From contig JAOTVB010000016.1 in the NCBI GenBank assembly GCA_029863605.1, positions 1 to 64,000 of the forward strand: a stretch of 64,000 nucleotides of DNA, read 5' to 3'. The position numbers were made by a program, and so were the translations under genes. The notes beneath the pieces are model-generated. The model worked only from the letters and a program-made list of their open reading frames with translations. It did no database searches and was not told the origin of the DNA. Source of the DNA: Myxococcales bacterium. Lineage in GTDB: Bacteria; Myxococcota_A; Polyangia; Polyangiales; Houyiibacteriaceae. Each line of letters starts with the position of its first letter. The stretch's first letter is position 1. This document shows positions 1-64,000 of this stretch, in pieces.

Positions 1-675
1 AACCCGGAGGCACTATCGCAGGGCCGCCGACACACGCCCGAAGGCGACGATCTCAATCGACTGTGGGACTTTTCATTCACCGAATCGCTCCGCCAAGAAG
101 CCTGGGGGTACGAGCATCACCGTGTGGTCGAACTGAAACAAGTTCTCGGTGACTTGAATGTCTTCCTCGACCTTCATTCAGCCGCAACCTCGACACCGCC
201 TTTCGCAGTGAGCAATGGCGTGCCGAGGATCGACGACATCTCCAAGCGGATCGGTGTTTCTTTTCTGGTGCAGAGCTGGTACGGGCTGGCAGACAAAGTG
301 ATCATCGGCTTCCTCCGGCTCGCAGGCGTGCCGGCGCTTTCCGTCGAATGCGGCGCGCACGACGACCCGGAGATCTCGGACAAGGCCTACCGCATCGCGT
401 CGAGGTTCTTGCAAGTCACCGGAGCGCTGTTGGAGCAAACGCAGCCCGAAGGGAACGATGTGCGCACCGTGCACGTCGTCGAAACGATCACCAAGCCGAG
501 CGCCGAGTTCCGCTTCGGCTCCCCGTGGACTGGGTTCCAGGAGCTCGAGCCGGGCGCTCTCGTCGGACGCGACCGAGTCACGGAAATTCGCGCCACTCGA
601 CGATGCTACGCCGTCCTACCGAACGAAAACGTCGAAGTAGGCGATGACGTAATCTACCTCGCGGTGGACGCCTAG
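1..675 (+). CDS. Aspartoacylase/succinylglutamate desuccinylase-like zinc hydrolase (5' end missing)
   Basis: The reading frame is open from base 1, so the N-terminus lies outside the window; about 224 residues are visible. Near the left edge it reads NPEAL followed by an Arg-rich stretch and DLNR, then VFLDLHSA and later VECGAHDD. This resembles the core of the AstE/AspA (M14-like) family, where an Asn-Pro motif, DLNR and the DLH histidine serve substrate and zinc binding. The family removes acyl groups from N-acyl amino acids. The first zinc-binding His/Glu pair would be upstream and cannot be checked. It runs convergently into the SulP gene, with the two stops overlapping by 4 bases. The family is fairly sure; the substrate is unknown. 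Confidence 0.7.
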   Translation, partial: NPEALSQGRRHTPEGDDLNRLWDFSFTESLRQEAWGYEHHRVVELKQVLGDLNVFLDLHSAATSTPPFAVSNGVPRIDDISKRIGVSFLVQSWYGLADKVIIGFLRLAGVPALSVECGAHDDPEISDKAYRIASRFLQVTGALLEQTQPEGNDVRTVHVVETITKPSAEFRFGSPWTGFQELEPGALVGRDRVTEIRATRRCYAVLPNENVEVGDDVIYLAVDA

Positions 676-2435
676 TCTTGGTTGAGCATTCCGCATCCGA
701 CGCGATCGGACGGTGCACGTGGATCGTCGGCCGGCGGCGACAGGTCTGGAAGCGAGGCACCTGATCGAAGCACTTCCATCGCGCGGTGAGTGGACATGAA
801 GATGCGACCCTCCGCCGCGAGCTTCTCGAGCAGTCCGGTTCGGTGAAGCACATCGCGGACGGGGCCTTTGACGCGCGTCAGCACGAGCTTGATTCCTAGT
901 GACGCGAGCTCGTCGTCGAGCTCGGCCAGAGTTGCTGCGGCAGCAGAGTCTAGCTGATTGACACCTGCCGCTTCGAGAACGATGTAGCGTACGGGTGATT
1001 TGGCATCCGCGATCAGACCGCGCACCGTCTCTTTCAGGAAGCTCACATTACCGAAGTAGAACTGCGCGTCGATACGAACGAGCACGATGCCAGGCACTTC
1101 TTTGGCGTGCGGATGACGGGCAATGTTGAGATAGGTTTGCGATTCTGGAATTCGGCCGAGGACGGCAAAGTGGGGGCGGGTCGTGTGCACGAGGAATAAG
1201 AGCACCGACGCCCCGATCCCGACAAGGATTCCGTACTGGATCCCCAGGGACAAAGTCGCGACGAACGTAAGAACTAGAAGGCCGAAGTCCTCCCGTTTGA
1301 CGCGGAAAATCTCCACCGCGCCGCGAACGTCGATCAAGCCGAGCACGGCCGCGACGATCACCGCGCTCAAGGCAGCGTTCGGTAGGTAGTAGAAAGCCCC
1401 GGTGAAAGCCCAGAGGGTGACGATGACGACGCCTGCAGTCACGATCGCTGCCAATTGAGTACGTGCGCCGGCCCGCGCGTTGACTGCGGTCCTCGAGAAC
1501 CCGCCCGCAATCGGATAGCCCCCGGTGAATCCGCCCGCAACATTCGCGAACCCGAGCGCGATCAGCTCGCGGTTGGGCAGGATATCGTAACGATGCAAGC
1601 GGGCGAAGGTACGGCCTACCGAAATCGCCTCCATGAAGGACACCAAGGCGATCGTGGCCGCCATCGGCAGCAACTCGGCGAGCAACGCCGGATCGATCCT
1701 GGGCACCTGAATGCCCGGAAGCCCCGCGGGAACGGCACCGACGATGGCAACACCGGCATCCCCAAGCCCGAGCCTCCAAACCGCGAGAGTGGCAATGGCC
1801 ACGACGAAAAGGGCTCCCGGGAAGCGAGGCCATTTTTTCTTGAGGACCAATAGCGCCGCAATCGACGCAGCGCCTACCGCAATCGTTGCCCAGGACCAAC
1901 TGCCGACGTCCTCGAGGCTTTTCCATACGACCAAGTGCACGTGATGGGTGCGTGGAAGCTCGACGCCCAAGAGGTGCCCAAGCTGACTGGCCGCAATGAT
2001 GACCGCCGCCGCAGACGTGAAGCCGCTCACGACCGGGCGTGAGAGAAAGTTGACCAAGAAGCCTGCACGCAAGAACCCGAGCCCGGCCTGCACCACTCCC
2101 ACCATCACCCCGAGAGCAGCGGCGACCAGGATGTAGGTTTCAGTACCGAGGGTCGCAATGGCACCAACGCCCGCTGCCACCAGGATCGAATCCATCGCCA
2201 CCGGGCCGACCGCCAAGTGCCGCGACGTACCGAGCGTGGCGTAGACCAGAATCGGAGCCAACGCCGCGTAGAGACCATGGATCGGCGGAAGCCCGGCGAG
2301 CATCGCATAGCCCATCGCTTGCGGGATGAGCATCACCGCCGTCGTCAACCCAGCAACGGTGTCCGCCCCGAGATCACTCCTCTGATAGGCCGGAAGCCAC
2401 CGGAGAATCGGAAGGGCTGGCACCGACCGCGTCAT
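672..2435 (-). CDS. SulP-family anion permease with C-terminal STAS domain
   Basis: A 587-residue inner-membrane permease. The N-terminal part has the SulP signature (LPAYQRSDLGADTVAGLT, then IPQAMGYAMLAGLPP and GLYAAL) and about ten to twelve hydrophobic segments. A cytoplasmic STAS domain fills roughly residues 430-545 (LVRIDAQFYFGN, VLEAAGVNQLDSAAAATL). The family carries sulfate, bicarbonate or other anions; the substrate cannot be read from sequence. Its ATG overlaps the TGA of the upstream YeeE/YedE gene in an ATGA, so it is the third gene of an operon with two sulfur-transport proteins. That context favours sulfate or another sulfur oxyanion. Confidence 0.88.
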   Translation of the reverse strand: MTRSVPALPILRWLPAYQRSDLGADTVAGLTTAVMLIPQAMGYAMLAGLPPIHGLYAALAPILVYATLGTSRHLAVGPVAMDSILVAAGVGAIATLGTETYILVAAALGVMVGVVQAGLGFLRAGFLVNFLSRPVVSGFTSAAAVIIAASQLGHLLGVELPRTHHVHLVVWKSLEDVGSWSWATIAVGAASIAALLVLKKKWPRFPGALFVVAIATLAVWRLGLGDAGVAIVGAVPAGLPGIQVPRIDPALLAELLPMAATIALVSFMEAISVGRTFARLHRYDILPNRELIALGFANVAGGFTGGYPIAGGFSRTAVNARAGARTQLAAIVTAGVVIVTLWAFTGAFYYLPNAALSAVIVAAVLGLIDVRGAVEIFRVKREDFGLLVLTFVATLSLGIQYGILVGIGASVLLFLVHTTRPHFAVLGRIPESQTYLNIARHPHAKEVPGIVLVRIDAQFYFGNVSFLKETVRGLIADAKSPVRYIVLEAAGVNQLDSAAAATLAELDDELASLGIKLVLTRVKGPVRDVLHRTGLLEKLAAEGRIFMSTHRAMEVLRSGASLPDLSPPADDPRAPSDRVGCGMLNQD

Positions 2436-2905
2436 CCGTCGATCACGGGACTCGTGTCACGGGTCGCGGTTTCCTCGATCCGCGCCTCTCTGAGCCTCGT
2501 GAAGATCTGGTAGGCACCCACTCCAACCAACATGGCTGCACCGAAAATCAGAGCTTCGTGTGACCGCGCGCCGACCGACGTGAATGCAGGGCCCGGACAG
2601 TATCCACCAAGCCCCCAGCCGACGCCAAACAATGCCGAGCCCGAAACCAGACGCCAATCGATGTCTTTTCGAGTCGGCAAGGAGAACGACGAGGCCCAAA
2701 TCGGGCGATGCCACTGCTTGACGACCGCGCGATAGACCGGGGCGTACACCAACAGGGCGCCCGCCATCACGAAGCCGAGGCTCGGGTCCCAACTCCCTCC
2801 GAAATCGAAGAACCCGACGATCTTGGCGGGCTGAGTCATGCCGGAAACGGCCAGCCCGATGCCAAACACCAAGCCTCCGAGAAACGCACCGACTTTGATT
2901 TTCAC
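2432..2905 (-). CDS. YeeE/YedE-family sulfur transport protein, second half-protein
   Basis: 157 residues if started at the GTG at 2905. That start has GGAGG just upstream and overlaps the stop of the preceding gene by four bases (GTGA), the usual sign of coupled translation. The protein has several membrane segments and the conserved GGYCPGPA with a single Cys, as in the C-terminal half of YeeE/YedE (PF04143) proteins. Related proteins import thiosulfate or related sulfur species through membrane cysteines. With the next gene it forms a split two-gene version of the family (PmpA/PmpB-like arrangement). A longer ORF upstream of 2905 is hydrophilic and Arg-rich and looks like shadow sequence. 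Confidence 0.82.
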   Translation of the reverse strand: MKIKVGAFLGGLVFGIGLAVSGMTQPAKIVGFFDFGGSWDPSLGFVMAGALLVYAPVYRAVVKQWHRPIWASSFSLPTRKDIDWRLVSGSALFGVGWGLGGYCPGPAFTSVGARSHEALIFGAAMLVGVGAYQIFTRLREARIEETATRDTSPVIDG

Positions 2906-3333
2906 ACCGCACCTCCAAGGATCTCGTTCACGATGAACACGGTGATGGCGGCGGTCGCCATGAACGACACCGTGGCGACGGTGGATCGCTTCGAAAACCG
3001 TCCGATCCCGCAAACGCCGTGCCCGCTCGTGCAACCGCTTCCAAGTTGGGTGCCGATGCCGACGGCCAGGCCCGCTGCGATCAACGCCAGGCTGGTGCGA
3101 TCGATCTCGACTCGGTATGCTCCGGGATAGAACCAGCTCCCGAGCACGCCGGCCATGAAGAGGCCGGCCAGGAACATGATACGCCACGTGACGTCACCGG
3201 GTTGCCTTCGAAAGATGCCTCCGGCGATTCCGCTGATGCCGGCGATGCGTCCGTGGAACATTAAGAGACCCGCAGCGGCCGTGCCGATCAGCGTGCCCCC
3301 AAGCGTCGATGCAATGGGTGTGAATGAGTCCAT
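2902..3333 (-). CDS. YeeE/YedE-family sulfur transport protein, first half-protein
   Basis: 143 residues from the ATG at 3333, preceded by GTGGAG. The frame stays open to 3453, but that extra stretch has no membrane character. The sequence has NGRIAG-like HGRIAGISGIAGG and the paired-cysteine loop GSGCTSGHGVCG, hallmarks of the N-terminal half of YeeE/YedE. The cysteines are thought to relay thiosulfate or sulfane sulfur through the membrane. First gene of the operon with the second half-protein and SulP, divergent from the persulfide dioxygenase. A near-perfect sigma-54 -24 element sits only about 15 bases upstream of this start codon, which creates a leader-length puzzle. Confidence 0.82.
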   Translation of the reverse strand: MDSFTPIASTLGGTLIGTAAAGLLMFHGRIAGISGIAGGIFRRQPGDVTWRIMFLAGLFMAGVLGSWFYPGAYRVEIDRTSLALIAAGLAVGIGTQLGSGCTSGHGVCGIGRFSKRSTVATVSFMATAAITVFIVNEILGGAV

Positions 3334-3347
3334 GACTCCACTACAAA

Positions 3348-3364
3348 GCACCAGGCGTGCCAAA
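3348..3364 (-). promoter_or_regulatory. Candidate sigma-54 promoter for the YeeE/YedE-SulP operon
   Basis: On the minus strand this reads TTTGGCACGCCTGGTGC. The -24 element TTGGCACG is perfect and GG and GC are separated by exactly 10 bases; the -12 element is GTGC instead of TTGC. The predicted transcript would begin about three bases before the ATG at 3333, excluding the apparent ribosome-binding site. Either the mRNA is nearly leaderless or this site is not the promoter used for this ATG. Confidence 0.5.
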
Positions 3365-3446
3365 GGTACAGCAGGTCCTCCGCACCTGATTCCCCGGGGG
3401 TTTTCTCCTCCGGCCGTTTCAAGGCTGGTTGCACCCCCGCTGTGTC

Positions 3447-3474
3447 GTTTCACTCAATGTTTCAATATGTTTCA
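3447..3474. promoter_or_regulatory. Triple GTTTCA repeat, candidate activator-binding site
   Basis: GTTTCA occurs at 3447, 3459 and 3469, spaced 12 and 10 bases, so all three lie on about the same face of the helix. They sit about 65-95 bases upstream of the predicted start of the persulfide dioxygenase transcript. This is within the range used by enhancer-binding proteins, and one is encoded nearby at 4648-5964. Assignment to that protein is inference. Confidence 0.4.
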
Positions 3475-3512
3475 GAATGGGTCCAGATGCTCGTTATTTC
3501 ATATGGTTAGCG

Positions 3513-3530
3513 TTGGTACGCACGTTGCAC
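3513..3530 (+). promoter_or_regulatory. Sigma-54 promoter for the persulfide dioxygenase gene
   Basis: TTGGTACGCACGTTGCAC matches the TTGGCACG-N4-TTGC consensus, with GG at 3515-3516 and GC at 3527-3528 separated by 10 bases. Predicted start of transcription is about 3540, leaving a 48-base leader with AGGAGG before the ATG at 3588. A sigma-54 activator gene of the FisR type lies just downstream, which fits. Confidence 0.72.
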
Positions 3531-3549
3531 TGTGTGTGAGCTAGATGGC

Positions 3550-3561
3550 CTACGGCCGTAG
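3550..3561. other. Perfect 12-bp palindrome in the persulfide dioxygenase leader
   Basis: CTACGGCCGTAG is its own reverse complement and lies 10-20 bases after the predicted transcription start. It could be a protein-binding site or a small RNA hairpin. No function can be assigned. Confidence 0.35.
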
Positions 3562-3587
3562 TCTGTCCATCGCCTAGGAGGTACTCG

Positions 3588-4637
3588 ATGCTACTTCGCC
3601 AACTCTTCGACCACGAAACCTGGACCTATACCTATCTCGTTGCCGACGAGGAGTCGGGCAAGGCCGTCCTGATCGACCCGGTCATCGATCAGATCGAACG
3701 CGACATCCAACTCCTCGATGAGCTCGGGCTCGAGCTCGTCTACACCATGGACACACACGCACACGCCGATCACATCACCGCGTCGGGGCTCTTGCGGGAG
3801 CGATTCGGCAGCAAGGCGGTGGTAGGCGCAAACGCGGGCGCGGTCGGCGCAGACGTGCTCGTTGAAGACGGTAACACACTGGAGGCGGGCGGTCTGAAGT
3901 TCGAGGTCCGCGCAACCCCTGGGCACACCGAAGGCTGCGTCACGTACATCACCTCGGATCACAAAAACGCCTTCACCGGCGACGCGATCTTCATCCGTGG
4001 TACGGGTCGCACGGACTTTCAGCAGGGTGATCCACAGAGGCTCTACCGCTCGATCCACGACAAGATTTTCACCCTCCCCGATGACACGATCATCTGGCCC
4101 GGCCACGACTATCGCGGACGGACGTTCACGACCGTCGGCGAAGAGAAGAAGTTCAACCCGAGGGTCGGCGACGGCAGGAGTGAGGCCGAGTTCGTGGAGA
4201 TCATGAACAACCTCCACCTACCCACCCCGAGGAAACTTCACGAAGCGGTTCCCGCCAACCTCCATTGTGGCTTGGTTCCTCCGGAATCGATGTCCGGTGA
4301 TCCGCTTCCCGAGCGCGGCTGGGCGGCCATCGAGCGAACGCCAGAGGGGATTCCGGAAGTATCGACGGCATGGGTTGCGGAGAACCGAGGGGGAATTCGG
4401 ATGGTCGACGTCCGAGAGCTCGATGAAGCCGAGACCGACGGGGCCATCGAGGGCGCCGAGATCATCCCGATGGGGACCGTGGACGAGGCCTCCAAGGCTT
4501 GGGATCGCGAGCAGCCGGTGATCACCATCTGCCGATCCGGCCGGAGATCCGGTCGCGTTGCGCTCGAGCTCGAGAAGCTCGGGTTCAAGCGAATCGCCTC
4601 GATGCGCGGTGGAATGGTCGCCTGGAACAATCAGTAG
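3588..4637 (+). CDS. Persulfide dioxygenase fused to a rhodanese domain
   Basis: 349 residues; AGGAGG precedes the ATG. Residues 1-230 are a metallo-beta-lactamase fold of the ETHE1 type: H57/H59/D61/H62 (THAHADH), H113 (TPGHTEG), D132 (FTGDAIF) and H173 (PGHDYRG). In ETHE1 the iron is held by two histidines and an aspartate. The GTGRTDFQQGD segment is typical of persulfide dioxygenases. Residues about 255-349 are a rhodanese with the active cysteine in the loop CRSGRRS (C315). Known fusions of this kind oxidise glutathione persulfide to sulfite and move sulfane sulfur to or from thiosulfate. Cytoplasmic. Its neighbours are sulfur transporters, a sigma-54 activator and a TauE-type exporter that could remove the sulfite formed. 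Confidence 0.9.
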   Translation: MLLRQLFDHETWTYTYLVADEESGKAVLIDPVIDQIERDIQLLDELGLELVYTMDTHAHADHITASGLLRERFGSKAVVGANAGAVGADVLVEDGNTLEAGGLKFEVRATPGHTEGCVTYITSDHKNAFTGDAIFIRGTGRTDFQQGDPQRLYRSIHDKIFTLPDDTIIWPGHDYRGRTFTTVGEEKKFNPRVGDGRSEAEFVEIMNNLHLPTPRKLHEAVPANLHCGLVPPESMSGDPLPERGWAAIERTPEGIPEVSTAWVAENRGGIRMVDVRELDEAETDGAIEGAEIIPMGTVDEASKAWDREQPVITICRSGRRSGRVALELEKLGFKRIASMRGGMVAWNNQ

Positions 4638-4647
4638 GGCGCACGCG

Positions 4648-5964
4648 TCAGTCGAGTAGGCCGTGCTGCTTCATTCTTCGCCAAAGCGTCGCCCGGCTCA
4701 TCCCGAGACTCTGGGCGGCCCGACCTCGGTGGCCGGCAGCGCGTTCCAAGGCAACCGCGATACGGTCGGCCTCTAGCGAGCCTGCCCTGGCGGCCCTCGA
4801 ACGCGGGCGATTCGCAAGACGGGGCCCCGGCTCTTCGCCGAGGAGCTCCGGGGGAAGATCGGACTCGGTGAGAATCGGTCCCTCTCCCATGGCGAAGGCG
4901 TACTCGATCACGTTTTGGAGCTCGCGTACGTTGCCCGGCCAGTCATAACGCTCGAGGACCAGCCTTCCGCCCGGCGACACACCCCGAATCTCACGCTCGC
5001 CTCGACTACTCTGCATCTCGATGAACTTGTCGACGAGCAACATGATGTCGGAGCGACGTTCGCGTAGGGGGAGTAAGAACAGCGGCACGACCCGGATGCG
5101 GTACATCAGGTCCGCCCGAAACTCGCCCGCGTCGACCGCCTCGCGCAACGATCGGTGGGTCGCCGACACGATTCGCACATCGACGGGCACCGGAGCCCTA
5201 CCCCCGACGGGAATCACCGACTTTTCTTGCAACACCCGTAGGAGCTTTGCCTGCAAATCGAGCGAAAGCTCGCCGATCTCGTCGAGAAAGATTGTCCCTC
5301 CGTCAGCGACGCGAAACTGCCCGGGCGAGTCTTTGACCGCCCCGGTGAACGCGCCCCGCACGTGGCCGAAGAGCTCGCTTTCGAGGAGCTGAGGCGGTAG
5401 CGCCGCGCAGTTGATCGCGACGAACGGCCCGTGACTCCGGGTTGACTCGAGGTGAATCGCCCGAGCCACCAGCTCCTTTCCGGTACCGGTCTCGCCGCGA
5501 ACGAGAACCGTCACGTCGCGGCGCGCGACCCGCCCCACATCGCGCAGAAGCGTCTTCATGGAAGGGTCGCGCGTCCAGATTCCATGAAACTCGACCGCGT
5601 CGCCGTGTTGATCGCCGGCCCAAGAGTCCGCGCTCAGAGAAAGAAGCCAACCGATGCGGTCCTCGCCATCGAGCAGAGGCACCGCCCGCACTTGGATGTT
5701 GACCATTTCGCCATCTCGGCCGGGCCGTGGAACGTCCGCCGACACCGGTCGCCCCTCTGCCATCGCCTCCGCGATCGGTCGCTCATCGCCGGTACCGCAA
5801 AGGATCTTTGGAGCGGCGACTCCGATAGGCACGTCGGAGCCGAGAAGCCCAGCCACATCGCCAGCCGCTGCAATGATCCGCAAGTCGCGATCGAGCACCA
5901 GGGCGGGACCGATTGCCTGTTCGAGCGCAAGCTCGAGGAGCGTTGCCGCATCCGCTTTGGCCAC
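4648..5964 (-). CDS. FisR-like sigma-54 enhancer-binding protein, probable regulator of sulfide oxidation
   Basis: 438 residues from a GTG. Residues 1-120 form a PAS-like sensor with one cysteine (C56, in KILCGTGDE). Residues about 130-360 are the AAA+ domain: Walker A GETGTGKE (157-164), sigma-54 contact loop GAFTGA (204-209) and Walker B IFLDEIGEL (from 225). A Fis-type helix-turn-helix lies near the C-terminus (AAQSLGMSRATLWRRM). FisR proteins beside persulfide dioxygenase genes sense persulfides with cysteines in their sensor domain and activate sigma-54 promoters. The sensor here shows a single Cys, so sensing may differ. It converges on the dioxygenase gene, leaving 10 bases between the stops. 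Confidence 0.85.
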   Translation of the reverse strand: MAKADAATLLELALEQAIGPALVLDRDLRIIAAAGDVAGLLGSDVPIGVAAPKILCGTGDERPIAEAMAEGRPVSADVPRPGRDGEMVNIQVRAVPLLDGEDRIGWLLSLSADSWAGDQHGDAVEFHGIWTRDPSMKTLLRDVGRVARRDVTVLVRGETGTGKELVARAIHLESTRSHGPFVAINCAALPPQLLESELFGHVRGAFTGAVKDSPGQFRVADGGTIFLDEIGELSLDLQAKLLRVLQEKSVIPVGGRAPVPVDVRIVSATHRSLREAVDAGEFRADLMYRIRVVPLFLLPLRERRSDIMLLVDKFIEMQSSRGEREIRGVSPGGRLVLERYDWPGNVRELQNVIEYAFAMGEGPILTESDLPPELLGEEPGPRLANRPRSRAARAGSLEADRIAVALERAAGHRGRAAQSLGMSRATLWRRMKQHGLLD

Positions 5965-6036
5965 GCCCTACTGTGGAGGATTTGGTGGCCGGTGTAAATC
6001 ACTCCCGAGTGGCGTCGCTGATGCTAGCCTCCGCGG

Positions 6037-6771
6037 GTGCTCGAGCTGATCACCTTGATCACCCTCGTGGTGGCATGCTTTGCGACCGCCACGATCTCGG
6101 CGATCCTCGGGATGGCGGGGGGCGTGACGCTGCTCGGTGTCATGACCGCCTTGTTGCCGCCGCGCGTGGTCGTCCCGATTCATGGCGTCGTGCAGCTGGC
6201 GTCCAACTGGACGCGCACCTGGGCGTTTCGCCGGTACGTTCGCTGGTCGATCTTCTTCACGTTCATGGTCCCAGCCGTTCTCGGAGTCGCGATCGGAAGC
6301 CTACTTTGGTCCGAAGCAAAGCTCACGTGGTTCCGCGCCTGGATTGGCGCGTTCATTTTGTTCTTCCTGCTGTGGCGTCGGTACAAGCCGACACTTCGAA
6401 ATCCCCCGATCTGGTCGTACGGTGTTCTAGGCTTGGCGGCGGGCCTCCTCACGATCTTCGTAGGGGCGACCGGACCGTTTCTCGCGCCCTTCTTCCTTCG
6501 AGACGACTTCGACAACGAGCAGGTCATCGCCACCAAAGCCGCTTGCCAAACATGGCTGCATTTGCTGAAGATCCCCGCATTCTTGGCGCTGGGATTCGAC
6601 TATGTTCCCTACGCGCCCCTCTTGCTCGCCCTCATTGCCGCCGTGATCGGGGGGACCTATTTCGGCAAACACCTATTGAGCATGATCTCGAAAGAACGCT
6701 TCGTTCTTTGGTTCCAGGTGGTCTTGGCCATCTTGGCCGTGTACCTAATCATCTCGGCCGTGCTGGACTGA
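6037..6771 (+). CDS. TauE/SafE-family membrane exporter
   Basis: 244 residues from a GTG. It has seven to eight hydrophobic segments and the family features: an N-terminal GMAGGVTLL glycine motif, the second-half repeat FVGATGPFLAPFFL, and a C-terminal GTYFGKHLL. Members (PF01925) are proposed to export sulfite, sulfoacetate or similar anions. It is divergent from the FisR-like regulator and close to the persulfide dioxygenase, which makes sulfite, so sulfite export is a reasonable inference. A weak GG-N10-GC match (6011-6024) precedes it but is too poor to call. Confidence 0.82.
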   Translation: MLELITLITLVVACFATATISAILGMAGGVTLLGVMTALLPPRVVVPIHGVVQLASNWTRTWAFRRYVRWSIFFTFMVPAVLGVAIGSLLWSEAKLTWFRAWIGAFILFFLLWRRYKPTLRNPPIWSYGVLGLAAGLLTIFVGATGPFLAPFFLRDDFDNEQVIATKAACQTWLHLLKIPAFLALGFDYVPYAPLLLALIAAVIGGTYFGKHLLSMISKERFVLWFQVVLAILAVYLIISAVLD

Positions 6772-6776
6772 TCGTC

Positions 6777-7436
6777 TTATCGCGATTGTTTGCGCACCGC
6801 GGAGGCTCGAACCGCATCCCAAGCCTCGAGGTCGGTCGTAGAAACCGGGTCCTCGCCGGCCAAGTGGTTCTCAAAGAACTGGAAGCTGTCAGTACCCCAG
6901 AAGAGCTCGTCGCCGATGAGCATCGTCGGCACCCCAAACACCCCGAGCTCGATCGCCTCGGTCGTCACGTCCTTGAGACGCTGCTTGATGATTGGGTCGT
7001 GAATACACTCGAGGGCGTCGGGCACAGCTGCTTCGCTACAGATGGCTCCGACGACCTCCGGAGAACTGACGTCTCGCGCTTCGGCCCACGTCGCTCGAAA
7101 AAGCCGCGTTATCAGCTCCATGCGCCGTTCTTCGTCCATATCGAGCATCGTCACGCGCAATGCGGGAAGCGGATTGAAAGGATGGGAGAACGGGGGCTCG
7201 AAGGGCACGCCGAGGGTCGCGGCTCTCCGAACGCAGTCTTTGAAAACATAGACCCGCTTTGGTGGAATCTCGCCGGGGCCCTTGTGGCCGTGGTGATCGA
7301 GAAGCGCAGCCAAAAGCACGGGTGTGGGCTCGAGCCGAAGGGCGTGCCGCCGCGCGAGAGCGGGGATTTCCTGCCATGCGAGGTAGCTGTACGGTGAGAG
7401 ATAGTCGAAATAGAAGCGAAGCGTCCGACTCGACAT
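6777..7436 (-). CDS. DsbA-like/2-hydroxychromene-2-carboxylate isomerase family protein
   Basis: 219 residues from the ATG at 7436. It opens with FYFDYLSPYSYLAWQEI, where the usual CxxC of thioredoxin-fold DsbA is replaced by SPYS, as in HCCA isomerases and glutathione-transferase kappa. The C-terminal signature GVFGVPTMLIGDELFWGTD is also typical. HCCA isomerase uses glutathione in naphthalene catabolism, but most homologues have unknown substrates, and no aromatic pathway genes are nearby. There is a longer in-frame ORF to 7475, but conserved sequence starts only after the chosen Met. Convergent with the TauE gene. Confidence 0.78.
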   Translation of the reverse strand: MSSRTLRFYFDYLSPYSYLAWQEIPALARRHALRLEPTPVLLAALLDHHGHKGPGEIPPKRVYVFKDCVRRAATLGVPFEPPFSHPFNPLPALRVTMLDMDEERRMELITRLFRATWAEARDVSSPEVVGAICSEAAVPDALECIHDPIIKQRLKDVTTEAIELGVFGVPTMLIGDELFWGTDSFQFFENHLAGEDPVSTTDLEAWDAVRASAVRKQSR

Positions 7437-7540
7437 GACCGTGTGGCGCATAGCCACGATGCGACTACAACACAAGCAGACGCATGAAGCTCATGGGACG
7501 GTAGGGCCGCACGACGGGGTCTACGCGCACGGGCTAAAAC

Positions 7541-8617
7541 ATGGGATTTGCCGACGAAGAGAGGGATCTCGACGAGACCGCGCGCAAGCTAGTCGCTTGG
7601 CTTGCCCCGCACCTGTCGCTCCCGGAAGAGAGCGTTCGCATCGAGAATTTGGAAGCGCCTCTGAGCACCGGATTTTCGAGCGACACTCTCCTGTTCGATT
7701 TGACCTGCGCGAGGGGCGGCGAGACACGCGAGGAAGGCTTGGTCGCGCGGCTCGAGCCAGAGGAATACGTCATGTTCCCGACGTACGACATTGCGCTCCA
7801 AGCACGCGTGTTGCAAGGCCTCGAGAAGACCGGCGTGCCCGTACCCAAAGTGCGCTGGTTCGAGCCGGACGAGTCGGTGCTCGGGGTTCCGTTCTACATC
7901 ATGGAGCGCGTCGAAGGCCGTATCCCCTCCGACAACCCTCCAATGCACGATGAAGGCTGGATCGTCGAAGAGCTCTCCGAGAGCGAGCGCGAGAAGCTTT
8001 GGTGGAACGGCTTCGAGGCCATGTGCAAAGTGCATGGCGTTTCATGGAAGGGTCACTTCGACTTCCTTCTCGAGCCCGAGAGGGGCGACACCCCACTCGA
8101 CCAGCAGCTCGACTATTACCAGGGTTACTTTCGGTGGGGAATGGAGGCCTCGCGACACCCTGACATCGTGAAAGCGCTCGAGTATCTGGAAACCAACAAG
8201 CCGGCAAAGCAACCGATCGCTTTGTGCTGGGGTGACTCGCGTCTCGCAAACCAAATCTTCGACGGCCTCGAATGCGTCGCACTCCTCGATTGGGAGATGG
8301 TGCGCCTTGGCGATCCGGTGCAAGACCTCGCCTGGTGGCTTGCGTCAGACCGATGTTTCACCGAAGGCCTCGAGCTCGAACGCCTCGCAGGCTTCCCCTC
8401 CGCCGCGGAAACGATGGCGCGATGGCAAGAAATCACGGGCTTCGATGTGTCGAGCTTTGACTACTACACGATACTCGCGCTAACACGCTTTTCGATGCAG
8501 ATGGCTCGGGTCGGGCAGTACATGAAGAAGATCGAGATCATCGACGAAGAAAACGAGTTCGACGCCGAGAACCTGGCTTCGGTCACGTTGCGTCGCGCGC
8601 TCGCGGAGGTGCGATGA
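7541..8617 (+). CDS. Phosphotransferase family protein (aminoglycoside phosphotransferase fold)
   Basis: 358 residues. The kinase-like core is visible: an N-terminal lobe (STGFSSDTLLFDL), the catalytic-loop equivalent LCWGDSRLANQIF (Asp and Asn) and the metal-binding LLDWEMVRLGDPVQDLAWWL. This subgroup resembles the N-terminal domain of ACAD10/11-type proteins, thought to phosphorylate hydroxyacyl-CoA or related lipids, rather than antibiotic-modifying enzymes. Its last bases overlap the next gene's start (8614-8617), so it is co-translated with a CaiB-type CoA-transferase. That supports a role in acyl-CoA or sterol side-chain metabolism. Substrate unknown. Confidence 0.82.
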   Translation: MGFADEERDLDETARKLVAWLAPHLSLPEESVRIENLEAPLSTGFSSDTLLFDLTCARGGETREEGLVARLEPEEYVMFPTYDIALQARVLQGLEKTGVPVPKVRWFEPDESVLGVPFYIMERVEGRIPSDNPPMHDEGWIVEELSESEREKLWWNGFEAMCKVHGVSWKGHFDFLLEPERGDTPLDQQLDYYQGYFRWGMEASRHPDIVKALEYLETNKPAKQPIALCWGDSRLANQIFDGLECVALLDWEMVRLGDPVQDLAWWLASDRCFTEGLELERLAGFPSAAETMARWQEITGFDVSSFDYYTILALTRFSMQMARVGQYMKKIEIIDEENEFDAENLASVTLRRALAEVR

Positions 8618-9726
8618 TGGGTCCGCTTGAAGGAATTCGCATCATCGAGATCGACGGTATCGGCCCTTGTCCGTTCGCCGGGATGATGCTCGCCGATCTC
8701 GGCGCGGAGGTGATCCGAGTTGGGCGTCCCGAGCCGTCGCACCTGCAGGCTGCCTTCGACTTGCTCAGCCGCGGGAAGAAAAGCGTCGTCCTCGACCTGA
8801 AAAGCCCAGAAGGGACAAACGCCCTACTCGAGATCGTGAAAACCGCGGACGCCCTGATCGAAGGCTTTCGGCCTGGCGTCATGGAGCGGCTCGGCGCGGG
8901 CCCCGAGGTCTGTCTCGAGGCAAACCCTCGCTTGGTCTATGGACGGATGACCGGGTGGGGCCAGAGTGGCCCGCTCGCGAAGAGCGCCGGCCACGACATC
9001 AACTACATCGCGCTGGCTGGAGCCTTGCACGCGATCGGGCGCAAGGGGGAGCGGCCCACCGTACCGATCAACTTAGTGGGGGACTTCGGAGGCGGTGGGC
9101 TCCTTCTCGCATATGGCGTCCTCGCGGCGCTTCTCGAAACGGGAAAGTCGGGCAAGGGGCAGGTCGTCGATGCCGCCATGGTCGATGGTGTCGCCGCGCT
9201 GATGGCAAGCGTGTATGCCGGGATGCAGCAAGGTTTTTGGTCGGACAAGCGTGGCGAAAACCTTCTCGATTCCGGGGCCGCCTTCTACGACGTGTACGAG
9301 ACAAGCGATGGCAAATACATCTCGGTCGGCGCCCTCGAACCGCAGTTCTATAAAGTCCTGGTCGAAAAACTCAGTCTCGAAAACGCGCCCGCGCCGATGG
9401 AGCACCTGCGGCCGGACAAGTGGCAGGAGCTCCGCCCCAAGCTCGAAGAGCTGTTCCGACAACGAACTCGTGACGAGTGGTGCGAGCTGCTCGAGGGGAC
9501 CGATGCCTGCTTCGCCCCCGTCCTCGCCACAGCCGAAGTGTTCGAGCACCCGCACCACGTGGCTCGCCGGTCATTCGTCGACGTTGCGGGCGTGAAGCAA
9601 GCCGTCGCCGCGCCGCGGTTTTCGAGAACGGTTCCGGAAGACCCCAAGGCCGCGCGTCAACGGGGCGCCGACACCGAAGACATTCTGCGCGAGTGCGGTA
9701 TCAATCTGCCCAAGTCTGGAGAATGA
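8614..9726 (+). CDS. CaiB/BaiF CoA-transferase family III, alpha-methylacyl-CoA racemase-like
   Basis: 370 residues, starting in the ATGATG overlap. N-terminal LEGIRIIEIDGIGPCPFAGM and LADLGAEVIRV are family III signatures. H127 (SAGHDINYIALAG) and D157 (NLVGDFGGGG) line up with the catalytic His126 and Asp156 known for alpha-methylacyl-CoA racemase. The conserved Asp of true CoA-transferases is not evident, so epimerisation of 2-methylacyl-CoA thioesters is the more likely reaction. Middle gene of a tight three-gene set with a phosphotransferase and a protein of unknown function. Confidence 0.85.
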   Translation: MMGPLEGIRIIEIDGIGPCPFAGMMLADLGAEVIRVGRPEPSHLQAAFDLLSRGKKSVVLDLKSPEGTNALLEIVKTADALIEGFRPGVMERLGAGPEVCLEANPRLVYGRMTGWGQSGPLAKSAGHDINYIALAGALHAIGRKGERPTVPINLVGDFGGGGLLLAYGVLAALLETGKSGKGQVVDAAMVDGVAALMASVYAGMQQGFWSDKRGENLLDSGAAFYDVYETSDGKYISVGALEPQFYKVLVEKLSLENAPAPMEHLRPDKWQELRPKLEELFRQRTRDEWCELLEGTDACFAPVLATAEVFEHPHHVARRSFVDVAGVKQAVAAPRFSRTVPEDPKAARQRGADTEDILRECGINLPKSGE

Positions 9727-9727
9727 A

Positions 9728-10858
9728 GTGATCACCGACTTCGACGACTATCTGATCCACCAGGCGCCCTTCCCGGTCAACCAACCAGGCCTTTCAAACC
9801 GCAACTTCTACGATCGCTACTGGTTCAACGGCTTCGACAAAGCGGGGAACTTCTTGTTCGAGGTCGGGTTCGGTCGCTATCCGCATCGCTTCGTGCAGGA
9901 CGGCCATTTCAGCGTCACGGTCGAAGGTGTTCAGCACTCGTTCCACGCCTCGCGAAGGGTCGCCGACAACCCGATGGATTCGACCGCAGGGCCGCTACGC
10001 GTCGAAGTGGTCCAGCCGATGCGGATCGTTCGCGTGGTGATCGAGCCCAACGACACCGAAATCGAATGTGATCTGACCTTCCATGCAAAAGCGCCGCCAA
10101 TCCAGGAGCCGAAGAACGTCATGTACGACGGCGCCCGGCTCATCATGGACACACAACGGTTCACCCAATACGGGACTTGGGAGGGCTTCTTCTCGATCAA
10201 GGGCCGCCGGTTCGAGGTCAAGCGCAACCAAGTCATCGGGAACCGAGACAAGTCGTGGGGGATGCGCCCCGTCGGCGAATATGAGGACGGCGCCCCTAGC
10301 AAGCTGACGACCGACCCCGGGGTCTATTGGGTTTGGTCCCCGCTTCACTTCGATGGGTTCTGCACACACTTCCTGACGCGGGAGATGCCGGACGGCCATC
10401 CCCAAGAGCTTTCGGCGTCGATCGTCAAGACCCACGGCGACAACGAAGAGGTACCCAAAGACGTCACCGAGGCTGACGAAGAGGTGATGGCAATGGCGCG
10501 TCACCAGATCCGGTGGCGCAGCGGGACCCGGTGGCCCGAGGCCGCAACCCTCGATCTCATCGCGCGGGACGGCAAGAAGCGACACGTCGAGTTGGAGCCC
10601 ATGCTTCGCTTTCAGATGATGGGGATTGGCTACCAGCATCCTGAGTGGGGTCATGCGATGTGGCGTGACGAGCTCGACACGGGCTATGAGAGTTGGAACC
10701 TCGACGAGGTAGAGCCCGACGAATACTGCACCATTCACGTGCACAACGTGGTTCGCGCGAAGATGGGCGACCAAACCGGCATCGGTATCCTCGAAACGCT
10801 CGTCTTTGGCAGGCATGAGCCCAGCGGCTTCGAAGACCTATTCGACGGCGCCCCGTGA
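9728..10858 (+). CDS. Conserved protein of unknown function in a lipid/CoA operon
   Basis: 376 residues; GTG start one base after the racemase stop, so certainly in the operon. No signal peptide or membrane segment. It is rich in beta-type segments with many Trp, Tyr and Phe (RNFYDRYWFNGFD, TWEGFFSIKGRRFEV, GVYWVWSPLHFDGFC), suggesting a lipocalin-like double beta-domain that binds a hydrophobic ligand. I recall similar proteins beside phosphotransferase and CoA-transferase genes in actinobacteria and sphingomonads, but no function is established to my knowledge. It is followed at once by a hexamer repeat and a run of six T that may end the operon. Confidence 0.7.
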   Translation: MITDFDDYLIHQAPFPVNQPGLSNRNFYDRYWFNGFDKAGNFLFEVGFGRYPHRFVQDGHFSVTVEGVQHSFHASRRVADNPMDSTAGPLRVEVVQPMRIVRVVIEPNDTEIECDLTFHAKAPPIQEPKNVMYDGARLIMDTQRFTQYGTWEGFFSIKGRRFEVKRNQVIGNRDKSWGMRPVGEYEDGAPSKLTTDPGVYWVWSPLHFDGFCTHFLTREMPDGHPQELSASIVKTHGDNEEVPKDVTEADEEVMAMARHQIRWRSGTRWPEAATLDLIARDGKKRHVELEPMLRFQMMGIGYQHPEWGHAMWRDELDTGYESWNLDEVEPDEYCTIHVHNVVRAKMGDQTGIGILETLVFGRHEPSGFEDLFDGAP

Positions 10859-10862
10859 ACGT

Positions 10863-10892
10863 CAGTGTTGGTGCCAGCTTCAGCGTTTTTTG
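10863..10892 (+). repeat. YAGYGY-type hexamer repeat with T-run, after an operon end
   Basis: Degenerate hexamers CAGTGT, TGGTGC, CAGCTT and CAGCGT start four bases after the stop codon and run into TTTTTT. Related tracts occur after four other genes in the window (near 29157, 31030, 32604 and 51836). Confidence 0.5.
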
Positions 10893-10923
10893 CGAAGTAG
10901 GTGAACCGATGATTTGAGCGCGC

Positions 10924-11595
10924 TCAGAACGCGTAGCCTCCGCCGACTGAAATGATGGGGAAGTGATTCGGGTAGAACGGATTTGTGAAGACGTTTACCT
11001 TCAACGACACACCCACGAACGCACCCTTTCCGACACCCTGGAGGAAACCGCCACCGAGCAGCAGGTTGCCGTAGTTGTTTCGACCGGACGTGAAGTCTCC
11101 CCGACGGAAACCGGTGTTGATGAGCTCGCCCTCGATCAGAAAGAACAGCACGGGTATCGGATACAGCCGGGTGAAAAGCGACGTGCCGAAGGTGTTCCAA
11201 GTGACGTCGGGGTCCGGGAACCGGTCTTTCGCGAACTGGTAGCTGACCGAGACGCCGGGCTCGACGATGCGCTTGATGATGTAAGATACCTGCGGCGAGA
11301 TCCCAAAGGACGTGATGTCTGCGCCGAAGCCGAAGCCAATGCCGCCACCTACGCGGAGATGGCCGATCGGCTCCTTGGGCTTCTCGGGGGGTTGCTCGGA
11401 GGGTATCTCGATCGGAAGTGGCTCTTCTTCGACGATCGGAGGTTCAACATCCGAAGCCTCCGGAAGCTGGCCGGGCGGCGGTGGCGGCTCGGTGATGACT
11501 TCGATGCCCTCCTCTTCCTGTGCGTACGCCGTGCATACACAACACATGAACGCCACGGCCGCAACAACGCGTTTCAGATAAGCCAGTCCCCTCAC
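10924..11595 (-). CDS. Secreted Pro/Glu-rich protein with a predicted outer-membrane beta-barrel
   Basis: 223 residues from the GTG at 11595, which has AAGGA six bases upstream. Residues 1-26 form a signal peptide (RVVAAVAFMCCVCTAYAQ). Residues about 27-80 are a Pro/Glu-rich linker (EPPPPPGQ, EEEPLPIEIPSEQPPEKPKEP). The rest alternates Gly and aromatic residues in barrel-like strands (LRVGGGIGFGFGAD, VSVSYQFAKD, ISVGGGYAF) and ends in Phe, typical of outer-membrane proteins. A longer in-frame ORF upstream overlaps the phosphofructokinase remnant and lacks signal features. Family not recognised. Confidence 0.68.
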   Translation of the reverse strand: MRGLAYLKRVVAAVAFMCCVCTAYAQEEEGIEVITEPPPPPGQLPEASDVEPPIVEEEPLPIEIPSEQPPEKPKEPIGHLRVGGGIGFGFGADITSFGISPQVSYIIKRIVEPGVSVSYQFAKDRFPDPDVTWNTFGTSLFTRLYPIPVLFFLIEGELINTGFRRGDFTSGRNNYGNLLLGGGFLQGVGKGAFVGVSLKVNVFTNPFYPNHFPIISVGGGYAF

Positions 11596-11665
11596 TTTTT
11601 CCTTATAGCAGAAAGACGTCTTCGAGATCGTCGAAGGCAGAGGCGCGCCATCGGGCAAGGGGGCT

Positions 11666-11902
11666 CTATCCCTCCAAGAGCTGCTTGGTCGCAGCGAGAA
11701 CCGCGGGCAGGTCGACGAGATAACAGTAGGGGTCGTCTTTCGAGCGCGCACCGACGCCATCAGGAAGGTCCATGGGAGGAAGCCAGGACACCATCTTCCG
11801 ATGCTCTCCTGCCAGCAATGCGCGAACCGTCGCTGCGCGGATGGCAGCATTCATCCCGGGCGAATCGCCTCCGCTCGTTAGAATCGCGATCGTCTTCGAC
11901 AC
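11666..11902 (-). pseudogene. Internally deleted 6-phosphofructokinase remnant
   Basis: A 78-codon ORF with a GTG start and a good GGGAGGA ribosome-binding site. Residues 1-28 are the unmistakable phosphofructokinase N-terminus (IAILTSGGDSPGMNAAIRA, the ATP-binding GGD loop). The sequence then jumps to something like the family's C-terminal tail (LLAGEHRKMVSW). About 250 residues, including the catalytic Asp region and the substrate sites, are missing. There is no frameshift, so the deletion looks in-frame and the product may still be made, but it cannot be a kinase. The match of the tail to PFK is less certain than that of the head. Confidence 0.6.
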
Positions 11903-11960
11903 GTGTCCTCCCAGTCGAGACCGGCTATCTCACGTGACACGGGCGCTCGCCAAGACCCAA

Positions 11961-11988
11961 AAGAAGAGCGCCCCGGCAGAAGCCGGGA
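11961..11988 (-). terminator. Probable intrinsic terminator of the gene at 12015-12635
   Basis: CCCGGC (11972-11977) and GCCGGG (11982-11987) form a perfect six-base-pair stem with a four-base loop. On the minus strand the stem is followed by a pyrimidine-rich stretch with TCTTCTTTT. It lies about 30 bases past the stop of the minus-strand gene. Confidence 0.5.
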
Positions 11989-12014
11989 CGCACGGTCCCC
12001 GCTGACCGAGAACA

Positions 12015-12635
12015 CTAACGGAAGGCATAGGACGGACGCCTCGGATATCTCTCGTACGCCTTGGCGCGATAGACCTGTCGTTCCGAGAGCTCGACCAGGT
12101 GGTCGAGGATCTGCGTCTTCCTCGCGTAGTCATGACGTCGGGCATTCCCCGTCGCGAAGCGCCAGTTCAGCGCTTCGAGCTCTCGACTCAGCTCGCGAAT
12201 CTGCCGCACGTAGTGGTGGCCGTGATGATCCCGCCGAGCCTCGTAGAGCTCGCGCGCGATCCACGCCTCGAGACGCCGATCGATCATCGCCTGCCCGTAG
12301 TAATCACGGGTGATCATCGCCCGCCTCCACGCGCGTGAGATATCCACGATCTGTCGCAGGTCGCGACGCTCGTCATGCAAGTCGTACCGGTAGTCTACTT
12401 TGTAGTGTCCGTAAGCTCGCCCCGGCGGCGCCCGGTAGGCACCCTTCTTGGCCTTGTGCTTGGCGTAATGCTTAGAGTGATGCTTAGAGTGATGCTTAGA
12501 TTCATACTTGGAGTGCCCGTGGCCGGCGACAACCACGGTGACCTCTCGGTCGGCACGCCTATTTGGCTGAGCTTCCGCGGAAGTGACGACGACTAGCGCC
12601 CCTAAAAACAATCCCCAGTGAAATAGATATCGCAT
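12015..12635 (-). CDS. Secreted His/Lys-repeat protein of unknown function
   Basis: 206 residues with a signal peptide (LGALVVVTSAEA, cleavage near residue 23). It then has a short repeat SKHHSKHHSKHYAKHKAKK encoded by 12-bp direct repeats near 12470-12500, followed by a long charged helical region rich in Arg, Tyr and His (YEARRDHHGHHYVRQIRELSRELEALNWRF). The His/Lys repeat could bind metal or polyanions; this is speculation. It is likely periplasmic or extracellular. No family recognised. A hairpin terminator follows. Confidence 0.65.
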   Translation of the reverse strand: MRYLFHWGLFLGALVVVTSAEAQPNRRADREVTVVVAGHGHSKYESKHHSKHHSKHYAKHKAKKGAYRAPPGRAYGHYKVDYRYDLHDERRDLRQIVDISRAWRRAMITRDYYGQAMIDRRLEAWIARELYEARRDHHGHHYVRQIRELSRELEALNWRFATGNARRHDYARKTQILDHLVELSERQVYRAKAYERYPRRPSYAFR

Positions 12636-12746
12636 GGCTTCCCTTCCTTTGAGTGGGAGCAGCGGGCTCTCCCGCGCTCTTGTTCACTCCGACGAAGCCA
12701 AACCTTAAAAAAATCTTAAGCCTTGGCAGAATACGGAAATGTGAGG

Positions 12747-13463
12747 CTATTCACCCAGCAAAGCGCTGGTTTTGTCTGCCTTTTCCAGCACCGTCACGAC
12801 TCGCTCATCGCGCTCGAGCGCATCCCACAGAGCCTTTGCGCGTTCGCGGTAGGCCCGCTCGTCGAGGCGCCCACGCAGCAGCTCCGCTCGAAGGAATACG
12901 AAAGCCGTTTGGACTACGTCGTGCAAGCAGTAGTCGCGTATCTCGGCGTGGCGTCCATGCTCGTACATGCTTTGCACTTTCGAGCCATCGACCTGCATCT
13001 TGCCCGGCATTCCGACGAGTTGGGCTAACGCGTCGAGACTCGGCATCCTGCTAGCGCCGTAATCGGTCAGCAAATCCGCCAAGTCGATGTGGCCGTCGTC
13101 GCTATAACGATAGCGATAGTCGCGATTCGCGTAATAGGCGGGAAACGGGACGCCGTGCTTGAGCATGCGATTTGCCAGCACGGGCAAGTCAAAGCGACGA
13201 CCGTTGAAGGTCACCATCGTAGGGTGTCGTTTTCCTACGAAGTCCGAGAATTCCCGCAGCACCGTGGGTTCGTCCGGAGTCGCGTCGGACTCGCCCCCAA
13301 AGGCACCCAGTTTCTGGAAGCCATAGTCGCCATCGAGCCAAAGCACCCCTAGTGCCACGACCTGATGAAAGGGCGCCGGCGGGAATCCATCCACCGCAGC
13401 GTCCCATACCAACTCGGGATCGGCGACGGTTTCGATGTCGAGAACTAGAAACGAGCGGGCCAC
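12747..13463 (-). CDS. Predicted 3'-5' exonuclease of the PolB-exonuclease-like DEDD family
   Basis: 238 residues. The DEDD exonuclease motifs are present: ExoI LDIETVAD, ExoII TFNGRRFDLPVLANR and ExoIII YCLHDV with the final Asp. This layout fits the PF10108-type family, in which the exonuclease domain stands alone without a polymerase. The likely role is DNA or RNA 3'-end trimming, perhaps in repair. It is a single-gene unit with no partner nearby. Confidence 0.8.
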   Translation of the reverse strand: MARSFLVLDIETVADPELVWDAAVDGFPPAPFHQVVALGVLWLDGDYGFQKLGAFGGESDATPDEPTVLREFSDFVGKRHPTMVTFNGRRFDLPVLANRMLKHGVPFPAYYANRDYRYRYSDDGHIDLADLLTDYGASRMPSLDALAQLVGMPGKMQVDGSKVQSMYEHGRHAEIRDYCLHDVVQTAFVFLRAELLRGRLDERAYRERAKALWDALERDERVVTVLEKADKTSALLGE

Positions 13464-13614
13464 GTCGGGAACCTACCCGATAAGGACCATTGGTTCACGC
13501 AGATGGGCCGTTTTCCCGAACGCGATGCGAAAATCCCGGTCCGCGTTAAGAATCCCTTAAGGTTCGCATTGTCTACTTCATGAGGAGGCAGGACCTCCCA
13601 GAAAGGGAATACTC

Positions 13615-14046
13615 ATGAAGTCGTACAACAAGGGAACGATCATCGGAGCACTGATTGGGGGCGTGTTCGGTCTGGCTTTGACCGTTGGAGCCGTCGCATT
13701 TGCGAGCCCACACGGGCCGCATGCCAAGGGCCACCACTGGACGCCCGAGAAAATGGAACAGCATCTCACCGAAATGACCGAGCGGCTGAGCCTCAGCACA
13801 GCCCAGGAAGCGCAAATCCGAACGGTCATGGAACAGGCGCACACGCGCGCTCAGGAGATCAAGGAGATGCCACGAGGACCTGAGAAGTTCACTGCCTTTC
13901 GGGACCTTCGTTTCGCGACGGAGGATCAAATCTATGCGAACCTTAGCTGTGCCCAGCGCGAGGAGCTTCGCCTGCTGAAGCGCGAACACAAAGCCGAGCG
14001 GATGCAAGAGCGTTGGGAACGCCGCCAAGCTGACGACACGAAGTAA
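13615..14046 (+). CDS. Spy/CpxP-like periplasmic protein
   Basis: 143 residues. An N-terminal membrane or signal segment (IIGALIGGVFGLALTVGAVAFA) is followed by a His-rich stretch and an all-helical region with LSLSTAQEAQIRTVME, resembling the LTxxQ repeat of Spy and CpxP. These proteins are periplasmic chaperones or metal/stress sensors and usually lie beside a two-component system, as here: the OmpR-type regulator begins 12 bases after its stop. Likely a target and possible modulator of that system. Confidence 0.75.
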   Translation: MKSYNKGTIIGALIGGVFGLALTVGAVAFASPHGPHAKGHHWTPEKMEQHLTEMTERLSLSTAQEAQIRTVMEQAHTRAQEIKEMPRGPEKFTAFRDLRFATEDQIYANLSCAQREELRLLKREHKAERMQERWERRQADDTK

Positions 14047-14057
14047 CTGGAGAACCC

Positions 14058-14726
14058 GTGCCGAATCGAATCCTGCTCGTGGAAGACGACGCCGCCCTTG
14101 GTCAGCAAGTGGTGCAGACGCTTTCGCAGGCAGGGTTTGATCCGCACTGGGTTCAAGACGGTGACTCGGCACGTGACATCGATCCTGACGGCTACAGATT
14201 GATCATACTGGACCTGATGCTTCCGGGAACCTATGGCATGGACCTGCTCAAGCGGTACCGTCTGAAGTCCGAAGTTCCAGTCCTGATTCTCAGCGCACGT
14301 GACGACACCTCGGACAAGGTCCGCGGATTGAAGCTCGGCGCCGACGACTACGTCACAAAGCCTTTCTTCCCTGAAGAGCTCGTCGCGCGCATCCAAGCCT
14401 GCTTGCGACGACCGAACCTCATCGAGACGCAACGCCTTACCGTTGGCTCGATTCAGATCGACCTCGAACGTCGAGAGGCCCGTACGGCGGGGGGTGCGCT
14501 TTCCCTCACACCGGTCGAGTTCGAGATCCTCGCTCTGCTGGCACGCCGAAAAGGCTCCGCGGTGAGCCGAGACGCGATCGTGGATGCCGTTCTCGACCCT
14601 GCGCACGACGGCAGCAGACGCACGCTCGACGTCCACGTCTCCAGGCTCCGGAGCAAGCTCGGGGATGCGGCGGCACAACTCGAGACCGTGTGGGGCATCG
14701 GATACCGACTCGCGGACAGACCATGA
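14058..14726 (+). CDS. OmpR/PhoB-family response regulator
   Basis: 222 residues. The receiver domain has D10 and D11, phospho-acceptor D52 (IILDLMLPG) and K101 (VTKPF). The C-terminal winged helix (residues 127-220) ends with RTLDVHVSRLRSKLG and TVWGIGYRL, as in OmpR-type DNA-binding domains. It overlaps the kinase gene by an ATGA and follows the Spy-like gene, so the three form one operon. The likely stimulus is envelope or metal stress; this is inferred from the Spy-like gene only. Confidence 0.92.
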   Translation: MPNRILLVEDDAALGQQVVQTLSQAGFDPHWVQDGDSARDIDPDGYRLIILDLMLPGTYGMDLLKRYRLKSEVPVLILSARDDTSDKVRGLKLGADDYVTKPFFPEELVARIQACLRRPNLIETQRLTVGSIQIDLERREARTAGGALSLTPVEFEILALLARRKGSAVSRDAIVDAVLDPAHDGSRRTLDVHVSRLRSKLGDAAAQLETVWGIGYRLADRP

Positions 14727-16123
14727 AGCTCCGCACTCGACTCGCGATGACCTTGGGCGTCGCAACCATTTCGTTGCTGGTTTTGCTCGGGTGGGCGCAA
14801 TCGAGATTCCACTCACGGGTGCGCATCGAGGCACTGGCAGAGGCCGCAGTGCACCGAATGGAGTCCGGGGGACGCGAACGGTGCGAGGTCGATCCGCAAA
14901 GGTGGCCGGGAGACCACCAGCGGCGCCGGGGGATGAGAAAGCACCGACCCGGCCATCCGTTCGCCGAGCCCAGGGTGTTCGCGTACGACACGAATCTGAG
15001 GAGCCTCAACCCGAGGAGCCCGCCATTTCCGAACGAGCTCGCCAAGCAACTCGAGGCCGGCAACGAAGTGGCCGTGGCGCGGTCGTTTGATCGACGCCGG
15101 ACCCAAGTTGCCGTTCGCATGCCGTGGAGCGAGGGTCCTTGTTCGGTCGTCTTGCTGCGCGCCAAGGGGCCGCCCGCATGGTTCTCAGGGGCGGTATTGA
15201 TGCCAGCGTTCTTGATCTCGATCATGGTGATCATCGTCTCGTTGCTCGCTGCCGGTCCGATCGTTCGTCGGGTACGCCAGCTGACGGAAGCCGTAGGAAG
15301 GATCGACAAGGGGATCGATCAGCCCATTCGAGTCGATGGGAACGACGAGATCGCCGATCTCGGTCGGGCCTTCGAACAAAGCAGGCAGACCATCCAGATG
15401 CAGCTCGCGTCGCTTCGCGAACGTGAGGCCGCTCTACGCAATTACATCGCGAACACGACCCACGACGTCATGTTGCCACTCAGCGTCTTGCAAGGCCATC
15501 TCGTTTCTCTCCAGCAACGGATCGAGGCCGGTGAAGCGTTGGACGCCAAGGCGATGGTCCCGAGCATCGAAGAGTCTCAGTACCTCGGGTCCCTGCTGCA
15601 CAACCTCAATGCGGCAGCGCGTCTCGAAGCCAATGCGGGCCTCGGGCACCACGATCCGATCGACCTCAACCGCTTGGTGGAGCGCGTAATGGACCGTCAT
15701 CGCCCAATCGCCAAGCGAAAGCAGGTCGCCCTCGAGCTCGCCGTGCCAGAACACTCCGTTCAGTTCCCGGGGGATTTGACGTTGCTGGAACAAGCGATCG
15801 GCAATGTCGTGCAGAACGCGGTGCGGTACAACCACGCGGGCGGGCACGTCGCGGTCGTCCTCGACGGCAGCGACGAAGCGTGGTCACTCCGGATCGTAGA
15901 CGACGGTCCGGGCATTCCTGAAGTCGATAGAGCACGTGTCCTCACGCCCTCGTTTCGAGGAGGCGACGCGCGCACCCGCCACCCACACGGCATGGGGCTC
16001 GGGTTACACATCGCGAGCGACGTCGCCGAGCGGCACGGCCTGACCTTGACCCTCGCCGAGACCGAAGGCGGCGGGCTGACGGTATCCTTCGGTTACCCGA
16101 CCGGGGCCGGACGCGATACTTGA
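14723..16123 (+). CDS. Membrane sensor histidine kinase
   Basis: 466 residues, starting at the ATG within the ATGA overlap. Two membrane segments (about 8-24 and 155-178) bracket a periplasmic loop that carries cysteines C54 and C140 and many His and Arg residues. A HAMP linker follows (about 178-230), then a dimerisation domain with H247 (THDVMLPLSVLQGHL, a variant H-box). The ATPase domain has the N-box NVVQNAVRYN, G1 DDGPGIP and G2 GMGLGLHIA. It pairs with the upstream regulator. The loop cysteines may sense redox state or metal; no direct evidence. Confidence 0.9.
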   Translation: MKLRTRLAMTLGVATISLLVLLGWAQSRFHSRVRIEALAEAAVHRMESGGRERCEVDPQRWPGDHQRRRGMRKHRPGHPFAEPRVFAYDTNLRSLNPRSPPFPNELAKQLEAGNEVAVARSFDRRRTQVAVRMPWSEGPCSVVLLRAKGPPAWFSGAVLMPAFLISIMVIIVSLLAAGPIVRRVRQLTEAVGRIDKGIDQPIRVDGNDEIADLGRAFEQSRQTIQMQLASLREREAALRNYIANTTHDVMLPLSVLQGHLVSLQQRIEAGEALDAKAMVPSIEESQYLGSLLHNLNAAARLEANAGLGHHDPIDLNRLVERVMDRHRPIAKRKQVALELAVPEHSVQFPGDLTLLEQAIGNVVQNAVRYNHAGGHVAVVLDGSDEAWSLRIVDDGPGIPEVDRARVLTPSFRGGDARTRHPHGMGLGLHIASDVAERHGLTLTLAETEGGGLTVSFGYPTGAGRDT

Positions 16124-16165
16124 CCCAGGGCCGGGTCCGTGCGGTGATTAACCACCGGAGGCGTG

Positions 16166-16522
16166 ATGTTCAGAGAAATGCTGCAAGACCTCGTAGAGAG
16201 AACGGACGGCGGAGTGGCGGGGCTGCTGATGGCTTCGGACGGAATCGCAATCGATCAGTATACGAAAGTCGACAGTCCGTTCGACATCGAGTCGGTGGGG
16301 ATGGAGTACAGCGTCGTCCTCAAAGGATTGCAGCGCGCTGCCGAGATGCTCGATACGGGCACCACGAACGAGGTGTCGCTCAAAACAGAACGACTCACGA
16401 CCGTGGTCCGCCTGCTATCGGACGAGTATTTCGTCGCGCTGACTCTCGAACCGGGCGGTAACGTCGGTAAGGCCAGGTATCTTCTGCGCGTCAACGCACC
16501 CAAGTTGATCGACAACCTCTAG
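16166..16522 (+). CDS. Roadblock/LC7-domain protein
   Basis: 118 residues from the ATG at 16166, with GGAGG four bases upstream; the GTG at 16163 is too close to that site. The protein is one roadblock domain (LVERTDGGVAGLLMASDGIAID, then LLSDEYFVALTLEPGGNVGKARYLLR), like MglB-type regulators of small GTPases in myxobacteria. No GTPase gene is adjacent; instead it is followed after four bases by aroQ. Cytoplasmic. Partner unknown. Confidence 0.82.
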   Translation: MFREMLQDLVERTDGGVAGLLMASDGIAIDQYTKVDSPFDIESVGMEYSVVLKGLQRAAEMLDTGTTNEVSLKTERLTTVVRLLSDEYFVALTLEPGGNVGKARYLLRVNAPKLIDNL

Positions 16523-16526
16523 CGTC

Positions 16527-16982
16527 ATGGCGAGCCCGACGAAACGAGTCTTGGTGCTCAATGGCCCCAACCTCAACTTGTTGGGCACGCGGGAGCCGGA
16601 TGTCTACGGGTCAACCACGTTGCAAGACGTCGAGCAAGCCCTCGAGGCGCTCGCCAAACAACTCGGCGCCTCCGTCGATTGCAGACAATCCAATCAAGAG
16701 GGTCAGCTCATCGACTGGCTTCACGACGCACGCGATTCCTTCGACGGAGTCCTCATGAATCCCGGGGGCCTGACTCACACTTCGGTTTCGCTGCGAGATG
16801 GGATCGCCGCGTGTGGGCTTCCGACAGTGGAGGTTCACATTTCGAACACGGCGGCTCGCGAACCATTTCGTCACGAGTCCCTCACCGCCGCAGTCTGTAT
16901 CGGTTCGGTGATCGGCTTTGGAAAGAACAGCTACGCCCTTGGACTTCGCGCCCTTATCGACTATCTGAACCCTGCCGGATGA
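16527..16982 (+). CDS. aroQ: Type II 3-dehydroquinate dehydratase
   Basis: 151 residues. It has the signature LNGPNLNLLGTREPDVYG with the catalytic Arg and Tyr of the flexible loop, the QSNQEGQLIDWLH segment, NPGGLTHTSVSLRD, and the catalytic H104 (VEVHISN). It dehydrates 3-dehydroquinate in the shikimate pathway as a dodecamer. The order aroQ-accB-accC is common in bacteria, usually with efp or pepP between; those are absent here. Confidence 0.95.
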   Translation: MASPTKRVLVLNGPNLNLLGTREPDVYGSTTLQDVEQALEALAKQLGASVDCRQSNQEGQLIDWLHDARDSFDGVLMNPGGLTHTSVSLRDGIAACGLPTVEVHISNTAAREPFRHESLTAAVCIGSVIGFGKNSYALGLRALIDYLNPAG

Positions 16983-17006
16983 TCTATCGCGGCACGGGAA
17001 CTGGGA

Positions 17007-17435
17007 ATGAAGCTGAACCTGGATCAACTGCGAGAGCTCATCCAACTCCTGGACGAAGCAAACCTCACCGAGATCGAAGTCAAGCAGAACGACGACCGCA
17101 TTAGGTTGAGGCGGGATCCGGCGCCAGCCCAAGCGCCCTCAGCCGTCGCTGCCGATCCCGCTCAACCGGCCGCGGCTTCGGCGGAGCAAGCGGGGGGCAT
17201 TTTTGTGACCTCCCCTTTCGTGGGCACGTTCTATCGCGCATCGTCGCCCGACGACGACTCTTTCGTCGAGGTTGGAGACCGAATCGCGCCGGGTCAGGTG
17301 CTTTGCATCGTCGAAGCCATGAAGCTCATGAATGAGATCGAGGCGGAGATCGAAGGCGAGATCGCCGAGATCCTCGTCGAGAACGGCAAGCCCGTCGAGT
17401 ACGGCGACCGCCTCTTTCGAATCGAGATCGCCTGA
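17007..17435 (+). CDS. accB: Biotin carboxyl carrier protein of acetyl-CoA carboxylase
   Basis: 142 residues. The N-terminal helix (MKLNLDQLRELIQLLDEANLT) and the Ala/Pro linker (40-65) are typical of AccB. The biotinyl domain has the thumb segment TFYRASSPDDDSFVEVGD and the biotinylated K106 in EAMKLMNE. It carries CO2 on biotin between AccC and the carboxyltransferase for malonyl-CoA synthesis. Three bases separate it from accC. Confidence 0.96.
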   Translation: MKLNLDQLRELIQLLDEANLTEIEVKQNDDRIRLRRDPAPAQAPSAVAADPAQPAAASAEQAGGIFVTSPFVGTFYRASSPDDDSFVEVGDRIAPGQVLCIVEAMKLMNEIEAEIEGEIAEILVENGKPVEYGDRLFRIEIA

Positions 17436-17438
17436 GCC

Positions 17439-18773
17439 GTGTTCAAGAAAGTCCTCATCGCAAACCGAGGCGAGATCGCACTTCGCGTGATTCGCTCCTG
17501 TCATGAGCGTGGGGTACGCACGGTCGCTGTTCACAGTGAAATCGACACCGAAGCCCTGCACACTCGGCTTGCGGATGAAGCGATCTGCATCGGGCCTGAC
17601 GATCCCCGAAGAAGCTATCTAAACATTCCGGCGATCATCGCTGCGGCAGAGATCACCGGAGCTGACGCGGTACATCCGGGATACGGGTTCCTTTCGGAGA
17701 ACCCAGAGTTCGCTGAGACCTGCGCGCAATGTGGTTTGAAGTTCATCGGTCCCACGCCCGAGCAAATGCGCCATTGGGGAGACAAGGTGAAATCTCGCGC
17801 GTTGGCGAAATCGCTTGGGCTCCCTATTCTCCAAGGGACCGAGGTCGCGACAAACCTCGAGGACGCGGTAGACAAGGCCAAGGCGCTCGGCTTTCCGGTG
17901 GTCCTCAAGGCCTCGGGGGGCGGTGGCGGCCGCGGCATGCACGTCATCCAGGCGGAGGACCAGCTCCGGTCGGTGTTTCAAGCCGCAAGATCAGAGGCGC
18001 GGGCTGCGTTTGGCAATGATGAGCTCTACTTCGAGACGCTCATCGAACGACCGCGACACGTCGAGTTTCAGATCCTGGGCGATGACCACGGAAATATTCA
18101 CGTGTTGGGTGAGCGAGATTGCTCGATCCAACGGCGCCATCAAAAGATCATCGAGGAAGCCCCGAGCATCGCGCTGTCCGACGAGCTGCGGAGCGACATG
18201 ACGTCCACCATTCGCCGCGCGATGAAAGAAACCGGTTACGTTTCGGCGGGGACGCTTGAGTTTCTGATGGACGAGCAGGGAAACCTCACTTTTCTCGAGA
18301 TGAACCCGCGCATTCAAGTCGAGCACCCCGTCACCGAGCTTGTGATGGGAATCGACCTGGTTGCAGAGCAGATCCGAATCGCCGAGGGACTACCGATCGA
18401 GCTTCCCGCGCCGAACCTCGCGCCACGCGGACACGCCATCGAGTGCCGCATCAACGCTGAGGATCCGGACACCTTCGCTCCGTCGCCAGGGAAGATCACC
18501 GAGTTCCACATGGCGGGCGGCACCGGCGTCCGGGTCGACAGCGGTGTCTATGGCGGGTGGCGCGTGCCTCCTAATTATGACCCGCTGGTGGCCAAGCTCA
18601 TCGTACATGGCCCGACACGCGCCCACGCAACCGCGAAGATGAGGCGATCTCTAGCGGAGACCATCATCGGCGGGATTCGGACCAACATCCCCTTGCATCG
18701 GCGGATTCTCGCGCACCCCGCCTTCGAAGAGGGCCGCATTTCGACGTGTTTTTTGGACGAGTTCTCTCCGTAG
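17439..18773 (+). CDS. accC: Biotin carboxylase subunit of acetyl-CoA carboxylase
   Basis: 444 residues from a GTG. All biotin carboxylase features are present: N-terminal KKVLIANRGEIALRVIRSC, the ATP-grasp glycine loop KASGGGGGRGMHV, the ERPRHVEFQILGD segment, catalytic EMNPRIQVEHPVTE, and the C-terminal RINAEDP. It uses ATP and bicarbonate to carboxylate AccB biotin. It could also serve the biotinyl-carboxyltransferase at 29202-31025, for which no dedicated carboxylase gene is seen in this window. Confidence 0.96.
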   Translation: MFKKVLIANRGEIALRVIRSCHERGVRTVAVHSEIDTEALHTRLADEAICIGPDDPRRSYLNIPAIIAAAEITGADAVHPGYGFLSENPEFAETCAQCGLKFIGPTPEQMRHWGDKVKSRALAKSLGLPILQGTEVATNLEDAVDKAKALGFPVVLKASGGGGGRGMHVIQAEDQLRSVFQAARSEARAAFGNDELYFETLIERPRHVEFQILGDDHGNIHVLGERDCSIQRRHQKIIEEAPSIALSDELRSDMTSTIRRAMKETGYVSAGTLEFLMDEQGNLTFLEMNPRIQVEHPVTELVMGIDLVAEQIRIAEGLPIELPAPNLAPRGHAIECRINAEDPDTFAPSPGKITEFHMAGGTGVRVDSGVYGGWRVPPNYDPLVAKLIVHGPTRAHATAKMRRSLAETIIGGIRTNIPLHRRILAHPAFEEGRISTCFLDEFSP

Positions 18774-18849
18774 CCGTATTGACCGCGTGGGTGCGGCATT
18801 AGTAGACTTGTGTGGGTGTACTGAACGCAATGGGGGCTGAGCGAGGGCG

Positions 18850-21024
18850 TTGAGCATCAATCGGAATAAGGTTCTGGACGCGGCCCGGAAGTACCAGGCC
18901 CGCGGGCAATACGACAAGGCGATCGCGCAGTACCAGAAGCTGGTTGCGGCCGACAAACGTGACGTTCGCTCGCTGTTGAAAGTCGGTGACCTCCACGTGC
19001 GCAAGGGCGATCGCGGTAAGGCGATCGAGACCTACGAACAGGTCGCCAACCACTACGCCCAACAGGGCTTTTTCCTGAAGGCGATCGCGGTCTACAAGCA
19101 GATCTTGAAGCTCGATCCTTCGCGGCTCGACGCGCAGGTGCGGCTCGGTGAGATGTACGAGCAGCTCCAGTTGATCAGCGACGCGATGAGCGTGTTCGAG
19201 GACGTTGCCAACGGCTTCATGCGGGCGGGCGACACCGACATGGCGCTCGAGATGCTGAAGAAGATGGTCGATCTCGACCCGGAGCATATTCCCGTACGGA
19301 TCAAATACGCCGAGGCGCTCTCGCGAGCAGGACGAACCCAGGCCGCCGCCGACGAGTTCGAACAGGGGGCATTCTTACTGCGGGATCAAGGCCGCCTCGA
19401 TGACTACATCAAGGTCGCCGAGCGATTGCTTTACCACCGTGGCAATGACGTTCGCGTCGCCAAAGAACTGGCCGAAACGTACATCGCCAGGCGCGACCCC
19501 AAGCGCGCACTCGCGAAACTGCAGATCTGCTTCAAGGCGGACCCTCGCGACGTGTCGACGCTCTCGCTCCTTGCGGAAGCCTTCTTGATGCTGTCTCAAA
19601 CCGACAAGGCGACCAGCGTCTATCGGGAAATCGCGCGAATCCACCGGGAGGCACACCGCCCGCGGGAGCGGATGAGCGCGCTACGCCGCATTCTCGAGCT
19701 CAATCCGAACGATAAGGAAGCGCAAAGGGCATTGCAAAAGACCGCGTCGGCCTCAGGGCAGCACTTCGTGCCGCCGGCGCCGGGTCATCACCAGCCCCCC
19801 GCATCGACTGGCTCGGTGTCGGTTTCGATGTCTGGGCTCGGTGCGACCTCTGGGATGAGCCCTTCGTCGCAACTGAGTCGCGGATCGGGTTTGAGCGGCG
19901 CCTCGGGAATCATGTACCTCGAGGAAGAGCTCGAAGAGGAAAGCTCCCTCGGAATGGTGCCGTCGGTGTCCCACCCCTCGATGGACATGAGCGACTCGCT
20001 CGCCACCGCGCCTCCAGCACCGGCATCTTCAGGCGGCCGAGTCATTCCTTTGCCAGCACTCGCGCCGATGACTTACGCGCAGTTCCAAGCGTTGCCACTC
20101 GTCGGCACTGCGGTGACTCCGATGTCGGCCGCAGTCGCACCCAGCTTGATGGAGCGCACGCTCGAGTTGGCCGATGCATACCTCGTAGAAGGGCTCTTCG
20201 ACCAGGCTCGTGCAGTCGTCAGCGAGCTGCAACTCACGCTCCCGAATCATGCGCTCGTGATCGGAAAGGCGCGAGAGATCGAAGAGCTCGCCAACGCATC
20301 ATCGGGTGTATCCGCAGTCGCCCAACCGATTCTGTCGTCTGTCCCGGTCGCAGCACCGGCCGTGTCGTCGCCGGACGACGCATTCGATGATGGACCGGAT
20401 TACGAGCTCGAGTATGAGGAGCTCGAGCCGGGCGACGAAGGCTTCGACTTTGCAGAGAGGCTCGCGGAAGAGCTTGCCGAGGTCGCCGAAATCGCGCCGG
20501 TCGACGAAGGCGCCGAGATGATCGACGTCGAGACCGTGTTCGAGCAGTTCAAACGCGGTGTCGCGGAGCAGGTCGCCGACGACGACAGCGACACACACTT
20601 CGATCTGGGCATCGCGTACAAAGAGATGGGGCTGCACACGGATGCGCGACGCGAGTTCCAGGTGGCGATGGGCGATCCGCGAAGGCGGTGCCTGTGCTGG
20701 ACGATGATCGGCCTCATCTACATGGAGGAAGGTCAGCCGCACGATGCGATCGAGGCCTTCAAGTCGGGGCTGGAAAGCCCAGAAAAGACCAACACCGAAA
20801 GCGTCGGGCTTCACTACGAGCTGGCCCTTGCGTGCGAGGCGGGCGGCCTGCCAGATCAAGCGCGACTCCACTACGATTACGTTTTCCAGCGTGAGCCGGG
20901 CTTTCGCGAGGTCGATCAGCGGCTGCAGCGCCTCGGCGGGCCGTCTGGCGAGTCCGAGGATCTGCTGCTCGAATCGATGGACGACGTAAATCGTGCCTTC
21001 GACGAGTTGATCCACGAAGACTGA
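18850..21024 (+). CDS. Large TPR-repeat protein
   Basis: 724 residues, start set at a TTG (uncertain). The first 300 residues are tandem tetratricopeptide repeats (YDKAIAQYQKLVAADKRD, GKAIETYEQVANHYAQQG, LKAIAVYKQILKLDPSRLD and so on). A low-complexity Ser/Pro/Gly linker (about 305-440) follows, then a short repeat unit and an acidic stretch (YELEYEELEPGDEGFDF), then two more TPRs (590-700). There is no signal peptide. TPR proteins of this build are common in myxobacteria and act as scaffolds, for example in motility or polarity. The partner is unknown. Confidence 0.8.
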   Translation: MSINRNKVLDAARKYQARGQYDKAIAQYQKLVAADKRDVRSLLKVGDLHVRKGDRGKAIETYEQVANHYAQQGFFLKAIAVYKQILKLDPSRLDAQVRLGEMYEQLQLISDAMSVFEDVANGFMRAGDTDMALEMLKKMVDLDPEHIPVRIKYAEALSRAGRTQAAADEFEQGAFLLRDQGRLDDYIKVAERLLYHRGNDVRVAKELAETYIARRDPKRALAKLQICFKADPRDVSTLSLLAEAFLMLSQTDKATSVYREIARIHREAHRPRERMSALRRILELNPNDKEAQRALQKTASASGQHFVPPAPGHHQPPASTGSVSVSMSGLGATSGMSPSSQLSRGSGLSGASGIMYLEEELEEESSLGMVPSVSHPSMDMSDSLATAPPAPASSGGRVIPLPALAPMTYAQFQALPLVGTAVTPMSAAVAPSLMERTLELADAYLVEGLFDQARAVVSELQLTLPNHALVIGKAREIEELANASSGVSAVAQPILSSVPVAAPAVSSPDDAFDDGPDYELEYEELEPGDEGFDFAERLAEELAEVAEIAPVDEGAEMIDVETVFEQFKRGVAEQVADDDSDTHFDLGIAYKEMGLHTDARREFQVAMGDPRRRCLCWTMIGLIYMEEGQPHDAIEAFKSGLESPEKTNTESVGLHYELALACEAGGLPDQARLHYDYVFQREPGFREVDQRLQRLGGPSGESEDLLLESMDDVNRAFDELIHED

Positions 21025-21083
21025 GCCCTATAACGTCTGTCGGCTTGGTCCAACCGGAGGGCACTGCCCTCGTCGAGACGCGA

Positions 21084-23294
21084 ATGACCGAAACGAAGCA
21101 CACTTTCTGCCGAATCTGTGAGGCCCTTTGTGGGCTCGAGGTCACCGTCGATGGCGATCAGATCATCGACATCAAGCCCGATTCGAAGCACGTGGCGACG
21201 CAAGGCTACGGATGCCTCAAGGGGCTCAAACAGCACCGGATGTACGATACTCCTGACCGGTTGCTCTACCCCATGCAGCGAATCGGGGGTGAGCTTCAGC
21301 GTGTGAGCTGGGACGACGCGATCGGTAGCATCGGCAGCAAAGTACGCGAGCTCATCGACAATCATGGCCGCGACAGCATCGCGATGTACGTCGGGACTGC
21401 GGCGGGGTTCGGCGTCCTCCATCCCGTCTTTGCGCAGGGGTTCATGCAAGGTGTGGGCTCGGCCAGCATGTTCTCGTCTGCGACCCAGGATTGCGCCAAC
21501 AAGTTCGCCGTGGCTCATCAGGTGTACGGATTCCCGTTTACACAGCCTTTCCCCGACCTCGACAACTTGGAGTGTCTAATCATCGTTGGCGCAAACCCGG
21601 CGATCTCCAAATGGAGCTTCCTGCAGGTCTCGAACCCGATTCGCCGACTCAAGGAGATCGAAGCCCGCGGTGCGAAGATCTTCATCATCGATCCCCGACG
21701 GACGGAGACGGCCAAAGTCGCGGGGGAGCATGTCTTCATCCGCCCCAACACGGATGTTTTCTTCTACCTGTCGTTCCTTCACGAGCTGCTCGCCACCGCC
21801 AAGATCGATCGCACCCGAATCGACGAGTACATGACGGGGTTCGACGAGGTTTGCCGTGTCGCCGAAGCATGGCCCCCCGAGCGCACGGCGGAGGTCACGC
21901 GAATCCCCGCGGAGACGCTGCGCACGATGGTTCGCGCGTATCGCGAGGCAAAGGGCGCCGCACTCTACTGCTCGACCGGCGTCAACATGGGCACCAACGG
22001 GTCGCTCGCATTCTGGCTTCAAGAGTGCATCAACGCGATTTCCGGGAATCTCGACAGCCCAGGCGGGACCTTGGTCAGCACGGGCGTCATCGATTTCGCG
22101 GCATTTGGCAAGAAGACCGGCACCCTCCTGCACCAAAACGACAGCCGCATCGGAGGCTTCAAGTCGGTCAACGATGCGATGCCAGGTGGCATTCTGGCTG
22201 ACGAGATCCTCACGCCTGGGGATCGACAGATCAAGGCGCTCTTCGTCACAGGAGGCAATCCTCTGATCACGATGGCAAACTCCGAACGACTGAGGGATGC
22301 ATTCAAGCAACTCGAGCTGCTGGTCGTTCTCGACATTCAACCGAGCGAAACCGCGTCGGTCGCGACGCATGTTCTTCCGTGTACTTCGCCGTTTCAGCGC
22401 CCGGACCTTCCTTTCGTGTTTCCGTTGATGCTCGGGCTGCAAAGCAAACCTTATCTCCAGGCGACGCGCGCCATCGTGCCACCGCAAGGAGAACAGCGCG
22501 ATGAGGCCACAATCTACGTCGACATCGCCAAGGCTAGTGGCATCAACTTGTGGGGCTCGGCTGTCGCCCAACGCACGATGGAGATCGGCAAGGCGTTGCA
22601 ATCGATCCGCCGCCGCGGCGAGCAGCCCTCTATTCCTCAAGAATTCTTGCTTTCGAGCCTACTGCGGGTGACCAAGCAAGGGAGCTTCAAGAAGCTTCTC
22701 GGGGAGAAGCATGGACGGCTGAGGCCACAGCACGATCCCGGAAGCTTTCTCGGCAAGCGCGTCATTCACGAAGACAAGAAGGTGCACCTGGCGCCCCCAG
22801 TTCTCATCGAGCAAGCCGACAAACTCGAGGCTGATTTTCAACTCGAGCTCGACACCCGCGACAAGCTCAAGCTGATCACCAAGCGTGCGATCACTACCCA
22901 CAACTCGTGGACACACAACATCGAGGAATTCGTAGCCGGCGACCGCACGACCAACTATTTGTATGTGCACCCGGACGACGCAGCGCGAATCGGCGTGGTC
23001 GAAGGCGAGCTCGCGGACGTGTCGACCGATACAGCGACCGTGCGCGTGCCCGTGAAGATTCATGCTGAGCTGATGCCCGGCACCGTGGCGCTGCCGCACG
23101 GCTGGGGGCATCAAGACAGCGCCCTTGGCGTCGCTCGGAAGACCACCGGCGTCAACGTCAACCTCTTGGCCGCCGATGGCCCCGACCGACTCGAAAAAGT
23201 CTCCGGTATGGCACATCTCACCGGGTTCTTGGTCGACGTGCAGCCAGCCACCGGCCCACTCAATCCGGATCACTGGTCCGGCATTGGCGCTTAG
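21084..23294 (+). CDS. Molybdopterin oxidoreductase of the DMSO reductase superfamily
   Basis: 736 residues from the ATG at 21084; an in-frame TTG at 21045 is also possible. An N-terminal 4Fe-4S site is formed by C9, C12, C16 and C44 (FCRICEALCG, GYGCLKG). Pterin-binding segments follow (GANPAISKW, IDPRRTETA, FVTGGNPLITMAN), and a C-terminal molybdopterin-binding beta-barrel (YVHPDDAARIGVVEGE, LPHGWGHQ). There is no twin-Arg signal, so it is probably cytoplasmic. It resembles formate dehydrogenase-type or assimilatory enzymes, but no partner subunit is adjacent. Substrate undetermined. Its stop overlaps that of the TonB receptor gene. Confidence 0.85.
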   Translation: MTETKHTFCRICEALCGLEVTVDGDQIIDIKPDSKHVATQGYGCLKGLKQHRMYDTPDRLLYPMQRIGGELQRVSWDDAIGSIGSKVRELIDNHGRDSIAMYVGTAAGFGVLHPVFAQGFMQGVGSASMFSSATQDCANKFAVAHQVYGFPFTQPFPDLDNLECLIIVGANPAISKWSFLQVSNPIRRLKEIEARGAKIFIIDPRRTETAKVAGEHVFIRPNTDVFFYLSFLHELLATAKIDRTRIDEYMTGFDEVCRVAEAWPPERTAEVTRIPAETLRTMVRAYREAKGAALYCSTGVNMGTNGSLAFWLQECINAISGNLDSPGGTLVSTGVIDFAAFGKKTGTLLHQNDSRIGGFKSVNDAMPGGILADEILTPGDRQIKALFVTGGNPLITMANSERLRDAFKQLELLVVLDIQPSETASVATHVLPCTSPFQRPDLPFVFPLMLGLQSKPYLQATRAIVPPQGEQRDEATIYVDIAKASGINLWGSAVAQRTMEIGKALQSIRRRGEQPSIPQEFLLSSLLRVTKQGSFKKLLGEKHGRLRPQHDPGSFLGKRVIHEDKKVHLAPPVLIEQADKLEADFQLELDTRDKLKLITKRAITTHNSWTHNIEEFVAGDRTTNYLYVHPDDAARIGVVEGELADVSTDTATVRVPVKIHAELMPGTVALPHGWGHQDSALGVARKTTGVNVNLLAADGPDRLEKVSGMAHLTGFLVDVQPATGPLNPDHWSGIGA

Positions 23295-25609
23295 AAGGTC
23301 GCTCGGAACGACAGGTTGGGAAACCAGATCGCCGTAGTGAACACCAACGGGCATGGCTCGGCGGGCACGCCGGCACGAAAAACGCACGCATCATCGGACG
23401 ATTGCGAAGAAAGCTCCTGGGCATCCCGCGCCTGCGTGATGTTCACCCACTCGAGGGCGATCCGCATTCTTCGGCCTGGCTTTGCCCACTCGTAGGCGAT
23501 CTCGGCGTCGAGTCGCGTAAACCAGGGGACCCGTTGGATGTACTGTTGAATCATACCGTCGTCGTCGAGCCAAACCCAGCCCTCCGTGCGACCCGATCGT
23601 GTCGACATACGAGCGCTGATGATGAGCCCAAACTTGGCTTGCCAAGCCAACACGGCATTCAAGACATGCCTCACGTCGTAAGAGGGCGTGTAGTCGAACT
23701 CCTGTGACACCGTTCTGTCGAACGACACGGCTGTTGCCGTCAACTCGCTGAACCCGAGCGTGTAGGCAAGGAATGTCGAAAAACCGATCTGGAAGGGTCG
23801 CTGAAGCAAGAAAGTTGCGCCGTAGCTCTTGCCGTCGGCGGCGTCATCGATGAAACCAGCCGGTAAGCCATCTTGCGTATTGATCTGGGGGTTGGTGAAG
23901 ATGTCGACGAAACGAATGTCGCGATACAAATTGATGTAGCCACGTGCTTCGAGCGTGAGCTCATGTGGAAGAAAGAAGCGCACGCCGGCTTCGGTTTGAT
24001 TCGCACGTTGGAGGCCCGGCTCGAGTGGCACATCGCCAAGGCCCGGAAGCGGAATTGAATAAACCGCGGGCATGATTCCAAACCCCCATCCGACGAACAC
24101 ATCCGCAATGTCCAGGGCGTGAAACGTGGCGCGCGCGCGGGGACTCGCCCCTGCGTCACGTTCTCCGGCTGTGCTCCAGACGTCGCCACGGACCCCGAAC
24201 GAAAGATCCAGCCACTTGACCGGCGCGACGTTGGCGTCGACGTAGACGCCACCAATGACCCTCCGGGTTTGGGCCGCAAAGGTAGGATCGCACGGAGTCG
24301 GGATGTCCGCGATGGGATCCTCTTGACAGCGAATCGGTCCAAACAACCCGGCGACGTCGCCTCCGAGACGTACTTGGAACTTGGGAGCCGAATAGGTGGC
24401 CCAGAGCCTCGGCCCAAAGCGATGGATGTTCGCCCCGGCGTTCGATAGGTTCTGGGCGGAGTCGTCCTCGACATTCGAGAAGTCGTAGCCGTAAAGCATC
24501 GTTCCAACGACTTCCCACCGGTCGAGCCGGCCGACGAACCGCGTCTCGAGGCGATGAAACTGAAGGCCGAGCGCAAGGCGTTCACTCGGCTGGCTTTCGT
24601 CGAAGACGGAGTTGTCGCGGCCCCCAAAGGCCACCACCTGGAAGCGCGACCGCGCGCTCATCGCCACATCGGCCCTGTATTGATAGTCCCAATAGTCCAC
24701 GGTTGCGTCGACGTTGAGAGCCCCTAGCAAGAGATTGGGAAACCCATAGGCGCCCGAGAACGTCATGGATCCGTTTTTTGGAAGCGGGACGTTGAGCATC
24801 CCGGATACGTCGATCGTACGAAGCTCTGCCTCACCATGAACCCGATCGTTCGGGATCGTGCGGGGGTCTCCGGACATGACTCCCCCGGTGAAACGACCGT
24901 AACGAGCCGCTGGGGCAGAGGTATAGAGCTTGACGTCTCGAATGATAGCGGGATGAATGGTTGCAGCCCCAACCGCGGAATGAAAGAGCAGCGGGATGCG
25001 GAGACCGTCGTAGAGGTACGCGGTGCCTGATGGGGGGGCGCCACACACGTAGCCGTAGGGCTGGCCGTTGGCGACCGGAACGACACATGGCATTAGCAAC
25101 AGCGTTCGGTATGGGTCGCCCAACGTCCCCGGGATGTTTCGTATGCCCTCGAGCTCTAGCTCGATCGATTGCTGCGTGCGCGCATCTACCTCGGCGGTTT
25201 CGGAGAACACGAGCTCCTCGTCGATCGCATCGCCCTCGATCTCTAGGGGCACGGCTGGTGCTTCTTCCTCGGCGGCTCTAACCGCGAGGCGAATGTCGAC
25301 CTGAACCCGGGACGGAACGGGAATCCCTTCGCGGGTTGCGGGCACGAACTCTGAATCGGCAATCGCCCCATCGATGACGTCGCAAAGAGGTCTGTCCGCA
25401 TTGCATTGCTCGACAATCGCAGAGCCATCGGGTTCGATCCGCACAAGCAATCGGACGGTCTTGCTTTCGGGCACCTCGAGCCCAGGAGGAACCTCAACGA
25501 CGGGCAGGGTTTTGACCTCGGGTGGCACGAGGTCCTGTGCGGAGACCAAACCAGCCCACGCGCACAAGCTCAAAGCCAAGCAAGGCGCCGAGCGCCCAAG
25601 CCACCGCAT
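23291..25609 (-). CDS. TonB-dependent receptor with an N-terminal TonB-C-like domain
   Basis: 772 residues with a signal peptide (LALSLCAWAGLVSA). Residues about 30-112 resemble the C-terminal domain of TonB (VRLLVRIEPDGSAIVEQC, VPATREGIPVPSRVQVDIRL). A plug-like region follows (IRNIPGTLGDPYRTLLLMP, PPSGTAYLYDGLRIPLLFH) and then a large beta-barrel that ends in aromatic residues with C-terminal Phe. It is an outer-membrane importer. The divergent ABC permease and ATPase genes and the binding protein suggest it brings an iron or cobalt chelate across the outer membrane. The TonB-C-like fusion is seen in some delta-type proteobacteria. Confidence 0.78.
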   Translation of the reverse strand: MRWLGRSAPCLALSLCAWAGLVSAQDLVPPEVKTLPVVEVPPGLEVPESKTVRLLVRIEPDGSAIVEQCNADRPLCDVIDGAIADSEFVPATREGIPVPSRVQVDIRLAVRAAEEEAPAVPLEIEGDAIDEELVFSETAEVDARTQQSIELELEGIRNIPGTLGDPYRTLLLMPCVVPVANGQPYGYVCGAPPSGTAYLYDGLRIPLLFHSAVGAATIHPAIIRDVKLYTSAPAARYGRFTGGVMSGDPRTIPNDRVHGEAELRTIDVSGMLNVPLPKNGSMTFSGAYGFPNLLLGALNVDATVDYWDYQYRADVAMSARSRFQVVAFGGRDNSVFDESQPSERLALGLQFHRLETRFVGRLDRWEVVGTMLYGYDFSNVEDDSAQNLSNAGANIHRFGPRLWATYSAPKFQVRLGGDVAGLFGPIRCQEDPIADIPTPCDPTFAAQTRRVIGGVYVDANVAPVKWLDLSFGVRGDVWSTAGERDAGASPRARATFHALDIADVFVGWGFGIMPAVYSIPLPGLGDVPLEPGLQRANQTEAGVRFFLPHELTLEARGYINLYRDIRFVDIFTNPQINTQDGLPAGFIDDAADGKSYGATFLLQRPFQIGFSTFLAYTLGFSELTATAVSFDRTVSQEFDYTPSYDVRHVLNAVLAWQAKFGLIISARMSTRSGRTEGWVWLDDDGMIQQYIQRVPWFTRLDAEIAYEWAKPGRRMRIALEWVNITQARDAQELSSQSSDDACVFRAGVPAEPCPLVFTTAIWFPNLSFRATF

Positions 25610-25702
25610 GACCTCGATAGTAGATGGGATCGAGCTCTACCTGTGGAAAAAGACGCCGATTGACGGGAAGTCACACGACGCGTACCCCTCAGCGAGCTTC
25701 GA

Positions 25703-26686
25703 ATGTCCGCCACCCGCCTACATGTTGCGCTCGTCCTCGCGGTCGTCGTTGCTGGAGTGCTGGCCCTCTTTACGGGCACTGCCTCGCTCGGTGACGAGAG
25801 TCTACGCGCGACGCTGCTGCAACTCCGAGGTGCACGTCTGTCAGCGGCATTCCTGGCCGGTGCTGCATTGTCTGTCGGAGGGGTCGCAGTTCAGGGGCTC
25901 TTTCGAAATCCGCTCGCAAGTCCTTCAATACTAGGCACGACGGCCGGCGCAAATCTCGGTGGTCAAATTGCGCTTCTCACGGCAAGCGCCTTGTCGGGCG
26001 CCAGCGCGACCCTCGCGATCGAAATGGTGCTGCCGATCGGCAGCCTGCTCGGAGCGCTCGTGGCGCTGGGGATCTTGCTGATGTTCCTCCGCGCAGGCGC
26101 CGACCTGCTCACATTGCTCCTCACCGGCTTCATCCTGTCATCGCTGTTTCTCAGTATTGGAAGCTTCCTGACGAGTATGGCGCAAGATTCCTGGGAGCTC
26201 GGGCGCACGATGGTGGCCTGGTCGCTTGGAAGCGTCAGTGGGGCGGGTGCGCGACATGTGTTGTTTGCGCTTCCGTTGATCATCGGGGGCACGGTTGCGA
26301 TTTGGGGTTGGGGGCATGCGCTCGACGTGATGCTTTCCGGGGAGGAAGAGGCGGCAAGCCTGGGCGTCGACGTCAAAGCGACTCGAAGATGGGTCGTAGT
26401 ATGGGTGGCGGTTCTCACCGGCGCGGCAGTGTCGCTGGGCGGCGGGGTCGCGTTCGTCGGGCTCATCGTGCCACACGCGCTTCGACCGATTGTCGGGGCC
26501 GAGCACCGCCGGTTGGTGCCGAGCGCAGCCCTCCTCGGTGGAGCCTTCCTGATCGCATGCGATGCACTTGGCCGCGTCGTGCCCGGACGCTCGGAGATCC
26601 CACTCGGTATCGTGACCGGTCTCATCGGCGCGCCCTTGTTTCTTTGGTTGCTCCTCCGGATGCAACGGGAGGCCTACGATGGGTGA
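25703..26686 (+). CDS. ABC importer permease of the FecCD/BtuC type
   Basis: 327 residues with eight to ten membrane segments. Family signatures are present: GAALSVGGVAVQGLFRNPLASPSILGTTAGANLGG at the N-terminus (split across two segments), the coupling helix SLGVDVKATRR, and FVGLIVPHALRPIVGAEHRRLVP. It forms the membrane channel for import of an iron-siderophore, haem or cobalamin. It overlaps the ATPase gene by eight bases and is divergent from the TonB receptor. No cobalamin riboswitch is seen in the 93 bases between them. Confidence 0.92.
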   Translation: MSATRLHVALVLAVVVAGVLALFTGTASLGDESLRATLLQLRGARLSAAFLAGAALSVGGVAVQGLFRNPLASPSILGTTAGANLGGQIALLTASALSGASATLAIEMVLPIGSLLGALVALGILLMFLRAGADLLTLLLTGFILSSLFLSIGSFLTSMAQDSWELGRTMVAWSLGSVSGAGARHVLFALPLIIGGTVAIWGWGHALDVMLSGEEEAASLGVDVKATRRWVVVWVAVLTGAAVSLGGGVAFVGLIVPHALRPIVGAEHRRLVPSAALLGGAFLIACDALGRVVPGRSEIPLGIVTGLIGAPLFLWLLLRMQREAYDG

Positions 26687-27428
26687 TTCCGCGGTACGAA
26701 CCGAGCGCGTTCAGGTGACGCTCGGCTCGCGACGAGTACTGCACGACATCTCGTTTCAGGCGCAGTACGGCACCATAACCGCGGTGCTGGGTCCGAACGG
26801 CGCCGGCAAGACGACATTGCTCAAGGCGGTCGCCGGACTTCTTCCGCACGGGGGCAGAATCGAGGTGGCAGGCCAGGATCTCAACAAGCTGCACCGGTCC
26901 GATCGAGTGCGCCTTCTCGCGTACGTGCCCCAGGTTTCGTTGCTCGCTAGCCCTTTCCGAGTGGAGCACGTCGTGCAGCAGGCTCGGTATAGCTTGCGCA
27001 CAGACAGACACAGCCACCATTCAGCCGTCGAGCACGCTATGGAAGTGGTCGACGTCACGCACCTACGAAAACGGTCCTTCACTCGGCTTTCGGGGGGCGA
27101 ACGGCGTCGCGTTTTGCTCGCTCGGGCGCTGGCCACGGAAGCCAAGCTGATCCTCCTCGACGAACCGACCGCGTCGCTCGACATACGGCACGCTCTTTCG
27201 TTCTTCCGATTGTTGAGAGAGCTCGCAGCAAGCGGATATTGCATCGTGGCCGTGCTCCACCGGCTCGACGACGCCGCCCGATTCACCGATCGCGCGATCT
27301 TGCTCAAAGACGGCCTACTGACCCATCAAGGCGTGACGGCCGACGTCATCTCAGCAGAACCGATCCGCGACGTCTATGGTGTAGAGATGGACGAAGAGAA
27401 CGTTTTGAGTTTTCGGCTGCCCGGCTAG
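26679..27428 (+). CDS. ABC importer ATPase of the FecE/BtuD type
   Basis: 249 residues. Walker A GPNGAGKTT, the Q-loop (YVPQVS), signature LSGGERRR, Walker B LILLDEPTA and the switch His (VAVLHRLDD) are all visible. It energises the permease encoded just upstream. The binding protein for the system is probably the gene at 28207-29163, separated by one minus-strand gene. Confidence 0.93.
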   Translation: MGDSAVRTERVQVTLGSRRVLHDISFQAQYGTITAVLGPNGAGKTTLLKAVAGLLPHGGRIEVAGQDLNKLHRSDRVRLLAYVPQVSLLASPFRVEHVVQQARYSLRTDRHSHHSAVEHAMEVVDVTHLRKRSFTRLSGGERRRVLLARALATEAKLILLDEPTASLDIRHALSFFRLLRELAASGYCIVAVLHRLDDAARFTDRAILLKDGLLTHQGVTADVISAEPIRDVYGVEMDEENVLSFRLPG

Positions 27429-27473
27429 ACGGCCTGCGGCCTCAATTGGTCCCGCCCCACCACCCCCCCACTA

Positions 27474-28139
27474 TCACCTAGGCTCTTCTTGGACGATTTG
27501 GAGTGCCTTCTTTTCGAGCTTTTCGGTCAGGAGCTCCCATTGTTCACGCTCTTGCTCATCCGCTTGCCACATCGTGAAGTGACACGTCTCCGCACCAGCC
27601 GGGATGGTGGAATCGAACCGAACCTGGAATCCGAAGCGGTCGGCGTGGTCTTGGGCTGCGTCGATCATGCCTTGGACGAAGTACCGTTGTACCCGGCAGT
27701 CAAACGCCTCGTAATGATCTTGATGTGGGCACCACAGGATGTGGAAGCTCGCTTGTCCTTCGTGGTCGATCTTCGGGTCTTCCAACGATGCGTACGCGAT
27801 GCGGTTGATCACGGTCGCGTAGAACGACGTGAACTCCGTATCGGTCATGTCCTCAGGGATGGTCGTGCCGTCGAGGATCTGCCGGCCTACGTCGTAGCCC
27901 GTCTTACGAAGAGCCCGGTACGCCGCCTGCTGGCCGGCTTCACCAAACGTCCGCTCGTTCTCTTTGAGCATCTCGATGAGCGCCATCGCCTGCATCGTCC
28001 CCCACTGCCACAGGGTTGCAGGGTCGAAGTCGGTCTTCGCGAGCACATCTTCCTTGAGTCGCTTGAGGCCCTTCGCGTAGGGCTGATTGAACTCGAAGCT
28101 TTTCCACTTCGATTCGTCTCGATGCTTCCAGTGCGCCAT
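27474..28139 (-). CDS. ATC-hydrolase-like protein (L-2-amino-thiazoline-4-carboxylate hydrolase family)
   Basis: 221 residues from the ATG at 28139, which has GGAGG upstream; the extra ORF sequence to 28283 overlaps the divergent gene. It is soluble and helical, with conserved-looking WCPHQDHYEAFDCRV and a C-terminal RFDSTIPAGAETCHFTMW. These resemble the metal-binding and C-terminal motifs of the L-2-amino-thiazoline-4-carboxylic acid hydrolase family (PF14196). Only a few members have been tested, so the reaction is unsure. It interrupts the ABC transporter genes on the opposite strand. Confidence 0.6.
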   Translation of the reverse strand: MAHWKHRDESKWKSFEFNQPYAKGLKRLKEDVLAKTDFDPATLWQWGTMQAMALIEMLKENERTFGEAGQQAAYRALRKTGYDVGRQILDGTTIPEDMTDTEFTSFYATVINRIAYASLEDPKIDHEGQASFHILWCPHQDHYEAFDCRVQRYFVQGMIDAAQDHADRFGFQVRFDSTIPAGAETCHFTMWQADEQEREQWELLTEKLEKKALQIVQEEPR

Positions 28140-28206
28140 GTGACCTCCAGCGGCATAGTCTATCACTTGTAGGGGGCACCCTGCGCCGCCTTGATCCCGC
28201 TGCCCC

Positions 28207-29163
28207 GTGCGATATCGCAGGAGAGTGCGGACGGCCTTGATCAACCTCGCTGCGCTGACCGGCGCGCTCGCCATCGCGGTCACGATCGTGCCGTGGGGAG
28301 AGGCATCGCCGACGAGCAGGGAGGCGGAGAGCTCTGCTCTGCGTCTGGTTCGAGATGCGTCCGGTTTCGTTTTTGCGCCCCAGGACTACCAACGCATCGC
28401 CTCGGCGAGCCCCGTCGCCGACGAGCTTCTTTTAGAGCTTTGCGAGCCCGATCGCATCGTGGCCTTCACGGGATATAGCCAGCGCGAAGGCGTCCGAAGC
28501 TACCGGTACCAGGGCAAGGGGACGATCGAGCTAGTCACCGACATCGAGCAGATCCTGACCCTCGACCCTGACTTGGTACTGGCACACAACCTCACCGACC
28601 CGCGACACGTCGAGCGATTACGCGAGGCCGGCGTCCGTGTATTCGACTTCGGCTCTATCGATGGGCTCAGCAGCCTTTTTGAGAACATCGATACACTCGC
28701 AAACCTCGTGGGCCACCCCGAACGCGGCGCGGCGCTCGCCGAGCAACTCAAAGAAGACCTCGACGCGATCGCCAGCGACGTCCCTGCTGCAAAACGGAAG
28801 CGTGGACTCTACGCGACCGTCGTTGGCAATCGGATCTACGGCGGCACCAGCGGCTCGAGCTACCACGACGTCTTATCCTACGCCGGCATCGTCGATATTG
28901 CGGCCGGCGAGTACGAGCGATGGCCGAACTACAGCATGGAACAATTGCTGAAGCTCGATCCGCCGCTGATCGTTACCGGGACTGGGACCGGAGAGCAGCT
29001 ATGCGCGCTGTCTGCACTAGGCGAGCTCAGAGCATGCGCCGAGGGGCGTCCCGGAATCGTGGAGATCGATGGCAAGCTGCTGAGCAGCGGAGGCCTAGGG
29101 ATCGTCGACGCCGCGAGAGCAGTGCGGACCAAAGTTTACGGCCCAAGGCCCGCCCCAGACTGA
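28207..29163 (+). CDS. ABC importer periplasmic binding protein (BtuF/FhuD-like)
   Basis: 318 residues from a GTG. N-terminal signal (LINLAALTGALAIAVTIVPWGEA). The class III binding-protein core includes RIASASPVADELLLELCEPDRIVAFTGYS, LTLDPDLVLAHNLTDPRHVERLREAGVRV and the linking helix (NIDTLANLVGHPERGAALAEQL). It delivers a metal chelate to the FecCD-type permease at 25703. The stop codon lies inside a hexamer repeat tract. Confidence 0.85.
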   Translation: MRYRRRVRTALINLAALTGALAIAVTIVPWGEASPTSREAESSALRLVRDASGFVFAPQDYQRIASASPVADELLLELCEPDRIVAFTGYSQREGVRSYRYQGKGTIELVTDIEQILTLDPDLVLAHNLTDPRHVERLREAGVRVFDFGSIDGLSSLFENIDTLANLVGHPERGAALAEQLKEDLDAIASDVPAAKRKRGLYATVVGNRIYGGTSGSSYHDVLSYAGIVDIAAGEYERWPNYSMEQLLKLDPPLIVTGTGTGEQLCALSALGELRACAEGRPGIVEIDGKLLSSGGLGIVDAARAVRTKVYGPRPAPD

Positions 29164-29173
29164 CGCTGGCGTT
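29157..29173 (-). repeat. Hexamer repeat tract at the 3' end of the binding-protein gene
   Basis: The minus strand reads AACGCCAGCGTCAGTCTG, the same degenerate hexamer pattern as at 10863 and 32604. It spans the stop codon of the upstream gene. Confidence 0.4.
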
Positions 29174-29201
29174 TTGTCTGACTTCGGTCAAACCTTCCCC
29201 A

Positions 29202-31025
29202 ATGCGCACAGTCACGGCTCCCATGCAGAGTGTCGTCGTTCGGTTCACCGTTTCCGAGGACGAAGTCGTGAAGAAGGGGCAGTCGCTGGTGATCCTCGAG
29301 GCGATGAAGATGGAACACGTCATCTCTGCGGACCGGGCAGGCGTCGTTTCGTCGATCTCGACTGAGGAAGGAGCGACCGTGGCCAAAGGCGAAGTCTTGC
29401 TACGGTTGGAGGAACGCGATGCGCTTGAAGAGGCGCATGCGGCGGAGACGCAGATCGACCTCGACGAAATCCGCGAGGATCTCGCAGCGCTTCGGGCGCG
29501 TCACGAGATGGGGCTCGATGCAAACCGTCCCGAAGCCGTTGCGCGGAGACGCAAAACGGGACAGCGAACGGCGCGTGAGAACCTGGAAGACCTAGTCGAC
29601 CCCGGCACCTTCGTCGAATACGGCGCGCTGGTGATCGCCGCACAACGCCAGCGTCGGTCCGTCCAAGAACTGATCGCACGGACGCCCGCGGACGGGCTCG
29701 TCGCGGGCTTGGGGGATGTCAACGGCGCCTCGTTCAGCGATGCCGAGACCCGCTGCGTCGTGATGTCCTACGACTACACCGTGCTGGCTGGTACTCAGGG
29801 CGTCATGAATCACTACAAGAAGGACCGGATGTTCGAGCTCGCGGAGACGCTACAGCTTCCGGTCGTGCTCTTTTCCGAAGGCGGTGGTGGGAGGCCGGGA
29901 GACACGGACAGCACGCAGGTTGCGGGCCTCGATTGCCGCGCGTTTCAGTATTTCGCCGAGCTTTCGGGTTTGGTGCCGCTGGTAGGGATCAACTCGGGCC
30001 GCTGCTTTGCAGGGAACGCTGCCCTGCTCGGCTGCTGTGATGTCGTGATCGCAACGAAGGACTCCAGTATCGGCATGGGCGGACCCGCGATGATCGAGGG
30101 TGGCGGCCTCGGCGTATTCGAGCCCGAAGAGATCGGACCGTCGAACGTCCAATTCGCAAATGGAGTCATCGATGTGCTCGTCGATGACGAGGCCGAAGCG
30201 GTCGCGGCAGCGAAGAAATACCTCGCCTTTTTTCAGGGCGCGCTCGGAAGCTGGGAGCACGGAGACCAACGTCGTTTGCGCGCTGCCATCCCCGAAAATC
30301 GACTGCGCGTTTACGACATCCGGACGGTGATCGACACCGTAGCCGATACCGGCTCGGTTCTAGAGCTCCGCGGGGGCTTCGGTCTCGCGATGGTCACCGC
30401 GCTCGCGAGGATCGAGGGGCGTCCTCTCGGGATTATCGCCAACGACCCGACACATCTCGGCGGCGCTATCGACGGAGCGGCAGCCGACAAGGCCAGCCGT
30501 TTCATGCAGCTCTGCGACGCTTTCGATATCCCTCTTCTGTTTCTCTGCGATACCCCGGGTTTCATGGTCGGCCCCGAGGTGGAGGCCGCGGCGATGGTTC
30601 GCCGAGCAGCTCGCATGTTCGTCATCGGCGCGAGCCTCGAAGTTGCGTTTTTCACGATCGTGCTGCGAAAAGGCTACGGCCTCGGAGCTCAATCGATGGC
30701 GGGCGGCAGCTTCAAGGCACCGAGATTCACCGTGGCATGGCCGACGGGCGAGTTCGGAGGCATGGGGCTCGAGGGGGCCGTGAAGCTCGGCTATCGAAAG
30801 GAGCTCGCGGCGATCGAAGACCCTGAGCAACGCGAGCAGGCTTACCAAAACATGGTCGCGATGGCCTACGACATGGGCAAGGCCACCAACATGGCCGCAC
30901 AGTTCGAAATCGACGCCGTGATCGACCCGGTCGATTCCAGAAAATGGATCATGAGCGCACTGCGAGCGGCGCCGCGGCCAGAGCGACGCAAAGGCAAGAA
31001 GCGACCCTGCATCGATCCCTGGTAA
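29202..31025 (+). CDS. Acyl-CoA carboxylase carboxyltransferase with N-terminal biotinyl domain
   Basis: 607 residues from the ATG at 29202; the ORF is open further upstream, but that sequence is shadow of the preceding gene. Residues 1-72 are a biotinyl domain with K36 in EAMKMEH. Residues about 100-600 are a carboxyltransferase of the propionyl/acyl-CoA type: ARENLEDLVDPGTFVEYG, VMSYDYTVLAGTQG, FSEGGGGRPGD, a second crotonase-like half (GIIANDPTHLGGAIDGAAADKASRF) and LCDTPGFMVGPEVE. It moves CO2 from biotin to an acyl-CoA. A biotinyl domain placed in front of the carboxyltransferase is uncommon; the carboxylase partner is not adjacent. Confidence 0.87.
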   Translation: MRTVTAPMQSVVVRFTVSEDEVVKKGQSLVILEAMKMEHVISADRAGVVSSISTEEGATVAKGEVLLRLEERDALEEAHAAETQIDLDEIREDLAALRARHEMGLDANRPEAVARRRKTGQRTARENLEDLVDPGTFVEYGALVIAAQRQRRSVQELIARTPADGLVAGLGDVNGASFSDAETRCVVMSYDYTVLAGTQGVMNHYKKDRMFELAETLQLPVVLFSEGGGGRPGDTDSTQVAGLDCRAFQYFAELSGLVPLVGINSGRCFAGNAALLGCCDVVIATKDSSIGMGGPAMIEGGGLGVFEPEEIGPSNVQFANGVIDVLVDDEAEAVAAAKKYLAFFQGALGSWEHGDQRRLRAAIPENRLRVYDIRTVIDTVADTGSVLELRGGFGLAMVTALARIEGRPLGIIANDPTHLGGAIDGAAADKASRFMQLCDAFDIPLLFLCDTPGFMVGPEVEAAAMVRRAARMFVIGASLEVAFFTIVLRKGYGLGAQSMAGGSFKAPRFTVAWPTGEFGGMGLEGAVKLGYRKELAAIEDPEQREQAYQNMVAMAYDMGKATNMAAQFEIDAVIDPVDSRKWIMSALRAAPRPERRKGKKRPCIDPW

Positions 31026-31029
31026 CCAC

Positions 31030-31050
31030 CGACACTGGCGCTTACGCTCT
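31030..31050 (-). repeat. Hexamer repeat tract after the carboxyltransferase gene
   Basis: The minus strand reads GTAAGCGCCAGTGTCG, a further copy of the degenerate YAGYGY pattern, starting about five bases after the stop codon. Confidence 0.4.
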
Positions 31051-31165
31051 TCCCTACCTATCGTCCCTGGGCTCGAATCTATCACGGAGGCGCAGAGTAT
31101 GAACACACGTAGAAGCCCCTGTGCAGACTAGGGATCCTACAACCGTCCTGGCGCTGATCCCGTTC

Positions 31166-31325
31166 TCGAGGAGTAGGTGACTCGGGCCAGGCCGCCGGCT
31201 ATGGGGGCGGAGCCAGCGGTAGCTTCGGCGTAAAAGACGATTCTAACCGGGCCCATGTCTCGGCAAACACAGCCCCGGTCATGGCCGACGAAGCCCCCAT
31301 CGGTGGCGGCCTGGCCCGAGTCACC
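31166..31325. repeat. Long inverted repeat in the 334-base gene-free stretch 31026-31359
   Basis: Bases 31176-31208 and 31293-31325 are inverted copies 33 bases long that differ only in a four-base patch; 21 bases at the outer ends are identical. The loop is 84 bases. The left arm begins with GAGTAGGTGACTCGGGCC, which recurs, as part of a 23-base identity, at 51862-51884. No ORF of note lies within. It resembles a small dispersed palindromic element. The remainder of the gap (31051-31165) shows nothing recognisable. Confidence 0.6.
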
Positions 31326-31359
31326 GGTTGACGCAGATCAAGCACTGATGCTGCTGACA

Positions 31360-31653
31360 CTACTTGATCGTTCGGTGGAGCTTCTCCATGCGGGCGATGC
31401 GATCCTTCAACATGCTCTTGAGCGCTGCTCGTAGATGGGGCTCGATGTCCGCGTCGGTGCTACCCGTGTTTGAAACGATCTCCCGATAGAGGTCGGCGGT
31501 CTCCGGAGAGACAGCAAGCGTGATCTTCGATTCACTGAGGTGGTCGTCGATCAGGCTCCGAACCAGGCCGCTCATATTGATGTCTAATTCAGCGAGATGC
31601 TCGTGCTGGTCTTCGCGAATCATCAGGCTGATTCGCCGGAAAGCCTCGGTCAT
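31360..31653 (-). CDS. Small ribbon-helix-helix-like protein
   Basis: 97 residues from the ATG at 31653, preceded by a strong GAGGAGGGG site. The N-terminus RRISLMIREDQHEHLAELDINMSGLVRSLIDDHL fits the pattern of a ribbon-helix-helix DNA-binding domain (strand, then helix-turn-helix with Ser-Gly-Leu-Val-Arg). A charged helical C-terminus follows. It is divergent from an SPFH lipoprotein across an AT-rich promoter region, so it may regulate both genes. It is not a recognisable antitoxin, as no toxin gene is adjacent. Confidence 0.6.
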   Translation of the reverse strand: MTEAFRRISLMIREDQHEHLAELDINMSGLVRSLIDDHLSESKITLAVSPETADLYREIVSNTGSTDADIEPHLRAALKSMLKDRIARMEKLHRTIK

Positions 31654-31675
31654 CGCCCCTCCTCTCGGGATTTGT

Positions 31676-31758
31676 GTGTGAGTATATACCAAATCATATG
31701 AATATGTCGAATTATTATTGACGCCATACTAATATATACACATATATAAATATCACAC
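31676..31758. promoter_or_regulatory. AT-rich divergent promoter region with inverted GTGTGA boxes
   Basis: On the minus strand TCGACA (31710-31705), 16 bases, TATATA (31688-31683) is a good sigma-70 promoter for the RHH gene. On the plus strand TTGACG (31718-31723) with TATATA (31743-31748) could serve the SPFH gene, though the 19-base spacer is long. GTGTGA (31676-31681) and its inverted copy TCACAC (31753-31758) flank the region and each abuts a TATA-rich run. The base composition is very unlike the GC-rich surroundings. Confidence 0.55.
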
Positions 31759-31780
31759 GAATAACGTAAAGGAGGCAATC

Positions 31781-32599
31781 ATGCGCGGCCCAATCATCGC
31801 CCTTTTCACCTTGGTCTTGACGGCAACCGGCTTCGGAGTCGCCGGCTGTACCAATCCTCACGCCCCAGCCGGACACGAGGGCTATGTCTTTGAAGACCCT
31901 CGTATGATCGGCGAGGGTGGGTTTCGTGGCGCGGTCAAGGGACCCGGCAACTATGGCGTCAGCGCCTTTCGAAACCGTATCATCAACGTCGACACGCGGC
32001 CGACGACCTACACCGAGGAGTTCAGCATCCTCGTGAAGGACGATCTCAATGTGGCCTTCCGGGTCCACGCCGTTCTTCAGGTCGAGCAAGGCCAGGTCCA
32101 GGCAGTAGTCGAGGAGTTTGGCGCCGGAAACTGGTACGTGCGGTTCCTGAAAGAGCCGTTTCGAACGATCGTTCGCGAGTCCGTTCAGGAGTATGCGAGC
32201 CGAGAGCTCAAGGCGGAGCGTGAAACCATCGCTAAGAAGATACAGACGGCGCTCGATACGTACCTCGAGAAGACCCCGTTCTTGGTGGTCCGGCTCGCCG
32301 TTGGAAACATCGACTATCCGCCGGTCGTTTCGCAGGCAGTCGAAAAGAAGCTCGCGGCAAAGCAGCTGCTCGAGGAGAAGGCAACGCAAAGAGAGATTGC
32401 CCAGCGCGACGCGGAGATTCGAATCGAAGAGGCCAAAGGTATCGCAGAGGCGCAGAAGATCATCAACGAGACGCTCACCTCGAACTACTTACAGCACGAA
32501 GCGATCGAAGCGCAGCGGACTATGGCGAACGCACCCAACCATACGACGGTCTACATTCCGGTCGGAACGAATGGCTTGCCGCTCGTCCATACGCGTTAG
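31781..32599 (+). CDS. SPFH/Band-7 (prohibitin-like) lipoprotein
   Basis: 272 residues with GGAGG before the ATG. The signal ends in the lipobox GVAGC, so it is membrane-anchored by lipid on the outer side. The SPFH domain covers about residues 45-210 (YTEEFSILVKDDLNVAFRVHAVLQV, FREPFRTI-like segments, LEKTPFLVVRLAVGNIDYPP). A charged coiled coil follows (EKKLAAKQLLEEKATQREIAQRD). Prohibitin-type proteins usually face the cytoplasm or are cytoplasm-anchored; a lipoprotein form is less usual. It is followed by a long hexamer repeat and a tRNA. Confidence 0.82.
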   Translation: MRGPIIALFTLVLTATGFGVAGCTNPHAPAGHEGYVFEDPRMIGEGGFRGAVKGPGNYGVSAFRNRIINVDTRPTTYTEEFSILVKDDLNVAFRVHAVLQVEQGQVQAVVEEFGAGNWYVRFLKEPFRTIVRESVQEYASRELKAERETIAKKIQTALDTYLEKTPFLVVRLAVGNIDYPPVVSQAVEKKLAAKQLLEEKATQREIAQRDAEIRIEEAKGIAEAQKIINETLTSNYLQHEAIEAQRTMANAPNHTTVYIPVGTNGLPLVHTR

Positions 32600-32603
32600 G
32601 AGG

Positions 32604-32690
32604 CAGTGTTAGGGCCAGCGTTAGTGACAGCGCCCGCATCAGCGCCCGCGCCAGTGTCAGTGTCGGAGATGCTGGCGGCGCTGGCGCTGC
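32604..32690 (+). repeat. Long YAGYGY hexamer repeat with hairpin
   Basis: Period-six track (CAGTGT, TAGGGC, CAGCGT, TAGTGA, CAGCGC, then further degenerate units) beginning right after the SPFH gene. CAGCGCC in the left half can pair with GGCGCTG near the right end, giving a large GC-rich hairpin. It is the longest of five related tracts, each at the 3' end of a gene. Confidence 0.6.
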
Positions 32691-32736
32691 CGCGCTTGAC
32701 GCGTGGTCCCGGCAAAGCTAGGCCTCGCTTTCAGTC

Positions 32737-32808
32737 GCGGGTGTAACTCAGTGGTAGAGTGCGACCTTCCCAAGGTCGAGGCCGAGGGTTCGAATCCCTT
32801 CACCCGCT
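32737..32808 (+). tRNA. tRNA-Gly (anticodon CCC)
   Basis: 72 bases fold into a full cloverleaf: acceptor stem GCGGGTG/CACCCGC, D arm ACTC-AGTGGTA-GAGT, anticodon stem CGACC/GGTCG with loop TTCCCAA, T arm GAGGG-TTCGAAT-CCCTT and discriminator T. The anticodon CCC reads GGG glycine codons. The terminal CCA is not fully encoded (CC then G follows). The antisense ORF over this tRNA is not a gene. Confidence 0.95.
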
Positions 32809-32811
32809 CCG

Positions 32812-33495
32812 CTACCAGTTTTCTTTGAAGGGCCGGACGTCCACCTCGAATGACCATGCCGACTTGGGCTGCGTTGCGAGGTGGTACACCGTCTCGGCGA
32901 TGTCACTGGGCCTCAAATGAGTGCCTTCGTCACCCGTCTGCTCATCGGTCCCAATGCCGCCGTCGACGATCACCAACGCGACGTGGATCCCTTCGGGCCC
33001 TAGCTGGCGGGCAAACGATTGAGCCAAGCTGCGTTGGGCGGCTTTAGCCGATGCGAAGGCGGCGGTAAACGGCTTTCCGCGAAGGGATGCAGTGGCGCCG
33101 GTGACGATGATGGTGCCTTTTCCCCTCTTTCGCATGGGCCCTACCACTTCGCGGGTGCTCTGCAGAAGCCCGCGCACATTGATCTGCCAACCCTTTTCGA
33201 ACTCCTCATCCGGAACGGTTTCGAACGTGCCGAACTGCCCCGACCCGGCGTTGTAGAGAAGGACATCGACATCGCCTAGGTCGTTGCGCACCTGGGCGAA
33301 GGCATTCTTGATCGCCGCCGGGTCGGTGACGTCGCACGCATAGGCTTTGCCGCCGAGCTCTTTGGCGAGGCCACTCGAGTAGTCGGTCGAACGAGAGAGA
33401 AGCGCGACCGCGTACCCCTCTTTGGCAAACCGAGAAGCAAACGCCTGCCCATTCTTCGGCCCAATCCCAATGACCACGCAAACCGGCTTTCCCAT
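32812..33495 (-). CDS. Short-chain dehydrogenase family protein with Phe in place of the catalytic Tyr
   Basis: 227 residues. A Rossmann fold with a variant cofactor motif (VIGIGPKNGQAFASRFAKEGY), the LLYNAGSG strand, and TGATASLRGKPFTAAFASAKAA. The usual YxxxK active site reads FASAK, so the catalytic Tyr is Phe; the Lys and the upstream Thr/Ser remain. A subfamily of SDRs with this substitution exists, and its activity is unclear. The C-terminus is short. It lies four bases after the tRNA on the opposite strand and downstream of the acyl-CoA ligase gene, so the two may be co-transcribed. Confidence 0.82.
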   Translation of the reverse strand: MGKPVCVVIGIGPKNGQAFASRFAKEGYAVALLSRSTDYSSGLAKELGGKAYACDVTDPAAIKNAFAQVRNDLGDVDVLLYNAGSGQFGTFETVPDEEFEKGWQINVRGLLQSTREVVGPMRKRGKGTIIVTGATASLRGKPFTAAFASAKAAQRSLAQSFARQLGPEGIHVALVIVDGGIGTDEQTGDEGTHLRPSDIAETVYHLATQPKSAWSFEVDVRPFKENW

Positions 33496-33513
33496 ACGGC
33501 CCTACTCCTGTCC

Positions 33514-35340
33514 CTAAGCCCTGGCCTGCTGCTGCACAGTCCCCCCCGCGTAAAACGCGTCGATCTCCCTGGCATACTTCTCGTTCACGATATTTCGCTT
33601 TACCTTCAGAGTTGGGGTCAGCTCGCCGCCGTCGACGCTGAAGACCGTGGGCAAGATGTGAATTTTCTTGATGGTTTGGTAACGGGCTACCTTGGCGTTA
33701 CAGACTTTTTGCATCTCTTCCTCGATGAAACGCTTCACGTCGGGGTTTTTCGCTGCGGACGCGACGTCGGCCAGGTTAGAAATGCCCGAAGCCTCTTCAA
33801 GCGCTGGCAACGCCTCGGGGTCGAGCACGATGAGCGCTGAGAGAAACGGCTGGCGGTCGCCTACGACCACCGCTTGCCCTACCCCGGGAATCGCCTGCAG
33901 GTACCCTTCCATCTCGGCTGGGGCGACATTCTTTCCCCCCGCCGTGATGATCAGATCCTTCTTTCGTCCCGTGATCAAAATGAAGCCCTGATCGTCGATG
34001 CGGCCGAGATCCCCGGTCTGCAGCCAACCGTCTTGGGTGTAGAGCTCTGCTGTCTTGTCAGGAAGCCGGAAGTAGCCCTTCACCATGTTCTCGCCCCTGA
34101 GCAGGATCTCGCCATCGTCCGCGATTTTCACCTCGACGCCCGGGAGCGGCCTGCCGATCGTGCCAAACCTCGGTTCGAGGTACGGCTGCACCGAGGCGAA
34201 CGCTGTCGTCTCCGTCATTCCGTATCCTTCGTGAATCGGAATGCCGATCGACGCAAAGAACTCGAGGGTCGACGTCGAAATCGGCGCCGCGCCACTCACG
34301 GCGATGTCCAAGGCATCCAATCCGAGCGCCTCCTTGATCTTAGAAATCACGAGCTTGTTGGCGAGCCGACGCGAAAGGGTCGAAACCGGACGCCCCGTGG
34401 CGGACTCTCGCTTGAACGCAGCCAGCTCGGTTTCCCTGGCCCAGCTGGCCAGCTTCGCTTTGATTCCGGTGGTCTCTGCCATCTTCCCGCGAAGCGCAGC
34501 TTCGAACTTCTCCCACACCCGCGGCACGGCGAGGAACATCGTGGGATGTACCTTGACCAGGTAGTCCTTGATCTGCGTGAGGTCGCGGCAGAAATAGGCC
34601 TCACAACCGATCGTGAGCCCGGAAAAATTGAGCATCCCTTGCTCGGCGGCATGGCACAACGGGAGATAGCTCACGTACCGTGTTTCGCGCTCGACGAGTG
34701 TCGGAAACACGGCCTTGACCGCCTTGCCGATGAGCTCGATCCCGCGATGGGTCAGCATGGCACCTTTGGGAAGTCCGGTGGTTCCGGAGGTATAGATGAG
34801 CAACGCGACGTCGTCTTTGTCGACCGCAGCAAGCCGTCTGTCGAGCTCCGAATCGTCCACGGTATCCCCGAGCTTCATCAACTCCGCTAGCGTATGCACA
34901 CGCGGATCGTTGGAGCCGAGGTCGTCCATCGTGATGATGTGCTCGATCGTGCTGTCGCCACTCGCGATCGTGAGGTACTTGTCCAGCTGGTCTTGCTCGT
35001 CGCAGATGACGATCTTCGCCTGCGCGTTGTCGATGATGTACGCCATTTGATCGGGCAGGAGCGTCGTGTAGAGCGGAGCTGGGATCCCTTGGGCGGCATT
35101 GATGCCGTGCTGGCAGACCACCCAGTCAGGTCGGTTCTTGCCAACGATCGCGACGCAGCCCCCGGGCTCGAGGCCGAGAGAGAGCAGCCCCTTGCCGACT
35201 CGCCGAACGTCCGCCCAAACCTCCGCCCACGTCGTGCTCTTCCACGTGCCGTCGGCGTTGAGGTCGTAAAGCGCTTTCGCGCTGCCTTTGGTTCTCGCCC
35301 AGCCCTCGATGTTCGAGAGCATCGTTCCTTGAAGGGTCAT
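33514..35340 (-). CDS. Long-chain acyl-CoA synthetase (AMP-forming, FadD15-like)
   Basis: 608 residues. The AMP-binding signature YTSGTTGLPKGAMLTH, the HEGYGMTET motif, and the hinge segment QTGDLGRIDDQGFILITGRKKDLIITAGGKNV are complete. It activates fatty acids with ATP and CoA at the inner membrane face. The overall build resembles the long-chain ligases of actinobacteria and myxobacteria (FadD15 type). It could supply acyl-CoA to the WS/DGAT enzyme encoded at 56471. The short SDR follows in the same direction 18 bases downstream. Confidence 0.92.
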   Translation of the reverse strand: MTLQGTMLSNIEGWARTKGSAKALYDLNADGTWKSTTWAEVWADVRRVGKGLLSLGLEPGGCVAIVGKNRPDWVVCQHGINAAQGIPAPLYTTLLPDQMAYIIDNAQAKIVICDEQDQLDKYLTIASGDSTIEHIITMDDLGSNDPRVHTLAELMKLGDTVDDSELDRRLAAVDKDDVALLIYTSGTTGLPKGAMLTHRGIELIGKAVKAVFPTLVERETRYVSYLPLCHAAEQGMLNFSGLTIGCEAYFCRDLTQIKDYLVKVHPTMFLAVPRVWEKFEAALRGKMAETTGIKAKLASWARETELAAFKRESATGRPVSTLSRRLANKLVISKIKEALGLDALDIAVSGAAPISTSTLEFFASIGIPIHEGYGMTETTAFASVQPYLEPRFGTIGRPLPGVEVKIADDGEILLRGENMVKGYFRLPDKTAELYTQDGWLQTGDLGRIDDQGFILITGRKKDLIITAGGKNVAPAEMEGYLQAIPGVGQAVVVGDRQPFLSALIVLDPEALPALEEASGISNLADVASAAKNPDVKRFIEEEMQKVCNAKVARYQTIKKIHILPTVFSVDGGELTPTLKVKRNIVNEKYAREIDAFYAGGTVQQQARA

Positions 35341-35470
35341 GCGTGCCTCCGATTGATCTCAGAGCCTACATGATCGACCGACCCTTCAGGAAGCCCGATC
35401 CCATTGCGACAGATCTCGCGACCCTAACCCTTTGGGCGGCACACAACGCACGAGGATTGAAGACCCGCGC

Positions 35471-35743
35471 TCAGTCTCGCCAACGCGTCTTGGAGCCCGC
35501 ACCGACCAGCCCAAGATCGAGGAGTACCGCAACGACGACGATCACGAGATACATCCCGTCGACCGAGCCGTTGCTATTCATCGCAAACGCATACCCTAGC
35601 GTCGTCAGCGGCATGAAGAAGAAGCCGAGGAGTGGCCACAAGGTCGTTTCGTAGGCACGCCCGATGTAATCACTTAAGAGAACGACCAAGACGATCGCGA
35701 ATCGTGGGGTTGCGAGCGCAAGGCACCCTACCAGTATCGGCAT
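35471..35743 (-). CDS. Small membrane protein of unknown function
   Basis: 90 residues with three hydrophobic segments (ILVGCLALATPRFAIVLVVLL, LLGFFFMPLTTLGYAFAM, LVIVVVAVLLDLGLVGAG). No known family recognised. It lies 23 bases beyond the cytochrome gene stop on the same strand and may be the tail of that operon. The ribosome-binding site is weak. Confidence 0.6.
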   Translation of the reverse strand: MPILVGCLALATPRFAIVLVVLLSDYIGRAYETTLWPLLGFFFMPLTTLGYAFAMNSNGSVDGMYLVIVVVAVLLDLGLVGAGSKTRWRD

Positions 35744-35766
35744 AAGCGAAGACTACCATGGGACTC

Positions 35767-36213
35767 TTACTCGTCGCCGAGGTTCCGGACGACGGCGACG
35801 AGCGCTGCCACCACTTCTGGCTTGTCGGTGAGATCGGGATTCGGGGGCATGAGCGGGCTCAGACCGACCGCGGTCCCACCCCCGATGATGATCGTCTTGA
35901 TATGCTCGTCCGTGACGGATTTCTGCCACTCTACAGATGTGTAGTCGCGGGGCTTCGGGTTGAGGGCCGCGGAGCCGGGCCCATCTCCTTTGCCTTTCTC
36001 TCCGTGACAGGTTACGCAGCGCGCGTTGAAAATTTCTTCGGCTTCGACCACAGGATCCTTGACAGCAACCGGCTCGGAGGGAGCTGCCTCCGGCTCGGCG
36101 GTAGGCTCTGCGGCGGCCTGTTCAAGTTCGGCGGGCGCGGCCTTCTTGGAGGTGCAACCGAACGCCGCCAAGCACACGAGGAACGCGGCGATGTAGATCC
36201 CTTCTTCGCGCAT
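35767..36213 (-). CDS. Monohaem cytochrome c lipoprotein
   Basis: 148 residues, with AAAGGAGGG before the ATG. The signal ends in the lipobox AAFGC. An Ala/Pro/Glu-rich linker follows (about 25-55), and then a cytochrome c domain with haem motif CVTCH and the probable axial Met in LSPLMPPNPDLTD. It carries single electrons on the periplasmic side of a membrane. It is last but one in a run of minus-strand genes starting at the YwiC-like protein, so it may belong to the proposed sigma-54 operon. Confidence 0.85.
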   Translation of the reverse strand: MREEGIYIAAFLVCLAAFGCTSKKAAPAELEQAAAEPTAEPEAAPSEPVAVKDPVVEAEEIFNARCVTCHGEKGKGDGPGSAALNPKPRDYTSVEWQKSVTDEHIKTIIIGGGTAVGLSPLMPPNPDLTDKPEVVAALVAVVRNLGDE

Positions 36214-36264
36214 AGGCCCTCCTTTGAGAGGCGTATAGATCCAATTGAAATGGACGGAAAGCTC

Positions 36265-37569
36265 TCATTCCTCGTAGAGGTAGGCGAGCACATCCTCCCT
36301 AGACAGGATTCCGACGATTCTCGCCCCCTCCAGAACGGGCAGCCTTCCGATATTGTGAGCCTTCATCTGCTTGAGTGCTTCGCTCAGCGGGGTGTCCGGG
36401 GCGATGGTATGGACGGGATGCGCCATGCAGCTCGCAACCGTGAGTGAATCGCGCCCGTCGCGCTTCGCCCGTTCGATGTCGCGTCGAGAGATCATGCCGA
36501 CGAGCTTTCCGGCTTCCATGACGGGCGCGCCGGCGTGCCCCCATTCGTGAAGGGAGTGCGCGAGCTCGCGGAGAGGCATTCTCGGGGTCACGGTGCGTAC
36601 GGGACTCGACATGAGGTCGCGAACGACCTCGGGATGGCGGCAGGTCTTTTCGATCGCAGTGTGAAGGCGAGTTACCACGTCTGCGAGCGAACCCTCCCGA
36701 ACGACCGCCGACCCAGCCCCGGAATGGCCACCGCCGCCGAGCTCCCCCAGGACGCCACCCACCGTGACGGCATCGGATTGCGACCGCCCAATGATGTGCA
36801 TCTTGCCGTTTGGAAGTCGGTAGACACAAAACAGGGCGTCGTGTGGGATCATCCGAAACGCTTCGGTGGTCACGCGCGCGAGCTCGGCCGGCGCCTCCTC
36901 GATCTCCTGTGCGGAAACCCCGATGCGAGTCCCGAACGCGGGAACTTCCTCGATTCCATCGACGATCGAAATTAGAAGCGAACGTTCTACGACGTCGAGC
37001 GGCGGTCGAAGAAACCGCTGTAGTAGCCCCGGCCGTGCCCCGTGACCAAGGAGCCATGCGAGCGCAGTGGCGTCTCGTGAGCTCGTTCGAGAGTACGCGA
37101 GCGAGCCGGTGTCTTCGTGAATCCCGAGCGAAAAAAGCGTCGCCTCTTCACGGTCGATGTCGGCGCTTCGCGCCGCGAGCTCCTCGACGACGAGGGTCGT
37201 CACGGCGCCGACGGGCTGGACGTGCTCTTCGTCCGACTGCAAGTCATCCGGCGCGCTAGGGTGGTGGTCCCAGACGACGATGCGGACGCTCCTCGGTGTC
37301 CGGGTCGCACGCTCGAGAACTTCTTCGATGTGATGGAGCCTGCTTCTTCGTCGGACGTCGGTCACGATCAACAGATCGACGTCGGAAAGGTCGACATCTC
37401 GGCAGCGTTCGGTACGAAAACGATTGCCGTGTAAGGCCAAGTACTGATGAACATTGGGCGCGACCCCACCGCCAATGCCGATCTCCGCACCTGGATAAAG
37501 CTTCCGAAGAGCCACACAAGATGCCAGCGCGTCGAAATCGGCGGTCTCATGAGTGGTGATCAGCTTCAC
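36265..37569 (-). CDS. DHH-DHHA1 phosphoesterase fused to two CBS domains
   Basis: 434 residues. Residues 1-300 are a DHH phosphoesterase: TTHETADFDALASCVAL, VTDVRRRSRL, the diagnostic VWDHHPS, and DHHA1 GELGGGGHSGAGSAV. Residues about 310-434 are a CBS pair (VRDLMSSPVRTVTPRMPL; VASCMAHPVHTIAPDTPL). The same domains precede the tRNA nucleotidyltransferase head in some long enzymes, but here that head is absent. DHH proteins cleave nanoRNA or cyclic dinucleotides; CBS pairs bind adenosine nucleotides. An energy-gated phosphodiesterase is a reasonable guess. It overlaps the upstream CBS gene by four bases. Confidence 0.82.
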   Translation of the reverse strand: MKLITTHETADFDALASCVALRKLYPGAEIGIGGGVAPNVHQYLALHGNRFRTERCRDVDLSDVDLLIVTDVRRRSRLHHIEEVLERATRTPRSVRIVVWDHHPSAPDDLQSDEEHVQPVGAVTTLVVEELAARSADIDREEATLFSLGIHEDTGSLAYSRTSSRDATALAWLLGHGARPGLLQRFLRPPLDVVERSLLISIVDGIEEVPAFGTRIGVSAQEIEEAPAELARVTTEAFRMIPHDALFCVYRLPNGKMHIIGRSQSDAVTVGGVLGELGGGGHSGAGSAVVREGSLADVVTRLHTAIEKTCRHPEVVRDLMSSPVRTVTPRMPLRELAHSLHEWGHAGAPVMEAGKLVGMISRRDIERAKRDGRDSLTVASCMAHPVHTIAPDTPLSEALKQMKAHNIGRLPVLEGARIVGILSREDVLAYLYEE

Positions 37570-37979
37570 GCAGGTTCCAACGTCTCCTGGAGCACGCGCA
37601 ACAGATCTACGTAGCTCACGATGCCGAGCAAGTCGCCTGTGTCGGCATCCGCGACGGGAATGGCGCCCACACGATGCAATAACATGAGCTCCACTAGCTC
37701 GCGGGCGGAGGTCTCGGGGCTGGCCTTGACGGGGCTGGTGTTCATGAACGTGCTTACGGTCACAGTGCGTGCACTTTCGAGGGCTTCGATCTCTCCTTCA
37801 TCGTCTGTCCCGGAGAAACCTCGAAGATCTCGATCACTGATGATCCCGACCAGCTCGCTGCCGCGTACGACGGGCAGGTGCCGAACATCGAGCTCGTAGA
37901 GTAGCCCAAGCGCTTCGGCGACCGACATGAGCTCGGTCGCAGTCACCGGGTTTTCAGTCATGATGTCTTTTGCGAGCAC
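37566..37979 (-). CDS. Two-CBS-domain protein
   Basis: 137 residues from a GTG with GAGAGGAGAG upstream. It consists of one CBS pair only (AKDIMTENPVTATELMSVAEAL...LVGIISDRDL; VSTFMNTSPVKASPETSARELVELML...LLGIVSYVDLLR). Such stand-alone Bateman modules bind AMP, ATP or SAM. Hrp1 of the mycobacterial DosR regulon has the same build. Second gene of the YwiC-like/CBS/DHH-CBS run. Confidence 0.88.
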   Translation of the reverse strand: MLAKDIMTENPVTATELMSVAEALGLLYELDVRHLPVVRGSELVGIISDRDLRGFSGTDDEGEIEALESARTVTVSTFMNTSPVKASPETSARELVELMLLHRVGAIPVADADTGDLLGIVSYVDLLRVLQETLEPA

Positions 37980-38007
37980 GAAACTCTCCTCTCTTTAACA
38001 GCACCCC

Positions 38008-38916
38008 CTAGAACATGGGGAACGGTAGGGTCGATTTCACGGCCTGGAAATCCTGAATCAGCTTCAGGGCGGCTACGACCGCCACCAAGGTGCAGACATT
38101 GGCGAGGACGAGACCCCAGCCGATCGTTCGTAGACTGCGCGCCGTCGGGCGAGCCACGGCGATCGCCGCGACGACGACCGCGACAGGGAGCGCCGCCGTC
38201 AGGATCCATCCACGCGGGGCGAGAGGCGCTGCGGCGCCGACCCCGATCACGGCGAGACACACGAGAATGAGCAGCACCCTCGCGGCGCGAACGCGCCGAA
38301 GCTCTTCGTCGGTCTTGGCCCGCGTGCGCGCGACGGTAAGCCGTACGACGGACGTCCCCAAGAGCGATGTCACCAGCCAAATCCCCGCCACGGCCGACGA
38401 TGCAAGCATGCTCAACCCTGACGCAAGCCCAAGCGGCAGCGCGACGGACGATAAAGCCGCGGCAGCCATCGTCTCACCCATCCCGCTACGCTCGAGCCCT
38501 TGAATGGCCATCATCATGACGCCAACTCCGAGTAGCAAGGGCAAGACAACCAAGTATTGAGCCAGCTGCGGAGCCAGCCACAGCCCCGGAATGCCAGCAG
38601 CGATCGCGACCAACATCAACAGAGTCAGCGCTCGACGCGCGCGGCCACTCTGTTCACGCTGTGTCCGCGCGCCCCGCTGGCCGAATAGCACGAGAAGCGG
38701 CTCGTTCATGATGAAGCATGCAAGCCCGGCGATCGCCAGCAACCACGAAGAGGTGGTCGGTGAGCCTCCCAGGAACACAGCCACCATCGGAAACAAGAGC
38801 TCTGCGTAAGCGCCGTGCTCTCGGGGAATCATCTGGCGCTCTCGACTTCGGGGCTCCGCCGATGGCATCGATGGGCCGAAAGAATCCTGAATCGCATCGG
38901 TGTGTTCCACAGACAT
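38008..38916 (-). CDS. YwiC-like membrane protein
   Basis: 302 residues with about eight hydrophobic segments. The N-terminal cytoplasmic tail leads into MIPREHGAYAELLFPMVAVFLGG, the hallmark of YwiC-like proteins (PF14256). In Bacillus the ywiC gene lies near anaerobic regulation and nitrate genes, but its function is unknown. Here it heads a run with two CBS genes and a cytochrome, behind a good sigma-54 element, which also points to respiration at low oxygen. Confidence 0.78.
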   Translation of the reverse strand: MSVEHTDAIQDSFGPSMPSAEPRSRERQMIPREHGAYAELLFPMVAVFLGGSPTTSSWLLAIAGLACFIMNEPLLVLFGQRGARTQREQSGRARRALTLLMLVAIAAGIPGLWLAPQLAQYLVVLPLLLGVGVMMMAIQGLERSGMGETMAAAALSSVALPLGLASGLSMLASSAVAGIWLVTSLLGTSVVRLTVARTRAKTDEELRRVRAARVLLILVCLAVIGVGAAAPLAPRGWILTAALPVAVVVAAIAVARPTARSLRTIGWGLVLANVCTLVAVVAALKLIQDFQAVKSTLPFPMF

Positions 38917-38933
38917 ATGCGCTTGGGAAGATG

Positions 38934-38950
38934 AGCAAGGAGCGTACCAG
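38934..38950 (-). promoter_or_regulatory. Sigma-54 promoter for the YwiC-like/CBS/DHH-CBS run
   Basis: The minus strand reads CTGGTACGCTCCTTGCT; GG (38948-38947) and GC (38936-38935) are 10 bases apart, and the -12 element TTGCT is perfect. Predicted start is near 38923, seven bases before the ATG at 38916. Confidence 0.62.
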
Positions 38951-39036
38951 CGGTCAGGAGCATATCCTCGTCTGTTCTACACGAATCCCTGCATTTTGTG
39001 CGTTTACAGAAGCACGTCGCGCAAGCACTGCGTATT

Positions 39037-39450
39037 CTAAGGCACCGACATGACGATAGCGCCACTTCGGTGGACGAGCTCGTGAGAGACGCTCCCCAGA
39101 AGAGTTCGCGCGACAGCTCCTTTGCCAGTCGTCCCGCACACGATCAGTGGCGCGTCGATTTCTCGAGCCCTGGCCACGATCGCCTCGGCGGGGTCGCCGG
39201 CTAAAGCATGACACTCGATCCGAAGGTCGTCGCTCTTCACGGCGCCCCGGGTCTGCATTTCGAGGAGCTTTCGAAGATCCTCGAGCTTGCGCGTGGTTTT
39301 CGATGCACTTTTCTCGTCGCCTGGGTCGAGCACGGTGATCACATGAACCTCCGCATCCAGCTGTCGACCCATGAATACGCCGAGCTCGAAGGCACGCCGT
39401 GCGGGATCCGAAAAGTCATAGGCCACGACCAATCGCGGAATGAGCGACAT
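39037..39450 (-). CDS. Universal stress protein, single domain
   Basis: 137 residues. It begins IPRLVVAYDFSDPARRAFELGVFMG and ends with the nucleotide-binding signature VCGTTGKGAVARTLLGSVSHELVHRSGAIV (G-2x-G-9x-G-S/T type), so it should bind ATP. It starts three bases after the stop of another USP gene, so the two are translated together. USPs of this kind are induced by oxygen limitation and energy stress in many bacteria. Confidence 0.88.
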   Translation of the reverse strand: MSLIPRLVVAYDFSDPARRAFELGVFMGRQLDAEVHVITVLDPGDEKSASKTTRKLEDLRKLLEMQTRGAVKSDDLRIECHALAGDPAEAIVARAREIDAPLIVCGTTGKGAVARTLLGSVSHELVHRSGAIVMSVP

Positions 39451-39453
39451 GGG

Positions 39454-39930
39454 CTATTCACCACCTTTCTTTTCTTTTCGCCGTTCACGCACGACCAGCA
39501 CGGGGCACGGGGCGTGACGCACGACCTTTTCCGCAACGCTCCCGAGAAAGGCTCGGGACAGCCCGCTTCGACCGTGAGATCCCAAGATCAGAAGATCGGC
39601 ACCTTCGTCTTCGGCGATCTCGCAAAGAGCGCGGCCCGCGGAGGGGTGCTGAACCACACTCAGCTCGACCTCGGGGATATCCTGGAGGAGCGACGCGGTC
39701 TTTCCACTGAGCGTTTCTCGAATCGCCTCTTCGATTTCGACACGAATACTTCGTTCGAGGAGATCGGGCCGCGACCAAACGACGGGCGGCACATTGGGGG
39801 TCGGATCAAACACGTGAGCGACCAGCACCCGCGAGTCAAACGTTTTGGCATAAAGCGCCGCTGTTCGAAGGGCTTCATCGGAAATGTCGGAGAAGTCGGT
39901 GCCGACGAGAATCGTTTTGGGTTGGTCCAT
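39454..39930 (-). CDS. Universal stress protein, single domain
   Basis: 158 residues: KTILVGTDFSDISDEALRTAALYAKTF at the start, and LLILGSHGRSGLSRAFLGSVAEKVVRHAPCPVLVV as the ATP-binding end, a textbook USP. First gene of a two-USP unit, divergent from the hemerythrin. Upstream, ATGGCACGGAGCTTGA (minus strand, around 39963-39949) has a fine -24 element but lacks the invariant C at -12, so I do not call it a promoter. Confidence 0.92.
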   Translation of the reverse strand: MDQPKTILVGTDFSDISDEALRTAALYAKTFDSRVLVAHVFDPTPNVPPVVWSRPDLLERSIRVEIEEAIRETLSGKTASLLQDIPEVELSVVQHPSAGRALCEIAEDEGADLLILGSHGRSGLSRAFLGSVAEKVVRHAPCPVLVVRERRKEKKGGE

Positions 39931-40080
39931 GAGCTCACCCTCCGTCTATCAAGCTCCGTGCCATTCGGGGCAGCGGAATTCGAGCAGAAAGCATATCCAA
40001 AAACGCGAATGTTCTGCGAAAGATTCCAAAGCCACGCAGAAGTTGCGTACCGGGTTGCGACAAATCCTGCTAAACCTCTC

Positions 40081-40096
40081 TGGCGCAGTCCTTGCA
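40081..40096 (+). promoter_or_regulatory. Sigma-54 promoter for the hemerythrin/USP operon
   Basis: TGGCGCAGTCCTTGCA: GG at 40082-40083 and GC at 40094-40095, spacing 10, with a perfect TTGCA. Predicted start near 40107, giving a 15-base leader that contains GGGAGGA and then the ATG at 40122. The layout is fully coherent. Confidence 0.7.
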
Positions 40097-40121
40097 CAAT
40101 ATTTGGTCAAGGGAGGATGAC

Positions 40122-40583
40122 ATGAGCGACGACACGTTAATGCCCTCCGAGATTCGTCAGAAGGTTCTGACCCAACACCGCGAGATCGAACAGATGCTTT
40201 CGGAACTAGAAGTCGGTGCACGACAACTACGGGAGGGCGAGCAAGAGGCAGACCGCGTCAAACGCGCGGCGTATGCCCTACGAGGCATTCTCGAGCTTCA
40301 CATGACTTTCGAGGAAACCCACATGGTGCCCGCAATCAGCGAAGCCGACGGCTTCGGACCTGAACGAGCACGCCACCTCCACGCCGAACATGCCGAACAA
40401 CGAGCGCACCTCGACCGTTTGGTACATGCGATCCTCGATGCGCGAGCTCCCACCGAGATCGAAAAGGGCGTCGCCGATCTCGCACAGATGCTGCGCAAGG
40501 ACATCGAGGAAGAAGAGAAGCACTATGTGAACGAGAAGCTTCTTCGGGATAGCCTGATGCCGACCGACACTTTCGGCGGCTAA
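40122..40583 (+). CDS. Hemerythrin-like (HHE) di-iron protein
   Basis: 153 residues from the ATG at 40122 with GGGAGGA upstream; an ORF start at 40092 would lie inside the promoter. It is a four-helix bundle with candidate iron ligands H19 (QHREIEQ), H60, E64 and H67 (LELHMTFEETHMVP), H85/H87/H90 (HLHAEHAEQ) and E131/H134 (EEEEKHYV). Such proteins bind oxygen, NO or peroxide. The next gene, a tandem USP, starts 34 bases later with no separate promoter visible, so they form an operon. Confidence 0.85.
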   Translation: MSDDTLMPSEIRQKVLTQHREIEQMLSELEVGARQLREGEQEADRVKRAAYALRGILELHMTFEETHMVPAISEADGFGPERARHLHAEHAEQRAHLDRLVHAILDARAPTEIEKGVADLAQMLRKDIEEEEKHYVNEKLLRDSLMPTDTFGG

Positions 40584-40617
40584 GGGGTACCTTTAGCGAT
40601 CGAACGGAAGACTGGAA

Positions 40618-41511
40618 ATGCAGATCAATCAAATCCTGGTCCCCACCGATTTCTCCCAAAATGCGAACCTCGCTCTCGACTACGCGATCGCGCTCGCAAA
40701 GCAATGCTCGGCAAAGCTGCATCTGTTGCACACGCCGGTCATCCCGAACTATCTGCTGATGGATCTCTCATACAGCCCAGGCCCGGAGGCCGTCACCCGC
40801 ATCCTCAACGACGCACAAGAGGCTCTCGACAAGCAGTCTCAAACGATCGACGAAGCGGGAGTGGAGCACTTCACGGTGATCCGCGAAGGGACGGTCCACG
40901 AGGTCATTCGCGACTATGCCAAAGAGCACGACGTCGACTTGGTCGTCGTAGGCACGCATGGTCGGAGCGGCGTTTCGAAGTTCATGTACGGCAGCGTTAC
41001 CGAGCGAGTCCTCAAGACCGTGCACACACCGATCATCGTCGTCCCTCCCAAGGGCGGCAGCGTCCCGAGCTCGATCGTCATCGCCTACGACTTTTCGGCG
41101 CCGTCGAAACGCGCAGCCGAGGTCGCACGCGGGATCCATGGCGTTTGCCACGGATCCCTCCACCTCGTGCACAGTTACCTCGATGTCTGGGGCGAATACA
41201 CAGATCGAGGAGCCGTCGTCGGTGAGGCCGCCGAGAAGCGTCGCCAGGCCCTGCACCGGGGGCTCGAAGAGATGCTCAAAGACGATGCAAAAGAGCTTTT
41301 TTCAATCGACGCGCAAGCCATCCAGACGCACTTGGTGACGGGGGATCCGACTGCGGGGATCCTCAAAGTGGCCGACACCGTAGGGGCGAACCTGATCTGC
41401 GCGGGCACCACCGGAAAGAGCGGCATCGAGCGCCTCCTGATCGGCAGCGTTGCGAGGCGGCTCCTCCACGACAGCGAGATTCCGCTACTGCTGACCCATC
41501 AGGAGGGCTGA
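40618..41511 (+). CDS. Universal stress protein with two tandem USP domains
   Basis: 297 residues. Domain 1 (1-143) starts INQILVPTDFSQNANLALDYA and ends VVVGTHGRSGVSKFMYGSVTERVLKTVHTPIIVV. Domain 2 (about 152-297) starts SSIVIAYDFSAPSKRAAEVA and ends CAGTTGKSGIERLLIGSVARRLLHDSEIPLLL. Both domains keep the ATP-binding glycine pattern. The tandem form is that of Rv2623, the main USP of the mycobacterial DosR regulon. It is co-transcribed with the hemerythrin. Confidence 0.93.
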   Translation: MQINQILVPTDFSQNANLALDYAIALAKQCSAKLHLLHTPVIPNYLLMDLSYSPGPEAVTRILNDAQEALDKQSQTIDEAGVEHFTVIREGTVHEVIRDYAKEHDVDLVVVGTHGRSGVSKFMYGSVTERVLKTVHTPIIVVPPKGGSVPSSIVIAYDFSAPSKRAAEVARGIHGVCHGSLHLVHSYLDVWGEYTDRGAVVGEAAEKRRQALHRGLEEMLKDDAKELFSIDAQAIQTHLVTGDPTAGILKVADTVGANLICAGTTGKSGIERLLIGSVARRLLHDSEIPLLLTHQEG

Positions 41512-41558
41512 GAGACCCAACTTGAATATGCGTCGCTAAAGGGCATCATACGCGCATC

Positions 41559-42392
41559 ATGATCGGGCGGATCGTCTTACTGAGTCTCTGGCTGGCGGCG
41601 CTCGGCAGTTGCGAATGCGGCTCGAAGAACGAGGTCGGGGTCGAGGATCTCTCCGCGGCGGAACTCCCAGCGAATTTCGATCAGGTCATGGCCGATCATG
41701 CACAACTTTCGATTGTGGCGAGGAACGCACTAATTCGAGGCGACCTCCCAGTGGCCCGGCAGTCGATGCGGAAGCTTGCATTCTTCATGGAGCACGTGCC
41801 GTTCCCCGAACAGGGCAAAGAATACGCACGCATCACGAAGGAGCTTGCCGAACAGGTACGCGAGGGTAGTGACCTCGAGGAGGCCTGCATGGCGTTTGCT
41901 CGGTTGTCGTATGCATGCGGGCAGTGCCACCACGCCCTCGACCGAGGACCGCCGATCAAGCTCGACCCTGCTCCGCATGGAGACGACCTCACAATGCACA
42001 TGAGACGGCATTACTGGGCCGTAGAGCGAATGTGGGAGGCGCTACTGAGCGACTCTCCAAAGACTTTCCAAAGGGCCGCCCGTGTCTTGGCCGAGGCGCC
42101 TCTTCATGGTCCGCAGAAACCGGACGCCGAAAGTCCCCCGGGAACGACTCGTCTGGCCTACGAGGTCCATGATCTGGCCTTCTCGGCCGCGGTCGAGGGA
42201 AGCACCGCGGAAGACGATTATGTCCCGGGCCCTGGGGAGCCTCGCGAGGCCAAGCCGACGAGTCGCGGTCAAGCAGAGATTTTTGGGCAGCTCCTCTCGG
42301 CGTGCAGCCAGTGCCACACCTTGGTCGATGTCGCACCGGCGTTGACCAGCAAAGAACCAGAGACACCCGACTTGGGGAACGACCGGGAGTAG
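41559..42392 (+). CDS. Dihaem cytochrome c lipoprotein
   Basis: 277 residues. The signal ends in the lipobox ALGSC. Two CXXCH motifs, CGQCH (near 127) and CSQCH (near 247), each follow a helical stretch of about 100 residues, like two fused cytochrome c' or c'-like bundles. That fold often binds NO or CO or acts in electron transfer. It lies 47 bases after the tandem USP gene on the same strand, and so may be part of the hemerythrin operon. Confidence 0.82.
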   Translation: MIGRIVLLSLWLAALGSCECGSKNEVGVEDLSAAELPANFDQVMADHAQLSIVARNALIRGDLPVARQSMRKLAFFMEHVPFPEQGKEYARITKELAEQVREGSDLEEACMAFARLSYACGQCHHALDRGPPIKLDPAPHGDDLTMHMRRHYWAVERMWEALLSDSPKTFQRAARVLAEAPLHGPQKPDAESPPGTTRLAYEVHDLAFSAAVEGSTAEDDYVPGPGEPREAKPTSRGQAEIFGQLLSACSQCHTLVDVAPALTSKEPETPDLGNDRE

Positions 42393-42450
42393 GTCGAGCA
42401 AGCCAAGCGCCTTCGGAACGTCGAGCTGATTCATCTACATACGTCTTCAA

Positions 42451-42741
42451 ATGGGGATTGGTGCCGTTCCCGACGCGATATTGGCCGCGCTCAAAGGCCA
42501 CCACCGCTTCGGCGCGCTGTCGAGCCACACCCAAAAAGGTGTACCACGCGTCGTGCCAATCCTTCGACCGGGAGCGGGGGTGGTGACGACGCGTGCCCAC
42601 GTGCAATTCGTCGTGACGAAAAATGGCGCTGTCGACCTCTACGGGAAGACCCTCAGCGAGCGTGCAGAGCTCCTGATGTCGATTGCGCACCCCGACGACC
42701 AGGAGAGCCTGGAGCGAGCCTGGCACGAAGCCCGTGCGTGA
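42451..42741 (+). pseudogene. Internally deleted acetyl-CoA hydrolase/transferase remnant
   Basis: A 96-codon ORF without a ribosome-binding site. MGIGAVPDAILAAL is the conserved central segment of acetyl-CoA hydrolase/4-hydroxybutyrate CoA-transferase, and the two codons before the Met (LQ) also fit. The sequence then jumps to the family's C-terminal part: GVPRVVPILRPGAGVVTTRA, HVQFVVTKNGAVDLYGKTL and ERAELLMSIAHPDD. About 150 residues between the two are gone without a frameshift, and the N-terminal 200 residues are absent, with an in-frame stop at 42427. It is a gene fossil. Confidence 0.68.
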
Positions 42742-42855
42742 TGGGGCTTGCCCGCACAAGTTGCGTCGAAAACGTCGAGAGCCGCATGCAATGCGCGGCC
42801 ACAGTGATATTGTTGGCAGGTTGTGACGGCGTGGCGCGAGGGTTCGCGTCAGGCT

Positions 42856-42872
42856 TTGGCATACCTCCTGCT
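42856..42872 (+). promoter_or_regulatory. Sigma-54 promoter for the glycogen operon
   Basis: TTGGCATACCTCCTGCT: GG at 42858-42859 and GC at 42870-42871, spacing 10. The -24 element is near-perfect and the -12 element is CTGCT. Predicted start near 42883. The rest of the gap 42742-42910 shows only AAGTTGCGT at 42758-42766, a word that also occurs upstream of the hemerythrin promoter. Confidence 0.65.
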
Positions 42873-42922
42873 TAGGGGTTGTGTCTGGCCCCAGCTAATG
42901 TCCTGGGCCGGTGAGTGGTAGT

Positions 42923-44911
42923 GTGATTCTCCCAAATTGGTTTCCAACTCGCTCCGACAGCCCCACAGGGCTCCGCACCCGAGCATCGAGCGATGATGCC
43001 TCGGAGGAAACGCAGGTCTCGCAGGCTGCGCCCGATGCGGAGTGGCTGTGCACGAATGCCGGTGGCTCCTTCGCGATGGGAACGATCGATCGCCGCCCGC
43101 GACGCAAATACCATAGCCTTCTCACCGTGCGCGAGCCCGGCATTGGTGAGCCACTCAACCTCGTCGCGGAGCTCGAGGAATGGTTCGAAGTGGGCGGCGA
43201 AACCTTCGCGCTTCACAGCTACGACTGGGGAAACGCGGTCGAGCCGAATGGAGTTCAGTACCTGGTGGAGTTCGATCCGCAACCGAGGTGGACTTACCAT
43301 TTTGCCGGTCTTGACGTGATCCGCGAGCTTTGGCTGGAAGATGGCGCCGACGCGGTCTGGCTTCGCTATTCGGTAGAAGGCATCACCGAGCCGGTCCAAC
43401 TCAGGTTGCGCCCTTTGATTCGATGCCGCCCGATTCACAAGCTCACTTTCGCGAATCCGTTCTTGAATGGAGAAGTCGACGTCGATGACGCGGGCTTCCT
43501 GCAGGCGACGATGCGACCCTACAAAAACGTTCCTCCGCTCGTGACCAGCCTTCACGGCGCCCGGGGCACGTTCCGGAGAGACGGCCACTGGTACGAGGGC
43601 GTCCACTACGAATGGGAAAACGCCCGCGGCTACGAAGACACCGAGGACTTCTTCACGCCTGGAGAGTTTTGCATCACGATCGACCGCGACACTTCGTTGA
43701 GTGTCCGGCTCGGGACGACACCCACGCGGAGCCCCGACCCACAAGTGCTGACCTCTCTTCCGAGCGGCGGACGTTCGTTCCTAGAGGAGCTCGACGATGC
43801 TGCCGACGCATACCTGGTCAAGCTCCAAGGAGATGGGACCGGTGTGATCGCCGGGTATCCGTGGTTTGGCGAGTGGTCTCGTGATGCTCTGATCTCGCTT
43901 CCAGGCTTGTGTCTCGCCAGAGATAGGGCCAGTGACGCATTGGCCATCCTCGAGTCGTTGGCCGAACGCCTTGAAAACGGGTTGGTTCCGAATATCCCGA
44001 AGAGCGGTGATGTCCCGGCCAATGCAAACGCGATCGACGCCTCGCTCTTGTTCGTCTGGGCGACGGCCCTGACGTCAAGACGGACCCGGAGCCGCCGATT
44101 GGGAGCTCTTCAGGAGGCATGCCTCGATTTGATCGAGCGCATCATAGGGGAAGCGGACGCCCGCGTGCACGTGGATCCTCAGGGCTTCCTCTTCGTAGAC
44201 CAAGGACCTTGGGCGCTCACTTGGATGGACGCCATGGTCGACGGACGCCCGGTGACGCCACGGTGGGGCTATCCCGTCGACCTCAACGCGCTGTGGCTGT
44301 CCGGTCTGATCACCACGGGCCGGTGGGCCAAGAAACTGCGCCCCAAGCTCGCCAAGACACTCGAAGAAACCGCGAGGAAGCTTGCAGATCACTTCGAAGA
44401 AAAATTCTGGCTTCAAGATCAAGGGTTCTTGACCGACACGCATGATGGCGAAAACCCGGATTGCCGACTACGACCCAATCAACTTTGGGCACTCGTATTA
44501 CCTGGAGTTCCGCTCGAGAAATCACACAAGCGCCAAGCCCTGCACGCCGTGCGCAGCAAGTTGCTCACGCCCGTAGGGCTTCGCACGCTCTCGCCCGACG
44601 ATCCCGACTATCGACCGGTCTATCGAGGGGGACAAACCGATCGGGACCTCGCGTACCACCAGGGGACCGTGTGGCCCTGGCTGCTCGGCCTCTATGCCGA
44701 TGCGGTTCGCGCGATCGACGGGCCAACGGCAATGAACGCGGAGCTCTTGCCGATCCTTGCGAGCCTCTGCGCCCACTTCCGCACCGAAGGCTGCATCGGC
44801 CAGATAGGTGAGGTGTTCGACGCTGACCCACCGCACCTCCCGGGAGGGGCCCCAGCGCAGGCCTGGAGCGTCGCCGAGGTGTTTCGCGTCGCCAAGATGG
44901 CAGTCCCATGA
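42923..44911 (+). CDS. Glycogen debranching enzyme (amylo-alpha-1,6-glucosidase, GDE type)
   Basis: 662 residues from the GTG at 42923, which has GGTGAG seven bases upstream; an in-frame GTG at 42911 would add four residues. The N-terminal beta-domain (AGGSFAMGTIDRRPRRKYHSLL, VELRLRPLI-like) and the C-terminal alpha/alpha barrel match GDE enzymes (GH133): GYPWFGEWSRDALISLPGL, NIPKSGDVPANANAIDASLLF, GYPVDLNALW and YRGGQTDRDLAYHQGTVWPW. It removes alpha-1,6 branch residues from glycogen. First gene of a four-gene glycogen operon. Confidence 0.9.
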   Translation: MILPNWFPTRSDSPTGLRTRASSDDASEETQVSQAAPDAEWLCTNAGGSFAMGTIDRRPRRKYHSLLTVREPGIGEPLNLVAELEEWFEVGGETFALHSYDWGNAVEPNGVQYLVEFDPQPRWTYHFAGLDVIRELWLEDGADAVWLRYSVEGITEPVQLRLRPLIRCRPIHKLTFANPFLNGEVDVDDAGFLQATMRPYKNVPPLVTSLHGARGTFRRDGHWYEGVHYEWENARGYEDTEDFFTPGEFCITIDRDTSLSVRLGTTPTRSPDPQVLTSLPSGGRSFLEELDDAADAYLVKLQGDGTGVIAGYPWFGEWSRDALISLPGLCLARDRASDALAILESLAERLENGLVPNIPKSGDVPANANAIDASLLFVWATALTSRRTRSRRLGALQEACLDLIERIIGEADARVHVDPQGFLFVDQGPWALTWMDAMVDGRPVTPRWGYPVDLNALWLSGLITTGRWAKKLRPKLAKTLEETARKLADHFEEKFWLQDQGFLTDTHDGENPDCRLRPNQLWALVLPGVPLEKSHKRQALHAVRSKLLTPVGLRTLSPDDPDYRPVYRGGQTDRDLAYHQGTVWPWLLGLYADAVRAIDGPTAMNAELLPILASLCAHFRTEGCIGQIGEVFDADPPHLPGGAPAQAWSVAEVFRVAKMAVP

Positions 44912-46371
44912 AGGTACTGATGTTGGGATGGGAGTACCCACCGCACATCAGCGGTGGACTCGGAACCGCTTGCGAAGGGCTGACGAGGGCGCTCGCGAGT
45001 CGAGGCATCGAGATCGACTTCTTGGTACCGCGGCTCTACGGTGAAGAGGACGCGCCACACATGCACCTCCTCGGGGCTACGGGACCGGAAGCTACGCAAC
45101 GAGTCCCCCTGCAGCTTCCCAGGCGAAGCTACGAAAGTGCGTTGACAAAAGCGATCGCGACCGAGCCGTCTCTTGCGACGGACCCGATTCTGACGGCGGC
45201 TGCCGAGGCCAGCAGAGGAGTCAGCCCGGTCGGTATACGCACTATCCGCGTGCCGGCAATGTTGAAGCCGTATCTCGACCCATCTGCCTATCTCGAGCTA
45301 CTCACGGCCGGGGGGTTCGACGAGGCTACCGTAGCGCAGCTAGTGCACGAGCTACCAGGCCCCCCTCGCGAGGTCCGTCGGCAACTCGATCAACCACACG
45401 TGGGCGACGACCTTGGGGAATGGAGCGCTGAGCCCACGGCTGAGGTTCACTATGGGCACGACCTGTTTGCTGAGGTGGCACGCTATGCCGCCGCCGCAAA
45501 GCGGAGGGTAAGCGGGCGGAAGTACGACATCATTCATGCCCATGACTGGATGACGTTTCCGGCAGGCATCGAGATCGCCGCCCGCGTCAAAGCTCCATTG
45601 ATAACTCACGTCCACAGCCTCGAGTACGACCGTGCGGCTGAGGGCGCAGACCGCGGAATCGTCGCGGTCGAACACGAGGGGCTCGAGCGCGCAAAGCGGG
45701 TGATCGCGGTCAGCTACTACACACGGGGCCTCATCAACCGAGTCCATGGCACCTCGCTCGACAAGATTTCAGTAGTGCACAACGGGGTGTATACGCGCGC
45801 AACGGTCCAAGCGTATGCACAACAGCGTAAATCCACGGGGCCCGTGGTCCTTTTTCTCGGCCGAGTCACTTTCCAAAAAGGGCCGGAGTACTTCGTCGAG
45901 GCCGCCGCCCGGGTGCTCAAGCATGTCCCTGACGCGAAGTTCATCATGGCCGGTTCCGGCGACATGTTGCCTCGCATGAAGGCGATGGTGGAGCGCCTCG
46001 GCATCGGGGATGCTTTCCGGTTCCCCGGATTCGTCCGAGGCGCCGATCTCGAGCGAACCTTCTCCACGGCCGACGTGTACGTCATGCCATCGGTATCCGA
46101 ACCCTTCGGGATCGCTCCACTCGAGGCGATGAGCTACGACCGGCCCGTCATCGTCTCCAAGCAGTCGGGGGTCTCCGAGGTCCTTCGAAACGCTTTGAAG
46201 GTCGATTTCTGGGACGTCGACAAGATGGCTAGCCAAATCGTGGCCTTGCTCGAGCTGCCCGAGCTTCGGCGTGTCATCGTCGAGCTCGCCCGAGAGGAAA
46301 TTCGTCACATCCATTGGGATGCTGCTGCAGAAAAACTCATTCCGATCTATCAATCGGTGAAGGCTGTCTGA
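44908..46371 (+). CDS. GT4-type glycosyltransferase, probable glucan synthase
   Basis: 487 residues; the start overlaps the debranching gene in an ATGA. N-terminal MKVLMLGWEYPPHISGGLGT carries the donor-side glycine loop seen in starch/glycogen synthase-like enzymes. HAHDWMTFPAGIEIA, LGRVTFQKGPEYFVEAA and the E-x7-E motif in SEPFGIAPLEAMSYDRPVI complete a GT-B fold of the GT4/GT5 type. It should transfer glucose from a nucleotide sugar. With the fusion protein two genes later the operon encodes two predicted glucan synthases, so their roles may differ. Confidence 0.87.
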   Translation: MKVLMLGWEYPPHISGGLGTACEGLTRALASRGIEIDFLVPRLYGEEDAPHMHLLGATGPEATQRVPLQLPRRSYESALTKAIATEPSLATDPILTAAAEASRGVSPVGIRTIRVPAMLKPYLDPSAYLELLTAGGFDEATVAQLVHELPGPPREVRRQLDQPHVGDDLGEWSAEPTAEVHYGHDLFAEVARYAAAAKRRVSGRKYDIIHAHDWMTFPAGIEIAARVKAPLITHVHSLEYDRAAEGADRGIVAVEHEGLERAKRVIAVSYYTRGLINRVHGTSLDKISVVHNGVYTRATVQAYAQQRKSTGPVVLFLGRVTFQKGPEYFVEAAARVLKHVPDAKFIMAGSGDMLPRMKAMVERLGIGDAFRFPGFVRGADLERTFSTADVYVMPSVSEPFGIAPLEAMSYDRPVIVSKQSGVSEVLRNALKVDFWDVDKMASQIVALLELPELRRVIVELAREEIRHIHWDAAAEKLIPIYQSVKAV

Positions 46372-46380
46372 GGAGAAACC

Positions 46381-47583
46381 ATGCCGTCTGTCTGTTTTTA
46401 TTTCGAAGTGCACCAGCCTTACCGTTTGAAGCCATATGGAGCGCTTCAAGTCGGCCGCGACCACGAGTACTTCGATTCCAAGCTCAATGCGCAAGTGCTG
46501 CGCAAGGTGGCAGACAAATGTTACTTGCCGGCGAACGAATCGATGCTTCGTTTGATCGAACGCACCGACCGTCGATTTCGGATTTCGTATGCCATCACCG
46601 GCGTCGCGATCGAACAGATGAAGCAATACGCGCCCGAGGTCATGGACAGCTTCGTGAGGCTTGCCAAAACGGGTGCCGTCGAGTTCATCGCCGAGACGTA
46701 CTATCACAGCCTCGCCGCGCTCTACGACAAGGATGAATACAAGGCGCAAATCGATCTCGAGGTCGACCTTCTGCGGTCCGAGTTTGGACAGACTCCGCAC
46801 GTGTTCCGCAACACCGAGCTCATCTACAACGACGAGATCGGTCAGTTCATTTCGGATCTCGGGTTCGACGCGATTCTGATCGAAGGCGCCGACGACATCC
46901 TCGACTGGCGAAGCCCGAATTTCGTCTATCGCGTTCCCGGAAGAGACACCCGTCTGCTGACGAAAAACTACCGCCTCTCCGACGACATCGCATTCAGGTT
47001 CTCGAATCAAGCATGGGCCGAGTACCCGCTTACGGCAGACAAGTTTGCCAAATGGGTTCATCAACACAGCGGTGCCGGTGACGTGATCAACCTCTTCATG
47101 GACTACGAGACCTTTGGCGAGCACCAATGGAAGGAAACCGGCATCTTCGACTTCCTCGAGCACCTTCCCGACTTACTATTCACCCATCCGCACTGGGACA
47201 TTCTCACGCCGGGCCAAGTGATCGAACGCTACCCTGCACTTGGGGACCTTTCGTTTCACAGGACCGTCTCGTGGGCGGACGAAGCCCGCGACATCAGCGC
47301 GTGGCGTGGCAATGCCATGCAGCAGCGCGCCCTTGCCGAAATCTACGCCCTCGGCACGGACGTGAAGCGCCGAAACAATTCGCACTTGTTGGCGCTTTGG
47401 CGGCGCTTACAGACGTCAGACCATTTCTACTACATGGCCACGAAGTCCGCGGCCGACGCCGAGGTGCACGACTACTTCAGTCCATATGAGGGGCCCTACG
47501 ACGCGTTCATTCACTACATGAACGTGCTGAAGGATTTGAATCTCTCGGTGCTCGGCCCCTTGGAGGAGCGGATACCCGCATGA
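46381..47583 (+). CDS. GH57 alpha-amylase-family glycoside hydrolase
   Basis: 400 residues. It starts VCFYFEVHQPYRLK (GH57 motif I, with HQP). The catalytic nucleophile is probably E146 in FRNTELIYND and the acid/base D241 in FMDYETFGEHQW. GH57 enzymes include amylases, 4-alpha-glucanotransferases and branching enzymes; at 400 residues this resembles the short amylase-type. No separate GlgB is present in the window, so a role as the branching enzyme is possible. It overlaps the next gene by four bases. Confidence 0.87.
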   Translation: MPSVCFYFEVHQPYRLKPYGALQVGRDHEYFDSKLNAQVLRKVADKCYLPANESMLRLIERTDRRFRISYAITGVAIEQMKQYAPEVMDSFVRLAKTGAVEFIAETYYHSLAALYDKDEYKAQIDLEVDLLRSEFGQTPHVFRNTELIYNDEIGQFISDLGFDAILIEGADDILDWRSPNFVYRVPGRDTRLLTKNYRLSDDIAFRFSNQAWAEYPLTADKFAKWVHQHSGAGDVINLFMDYETFGEHQWKETGIFDFLEHLPDLLFTHPHWDILTPGQVIERYPALGDLSFHRTVSWADEARDISAWRGNAMQQRALAEIYALGTDVKRRNNSHLLALWRRLQTSDHFYYMATKSAADAEVHDYFSPYEGPYDAFIHYMNVLKDLNLSVLGPLEERIPA

Positions 47584-50500
47584 GCAAGCCCGCCTTCTTC
47601 GAGATCTCGTGGGAGGTCTGCAACATGGTGGGCGGCATTCACACCGTCTTGGCCAGCAGGGTTCGCGAGGTTCAGGAGAGACACGGGGAAGACGGATACA
47701 TCGCGTTCGGTCCAGACGTTCCGAGAGCCGAAGGGGTTGCACCCGAGTTCCGGTTGGACGTCTGGGACCGCGAGCTGCTCGACTCCCTCAAAGACCACGA
47801 GGTCGGTGTCGTGATGGGGCGTTGGCTGGTGCCGGGCGAGCCTCGCTGCCTCCTCATCAACCAGTCTCGTCTCTACCAGCGCAAAGACGAGATCCTCGGC
47901 TTCTACTGGGAGGAGTTTGGGCTCGACTCGCTCTTTGGCGCCTGGGACTACTACGATCCGGTGCTGTTCGCGCACGGTGCGGGGATGGTGATCGAGCACA
48001 TTCGAGATCGATTTCTTCTTCCCGCTCGTCAGGCAGCGATCGTCCAGGCCCACGAGTGGATGTCGGCGGCTGCCATCCTTCACTTGAAGACGGCAGCACC
48101 CGAGATCGGCACCGTGTTCACCACGCACGCCACCATGCTCGGACGCTCCCTCGCAGGGCGGCGGGCCGACCCGAACTTCTACCAGTCTTTGCCGTCCGTG
48201 GACGTCGAAGCGGCAGCCAAGGAGCTCCAGGTTTCGTCGAAGCACTCGATGGAGACGGTTGCCGCACACCAGGCAGACGTCTTCACGACGGTGAGCGAGA
48301 TCACTGCCCTCGAGTGCGACCACCTTCTCAAACGCAAACCGGACGTGATTCTGCCAAACGGTTTCGGCGCTCGTCCGGTTCCTTTTGAACAACGCGCCCG
48401 AGCGCGGGACGAGCTTTTCAAGCTCGCGGAGCTGACCACCGGGGACGCCTACGATCGAGACAGTACGCTGATCTTGGCGCTGGCCGGACGCTACGAATAC
48501 ATCAACAAGGGCGTAGACGTCTATTTGAATGCCGCAGCGAACCTACGGAGCGAGCTCGAGTCGCGAGATGGGAAGCGCGTCATCGCGTACGCGATGCTGC
48601 CTGCCGGACATGCCGAGCCAAAGCGGCAACTCTGGGACCGGGCCCATGGCGGTTCTGCGGGGCCGCCACTTCGATGCACACACGATCTCGTCGATGAGGC
48701 CAACGATCCGATCACCAACCGGCTGAACGCGCTCGGCTTCGACAACCAACCGGGCGCCCGCGTGCACGTGGTTCACGTTCCGATCTACCTCGACGGGACC
48801 GACCCGCTGATTCGCCAGAAGTATTGGGACCTTCTGCCCGGTGCGGACCTCGGGGTGTTTCCCTCGTTTTACGAGCCTTGGGGGTACACCCCGCTCGAGG
48901 CCGTAGCCTTCGGAGTGCCAGCCATCACTACGGATCGGGCGGGGTTTGGTCGGTGGGTCGTCCGCCAGGGAGACCGCAACCGGACTGGGGTTCGTGTGCT
49001 CAAACGAGAGGGCGTCGCCTTCGAAGAGGTGAGCGACACCCTGGCCGCGGCGTTGGTCGAGTTCATCGATCTCTCTCCAGAGGAACGGGAGTCACTCCGC
49101 CGTGCATCCCTCGAGACGGCCACGCTGACGGCGTGGTCCAACTTCATGGACCACTATGAAGACGCGCATGGGCGAGCATTGGCAGCAGGGGCAGCTAGGC
49201 GAAAAGAGCTCCCGATGGAGCGCCTCAGCGTGCCGTCGGTGCCGGTCGCCACCGACACCTCGGGCGTTTTTGGCCTCGTCGAACGACTGCCCCGCGCCGA
49301 GGGAGAGGAGGTAACCCCGTACACTCGGACTTTCAACGTCGCCAACGCCCTCCCGGCCGAGCTCCAACCCCTAGAAGACATCGCGGCGAACCTATGGTGG
49401 CGCTGGCACCCGGAGGCGGCCGCGCTCTTCAAGCGCCTCGAACCCAGCCTCTGGTTCGAGCTCGAGGAGAACCCGCACGCGCTGCTCGACCAGGTAAAGC
49501 CCGATAGGCTCACGCACCTCGCCATGGACGCTGAGTACGTGCGCAGCCTCAACACGATTCATCAGCGCCTGTTGAGCTCGACAGAGATGCTGGAGCCTCG
49601 CATCGCCTACTTCTGCATGGAGTTTGGGATCGCAAGCTTTCTCAAACTCTATTCCGGCGGCCTCGGGATCCTCGCCGGCGACCATCTCAAGGCAGCCAGC
49701 GATTTGAATCTGCCGCTGTGTGCCGTCGGGCTTGCTTACCACGAGGGCTACTTCCACCAATTCATCGATCGTGACGGCCAACAGGAGGCTTGGGGAGACA
49801 CTAACGACTTTCAAAGCCCACCTTTCGAACAAGTCATGGCGGGCGCCTACGCGCCCCTCAAAGTGACCGTCCCCATGCCGACAGGCCCCGTACACGCGCA
49901 AGCGTGGCAGCTCAAGGTCGGGCGGATCCCCCTCTTCTTGCTCGATACGGACATCGCGGACAACAAGCCCGAGGACCGCGCGATCACGAATCGACTCTAC
50001 GGCGGTGACGCGGAACATCGGCTGCGGCAGGAGATGATCCTCGGTCTCGGAGGTTACCAGCTCCTCACCGAGCTCGATATCGATCCGGACGTGTTTCACA
50101 TGAACGAGGGACACAGCGCTTTTCTGCTCATCGCGCGTGCCGCGCACCTGATTCAGCGGCACGGTCTGCGGTCACAGGAAGCGTTCGAGTACATTCGCAA
50201 TACGACCGTGTTCACGACCCATACACCCGTGCCGGCCGGGCACGACCACTTCCCCGAGGAGATGGTGCGGCCTTTTTTGTCGCGTTTCGAGCACGTCCTG
50301 CGCCTAGACTGGCCCCGCCTCATGGCGATGGGCCACACCCCTAACGGAAAGCCCAACGAGTTCGGCACCACTGCGTTGGCGGTCAGGAACTCCGGGCGCA
50401 TCAACGGGGTTAGTGCGAAGCATGGCGAGGTGGCTCGCGAGATGTTCCTTCAGTTCTACCCCGACATGGATAGCGCCGATGACGTCCCGTCCACCAGCAT

Positions 50501-51833
50501 CACCAACGGCGTCCACGTCCCGAGCTGGCTTGCTCCTCGATGGCAGCGATTGGCCGAGCGGGAGATGGGGCCAGACTGGCGCGATGCGATCGAAGACCCC
50601 GGACGGTGGGAGTGGCTGCGTCACCATGACCCCGCCGAGATATGGAGCGTGCATCAGGAGCTTCGCCAGGACTTCATCGGCTGGCTCAAGGACCACCTCA
50701 CCAAGACCTGGACTCGTCGTCGCGAAAACCTTTCGGTGCTGCAGGACATTCTCGCCCAACTCGACGAGGATCGCCTCTTCATCGGCTTCGCGCGCAGGTT
50801 TGCACCCTACAAACGTGCAGACCTCCTGCTCAGTGAGCCCGAACGCCTGGCAAAGCTCGTCGGTACCAACCCCGGGGCCACGTTGATCTACGCCGGCAAG
50901 GCACATCCCGCAGACGGACACGGCAGGGCGCTCCTGCAGAGGGTCTACCAAGCCACCAAACATCCCGACTTGGTCGGAAGAGTCATCTTCGTCGAGAACT
51001 ATTCGATCGACGAAGCCCGCCGAATGGTCGCCGGGTGCGACGTGTGGCTCAACACGCCAACCCGCCCGCTCGAAGCAAGCGGTACTTCGGGCATGAAGGC
51101 CGCGATGAACGGCTGCTTGAACCTCAGCGTGGATGATGGCTGGTGGATCGAGGGGTACGAGGGTGACAATGGCTGGGTCATCGACTTGCCAGCAATGACC
51201 ATCCACGACCCGAGCGCATACGATCGCGCCGTCACGATGGCCCTCCTCGAGTCGGAGATTCTTCCGACCTACAAGCGGCGCAACGATGCCGGCATACCGG
51301 TCGCATGGGTCGACCGAATGAAGGCCAGCATGGCAAGCATCATTCCTCGCTTTTCATCTCGCCGAATGGTCACCGATTATGCCGATATGTTCTACGAACC
51401 GGCCATGAAGGACGCGGTGGCGCTCCGCGAATCGAACTACCGGCCGCTCTTTGCGTTGGCCGATCTCGCCGAGGGGCTGCGCGCGCGTTGGGGCGAGATC
51501 GCAATGGAAAGCGTGCGGTTCGGAGGCCTCGGCGCAGACGAGCTCATCGTCGGCACCACGGTTTCAGCCGAGCTCTCCCTCCACCATCCGGGCCTCGACG
51601 CGCGGGAGCTCGACGTAGAAGCGGTGGTTGCTTTCGGAGCACGGACGCACGACAGGCCATCGCGGATCGTGGTGCCGTTCGAGGCTGACGGGAAAGAAGA
51701 CCGAAGCACCTGGCGTGGAGCCTTCACGGTCGAAGCGAGCGGAGGCCACGAGCTGAGGTTCCGAGTCCGGCCCAAGCAACGCACGGAAATGCGCCCCGGA
51801 GCACTCGGCATGCACATCCAAAAATGGCTGTAG
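47580..51833 (+). CDS. Fusion of GT3 glycogen synthase and GT35 alpha-glucan phosphorylase
   Basis: 1417 residues in one frame. Residues 1-560 form a eukaryote-type (GT3) glycogen synthase: FEISWEVCNMVGGIHTV, FTTHATMLGRSLAGR, NGF acceptor-side loop, and FPSFYEPWGYTPLEAVAFG. After a linker of about 30 residues, residues 590-1310 are a phosphorylase of the Thermotoga/GlgP type: AYFCMEFGI, YSGGLGILAGDHLKAASDL, TTHTPVPAGHD and the pyridoxal-phosphate lysine K1173 in SGTSGMKAAMNG. A C-terminal beta-domain follows. One chain would thus build and degrade glycogen. The frame is continuous through the linker, so it is not an artefact of a missed stop. Last gene of the operon; repeats follow. Confidence 0.88.
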   Translation: MSKPAFFEISWEVCNMVGGIHTVLASRVREVQERHGEDGYIAFGPDVPRAEGVAPEFRLDVWDRELLDSLKDHEVGVVMGRWLVPGEPRCLLINQSRLYQRKDEILGFYWEEFGLDSLFGAWDYYDPVLFAHGAGMVIEHIRDRFLLPARQAAIVQAHEWMSAAAILHLKTAAPEIGTVFTTHATMLGRSLAGRRADPNFYQSLPSVDVEAAAKELQVSSKHSMETVAAHQADVFTTVSEITALECDHLLKRKPDVILPNGFGARPVPFEQRARARDELFKLAELTTGDAYDRDSTLILALAGRYEYINKGVDVYLNAAANLRSELESRDGKRVIAYAMLPAGHAEPKRQLWDRAHGGSAGPPLRCTHDLVDEANDPITNRLNALGFDNQPGARVHVVHVPIYLDGTDPLIRQKYWDLLPGADLGVFPSFYEPWGYTPLEAVAFGVPAITTDRAGFGRWVVRQGDRNRTGVRVLKREGVAFEEVSDTLAAALVEFIDLSPEERESLRRASLETATLTAWSNFMDHYEDAHGRALAAGAARRKELPMERLSVPSVPVATDTSGVFGLVERLPRAEGEEVTPYTRTFNVANALPAELQPLEDIAANLWWRWHPEAAALFKRLEPSLWFELEENPHALLDQVKPDRLTHLAMDAEYVRSLNTIHQRLLSSTEMLEPRIAYFCMEFGIASFLKLYSGGLGILAGDHLKAASDLNLPLCAVGLAYHEGYFHQFIDRDGQQEAWGDTNDFQSPPFEQVMAGAYAPLKVTVPMPTGPVHAQAWQLKVGRIPLFLLDTDIADNKPEDRAITNRLYGGDAEHRLRQEMILGLGGYQLLTELDIDPDVFHMNEGHSAFLLIARAAHLIQRHGLRSQEAFEYIRNTTVFTTHTPVPAGHDHFPEEMVRPFLSRFEHVLRLDWPRLMAMGHTPNGKPNEFGTTALAVRNSGRINGVSAKHGEVAREMFLQFYPDMDSADDVPSTSITNGVHVPSWLAPRWQRLAEREMGPDWRDAIEDPGRWEWLRHHDPAEIWSVHQELRQDFIGWLKDHLTKTWTRRRENLSVLQDILAQLDEDRLFIGFARRFAPYKRADLLLSEPERLAKLVGTNPGATLIYAGKAHPADGHGRALLQRVYQATKHPDLVGRVIFVENYSIDEARRMVAGCDVWLNTPTRPLEASGTSGMKAAMNGCLNLSVDDGWWIEGYEGDNGWVIDLPAMTIHDPSAYDRAVTMALLESEILPTYKRRNDAGIPVAWVDRMKASMASIIPRFSSRRMVTDYADMFYEPAMKDAVALRESNYRPLFALADLAEGLRARWGEIAMESVRFGGLGADELIVGTTVSAELSLHHPGLDARELDVEAVVAFGARTHDRPSRIVVPFEADGKEDRSTWRGAFTVEASGGHELRFRVRPKQRTEMRPGALGMHIQKWL

Positions 51834-51835
51834 GC

Positions 51836-51858
51836 CACTGGCACTGACACTGACGCTG
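51836..51858 (-). repeat. Hexamer repeat tract after the glycogen operon
   Basis: The minus strand reads CAGCGTCAGTGTCAGTGCC, clean YAGYGY hexamers, starting three bases after the stop codon of the fusion gene. Confidence 0.5.
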
Positions 51859-51861
51859 TTT

Positions 51862-51899
51862 TCGAGGAGTAGGTGACTCGGGCCGCGGTCCGAGTCACC
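51862..51899. repeat. Palindromic repeat element with perfect 10-bp stem
   Basis: GGTGACTCGG (51872-51881) pairs with CCGAGTCACC (51890-51899) around an eight-base loop. Bases 51862-51884 are identical to 31166-31188. At both sites a hexamer tract lies just to the left. In this position it could act as a transcription terminator or mRNA stabiliser between convergent genes. Confidence 0.6.
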
Positions 51900-51908
51900 G
51901 GTAGCCGC

Positions 51909-52673
51909 CTATGTCATCACCCTCGCGAAATCTAATCCACCAACGATCCCCATGACTCCCCGTTGGTTCTCGATCAGGATTCGACGCACGTTCATTCCGA
52001 GGGCCTGCTCCGCGGCTCGGCCCATTCCGATGCCGGCCGGTAGGATCAGAATGCGAACGTTCATCGCATGCTCGACGGCAGTCTGGGGGGGTAGGCGGCG
52101 CGACTCCAACGCGCACGCCTGATCGAAGATTCCCACTGGGAAGTCGCCCTCGACCACCACCAAGCCGTGTTTGTTCGATAGATCGAGGCGGTCGACGGCC
52201 AGCGCGATCGGGTCGTCGGCTTTGACCTTCACCACGGAGCCCGATGCGATCTCGACGATTGGCGTCTTGATACGCTTCTCGCGAACCGCTCGCATCAGGT
52301 CGCGGGTGGATACCACGCCCTCCAGCTTCCCTGAGCGCGTGATGAACACACGATGGACGCGATGCTTGAGCATTGCTTTAGCGGCGGCTGCGAGCGGGTC
52401 GTCGGGCGTGAGCTGGATCGCCGGGGATTGCATGAGTTCCTCGACGGGCCGATTGGGCACTCGAAATGTCTGTCCTTCGGTGAAGACCGCCGCGTGCAAG
52501 ATGTCGGTTCGTGAGATGACACCCTTGAGCTCTCCGTCATCGTTGACGACGCCGAGGGCGGATACCCCTTTTTCCGAGAACGATTCGTTGGCTGCAATCA
52601 GGCTTTCCCCGATTCGAATCGTCTCGACGGGGCTGCTCATATACTCGGTCACGGGCATTTCGAACTTGGCCAT
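51909..52673 (-). CDS. Four-CBS-domain protein
   Basis: 254 residues. A first CBS pair (VTEYMSSPVETIRIGESLIAANES...LKGVISRTDIL; VEELMQSPAIQLTPDDPLAAAAKAML...LEGVVSTRDLM) is followed by a second, more diverged pair (VEIASGSVVKVKADDPIALAVDRL; VEHAMNVRILILPAGIGMGRAAEQAL). There is no catalytic domain. Such proteins sense adenylate energy charge. Its promoter region lies inside the end of the upstream attachment-protein gene on the same strand. Confidence 0.88.
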   Translation of the reverse strand: MAKFEMPVTEYMSSPVETIRIGESLIAANESFSEKGVSALGVVNDDGELKGVISRTDILHAAVFTEGQTFRVPNRPVEELMQSPAIQLTPDDPLAAAAKAMLKHRVHRVFITRSGKLEGVVSTRDLMRAVREKRIKTPIVEIASGSVVKVKADDPIALAVDRLDLSNKHGLVVVEGDFPVGIFDQACALESRRLPPQTAVEHAMNVRILILPAGIGMGRAAEQALGMNVRRILIENQRGVMGIVGGLDFARVMT

Positions 52674-52717
52674 CTTCCTACCTCACCTTGCGTATTCGTT
52701 CGCGAACGAGCGACTCG

Positions 52718-53167
52718 TCATACCGCGATTACCTTGCCAAGCTGCCTCACGAGCTCGGCTTCGTCGCTCGCAGCGAGATCCTTGTCGAGCGACCCAACGA
52801 CGCACCGCTCAGTCGGCGCATCGATCGAAGACCGCAGCAGCCCCAAGAACTTCGGAGGCGCAACGAGCACCAGCCGGTCGTACTGACCCATGGTGCGAGC
52901 GTGCTGCAACCTGTTGGCCAATGCCCTCGCGAAATCGGAAACGGCATGCTCGTGCGGCCCCTCGGAACGGCTCATGGCGGCCCGGCGAACATCGCCCGCA
53001 TCCCGCCGGAAAGATCGCCCCGGCCGGTCTGCGTTGAAATCACCATCCTGCAGGCGCCCTTCTGGGTGGTCGATTCCTTCCACGAACCGCAACCCTTTTC
53101 CAGGCCCCGAATTCTCGAACACACGCGCACCTGCCTCGTGCGCAACCAAAACCCATGTTGATGCCAT
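52718..53167 (-). CDS. baeRF/host-attachment family protein
   Basis: 149 residues from the ATG at 53167; the longer ORF to 53260 lies inside the promoter. The sequence STWVLVAHEAGARVFENSGPGKGL, DFARALANRLQHARTMGQYDRLVLVAPPKFLGLLRSSI and SLDKDLAASDEAELVRQL is typical of the 'protein required for attachment to host cells' family (PF10116), now grouped with bacterial homologues of archaeo-eukaryotic release factor 1. The function is unproven; ribosome rescue or hibernation has been suggested for the superfamily. From recollection, Rv2629 of the DosR regulon belongs to a sister family. Confidence 0.78.
   Translation of the reverse strand: MASTWVLVAHEAGARVFENSGPGKGLRFVEGIDHPEGRLQDGDFNADRPGRSFRRDAGDVRRAAMSRSEGPHEHAVSDFARALANRLQHARTMGQYDRLVLVAPPKFLGLLRSSIDAPTERCVVGSLDKDLAASDEAELVRQLGKVIAV
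52725..52740 (-). promoter_or_regulatory. Candidate sigma-54 promoter for the four-CBS protein
   Basis: The minus strand reads TTGGCAAGGTAATCGC; GG (52738-52737) and GC (52726-52725) are 10 bases apart. The -24 element matches 7 of 8 bases; the -12 is TCGC. Predicted start near 52713, with a 40-base leader containing GAGGTAGGAAG before the ATG at 52673. Confidence 0.5.
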
Positions 53168-53190
53168 ATCGAACCCTTCAATCCTACCTA

Positions 53191-53207
53191 AGCAAAGGAC
53201 GTGCCTA
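53191..53207 (-). promoter_or_regulatory. Sigma-54 promoter for the baeRF/attachment gene
   Basis: The minus strand reads TAGGCACGTCCTTTGCT: GG (53205-53204), GC (53193-53192), spacing 10, -24 matching 7 of 8 and a perfect TTGCT. Predicted start near 53180, with a 13-base leader TGAAGGGTTCGAT that holds the AAGGG ribosome-binding site before the ATG at 53167. Confidence 0.72.
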
Positions 53208-53364
53208 TTGGAGGGCGGCCCGAGGCCACAGAACGCAGTCCCTGGAGGCGGCGGGGACAATCATAGCGCAAGCGCTGCGTCGATAGAACGAGCTGCGCGA
53301 GAAATGCGTCCCGTCGACCCGATTTGCGTTCGACTGGTATGGTGTTGGTGGACGGACGGAGGCC

Positions 53365-54903
53365 ATGACAAAGCTGAAAGCTGATCTCGAAACGACCGGC
53401 CTCGAGTTGATCGAAACGCACATTTCTTGGGTGTTGTTGGGCGATACCGAGGTGTTCAAGATCAAGCGCCCAGTGAACCTCGGCTTTCTCGATTTCACCA
53501 CGATCGAAAAGCGACGCAACGCGTGTGAAGCAGAAGTTCGACTCAACGCGAGACTCGCGCCCGATGTCTACCTGGGCGTCGTACCGGTTACCCGAGACGC
53601 ATCTGGAATTCACCTGTTATCCGGAGACGGTGAAATAGTCGATTGGGCCGTTCACATGCGACGGCTTCCTGACGACGAACGAGCCGACGGACTGCTCAAA
53701 GCGGGGAAGCTACTGCCGAAAGACATCGACCGGCTCGCTGTGCACATCGCCAGTTTCCACGCCCGTGCTCGCTGTGACGAAGAGACGTCGCGGCACGGAG
53801 AGGTGGAAGTCGTGCGTCGGAACGTTCGTGAGAATTTCGAGCAGACCCGCGGCTCGATTGAGGAGTACCTCAGCACCGACGAGGCCCACGAAGTGGAGGC
53901 TTGGCAACTTGCGACCCTGGAGGACGAAGCTCGCTTCGCAGCGCGGGTTTCCGGACACCGTGTGCGGGACGGGCACGGCGACCTCCGTCTCGAGCACGTA
54001 TATTTCGGGGGCGATGACTCGATCGCAATCATCGACTGCATCGAGTTCAACGACCGCTTCCGGTACGCCGACGTGTGCGCAGACATCGCGTTTCTTTCGA
54101 TGGACCTCGCATGGCACGGGCGCGTCGACCTCGCGGAACGATTGCTTGCCGGTTATGCGCGAGAGTCGGACGACTACGATCTCTACTCAGTAGTCAATTT
54201 CTACGAAAGCTATCGAGCCTTCGTGCGCGGAAAGGTCTCGGCTCTCCTTGCGGCCGACGAGGAAGCGTCTCTGAAGGCGCGCGAGCGCGCAGGGCAAGAG
54301 GCTAGGCGCTATTTCGTACTGTCGCTGGCGTTCGAAAGGCCTCCGCTGGTGAGCCCACGAGTGATCGCTGTCGGCGGCATGATCGCGAGCGGCAAGAGCA
54401 CCGCAGCGGACGCTATCGGAGAGCTCTTGGCTGCACCGGTCATCAGCTCCGATCGGACGCGAAAGCACCTGATGGGTAAGGTCCCCACCGAATCGATGAA
54501 GAGCGAAGCTTGGTCGGGAGCCTATTCGGAAGGGTCCACTCACGAGGTCTATGACGAGCTCTTCCGCCGGGCCGGGGTCGTCGTCGACTCGGGGCGTCCC
54601 GTCGTCGTCGATGCATCATTTCGAACGCGCGCCATGCGACAATCGATTCGCGAGGTTGCATCACAGCGTGGGATTCCGTTCTCGTTCGTGGAGTGTGTTT
54701 CGCCCCGCGAGGCTCGTCTTGCCCGGTTGAAGAAGCGCGAACTTGCTGGACTGCACGAAAGCGACGCGCGTTCTGAGCTTCTCGATGAGTTCGCGAAGAA
54801 GTTCGAGCCTGTAGTCGAGCTCCCCGGTGCCGAGCACGAGCTCCTCGACACGGCTCGACCTCCCGCCGAGACTCAGCAGCGTATCGAGCAGCTCTTTTCC
54901 TGA
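53365..54903 (+). CDS. Aminoglycoside-phosphotransferase-like/P-loop kinase fusion protein
   Basis: 512 residues. Residues 1-320 have an APH-like kinase fold: VFKIKRPVNLGFLDFTTIEKR, the catalytic loop GHRVRDGHGDLRLEHVYF and the metal-binding IIDCIEFNDRFRYADVCADIAFL. Residues about 325-512 are a P-loop kinase with Walker A AVGGMIASGKST (the GxxxxGKS/T form) and the SSDRTRKHL and VVVDASFRTRAMR segments of small-molecule kinases. This two-kinase architecture is conserved but its substrate is unknown; from recollection, Rv2004c of the DosR regulon has it. No sigma-54 element was found just upstream. Confidence 0.83.
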   Translation: MTKLKADLETTGLELIETHISWVLLGDTEVFKIKRPVNLGFLDFTTIEKRRNACEAEVRLNARLAPDVYLGVVPVTRDASGIHLLSGDGEIVDWAVHMRRLPDDERADGLLKAGKLLPKDIDRLAVHIASFHARARCDEETSRHGEVEVVRRNVRENFEQTRGSIEEYLSTDEAHEVEAWQLATLEDEARFAARVSGHRVRDGHGDLRLEHVYFGGDDSIAIIDCIEFNDRFRYADVCADIAFLSMDLAWHGRVDLAERLLAGYARESDDYDLYSVVNFYESYRAFVRGKVSALLAADEEASLKARERAGQEARRYFVLSLAFERPPLVSPRVIAVGGMIASGKSTAADAIGELLAAPVISSDRTRKHLMGKVPTESMKSEAWSGAYSEGSTHEVYDELFRRAGVVVDSGRPVVVDASFRTRAMRQSIREVASQRGIPFSFVECVSPREARLARLKKRELAGLHESDARSELLDEFAKKFEPVVELPGAEHELLDTARPPAETQQRIEQLFS

Positions 54904-54910
54904 GATCGCG

Positions 54911-55807
54911 TTACGGCCGAACCGCCAACACCGGGACGGGAGAATAGCGGAGACAGTATTGAGGGGTGCTGCCCAACATCATCCCCCGAAGCCTTCCCTG
55001 CCCGCGCGACCCGACGAACAAGAGATCGGCCTGGTGGTCAGCGGCCGCATTACAGAGCTTCTTTCCGATCGGACCATCGAGCACCTGCACCTTGGTATCG
55101 GGGTGCAAGCCTTCGCTCACGATCAGCTGCTCGAGTCTCGACCGCGCCGCAGAGGCGAGTCCCTCGAGGACGCTCGTCCACTCGCGCGGGAGGACGCTTT
55201 CCATGATTGGATGAGGAACGACGTGAAGGAGCACCACTTCGCCATCGATCGACTTGGCCACGTCTCGCGCCCAACGAACCGCTTCGATGCCGTGTACCGA
55301 GAAATCCACCCCGACGGCGATTCGCGCATCCTCGTAGCTCTTTTTAACGCGGCCGCATGCGACGACGACCGAGCACGGCGCCTGTCGAACGACCCTCTCG
55401 GAAGTGGTACCGAGAAGTCTCTCAGGCAGGCCGATGGCGCCGGCGGGATCACCCACCGCGATCAGATCTGCGTTGACCGACACCGCAGTACGAAGGATCG
55501 TTTCCCACGGCTGCCCGTCCTCGCACGAAGTGTGGCAACCGACGCCCGCCTCCTCGCAGCGACGACGCTCGTTCTCCAACATCTGCATGGAGTTCTCGAA
55601 GCGTCCTCTAAAACGCTCTCGGAGCGCGTGGGCGGCGGATCTCGCCCCTAAAGGAAGGTCCGGCCACGCATGGTTCAAACCGATTTCGTTGGCATGCACC
55701 AACCAAAGCGTTGCCCCGGTCGCGACTGCCGTCGGAAGCGCCAGTTGCAGCGCGCGCTGGCCGGACTCCCCGAGGTCGGTCCCAACCACAATCGTTCTGA
55801 TCGCCAT
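54911..55807 (-). CDS. Universal stress protein with two tandem USP domains
   Basis: 298 residues from the ATG at 55807, preceded by GGAG. Domain 1 (1-150): IRTIVVGTDLGESGQRALQLA and DPAGAIGLPERLLGTTSERVVRQAPCSVVV. Domain 2 (about 158-298): DARIAVGVDFSVHGIEAVRWA and LFVGSRGQGRLRGMMLGSTPQYCLRYSPVPVLAV. Both ends keep the glycine pattern for ATP. Its start is exactly 15 bases downstream of a strong sigma-54 element. Convergent with the kinase-fusion gene. Confidence 0.92.
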   Translation of the reverse strand: MAIRTIVVGTDLGESGQRALQLALPTAVATGATLWLVHANEIGLNHAWPDLPLGARSAAHALRERFRGRFENSMQMLENERRRCEEAGVGCHTSCEDGQPWETILRTAVSVNADLIAVGDPAGAIGLPERLLGTTSERVVRQAPCSVVVACGRVKKSYEDARIAVGVDFSVHGIEAVRWARDVAKSIDGEVVLLHVVPHPIMESVLPREWTSVLEGLASAARSRLEQLIVSEGLHPDTKVQVLDGPIGKKLCNAAADHQADLLFVGSRGQGRLRGMMLGSTPQYCLRYSPVPVLAVRP

Positions 55808-55820
55808 GACTCCGTTTTGC

Positions 55821-55837
55821 AGCAATCGCCATGCCAG
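55821..55837 (-). promoter_or_regulatory. Sigma-54 promoter element before the tandem USP gene
   Basis: The minus strand reads CTGGCATGGCGATTGCT: GG (55835-55834), GC (55823-55822), spacing 10 and a perfect TTGCT. The predicted start (near 55810) leaves only about three bases before the ATG at 55807. Confidence 0.62.
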
Positions 55838-55858
55838 GTCCCCCCAAATCGGTGTGAC

Positions 55859-56290
55859 TCAGGCGCCAGGGTCCGAAAGCGACTGGATCGCATACTCCAC
55901 GAAATCCGCCTCGGTGACCATCCCGACGAGGATCCCACGCTCGACGACCGGAACGCAGCCATACCCATGGGAACGCATACTCAGTGCCGCCTCGAGCGCC
56001 GGCGTGTCGGGATTCACCGTCCGTACTTCCTTCGTCATCAGCCAGCGAGCCTCGATCCAGCGATTCATGTGAGACTGCTCGCCGGTTGGCGCGCCCGACA
56101 GAGAGCCTTCCTGACTTCGAAGCACGTCTCGATGCGAGACGATCCCGAGCAGTCGCTGCTTTTCATCGACGACCGGGACATGCCGGATATGCCCCTCTTC
56201 CATCAGCCGAATCACCTCGCGAAGCGGGGCCGTCGGACCGACCGTCTTCACTGGCACGCTCATCAGGTCTCGAACCAAGAGCTGCGTCAT
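55859..56290 (-). CDS. Two-CBS-domain protein
   Basis: 143 residues from the ATG at 56290 with GGAGGTGA upstream. One CBS pair: VRDLMSVPVKTVGPTAPLREVIRLM...LLGIVSHRDVL, and LMTKEVRTVNPDTPALEAALSM...LVGMVTEADFVEYA. A short Ser/Gly-rich loop joins the two. It is a probable adenylate sensor, as for the other CBS proteins here. It is divergent from the WS/DGAT gene. Confidence 0.88.
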   Translation of the reverse strand: MTQLLVRDLMSVPVKTVGPTAPLREVIRLMEEGHIRHVPVVDEKQRLLGIVSHRDVLRSQEGSLSGAPTGEQSHMNRWIEARWLMTKEVRTVNPDTPALEAALSMRSHGYGCVPVVERGILVGMVTEADFVEYAIQSLSDPGA

Positions 56291-56322
56291 GGGTCGCTCA
56301 CCTCCTTCATGTCTATGAGACA

Positions 56323-56338
56323 AGGCATGTTCCATGCC
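56323..56338 (-). promoter_or_regulatory. Palindromic sigma-54-like element between the CBS and WS/DGAT genes
   Basis: GGCATGTTCCATGCC (56324-56338 region) is a palindrome with a three-base centre, so it shows GG-N10-GC on both strands. The minus-strand reading TGGCATGGAACATGC is the better match, with a predicted start near 56312 and a coherent leader for the CBS gene. It may equally be an activator-binding site. Confidence 0.48.
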
Positions 56339-56440
56339 AGGGTTTCCCAGGCATTACGCATTTTCTTCGTTAATGCATCCCAGAGACGCAGATTATGCGC
56401 AAGCCGACTCGTGGCAGACCGCCCAATCACGTCGTCGGGC

Positions 56441-56457
56441 TGGGCGCATATCTTGCT
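56441..56457 (+). promoter_or_regulatory. Candidate sigma-54 promoter for the WS/DGAT gene
   Basis: TGGGCGCATATCTTGCT: GG at 56443-56444 and GC at 56455-56456, spacing 10. The -12 element TTGCT is perfect; the -24 element matches only 5 of 8. The -12 C is 15 bases before the GTG at 56471, the same distance as at three other genes. Confidence 0.45.
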
Positions 56458-56470
56458 AGGGAAAACAGGC

Positions 56471-57910
56471 GTGACAACCGAGCCATTTTGCGAGCGGCTG
56501 AGTGCCCTCGACGCCACCTTTCTCGACATCGAGAGCAAAGCCGCTCCCATGCATGTGGGGGCGGCCCTTCTGTTCGATGCCAAGCCACTGCAGCTCGAGC
56601 ATGGCGGTCTCGATTTCGAGCGCCTCAACCGATTCACCGAGGCCGCCCTCGATAGCATTCCGCGCTACAGGCAGCGCGTGGAATGGGTCCCGGGGCTCCA
56701 GCACCCGGTTTGGATCGACGACGACCGCTTCAACATGCGGTTCCACTTGCGGCACACTCGGCTGCCGCTCCCAGGAGACGAGCGCACCCTCAAGCGCTTG
56801 GTCGGTCGTCTATTTTCCCAACACCTCGACCGGAGCCGGCCCCTTTGGGAGTTCTGGGCTGTCGAGGGCGTGGAAAACGACACCTTTGCTCTCATCATCA
56901 AGGCCCACCATTGCATGGTGGACGGCGTGGCGGGGGTTCAGCTGCTCGAGGCGCTCCTCCAGGTCACCCCGGACGCCGCAGTTCGAGAGCCCGCGGATTG
57001 GCAGGCGCGCCCGGCTCCAAGTCGAGCGCGGCTGCTGCGCGACGAGGTAACTCACCGCATCGATGGCATGCGCAAGCTCGCAGGTTACGCGCCCCGGGTT
57101 CGGGAGAATCTGCGAGGCCTCCAAAACGTGCTTCGTTCCGGGCTCAAGCCCACCCCGCGCACCCCGTTTACCGAGCACGACATCAGCCCCTACCGTCGCT
57201 TCGATTGGACGAGCTTCGATCTCGATGAGGTTAAGGCCGTCAAGAAAGCACTCGGCGGCACCGTCAATGACGTCGTGGTGACTGCGACGACGGGCGCCGT
57301 GCGCCGGTTCCTTCAACGCCGCAACAAGGACGTCGATGCGATCGAGGGCTTCCGAACCGTGCTTCCGGTCAACACCCGAAAATCGGTAGGCTTATCGGTC
57401 GGCAACCATGTCGCCATGCTCCTCGCGGATCTGCCGGTGTCCGAACCGGATCCGCTGCGCAGACTGGAGAAGGTGATCCGTGTCACCACCGCGCTCAAGC
57501 ACGAATCGAATCAAACGGGCGGGACAGAGCTGATCGAAGACGTGGCCGACCTCACGACCAAGCGAATCGTATCGGAGCTCTTCAGGACAGCGATGCGGAT
57601 CCGCACCTACAACTTGATCATCACCAACGTGCCCGGACCACCCTTCCCTCTCTATATGCTGGGAGCGCCGCTCAAGGCGATCTATCCCATGGTGCCGTTG
57701 ATGCAGAACCAAAACTTGGGGATCGCGCTCTTCAGCTACTGCGGTGCGCTCTACTGGGGGTTCAACGCGGACTGGGAGTCTTTCCCCGACGTCCACGAGT
57801 TCGTCGAGGATCTCGAGGCCGCCTTCGATGAGCTCAAGGCGCTCGCCAGGGCCCGGCCCCCAGAAGCCCGGAGCGCCGCCGATGCTCAAAAGACCTCGGC
57901 GCGCACCTGA
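56471..57910 (+). CDS. Wax ester synthase/diacylglycerol acyltransferase (WS/DGAT)
   Basis: 479 residues from a GTG; the frame is open far upstream, but the family starts with ERLSALDATFLDIES, which fits this start. The active-site motif HHCMVDG (H146, H147, D151, G152) and the C-terminal NVPGPPFPLYMLGAPL are diagnostic. It esterifies acyl-CoA with a fatty alcohol or diacylglycerol at the membrane surface, making storage wax esters or triacylglycerol. Tgs1, the main storage-lipid synthase of the mycobacterial DosR regulon, is in this family. It lies directly before the NtrC-like regulator on the same strand. Confidence 0.93.
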   Translation: MTTEPFCERLSALDATFLDIESKAAPMHVGAALLFDAKPLQLEHGGLDFERLNRFTEAALDSIPRYRQRVEWVPGLQHPVWIDDDRFNMRFHLRHTRLPLPGDERTLKRLVGRLFSQHLDRSRPLWEFWAVEGVENDTFALIIKAHHCMVDGVAGVQLLEALLQVTPDAAVREPADWQARPAPSRARLLRDEVTHRIDGMRKLAGYAPRVRENLRGLQNVLRSGLKPTPRTPFTEHDISPYRRFDWTSFDLDEVKAVKKALGGTVNDVVVTATTGAVRRFLQRRNKDVDAIEGFRTVLPVNTRKSVGLSVGNHVAMLLADLPVSEPDPLRRLEKVIRVTTALKHESNQTGGTELIEDVADLTTKRIVSELFRTAMRIRTYNLIITNVPGPPFPLYMLGAPLKAIYPMVPLMQNQNLGIALFSYCGALYWGFNADWESFPDVHEFVEDLEAAFDELKALARARPPEARSAADAQKTSART

Positions 57911-57985
57911 CGCGCATGTTTTTCATGTCGGCGCCGCGCGTCAGGCCTCAAAAGCTACGAAAAACGGGGGCAATCGCCGAATGCT

Positions 57986-58002
57986 TTGGCACGCAGTCTG
58001 CA
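57986..58002 (+). promoter_or_regulatory. Sigma-54 promoter element before the NtrC-type regulator
   Basis: TTGGCACGCAGTCTGCA (57987 onward) has a perfect -24 element, GG at 57988-57989 and GC at 58000-58001 with spacing 10. It suggests positive autoregulation. The predicted start lies about three bases before the ATG at 58016. Confidence 0.65.
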
Positions 58003-58015
58003 TGATGGGAGAAGC

Positions 58016-59464
58016 ATGACAAGCGTGAACATCGCATCCGAGTTGCTCACGGCCCAGCCTCTGCCAGACCATAGGTCGACGGTGGCAGGTTCGGCTGGAC
58101 GAATATTGGTGATCGACGACGAGGCGAACGCGCGAAACGCCCTCGCGGAGCTACTCGAAGACGTCGGCTACATGGTGAGCACGGCACCAGACGGACGAAC
58201 AGGATTGATTCAGCTCGAGCAGTTTGATCCCGATGTCGTCCTAACCGATCTGAAGATGCCAGGCATGGACGGTCTTGCGCTCATCGAGCACGGTCGCCCG
58301 ATCGCGCCCCACGCGACATTCGTCGTGATGACCGCATTTGCCACCATCGATACCGCGGTCAAGGCGATCAAGCTCGGCGCAGAGAGCTATCTGACCAAGC
58401 CTCTCGCGCTCGATGCTGTCAAGGCGGTCGTCGGGCGCGGTCTCGAGAGGGCGCTTCTCTCTCGCGAGGCGGCTCAGCTTCGAGCGAGAGTCGACGAGCT
58501 CTTTCAATTCGACAGTATTCTCGGCGAGCACCCGTCGATGCAGCGACTGATGAAGAATGTCGCTCAGGTGGCGCAAAGCCGAGCGACAGTCCTCATCCAT
58601 GGCGAAACCGGCACAGGCAAGGAGCTCATCGCCTGCGCGATTCACCAAAACTCGAAACGCAAGGACAAGCCTTTCGTGCGATTGAACTGCGCATCGTTGA
58701 GTGAGACGCTCCTCGAGTCCGAGCTATTCGGTCATGAGCGCGGATCCTTCACCGGTGCGGTCGGCCGCCGCGACGGACGGTTCACCCAAGCCGATGGCGG
58801 TACCCTTTTCCTCGACGAAGTCAGTGAGATTCCTGCAGGTGTGCAAATCAAGCTGCTTCGGTTCCTCCAAGAACGCGAGTTCGAGCGGGTCGGGGGCAAC
58901 GAAACCCTCAAGGTGGACGTTCGGGTCGTCGCGGCGACCAACCGTGATCTCAAGCAGCGCGTCGAAGAAGGCCGTTTCCGGGAGGACCTCTACTACCGGC
59001 TGAAAGTGGTTCAGCTGGACGTACCGCCGCTACGCGTGCGACGAAGCGACATCCCCCTGCTGGCCCAAACGTTCGTGCGGAAGTATGCGCGAGAAAACGA
59101 CCGTGAAGTGAACGGGTTCACGCAGCGTGCGCTCCAGCACCTCATGATCTATCCATGGCCGGGCAATGTGCGAGAGCTCGAGAACGCGATCGAGCGCGCC
59201 GTCGTGATGTGCGAGGAAGACCTGATCGACATCGACGACCTACCGACTTCGGCACACGCCACGTTGGACAATGGCTCAGTGCTGGCCTTGATTCCCGGTA
59301 TTACGATGTCCGAGCTCGAGCGCATGGCGATTCTTCGGACGTTGGATGCGGTTGATGGCTCGACATCCCGCGCAGCCGAGATTCTGGGTATCAGTCAGCG
59401 AAAAATCCAGTACCGCGTCAAGGAGTGGGGCTATCAACCCCCGACTCGAGCCGACAACGACTAA
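58016..59464 (+). CDS. NtrC-type response regulator and sigma-54 activator
   Basis: 482 residues from the ATG at 58016 (GGGAGAAG upstream). The receiver domain has D34/D35, phospho-acceptor D78 (VVLTDLKMPGMDG) and K128 (LTKPL). The AAA+ domain has Walker A GETGTGKE (196-203), the sigma-54 loop as GSFTGA (243-248, Ser for the usual Ala) and Walker B LFLDEVSEI. A Fis-type helix-turn-helix ends the protein (AAEILGISQRKIQYRVKEW). Its probable partner is the globin kinase encoded convergently, overlapping by four bases at the stops. It is the best candidate activator for the sigma-54 elements from 38.9 to 61.2 kb. Confidence 0.92.
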   Translation: MTSVNIASELLTAQPLPDHRSTVAGSAGRILVIDDEANARNALAELLEDVGYMVSTAPDGRTGLIQLEQFDPDVVLTDLKMPGMDGLALIEHGRPIAPHATFVVMTAFATIDTAVKAIKLGAESYLTKPLALDAVKAVVGRGLERALLSREAAQLRARVDELFQFDSILGEHPSMQRLMKNVAQVAQSRATVLIHGETGTGKELIACAIHQNSKRKDKPFVRLNCASLSETLLESELFGHERGSFTGAVGRRDGRFTQADGGTLFLDEVSEIPAGVQIKLLRFLQEREFERVGGNETLKVDVRVVAATNRDLKQRVEEGRFREDLYYRLKVVQLDVPPLRVRRSDIPLLAQTFVRKYARENDREVNGFTQRALQHLMIYPWPGNVRELENAIERAVVMCEEDLIDIDDLPTSAHATLDNGSVLALIPGITMSELERMAILRTLDAVDGSTSRAAEILGISQRKIQYRVKEWGYQPPTRADND

Positions 59465-60651
59465 CGCGACCGACGCCGCAGCGGAATCCAGAAGGAAGCG
59501 CAGGTGCCGCCTCCGCTCGCCGGAGTGAGCTGGGCAGCGCCCCCGTGGAGGTCGACGATGCGCTTCACGATCGCGAGGCCCAATCCAGTCCCCGCTTCCT
59601 TGGTGGTCACGAACGACTCGAAAGCGCGCTCGGCGACTTCCGGCGTGATGCCAGGGCCGTTGTCGATGACTGCGACCTCCCAACGGTTGCGATCTAACAG
59701 GCGGCTGGTCACGCGAATCGCGGGCGAGTCACAATCGATGACGGCTTCGACGGCGTTGGTGATCAAGTTGTTCACGACTTGCTTGAGTCGATCAGGTTCG
59801 GCGAAAAGCGCGCGTGAATTCCCATCCAAGTCGGCAACGACCTCGATGCCCTGGGATTGGATCTCCGGACGGCGAAGCTCGATCACCTCACTCAAGAGCT
59901 CGCTCGCGTCACAAGCGACCGGCTCAAAACCCCGCGCTCTCGCGAGATTCAGGAAGTCATCGAGCAGCATCGACAGACGCCTGAGCTCATCTTGGACGAG
60001 GTTGGTACGCCGCTCTATTCTTCGTCGGATCGGAGCTTCACCCACACTCTTGGCGTTGCGTTGGAGGACGTCGAGTTGAAGCATCGCCGCGTTGAGTGGA
60101 TTGCGGATCTCGTGAGCCAGGCCCGCAGTCAACCTGCCCATGACCGCCAAGGACTCGGCCTCCGCGGTCTTCTTGAGAATGTAGTCCTCGCGATACGTCT
60201 CGAGCATGATCGCGAGCTCGATGTCGCAGATCTGATCGATCGAATTGTGCTTCTCGAAGGCGCCCAAAGGATTTTCGGCCGACTCGACGATAGCCCTGTG
60301 AAGCCCGACCCTGATCAGGTTCATCGCCCCCAGCATGTAGCGTTGGTCGAGGCCGACCTTGACGTGCATCCGGCCGATCCGGGCCCGCTTTTCGAAGTAC
60401 GCTTCGTCGTAAGGCCCGGTCACCAACCGATCGAGCCATTCATGCAAGGAGACCCGCAGCCGCTCGATCTGTGCTTCGTCGCGCAAAACGGCCTTTGCCA
60501 CCGGGTCGCCGAGGATCGCATCATAGAACTCCTCCACGATCCGCGTGAAATGAGGACGGAGCGTTGGGCCCAGGCTCTGAAGCGTTTGGGCCGATTCCGC
60601 ATCGAAGCCGACGTAGCCGCGCAGGTGCCAAAGCAGGGAAGCGTCTGCCAT
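59461..60651 (-). CDS. Globin-coupled sensor histidine kinase
   Basis: 396 residues from the ATG at 60651; an earlier in-frame Met at 60690 is possible. Residues 1-155 are a globin-coupled sensor (protoglobin-like) domain: LRGYVGFDAESAQTLQSLGP, FYDAILGDP, EWLDRLVTGPYDEAYFEKR and the proximal haem ligand H96 in RIGRMHVKVGLDQRYMLGAM. The kinase core has H180 (LAHEIRNPLN), N-box NNLITNAVEA, DNGPGI and GTGLGLAI. There are no membrane segments, so it is a cytoplasmic oxygen (or NO/CO) sensor. It lies 43 bases downstream of a USP gene in the same orientation and probably shares its sigma-54 promoter. Confidence 0.88.
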   Translation of the reverse strand: MADASLLWHLRGYVGFDAESAQTLQSLGPTLRPHFTRIVEEFYDAILGDPVAKAVLRDEAQIERLRVSLHEWLDRLVTGPYDEAYFEKRARIGRMHVKVGLDQRYMLGAMNLIRVGLHRAIVESAENPLGAFEKHNSIDQICDIELAIMLETYREDYILKKTAEAESLAVMGRLTAGLAHEIRNPLNAAMLQLDVLQRNAKSVGEAPIRRRIERRTNLVQDELRRLSMLLDDFLNLARARGFEPVACDASELLSEVIELRRPEIQSQGIEVVADLDGNSRALFAEPDRLKQVVNNLITNAVEAVIDCDSPAIRVTSRLLDRNRWEVAVIDNGPGITPEVAERAFESFVTTKEAGTGLGLAIVKRIVDLHGGAAQLTPASGGGTCASFWIPLRRRSR

Positions 60652-60694
60652 TACTAGGATGGAGCTAGAAAGCTGCGCCCATCGTGTCAAGCGC

Positions 60695-61183
60695 TCACGT
60701 TGACCGCGGAGCCGCCCAGACGGCCGATCGCTGCGGTAAGCGAACCAAACTCACGGGACAGGGGGCGTCTTGGGCGAGGATTTGCATCTCGCCGGGGGGT
60801 AACTCGCCATTTTTTGAGAGCAGCTGGACCCCGACCATGATCAGGTCCGCCTGCGAACGTTCTGCGCTCTGAATGACGAACTCCGGCCAAAGTCCATCCT
60901 CGTAGAGCTCGGCACGGCACCTCACACCTCGATCTGCGCACCACTGGCGTTGACGCTCGAGGAGCTGTCCTTCGCGACGTAGCCTAGCTTCGACATGCCG
61001 CTTCCATCCAGCCACGCTCGGGCGATCGGAGGGGGGCTGGGTCCGGCGACCCCCTCCTCCTCCATAGGTGGAGACCAAAATGACCTCGCCACTGGGAGCC
61101 CCCGCCACGAGAGCTGCGAATCCCACCAGTTTGTAACTTGCGGTCGTGAGGTCAGTTACGGTGAGGACGGTCGACATCATCAT
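60695..61183 (-). CDS. Universal stress protein-like, operon partner of the globin kinase
   Basis: 162 residues; three successive Met codons (61183, 61180, 61177) make the start ambiguous. STVLTVTDLTTASYKLVGFAALVA and ADLIMVGVQLLSKNGELPPGEMQILAQDAPCPVSLV fit the USP fold, but the ATP-binding glycine pattern is degraded (no G-2x-G-9x-G-S). It may therefore not bind ATP. It heads a two-gene unit with the globin kinase. Confidence 0.78.
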   Translation of the reverse strand: MMMSTVLTVTDLTTASYKLVGFAALVAGAPSGEVILVSTYGGGGGRRTQPPSDRPSVAGWKRHVEARLRREGQLLERQRQWCADRGVRCRAELYEDGLWPEFVIQSAERSQADLIMVGVQLLSKNGELPPGEMQILAQDAPCPVSLVRLPQRSAVWAAPRST

Positions 61184-61212
61184 CTGTTTTCATCGAAACT
61201 TGAAAGAAACGG

Positions 61213-61229
61213 AGCAAAGGTTGTGCCAT
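61213..61229 (-). promoter_or_regulatory. Sigma-54 promoter for the USP/globin-kinase unit
   Basis: The minus strand reads ATGGCACAACCTTTGCT: GG (61227-61226), GC (61215-61214), spacing 10, -24 TGGCAC and a perfect TTGCT. Predicted start near 61202, giving a 19-base leader. Upstream of it (61280-61320) TTGCG occurs three times within about 40 bases. Confidence 0.68.
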
Positions 61230-61344
61230 CGACGAAATCTCGACCAACGGGGCCTCGAGAGATCACCGATGCGGAAATTGTTGCGACGCGAAGGCGGATT
61301 GCGCAGGTTTTGCGTCAGCACTGGGTCACGACCAAGCTAGGCGG

Positions 61345-62070
61345 GTGCCGGACACCCGTCGCCATCGCGGCCCGCATCCGCAAGACGCAGCCCTGTTCTC
61401 GGAGGAGATCCACGGGACACTACGGCACGCCGTTCGTGACTTGAGCTGGCTCCGAACCCATGGCTATGCAGAGCCGTCCGCTCTGAAGCTCGTGGGCGAC
61501 CGTTATCAATTGCGCGCGAGGCAGAGGGTTGCCGTTGGCAGATGTGCCTGTCCCGATCGGGCGATGGCCCAGCGCGAGTCGCGCCGAATGAAACCGGAGG
61601 CGGTCGAAGGCACGGTGCTCGAGCTGGATGGCCTGAACGTGCTGACCACAGTCGAAGTGGCCTTGGCGGGCGGCGTCCTGCTGCTGGGCCGTGACGGGTG
61701 TATGCGGGACATGGCTAGCTTTCACGGAAACTACCGCCTGGTCCGCGAGACCGAGCGCGCAGTCGAGATCGTCCTCGGGGTCCTCGATTGGCTGCGTCCG
61801 AGCGAAGTGCGGATCTACCTCGACCGACCGGTCTCCAACTCGGGCCGCTTGGCGAGCACAATACGAACCGCGGCGATGGAACACTCCGCGAACGTCGAAG
61901 CGATTCTCTCCAGCCGCGTCGACGAAATACTCAAAGCGTCTTCGGGTGTGGTCGCGACAGCTGACAGTGCGATCCTAGACGCCTGCGGCCCGTGGTTGAA
62001 TCTCGCTCGCGTCGCTGTCGAGCAGCATCGGCCCGAGCTCGATCGCTTCTGGCTGCTGGACTTGGCCTAG
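61345..62070 (+). CDS. DUF434-family protein
   Basis: About 241 residues from a GTG whose choice is uncertain; clear homology begins near residue 24. AVRDLSWLRTHGYAEPSALKLVGDRYQLRARQR is the DUF434 (PF04256) motif. The second half (LDGLNVLTTVEVALAGGVLLLGRDGCMRDMA, then VRIYLDRPVSNSGRLAS-like) is the associated C-terminal domain, which looks like a nucleotide- or nuclease-type alpha/beta fold (TVEVAL, RDG, DRPVSNSG). These proteins are common in archaea and anaerobes and have no known function. Its stop overlaps the next gene's stop. Confidence 0.72.
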   Translation: MPDTRRHRGPHPQDAALFSEEIHGTLRHAVRDLSWLRTHGYAEPSALKLVGDRYQLRARQRVAVGRCACPDRAMAQRESRRMKPEAVEGTVLELDGLNVLTTVEVALAGGVLLLGRDGCMRDMASFHGNYRLVRETERAVEIVLGVLDWLRPSEVRIYLDRPVSNSGRLASTIRTAAMEHSANVEAILSSRVDEILKASSGVVATADSAILDACGPWLNLARVAVEQHRPELDRFWLLDLA

Positions 62071-62969
62071 CAAACCGGCACGTGCCTCCGAAGAAAATCG
62101 AGCGTGGCGTCGACGACGACGCTTCTGTGAGGTTCGACCGCGAAAGCCATGTGGTCGCAGCTGAGCTCGACGATCTCGGCGTTTCTGCTTCTCTGTGCGC
62201 GTCCGATGGTGGGGCGCGGGGGGCAGATCTCGTCGATGATCGACGGTAACACCAGTACTGAGCCGGGGAATTGCCGCAAGAGGCGCCCAGGGGCGTAGCT
62301 CCAGAAATAGAGAGCGATTCGGGCGGCGGTGTTGAAATCGAAATCTTCCGAAACGATCTGTCGATATCCCGCATAGGCGTCGGGCGACGTGAGTAGACCG
62401 ACCTCGCCAGGTGGTGCGGCGAGGGGGACGGTCACCGGCTGCCGACCGAGGAACGCGGAGAGCAAGTCACGGAGCCCTCGTGCGACGATTCGTAACATGT
62501 TGCGCAGGCTCCACCACTTCATTGCGGCGAGCGTGCTGCTTAGGCCACTGAACACGGGGGTGACGGCAATGACCGCAGCGACGGCACCGTCCCGGGCTGC
62601 CGTCGTCATCGCGTGACCTCCCCCGAGCGAGAAGCCCCAAGTCACGACACACGCGTCATCGACTTCCGGAAGTGCCCTAACGAACGCAAGCGCAGCGGCC
62701 CAATCCTCGAGCTGCCCCCGAAACGAGATCACCTGGCGTGGCGCGCCCCCGCTGTCTCCGAAACGGCGATAGTCGAACACCAACGCAAAGTAACCGGCAC
62801 GAGCAAACGCTTCGGCAAAAGCTCGAAGTCCGTTCCGACGCGTGAGCCCCAGCCCGTGGCCCATGACGATACACGGACGGGGCTCGTCGGCTTGGTCCGG
62901 CGCGAAAAGCCAAGCTCGGCAGATCTCGCCGCCGCTCAAGAACTCTATGTCCGCCTCCCGAATGCGCAA
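62067..62969 (-). CDS. Alpha/beta hydrolase
   Basis: 300 residues. The fold is clear: oxyanion-side MGHGLGLTRRNGLRAFAEAFARAGY, nucleophile elbow WGFSLGGGHA (Ser), a late Asp in LVLPSIIDEICPP and the His in ELSCDHMAFA. There is no signal peptide. Members of this group act as esterases or dipeptidyl-peptidase-like hydrolases, and the substrate cannot be predicted. It follows the flavoprotein gene by five bases on the same strand, so the two are likely co-transcribed. Confidence 0.85.
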   Translation of the reverse strand: MRIREADIEFLSGGEICRAWLFAPDQADEPRPCIVMGHGLGLTRRNGLRAFAEAFARAGYFALVFDYRRFGDSGGAPRQVISFRGQLEDWAAALAFVRALPEVDDACVVTWGFSLGGGHAMTTAARDGAVAAVIAVTPVFSGLSSTLAAMKWWSLRNMLRIVARGLRDLLSAFLGRQPVTVPLAAPPGEVGLLTSPDAYAGYRQIVSEDFDFNTAARIALYFWSYAPGRLLRQFPGSVLVLPSIIDEICPPRPTIGRAQRSRNAEIVELSCDHMAFAVEPHRSVVVDATLDFLRRHVPVC

Positions 62970-62974
62970 CGGGG

Positions 62975-64000
62975 CTAAGACTCGGCGATCTCCATTGCGT
63001 CTTCAAGCTCTCCGTGTTCACCGATCAGTCTTCGCAGCTTAATGATCCTCGGGGGCTGATTGAAGGTCACCGCACCGACTAGGCGGCCGGCCCGCCCGTA
63101 GAGAGCCACCAGGTTGTCTCCCTCAGCCACACCACCGAGGATGATCAGCTCGTCCGTCGGGCGCGGACGGCCAACCCCTTGAATCTTGAGGTCGAATTGG
63201 TCGGACCAGAACATCGGGACCGACGCGAAAGGCTTGGCTTCCCCGGGGGTGGCAAGAAGTGCAGCAGCGACGTGACGCGCCTGCTCGACTGCATTGGTCC
63301 AGTGCTCGACGCGCATGCGCTCTTCGAAGAGAGGGTTGTACCAGCTCGCAACATCACCGGCGGCAAAGACGCGAGGAACGCTCGACATGCAAGTCTCATC
63401 GCAGCGAACCCCGTCGTCCAGCTCGATTCCGCTGCCCTTGAGCCACGACACGGCTGGCTCTACCCCGATGCCGACGACCACCAAGTCACACGGAATGTCG
63501 GTCCCGTCGTCGAGGGTCAGGCCCTCTACGCAATCTGTTCCGACGAATGCCGCGACGCGTCGGCCGCAGCGCACCTCGACGCCCCGACGCTCATGCACCT
63601 GCTGAAGGATGCGACCGAGCCGCGATCCGAGGCTTTGCGCCAACGGCGCATCGAGGGCTTCGATCATCACGACTTCGAGCCCCAACTGGCGCGCGGAAGC
63701 CGCTACCTCGGCCCCGATGAAGCCGGCGCCGATCACCGCAATCCGTGACGCCTTCTTTAGCGCATCGCGAATCATCACGGCGTCGTCCAGGGTTCTCAAG
63801 GTGAAAAGCCCCGAGAGCTCGGGTTGTTTCGGTAGCCTTCGAACCTGTCCTCCCGTCGCCACCACGAGATCATCGAAAGCCACCGACTCGCCGCCTTCGA
63901 GATGAACTTCATGTGCATCGGTATCGACCGCGATCGCGCGTCGGCCGAGCTTCAGATCGAGCGCCAGCTCGTCGTAGCTCTTTCGACGCAGGGCTAACCG
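62975..64000 (-). CDS. Ferredoxin reductase-type NAD(P)/FAD oxidoreductase (N-terminus outside window)
   Basis: At least 341 residues; the frame is open to the right edge, so the N-terminal FAD-binding GxGxxG lies outside. Visible are FDDLVVATGG (ATG motif), the NAD-binding RIAVIGAGFIGAEVAASARQLGLEVVMIE, the second FAD segment VPRVFAAGDVASWYNPLF and the C-terminal reductase domain with HWTNAVEQARHVAAALL and VPMFWSDQFDLKIQGVG. This matches BphA4/rubredoxin-reductase-like enzymes, which pass electrons from NADH to a ferredoxin or rubredoxin. No ferredoxin gene is in view. Confidence 0.87.
   Translation of the reverse strand, partial: RLALRRKSYDELALDLKLGRRAIAVDTDAHEVHLEGGESVAFDDLVVATGGQVRRLPKQPELSGLFTLRTLDDAVMIRDALKKASRIAVIGAGFIGAEVAASARQLGLEVVMIEALDAPLAQSLGSRLGRILQQVHERRGVEVRCGRRVAAFVGTDCVEGLTLDDGTDIPCDLVVVGIGVEPAVSWLKGSGIELDDGVRCDETCMSSVPRVFAAGDVASWYNPLFEERMRVEHWTNAVEQARHVAAALLATPGEAKPFASVPMFWSDQFDLKIQGVGRPRPTDELIILGGVAEGDNLVALYGRAGRLVGAVTFNQPPRIIKLRRLIGEHGELEDAMEIAES

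Follow-up and report, generated by a model that had tools for sequence, protein, structure and literature searches.

A ribbon-helix-helix-type regulator gene, a 10-bp operator-like array and an SPFH lipoprotein gene: a predicted autoregulated divergent module in Myxococcota with homologues in Bdellovibrio/Bacteriovorax-type bacteria

In the genome of a Myxococcales bacterium, a small gene for a ribbon-helix-helix (RHH)-type protein and a gene for a membrane lipoprotein of the SPFH family point away from each other across a short, AT-rich gap. Does this gap hold an operator through which the RHH protein controls both genes, and do the two genes belong together? We analyzed a stretch of 64,000 nucleotides (the window; 61% GC), which is part of a 4.2-Mb genome. 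Both divergent open reading frames (ORFs), the RHH-type gene on the minus strand and the SPFH gene on the plus strand, had been predicted by an earlier, sequence-only reading, and each is preceded by a clear ribosome-binding site. The features of the locus are, in window coordinates:

31360-31653, minus strand: RHH-type regulator gene, 97 aa (ATG at 31653, stop at 31362-31360), recognized by ORF, ribosome-binding site and homologues
31654-31780, no strand: divergent control region, 127 bp, 35% GC, from sequence and composition
31656-31664, minus strand: ribosome-binding site of the RHH gene, GAGGAGGGG, read from the sequence
31679-31748, plus strand: operator-like array of seven tandem 10-bp units (NNNNTRYATA-like), found with a matrix trained on the Bdellovibrio/Bacteriovorax-type phylum only
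31681-31710, minus strand: promoter-like site of the RHH gene, TCGACA-18-TATACT, within the array, 10 of 12 consensus matches
31768-31775, plus strand: ribosome-binding site of the SPFH gene, AAAGGAGG, read from the sequence
31781-32599, plus strand: SPFH (Band_7) lipoprotein gene, 272 aa, lipobox Cys23, from Pfam Band_7, PHROG 200 and Cys23
32737-32810, plus strand: tRNA-Gly(CCC), downstream neighbour of the module throughout the genus, from tRNA detection and the genus loci

The AT-richness of the gap was confirmed, and its 80-bp core (31680-31759) contains 26% GC. Facing promoters had also been read into this region. The minus-strand site in front of the RHH gene (31710-31681) was recovered, but no plus-strand site reached the threshold, and the one promoter-like site found compares with 0.8 expected by chance. 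Likewise, the inverted boxes are present (GTGTGA at 31676, TCACAC at 31753), but their proposed role as an operator is not supported by the sequence comparison. As many inverted 6-mer pairs of similar GC content occurred in 10.8% of the shuffles, and conservation of the boxes is confined to the window and locus L002, its closest relative; the other six genus loci lack them.

The identity of the SPFH protein is clear. It matched Pfam Band_7 with an E-value of 1.6e-21 (77.6 bits; curated cut-off, 23.6) and thus belongs to that family. The lipobox Cys23 is invariant in all eight SPFH proteins of the genus and follows a signal peptide judged by eye, which marks them as lipoproteins. Solved prohibitins and stomatins were remote matches (best E-value, 1.7e-5). 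From a suggested connection to phages, a remote SPFH similarity is what was left: matches in 48 phage records, with 22-25% identity in the eight listed, and a match to the PHROG 200 family 'lipoprotein' (2.1e-34). A hit of the same protein to Cas10/Cmr2 (PADLOC, NCBIfam) was dismissed as noise, scoring 13.5 bits against an NCBIfam cut-off of 79.4. Outside the genus, but within the same family and order as the window, tandem pairs of the SPFH lipoprotein (35-42% identity) occur at eight loci (L025-L032) and recall the prohibitin 1/2 or HflK/C pairs; no RHH match was obtained in these genomes.

The regulator is harder to place. Among 38 members of its family, Pfam CcdA was matched by 18 at E ≤ 0.05 (best, 4.5e-5), RHH_1 by two and RHH_3 by one, and the window protein alone scored 16.2 bits against CcdA, below the cut-off of 22.4. 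A search of solved structures with the family profile returned CcdA weakly (E-value, 0.054) along with three apparently unrelated proteins. The AlphaFold2 (AF2) monomer (pLDDT 80.9, pTM 0.46) has helices at residues 14-22, 27-39, 50-63, and 67-96 and no strand. RHH proteins fold as dimers, and the monomer model is therefore a poor probe. With this model, neither Foldseek (best E-value, 3.8) nor VIA-align (best Z, 2.7) gave a significant match, and for this reason we base no fold claim on them; the RHH protein AvtR appeared in Foldseek at an E-value of 7.0. Taken as sequence matches, these results point weakly to an RHH fold. A second RHH motif in the C-terminal half was considered and rejected, since a half-against-half hhalign comparison found nothing (probability 0.7%). 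PADLOC returned no match for the RHH protein. The gene itself appears to be under purifying selection: naive dN and dS values were 0.018 and 0.378 against L002 and 0.167 and 1.065 against L008, and five comparisons gave pN values of 0.018-0.149 and pS values of 0.297-0.722.

If the two genes form a unit, they should be neighbours elsewhere, as the sequence-only reading had proposed to check. The RHH gene was detected in eight of 57 relatives (the window's genome included), all of them among the 19 genomes of the window's genus, and the same eight of the 57 carried a close SPFH homologue (at least 77% identity). At all eight loci the two genes are adjacent and divergent; the neighbours are conserved, and the pair therefore passed the adjacency test. 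The flanking tRNA, already noticed before, was identified as tRNA-Gly(CCC) and lies downstream of the SPFH gene at all eight loci as well. In the window, degenerate GCCAGC/GCCCGC hexamer-like repeats occupy the SPFH-to-tRNA interval (32600-32700), and in L006 a repetitive reading frame lies beside the tRNA-Gly. Absence of the module is not always loss, because several of the 11 genus genomes without the RHH gene are incomplete. Genome G016, however, has probably lost it: a 36-aa C-terminal SPFH remnant (89%; L033, 1501-1608) sits beside tRNA-Gly(CCC), and no RHH match was found in this genome.

Only L002 shares the outer flanks with the window in full. In L006, one of the window's flank genes (ATC-hydrolase-like, 84%) directly adjoins the RHH gene, and L003, L004, L006, and L007 share, by eye, another gene on the RHH side, a TonB receptor according to Pfam in L003, the one copy tested. 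This pattern fits a chromosomal module with local rearrangement. Acquired DNA, as had been suspected from composition and flanks, is not supported. The overall GC content of the RHH and SPFH genes is slightly low (57% and 59%, compared with 61% for the window), but their GC3 values (0.742 and 0.739) fall within the range set by five genes nearby (0.71-0.78). Searches of phage records, plasmid records and viral contigs gave no match to the RHH protein. Because of the GC3 values, the absence from these collections and the constant tRNA-Gly neighbour, a recent acquisition is unsupported.

Homologues of the regulator were found in a second phylum. A scan of genome contigs recovered 15 RHH loci, seven in the genus and eight in Bdellovibrio/Bacteriovorax-type bacteria (49-57% identity), one of the latter (L011) being labelled Deltaproteobacteria. 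A profile search then detected the protein in 37 of 290 genomes sampled from the Bdellovibrio/Bacteriovorax-type phylum, the eight scan loci included, and in three of 282 genomes from the window's phylum, namely two of the genus and one with a divergent copy that adjoins another lipoprotein-like gene. The 37 genomes comprise 26 with a close homologue (L009-L016, L067-L084), eight with a diverged subfamily, and three with fragments only (G591, G471, G506).

Contig ends truncate two of the 26 close loci, L011 and L077, which leaves 24 for an evaluation of the neighbours. Twenty of the 24 sit beside PspC or SPFH-type genes: 14 diverge from a double-PspC gene, recognized in all 14 both by a built profile and by Pfam PspC, two have the RHH gene in front of an SPFH lipoprotein gene, and in four it precedes an NfeD and then an SPFH gene. 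The remaining four lack these partners and neighbour a rhomboid gene (L009), a GluTR-like gene (L068 and L075) or an Hsp70-like gene (L071). In each of the 14 PspC genomes, the RHH-adjacent PspC gene was the sole PspC match. A Band_7 search of ten genomes yielded a single, RHH-linked match each in G595, G543, and G012, eight matches in G512, and two in each of the others.

In a phylogenetic tree, the eight genus RHH proteins form one clade (99/97), placed next to L071 with support of 94/93, below the tool's star level. At L071 (82-1359), this nearest homologue lies downstream of the gene that resembles Hsp70/MreB. Since the clade is nearest to a protein from Bdellovibrio/Bacteriovorax-type bacteria and the gene is rare in Myxococcota, the RHH gene may have been transferred from one phylum to the other long ago. 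Partner types were clustered in the tree, with six changes compared with 21.3 in shuffles, a difference that is partly due to near-copies.

We then asked what the RHH genes have in common upstream. The k-mer list was headed by ribosome-binding-site words like that of the window's RHH gene; these aside, the most enriched 6- and 7-mers were TACATA, ACATAC, and ATACATA. RCATA was counted at 33 loci, comprising 25 of the 26 close homologues in the Bdellovibrio/Bacteriovorax-type phylum and the eight genus loci. Out of 71 same-strand pairs within 45 bp, 55 were spaced by multiples of 10 bp, and these came from 20 of the 33 loci: a spacing of 10 bp was seen in 21 pairs (0.23 in shuffles), one of 20 bp in 17 (0.18), one of 30 bp in nine, and one of 40 bp in eight. 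Related loci are not independent in these and the other locus counts, and near-duplicates inflate them; with five dropped, 50 of 65 pairs were still at multiples of 10. The window, L002, L004, L005, and L008 are among the 13 loci without an in-register pair. The window's own array is degenerate, as none of its RCATA pairs is spaced by a multiple of 10; among the genus relatives, L006 and L007 have cleaner arrays.

A motif-free measure of self-similarity gave the same spacing. Lag 10 was the top lag in all five groups of loci, 4.8-8.2 fold over shuffles, with z values of 11.5 for the genus, 11.1 for the PspC loci, 10.0 for the SPFH-operon loci, 5.9 for the other close loci, and 11.9 for the diverged subfamily; lag 20 was likewise raised in the larger groups. 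For single loci, lag 10 was marginal in the window (p = 0.04) and not significant in L002 (p = 0.145). Putative regularly spaced sites are thus present at the RHH gene's own promoter, and they are weaker in the window itself. In the diverged subfamily (L085-L088, L098-L101), the 10-bp lag is kept and the upstream boxes look different (TGAGCA/TGAGTA or ACACAC). By eye, all eight of its loci have a divergent ORF of about 100 aa, and in four of them a similar gene follows, whose L087 copy, the single one run against Pfam, is FecR.

To compare the phyla, we used two matrices trained on the Bdellovibrio/Bacteriovorax-type phylum. The stringent one found an array in six of the eight genus loci at p ≤ 0.006, with p = 0.032 for the window and 0.096 for L002. 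Summed over the eight loci, period 10 was far the best; the window alone favoured period 8, and a place at 3456 (minus strand) outscored the gap (6.0 compared with -1.9). The softer matrix, trained on in-phase neighbours, detected an array in all eight genus loci with p-values of 0.001-0.010, which are somewhat optimistic because this matrix was built after the stricter result was known. Among periods 7-13, period 10 summed to 156 and the next best, 12, to 99. In the window, the seven units at 31679-31748 gave p = 0.002, period 10 was the best of 7-13, and the gap was the best array of all 64 kb (19.7; next, 11.0; 8.7 at 3456). It was also the top array at the seven other genus loci. The units lie on the SPFH strand in the window and L002 and on the RHH strand in the other six. 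At 3456-3495, the window has an ACATA-like pair spaced by 10 bp between divergent ORFs (2902-3453, minus strand; 3588-4637, plus strand). The gap between the RHH and SPFH genes can thus be described as a tandem array of 10-bp units (NNNNTRYATA).

Could the periodicity be a generic feature of AT-rich promoters, such as bendability or phased A-tracts, rather than an operator? Some of the data lean that way. Elsewhere at these loci, 56 intergenic regions had a mildly raised lag 10 (z = 2.9; 79 vs 45), with stronger peaks at 6 and 12, and the 19 AT-rich ones had z values of 2.8 at lag 10 and 3.7 at lag 11. The RHH regions also have side peaks, at lag 8 in the genus (z = 5.9), 12 in the SPFH-operon loci (3.4), 9 in the other close loci (3.1), and 44 in the PspC loci (4.4). 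Nevertheless, lag 10 tops every RHH-region group, the periodicity follows a specific box, and the matrix of this box transfers between phyla. We consider the generic explanation improbable.

Equally doubtful is the view that we are dealing with a global regulator, or a nucleoid-like protein, whose neighbours are incidental. Of the 34 genomes that carry a close homologue, we scanned 32 for a strict three-box pattern, leaving out G318 and G474 with their cut loci. Nine places, corresponding to seven distinct arrays in seven genomes, were found, and for six of the seven arrays, no more than 110 bp separate the near edge from the RHH gene downstream. With the pattern reversed as a control, the same 32 genomes gave no array. 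The strict pattern was absent from 25 of the 32, the window's own among them. The one strict array elsewhere and the four of 24 evaluable loci with other neighbours are what a global regulator would predict, but the location of the other six arrays at the RHH gene and the finding that the single PspC gene is the RHH neighbour in 14 of 14 genomes speak against it. The seventh array (L092, 1149-1173, in G512) precedes an ORF of 120 aa whose start, judged by eye, is signal-like; the gene divergent from this ORF resembles, also by eye, a WYL/DeoR-type regulator. The 120-aa ORF is possibly a second target of the RHH protein.

The reading we prefer, and regard as likely, is an autoregulated divergent module in which the RHH protein would bind the 10-bp units, repress its own gene, and set the level of the SPFH protein. 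A self-regulated two-gene module had been proposed at the outset, and the conserved neighbours and the ordered operator-like array in the gap agree with it at the level of sequence. The alignments and scans show that the neighbours are conserved, that a 10-bp lattice exists and is nearly restricted to the RHH gene, and that this gene bears signs of purifying selection. From these we infer binding, repression, relief, and an envelope function of the module. RHH dimers would fill the units at 31679-31748 cooperatively and side by side. The bound protein would cover the promoter-like site of the RHH gene (31710-31681) and the start region of the SPFH gene, so that both would be repressed. When the envelope needs more scaffold, some signal would relieve the repression; perhaps the membrane protein or its target titrates the repressor.

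An antitoxin-like (CcdA-like) role of the RHH protein, with the partner as a toxic or neutralised element, is very unlikely. CcdA is indeed the best Pfam match of the family. The partner, however, is a 272-aa SPFH lipoprotein, a PspC or an NfeD protein rather than a small toxin, and no toxin family came up in the Pfam scans that covered neighbours (SPFH, PspC, NfeD). Moreover, 22 of the 28 partnered loci are divergent instead of co-directional, and the RHH protein lacks matches in PADLOC and in phage or plasmid records. ParR of the ParR-parC partition system, too, has extra helices after its RHH part, as the AF2 model has here. ParR belongs to the RHH proteins and forms a complex in which 10-bp repeats take part (PMC5016525); in the present case, membrane genes adjoin and no ParM gene was seen next door in the ORF lists. 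That array and protein form a ParR/parC-like centromere, a partition-like or DNA-tethering complex in place of a repressor, is the least credible reading: the shared repeats and the Hsp70/MreB-like gene next to homologue L071 speak for it, but SPFH adjoins RHH at eight of eight genus loci and the plasmid records searched gave no match.

How does the autoregulated module relate to known circuits? It resembles RHH autorepressors that spread over several sites (MetJ, whose boxes are 8 bp long, CopG, omega, and SvtR/F55 of archaeal viruses) in its small dimer-type DNA binder, in the (here predicted) control of its own gene, and in its repeated sites. It differs in having an envelope protein as the partner and a unit of 10 bp with a TRYATA core; omega uses heptads. 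Passages of PMC5569661 describe SvtR as a repressor of its own promoter, F55 as binding two tandem repeats, and RHH dimers as binding cooperatively. The closest article among the matches listed, PMC11237479, mentions that certain CesT/Tir-PspA operons, and Toastrack operons of Actinobacteria, include RHH factors. SPFH-NfeD operons are common (PMC13086221). Four of our homologous loci are RHH-NfeD-SPFH operons of this kind, but with a dedicated RHH gene in front, and the main text of PMC13086221 never uses the term 'ribbon'. Among the matches listed from the open-licence PMC literature, there was no report of an RHH-membrane-gene pairing or of the 10-bp array.

A second comparison concerns the phage shock protein (PSP) systems, which are controlled by PspF, Lia or ClgR. 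In B. subtilis, the SPFH protein YdjI connects PspA with the membrane (PMC8581546). PspC, a PSP component, occurs at homologous loci of the Bdellovibrio/Bacteriovorax-type phylum, but the regulator here is RHH-type, and no PspC match was found in the four module-bearing genus genomes searched (one of them 79% complete), which separates the window's module from a PSP system. All four gave PspA_IM30 matches on other contigs. The missing PspC fits a replacement of the partner. Because the same kind of regulator and lattice stands beside PspC, SPFH, and NfeD-stomatin genes, the regulator and operator seem to have been kept while the membrane partner changed. The interchange of these partners beside one regulator suggests a common job in envelope maintenance and makes a role in membrane stress plausible.

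The recurrence of regulator and spacing in two phyla beside membrane-maintenance genes suggests that cell-envelope proteins are under a control circuit not described before. Whether it amounts to a new regulator class dedicated to genes of envelope maintenance we would put at an even chance. Such a class would combine an RHH-type protein and a 10-bp lattice kept across two phyla with effectors (double PspC, SPFH lipoprotein, NfeD-stomatin) swapped within a single envelope-stress circuit that PspF, Lia, and ClgR do not control, and would in the diverged subfamily keep the spacing with different boxes. Membrane maintenance by PspC, SPFH, and NfeD proteins is widespread, and little is known of the control of these proteins outside well-studied bacteria. 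An operator that can be read from sequence offers a handle on when predatory Bdellovibrio-like bacteria and uncultured Myxococcota use such genes. A testable functional link is suggested as well, namely that PspC and SPFH proteins may substitute for each other.

A minor observation concerns the palindromic repeats that had been noted on the RHH side of the module. They are present and are better read as one copy of a dispersed repeat of about 185 bp with 33-nt inverted ends (31140-31345). The repeat has 31 matches in its own genome, itself and its own two arms counted, and five other copies cover most of the interval at 85-89% identity. It looks like a MITE- or REP-type element.

Follow-up and report, generated by a model that had tools for sequence, protein, structure and literature searches.

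In textbook glycogen metabolism, the synthase and the phosphorylase are separate proteins that are reciprocally switched, avoiding a futile cycle. The alpha-glucan phosphorylases of the Thermotoga/Thermus/Thermococcus type are stand-alone enzymes. Two enzymes of alpha-glucan metabolism do occur on one chain in the TreS-maltokinase fusion, as described in the accessible portion of a 2024 review on prokaryotic alpha-glucan enzymes (PMC11046441), which covers bacterial GT3 and several fusions and in that portion leaves GT3-GT35 unmentioned. A literature search, with subscription journals and the CAZy tables lying outside it, retrieved no published description of a GT3-GT35 fusion, and the architecture is likely to be listed in a database already.

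Herein, we analyzed a stretch of 64,000 nucleotides (the window; contig JAOTVB010000016.1, positions 1 to 64,000, GenBank assembly GCA_029863605.1) from a Myxococcales bacterium, in which a single frame starting with ATG and running without an internal stop codon (47580-51833, + strand) encodes a protein of 1417 aa that joins a GT3 glycogen synthase to a GT35 phosphorylase. Under an independent-base model with the G+C content of the window, the chance of an open run of 1417 aa was about 2e-19. The fusion gene closes a run of four + strand genes whose ends overlap or nearly touch, and the features of this operon and of the fusion protein are as follows.

42911..44911, + strand: GH133-type glycogen debranching enzyme (GDE_N and GDE_C), the first gene of the operon (Pfam/NCBIfam)
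44908..46371, + strand: GT4 glycosyltransferase, its start overlapping the stop of the GH133-type gene (Pfam/NCBIfam)
46381..47583, + strand: GH57 glycoside hydrolase, its stop overlapping the start of the fusion gene (ATGA) (Pfam)
47580..51833, + strand: GT3-GT35 fusion protein, 1417 aa (frame and Pfam/NCBIfam profiles)
47580..49187, + strand: GT3 glycogen-synthase core, residues about 1-536 (profile, aligned residues and model)
49188..49349, + strand: linker, residues about 537-590
49350..49640, + strand: DUF3417, the N-terminal part of the phosphorylase, residues 591-687 (Pfam)
49602..51401, + strand: phosphorylase core TIGR02094, residues 675-1274, with the PLP lysine K1173 at codon 51096-51098
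51402..51830, + strand: C-terminal extension with a beta-strand domain, the strands lying within residues about 1308-1398

Downstream of the operon, the segment 51909-56335 of the window encodes two CBS-domain proteins, a Host_attach/baeRF protein and a protein with a C-terminal AAA_33 domain; an ORF inside this segment resembles universal stress proteins by eye, and a stress-like cluster adjoins the glycogen operon.

The GT3 half scored 309.9 bits against Pfam Glycogen_syn (PF05693; E 5e-92, cut-off 27), with the best stretch at residues 8-343, and this above-cut-off profile together with a GT3 fold places it in the GT3 family. The other half, residues about 590-1417 overall, was an alpha-glucan phosphorylase of the DUF3417/TIGR02094 type, as it matched DUF3417 (PF11897) at 591-687 with 90.9 bits, Pfam Phosphorylase (PF00343) with the best stretch at 838-1191, and NCBIfam TIGR02094 at 675-1274 with 713.7 bits versus a cut-off of 191.7; the latter score and the DUF3417 N-terminus assign it to the TIGR02094 subfamily of GT35. 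TIGR02094 was the sole NCBIfam model passed by the fusion protein, and since its name covers the phosphorylase half only, annotation can conceal a synthase.

Structure models were built for each half separately. The GT3 model (mean pLDDT 92.1) found GT3 synthases as all of its best Foldseek matches, with an E value of 2e-48 to human GYS1 and a TM score of up to 0.88 to yeast Gsy2. The phosphorylase model (mean pLDDT 89.8) matched the Segatella copri phosphorylase 9l6i with a TM score of 0.94 and an E value of 3.5e-177, and the C-terminal beta-strand extension also fell within this structural alignment.

In the GT3 half, R189, R304 and K310 aligned with R199, R320 and K326 of yeast Gsy2, and E432 and E440 constituted the E-x7-E motif; all five residues were invariant in the 88 fused rows of the GT3 alignment. 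Likewise, K1173, R1073, K1078, H881, N976 and E1165 were invariant in the 86 fused rows of the GT35 alignment, some genomes being present twice in these rows so that the independent genomes are slightly fewer than 88 and 86. R1072, which takes the position of K568 of rabbit phosphorylase, was R or K in the 86 rows, and the residues aligned with H377, N484, R569, K574, E672, T676 and K680 of the rabbit enzyme were invariant in fused rows. The PLP lysine that the original prediction had assigned to K1173 was confirmed, sitting in the invariant EASGTSGMK. With the roles of the aligned catalytic residues of both halves taken by us from family knowledge, these alignments indicate that the active-site residues are intact in both halves. 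In the window, the lysine of the KVGG motif is replaced by M16 (47625-47627). This substitution is not decisive evidence for an altered donor site, given that methionine occupies the position in 22 of the 88 fused rows, essentially one clade comprising the window and Bdellovibrionota, and that long GT3 proteins mostly have Q.

The joined frame might have been an assembly artefact or a pseudo-fusion with one dead half. Full-length orthologues with ~79-94% identity were present in eight other genomes of the same genus, and further genomes of the genus had partial orthologues at the ends of contigs. Beyond the genus, the fusion and its upstream genes recurred together in a second genus of the family, in a different family of the class and in one more genome of the phylum. 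The codon-position G+C was similar in the GT3, linker and GT35 segments. The dN/dS values against four same-genus orthologues ranged from about 0.04 to 0.10 for the two enzyme halves and from 0.07 to 0.16 for the linker and the C-terminus, these being rough values with several pairs near synonymous saturation. The similar codon-position G+C and the dN/dS of ~0.04-0.16 in all segments including the linker thus showed no trace of a frameshift where the halves meet, and both halves are under purifying selection. The two pitfalls that the original prediction had named were hence excluded as far as the sequence allows: a frameshift or sequencing error at the linker by the same-genus genomes, dN/dS and codon-position G+C, and an inactive domain, in all likelihood, by the conserved catalytic residues and purifying selection. 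With several independent same-genus assemblies and an occurrence in four phyla in addition, the artefact reading is refuted at the sequence level, and we regard its probability as practically negligible. The predicted union of GT3 and GT35 in one 1417-codon frame thus stands on the profiles, the genomes of relatives and selection. In one relative (L028; G016:C33:5000-22000), the GT3 part is partly off-frame with respect to its first piece and the phosphorylase, as from two flanking indels, which is probably an assembly error in the draft genome G016.

Genome contigs were also scanned with the GT3 half, and the best 80 loci were taken, which are ranked by likeness to the query and are thus not a random sample. 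GT3 and GT35 were encoded in one frame in 77 of these 80; two of the other three end at a contig edge before GT35, and the third (L038) has GT3 and GT35 in overlapping frames. The named records among these best loci belonged to Myxococcota, Bdellovibrionota, Planctomycetota and Bacteroidota. GH133 and GH57 genes usually lay just upstream of the fusion, with GT4 in most of the 80 loci; they were located downstream in L066. In an evenly drawn sample of Planctomycetota, 24 of the 26 genomes with this GT3 type had it fused, as judged by open-frame length, and a corresponding sample of Bacteroidota yielded five genomes with this GT3 type, four of which have adjacent separate GT3 and GT35 genes. The fusion is real, and its range spans at least four bacterial phyla. 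In the genus and class, some genomes (L011, L012, L013 and L014) hold the fusion plus a separate long-type GT3 synthase, and no such separate synthase was found in the window's genome.

Separate adjacent GT3 and GT35 genes were seen in named records of Bacteroides finegoldii, Parabacteroides distasonis, Phocaeicola massiliensis and Prevotella sp. oral taxon 299, all of which are catalogued as plasmids in the source collection. Quick-type trees were computed separately for each half, the outgroups being long GT3 and unfused phosphorylases. The deep branching order is unsure in them, and the two trees concurred on the main groups, namely a Bacteroidota clade, a Planctomycetota-rich clade and a clade of the window and Bdellovibrionota. 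In both trees, the Bacteroides-type gene pairs formed one group nested inside the fused Bacteroidota. The AU test rejected the alternative topology, in which the fused rows form a clade excluding these pairs, with p values of 0.0093 (GT3) and 1e-66 (GT35). Since the pairs are nested in the fused clade, the separate genes of Bacteroides, Phocaeicola, Parabacteroides and Prevotella most likely arose by secondary fission. One ancient fusion passed on as a unit, followed by one split, is the simplest reading, and under it the neighbouring GT3 and GT35 genes of gut Bacteroides and Prevotella are probably what a split of the fusion left behind. The fission also suggests that the covalent linkage of the halves is not essential.

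The first half had been predicted to be a complete eukaryote-type synthase, which held for the catalytic core and failed for an insert of ~50 residues and for the regulatory tails at both termini. Between residues 341 and 367, the window has a segment of 26 residues, the fused proteins have a median of 27, and 12 of the 12 long-type GT3 compared have 76; columns 342-410 of the Glycogen_syn profile, corresponding to the insert, are missing. In Gsy2, this insert presumably bears helices used in tetramer formation. In the alignment, the fusion showed neither of the N- and C-terminal phosphorylated tails of eukaryotic GT3, and two of the six arginines of the human regulatory (glucose-6-phosphate/phosphate) cluster aligned with arginine in the window, this cluster being far better preserved in long-type GT3 than in fused GT3. 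By its arginine cluster, insert and tails, the GT3 half thus falls outside the eukaryotic-type regulated GT3. With the insert, the tails and most cluster arginines missing, the usual parts list is gone, and eukaryotic-style reciprocal control of the fusion is unlikely. The proposal of tight reciprocal control, exerted through an effector or phosphorylation, was accordingly not borne out for the GT3 half.

A broader form of reciprocal control is conceivable, in which an effector (AMP, glucose 6-phosphate or ADP-glucose) or a covalent modification would flip the halves oppositely through inter-half contacts. Such control would be useful for opposite reactions on one chain and is compatible with the halves having stayed joined over four phyla, and shared new effector sites could take the place of the missing or eroded eukaryotic elements. 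However, the linker between fixed alignment points, 57 residues long in the window, ranges from 16 to 59 residues (median 41) in the fused proteins and also varies in sequence, which argues against a fixed inter-half interface, and the Bacteroides group has the halves as separate genes. We therefore consider this mode of control unlikely. The same variable linker and the tolerance of fission by the Bacteroides group would fit a mere stoichiometry or expression device, in which the two halves work on their own, or are cleaved from each other, and gain no benefit from proximity; the fused state has nevertheless long been kept over four phyla, though the operon alone would ensure co-expression, and this explanation seems to us improbable as well. 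Coupled turnover on the same granule, the other option of the original prediction, would fit the fusion better than reciprocal control.

The sugar donor was approached through the window's genome, a draft of 54 contigs on which all results on missing genes rest. Neither GlgC (best 44.6 bits versus 424.9) nor GalU was found above the cut-off in this genome, and it contains a UDPGP-family pyrophosphorylase above the cut-off (135.8 bits) and a sucrose synthase gene; this combination makes UDP-glucose the likelier donor, and UDP-glucose is thus most likely the GT3 donor, as judged from the genes missing in the draft genome. The genome also encodes a GT5-like protein (289.5 bits, below the cut-off of 328.45) and a further classical phosphorylase (C48). 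A GH13 branching enzyme was not recognised in it (TIGR01515 best 62.9 bits, cut-off 463.95), and the C-terminal domain of GH57 branching enzymes (PF09210) was found nowhere in the genome, though the operon starts with a debranching enzyme gene. A further multi-enzyme fusion in this genome, also of sugar metabolism (L116; G000:C17:95000-112000), unites PfkB, sucrose-phosphate-synthase-like GT4 and sucrose-6-phosphatase domains in one protein (6-2552); the sucrose synthase gene (2549-4948) follows it directly, with overlapping ends.

We infer both catalytic activities of the fusion, the role of proximity and the mode of control as follows. The protein would probably act as a bifunctional turnover enzyme on one glucan, with the direction set by substrate supply. 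The GT3 half would elongate an alpha-1,4-glucan at its non-reducing ends with glucose from a nucleotide sugar, most likely UDP-glucose, and the GT35 half would take the same residues off with phosphate to release glucose 1-phosphate. The joining would hold both activities at 1:1 on one glucan molecule, and the net direction would follow the substrates (UDP-glucose versus phosphate and glucose 1-phosphate) rather than eukaryotic-style phosphorylation or glucose 6-phosphate, while the neighbouring GH133, GT4 and GH57 genes may provide debranching and chain remodelling.

The phosphorylase reaction is reversible, and high cellular phosphate normally pushes it toward phosphorolysis. The phosphorylase half could thus be mainly synthetic, converting glucose 1-phosphate into glucan and making or mending primers for GT3 in a synthesis machine without glycogenin. 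The reversibility would permit this, and the primer requirement of eukaryotic GT3 enzymes, as stated in the review (PMC11046441), would give it a purpose; the phosphate level in cells and the debranching enzyme of the operon, which points to breakdown, make it quite unlikely. We see a faint chance, too, that the two sites of one molecule form a glucan-tethered relay, with the glucan as carrier, converting UDP-glucose and phosphate into UDP and glucose 1-phosphate; if so, together with the sucrose synthase of the genome, the sum would be sucrose and phosphate to fructose and glucose 1-phosphate. A 1:1 covalent fusion that has persisted over four phyla while lacking the eukaryotic GT3 switches allows one to test directly how such cells avoid or use the futile cycle.

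Among the known systems, the pairs of Bacteroides finegoldii, Parabacteroides distasonis, Phocaeicola massiliensis and Prevotella sp. resemble the fusion in both proteins and in their order (~37% identity), but are two genes of about 553 and 854 aa, which the GH133, GT4 and GH57 genes do not adjoin in the two annotated regions. The phosphorylase of Segatella copri (PDB 9l6i, 20yr), a member of the Prevotellaceae, the family in which split genes were seen, aligns with the phosphorylase half over DUF3417, the core and most of the C-terminal beta domain, whereas it is a stand-alone protein of 852 aa without a GT3 half. Yeast Gsy2 and human GYS1 have the fold and the catalytic motifs in common with the GT3 half; in contrast to them, the fusion lacks the ~50-residue insert and the phosphorylated tails, retains two of the six cluster arginines and has a phosphorylase attached. 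The Thermotoga/Thermus/Thermococcus-type phosphorylases (TIGR02094, NF041129) share DUF3417 and the core with the fusion. Finally, TreS-maltokinase joins consecutive steps of a pathway, whereas the GT3-GT35 fusion joins opposing reactions.
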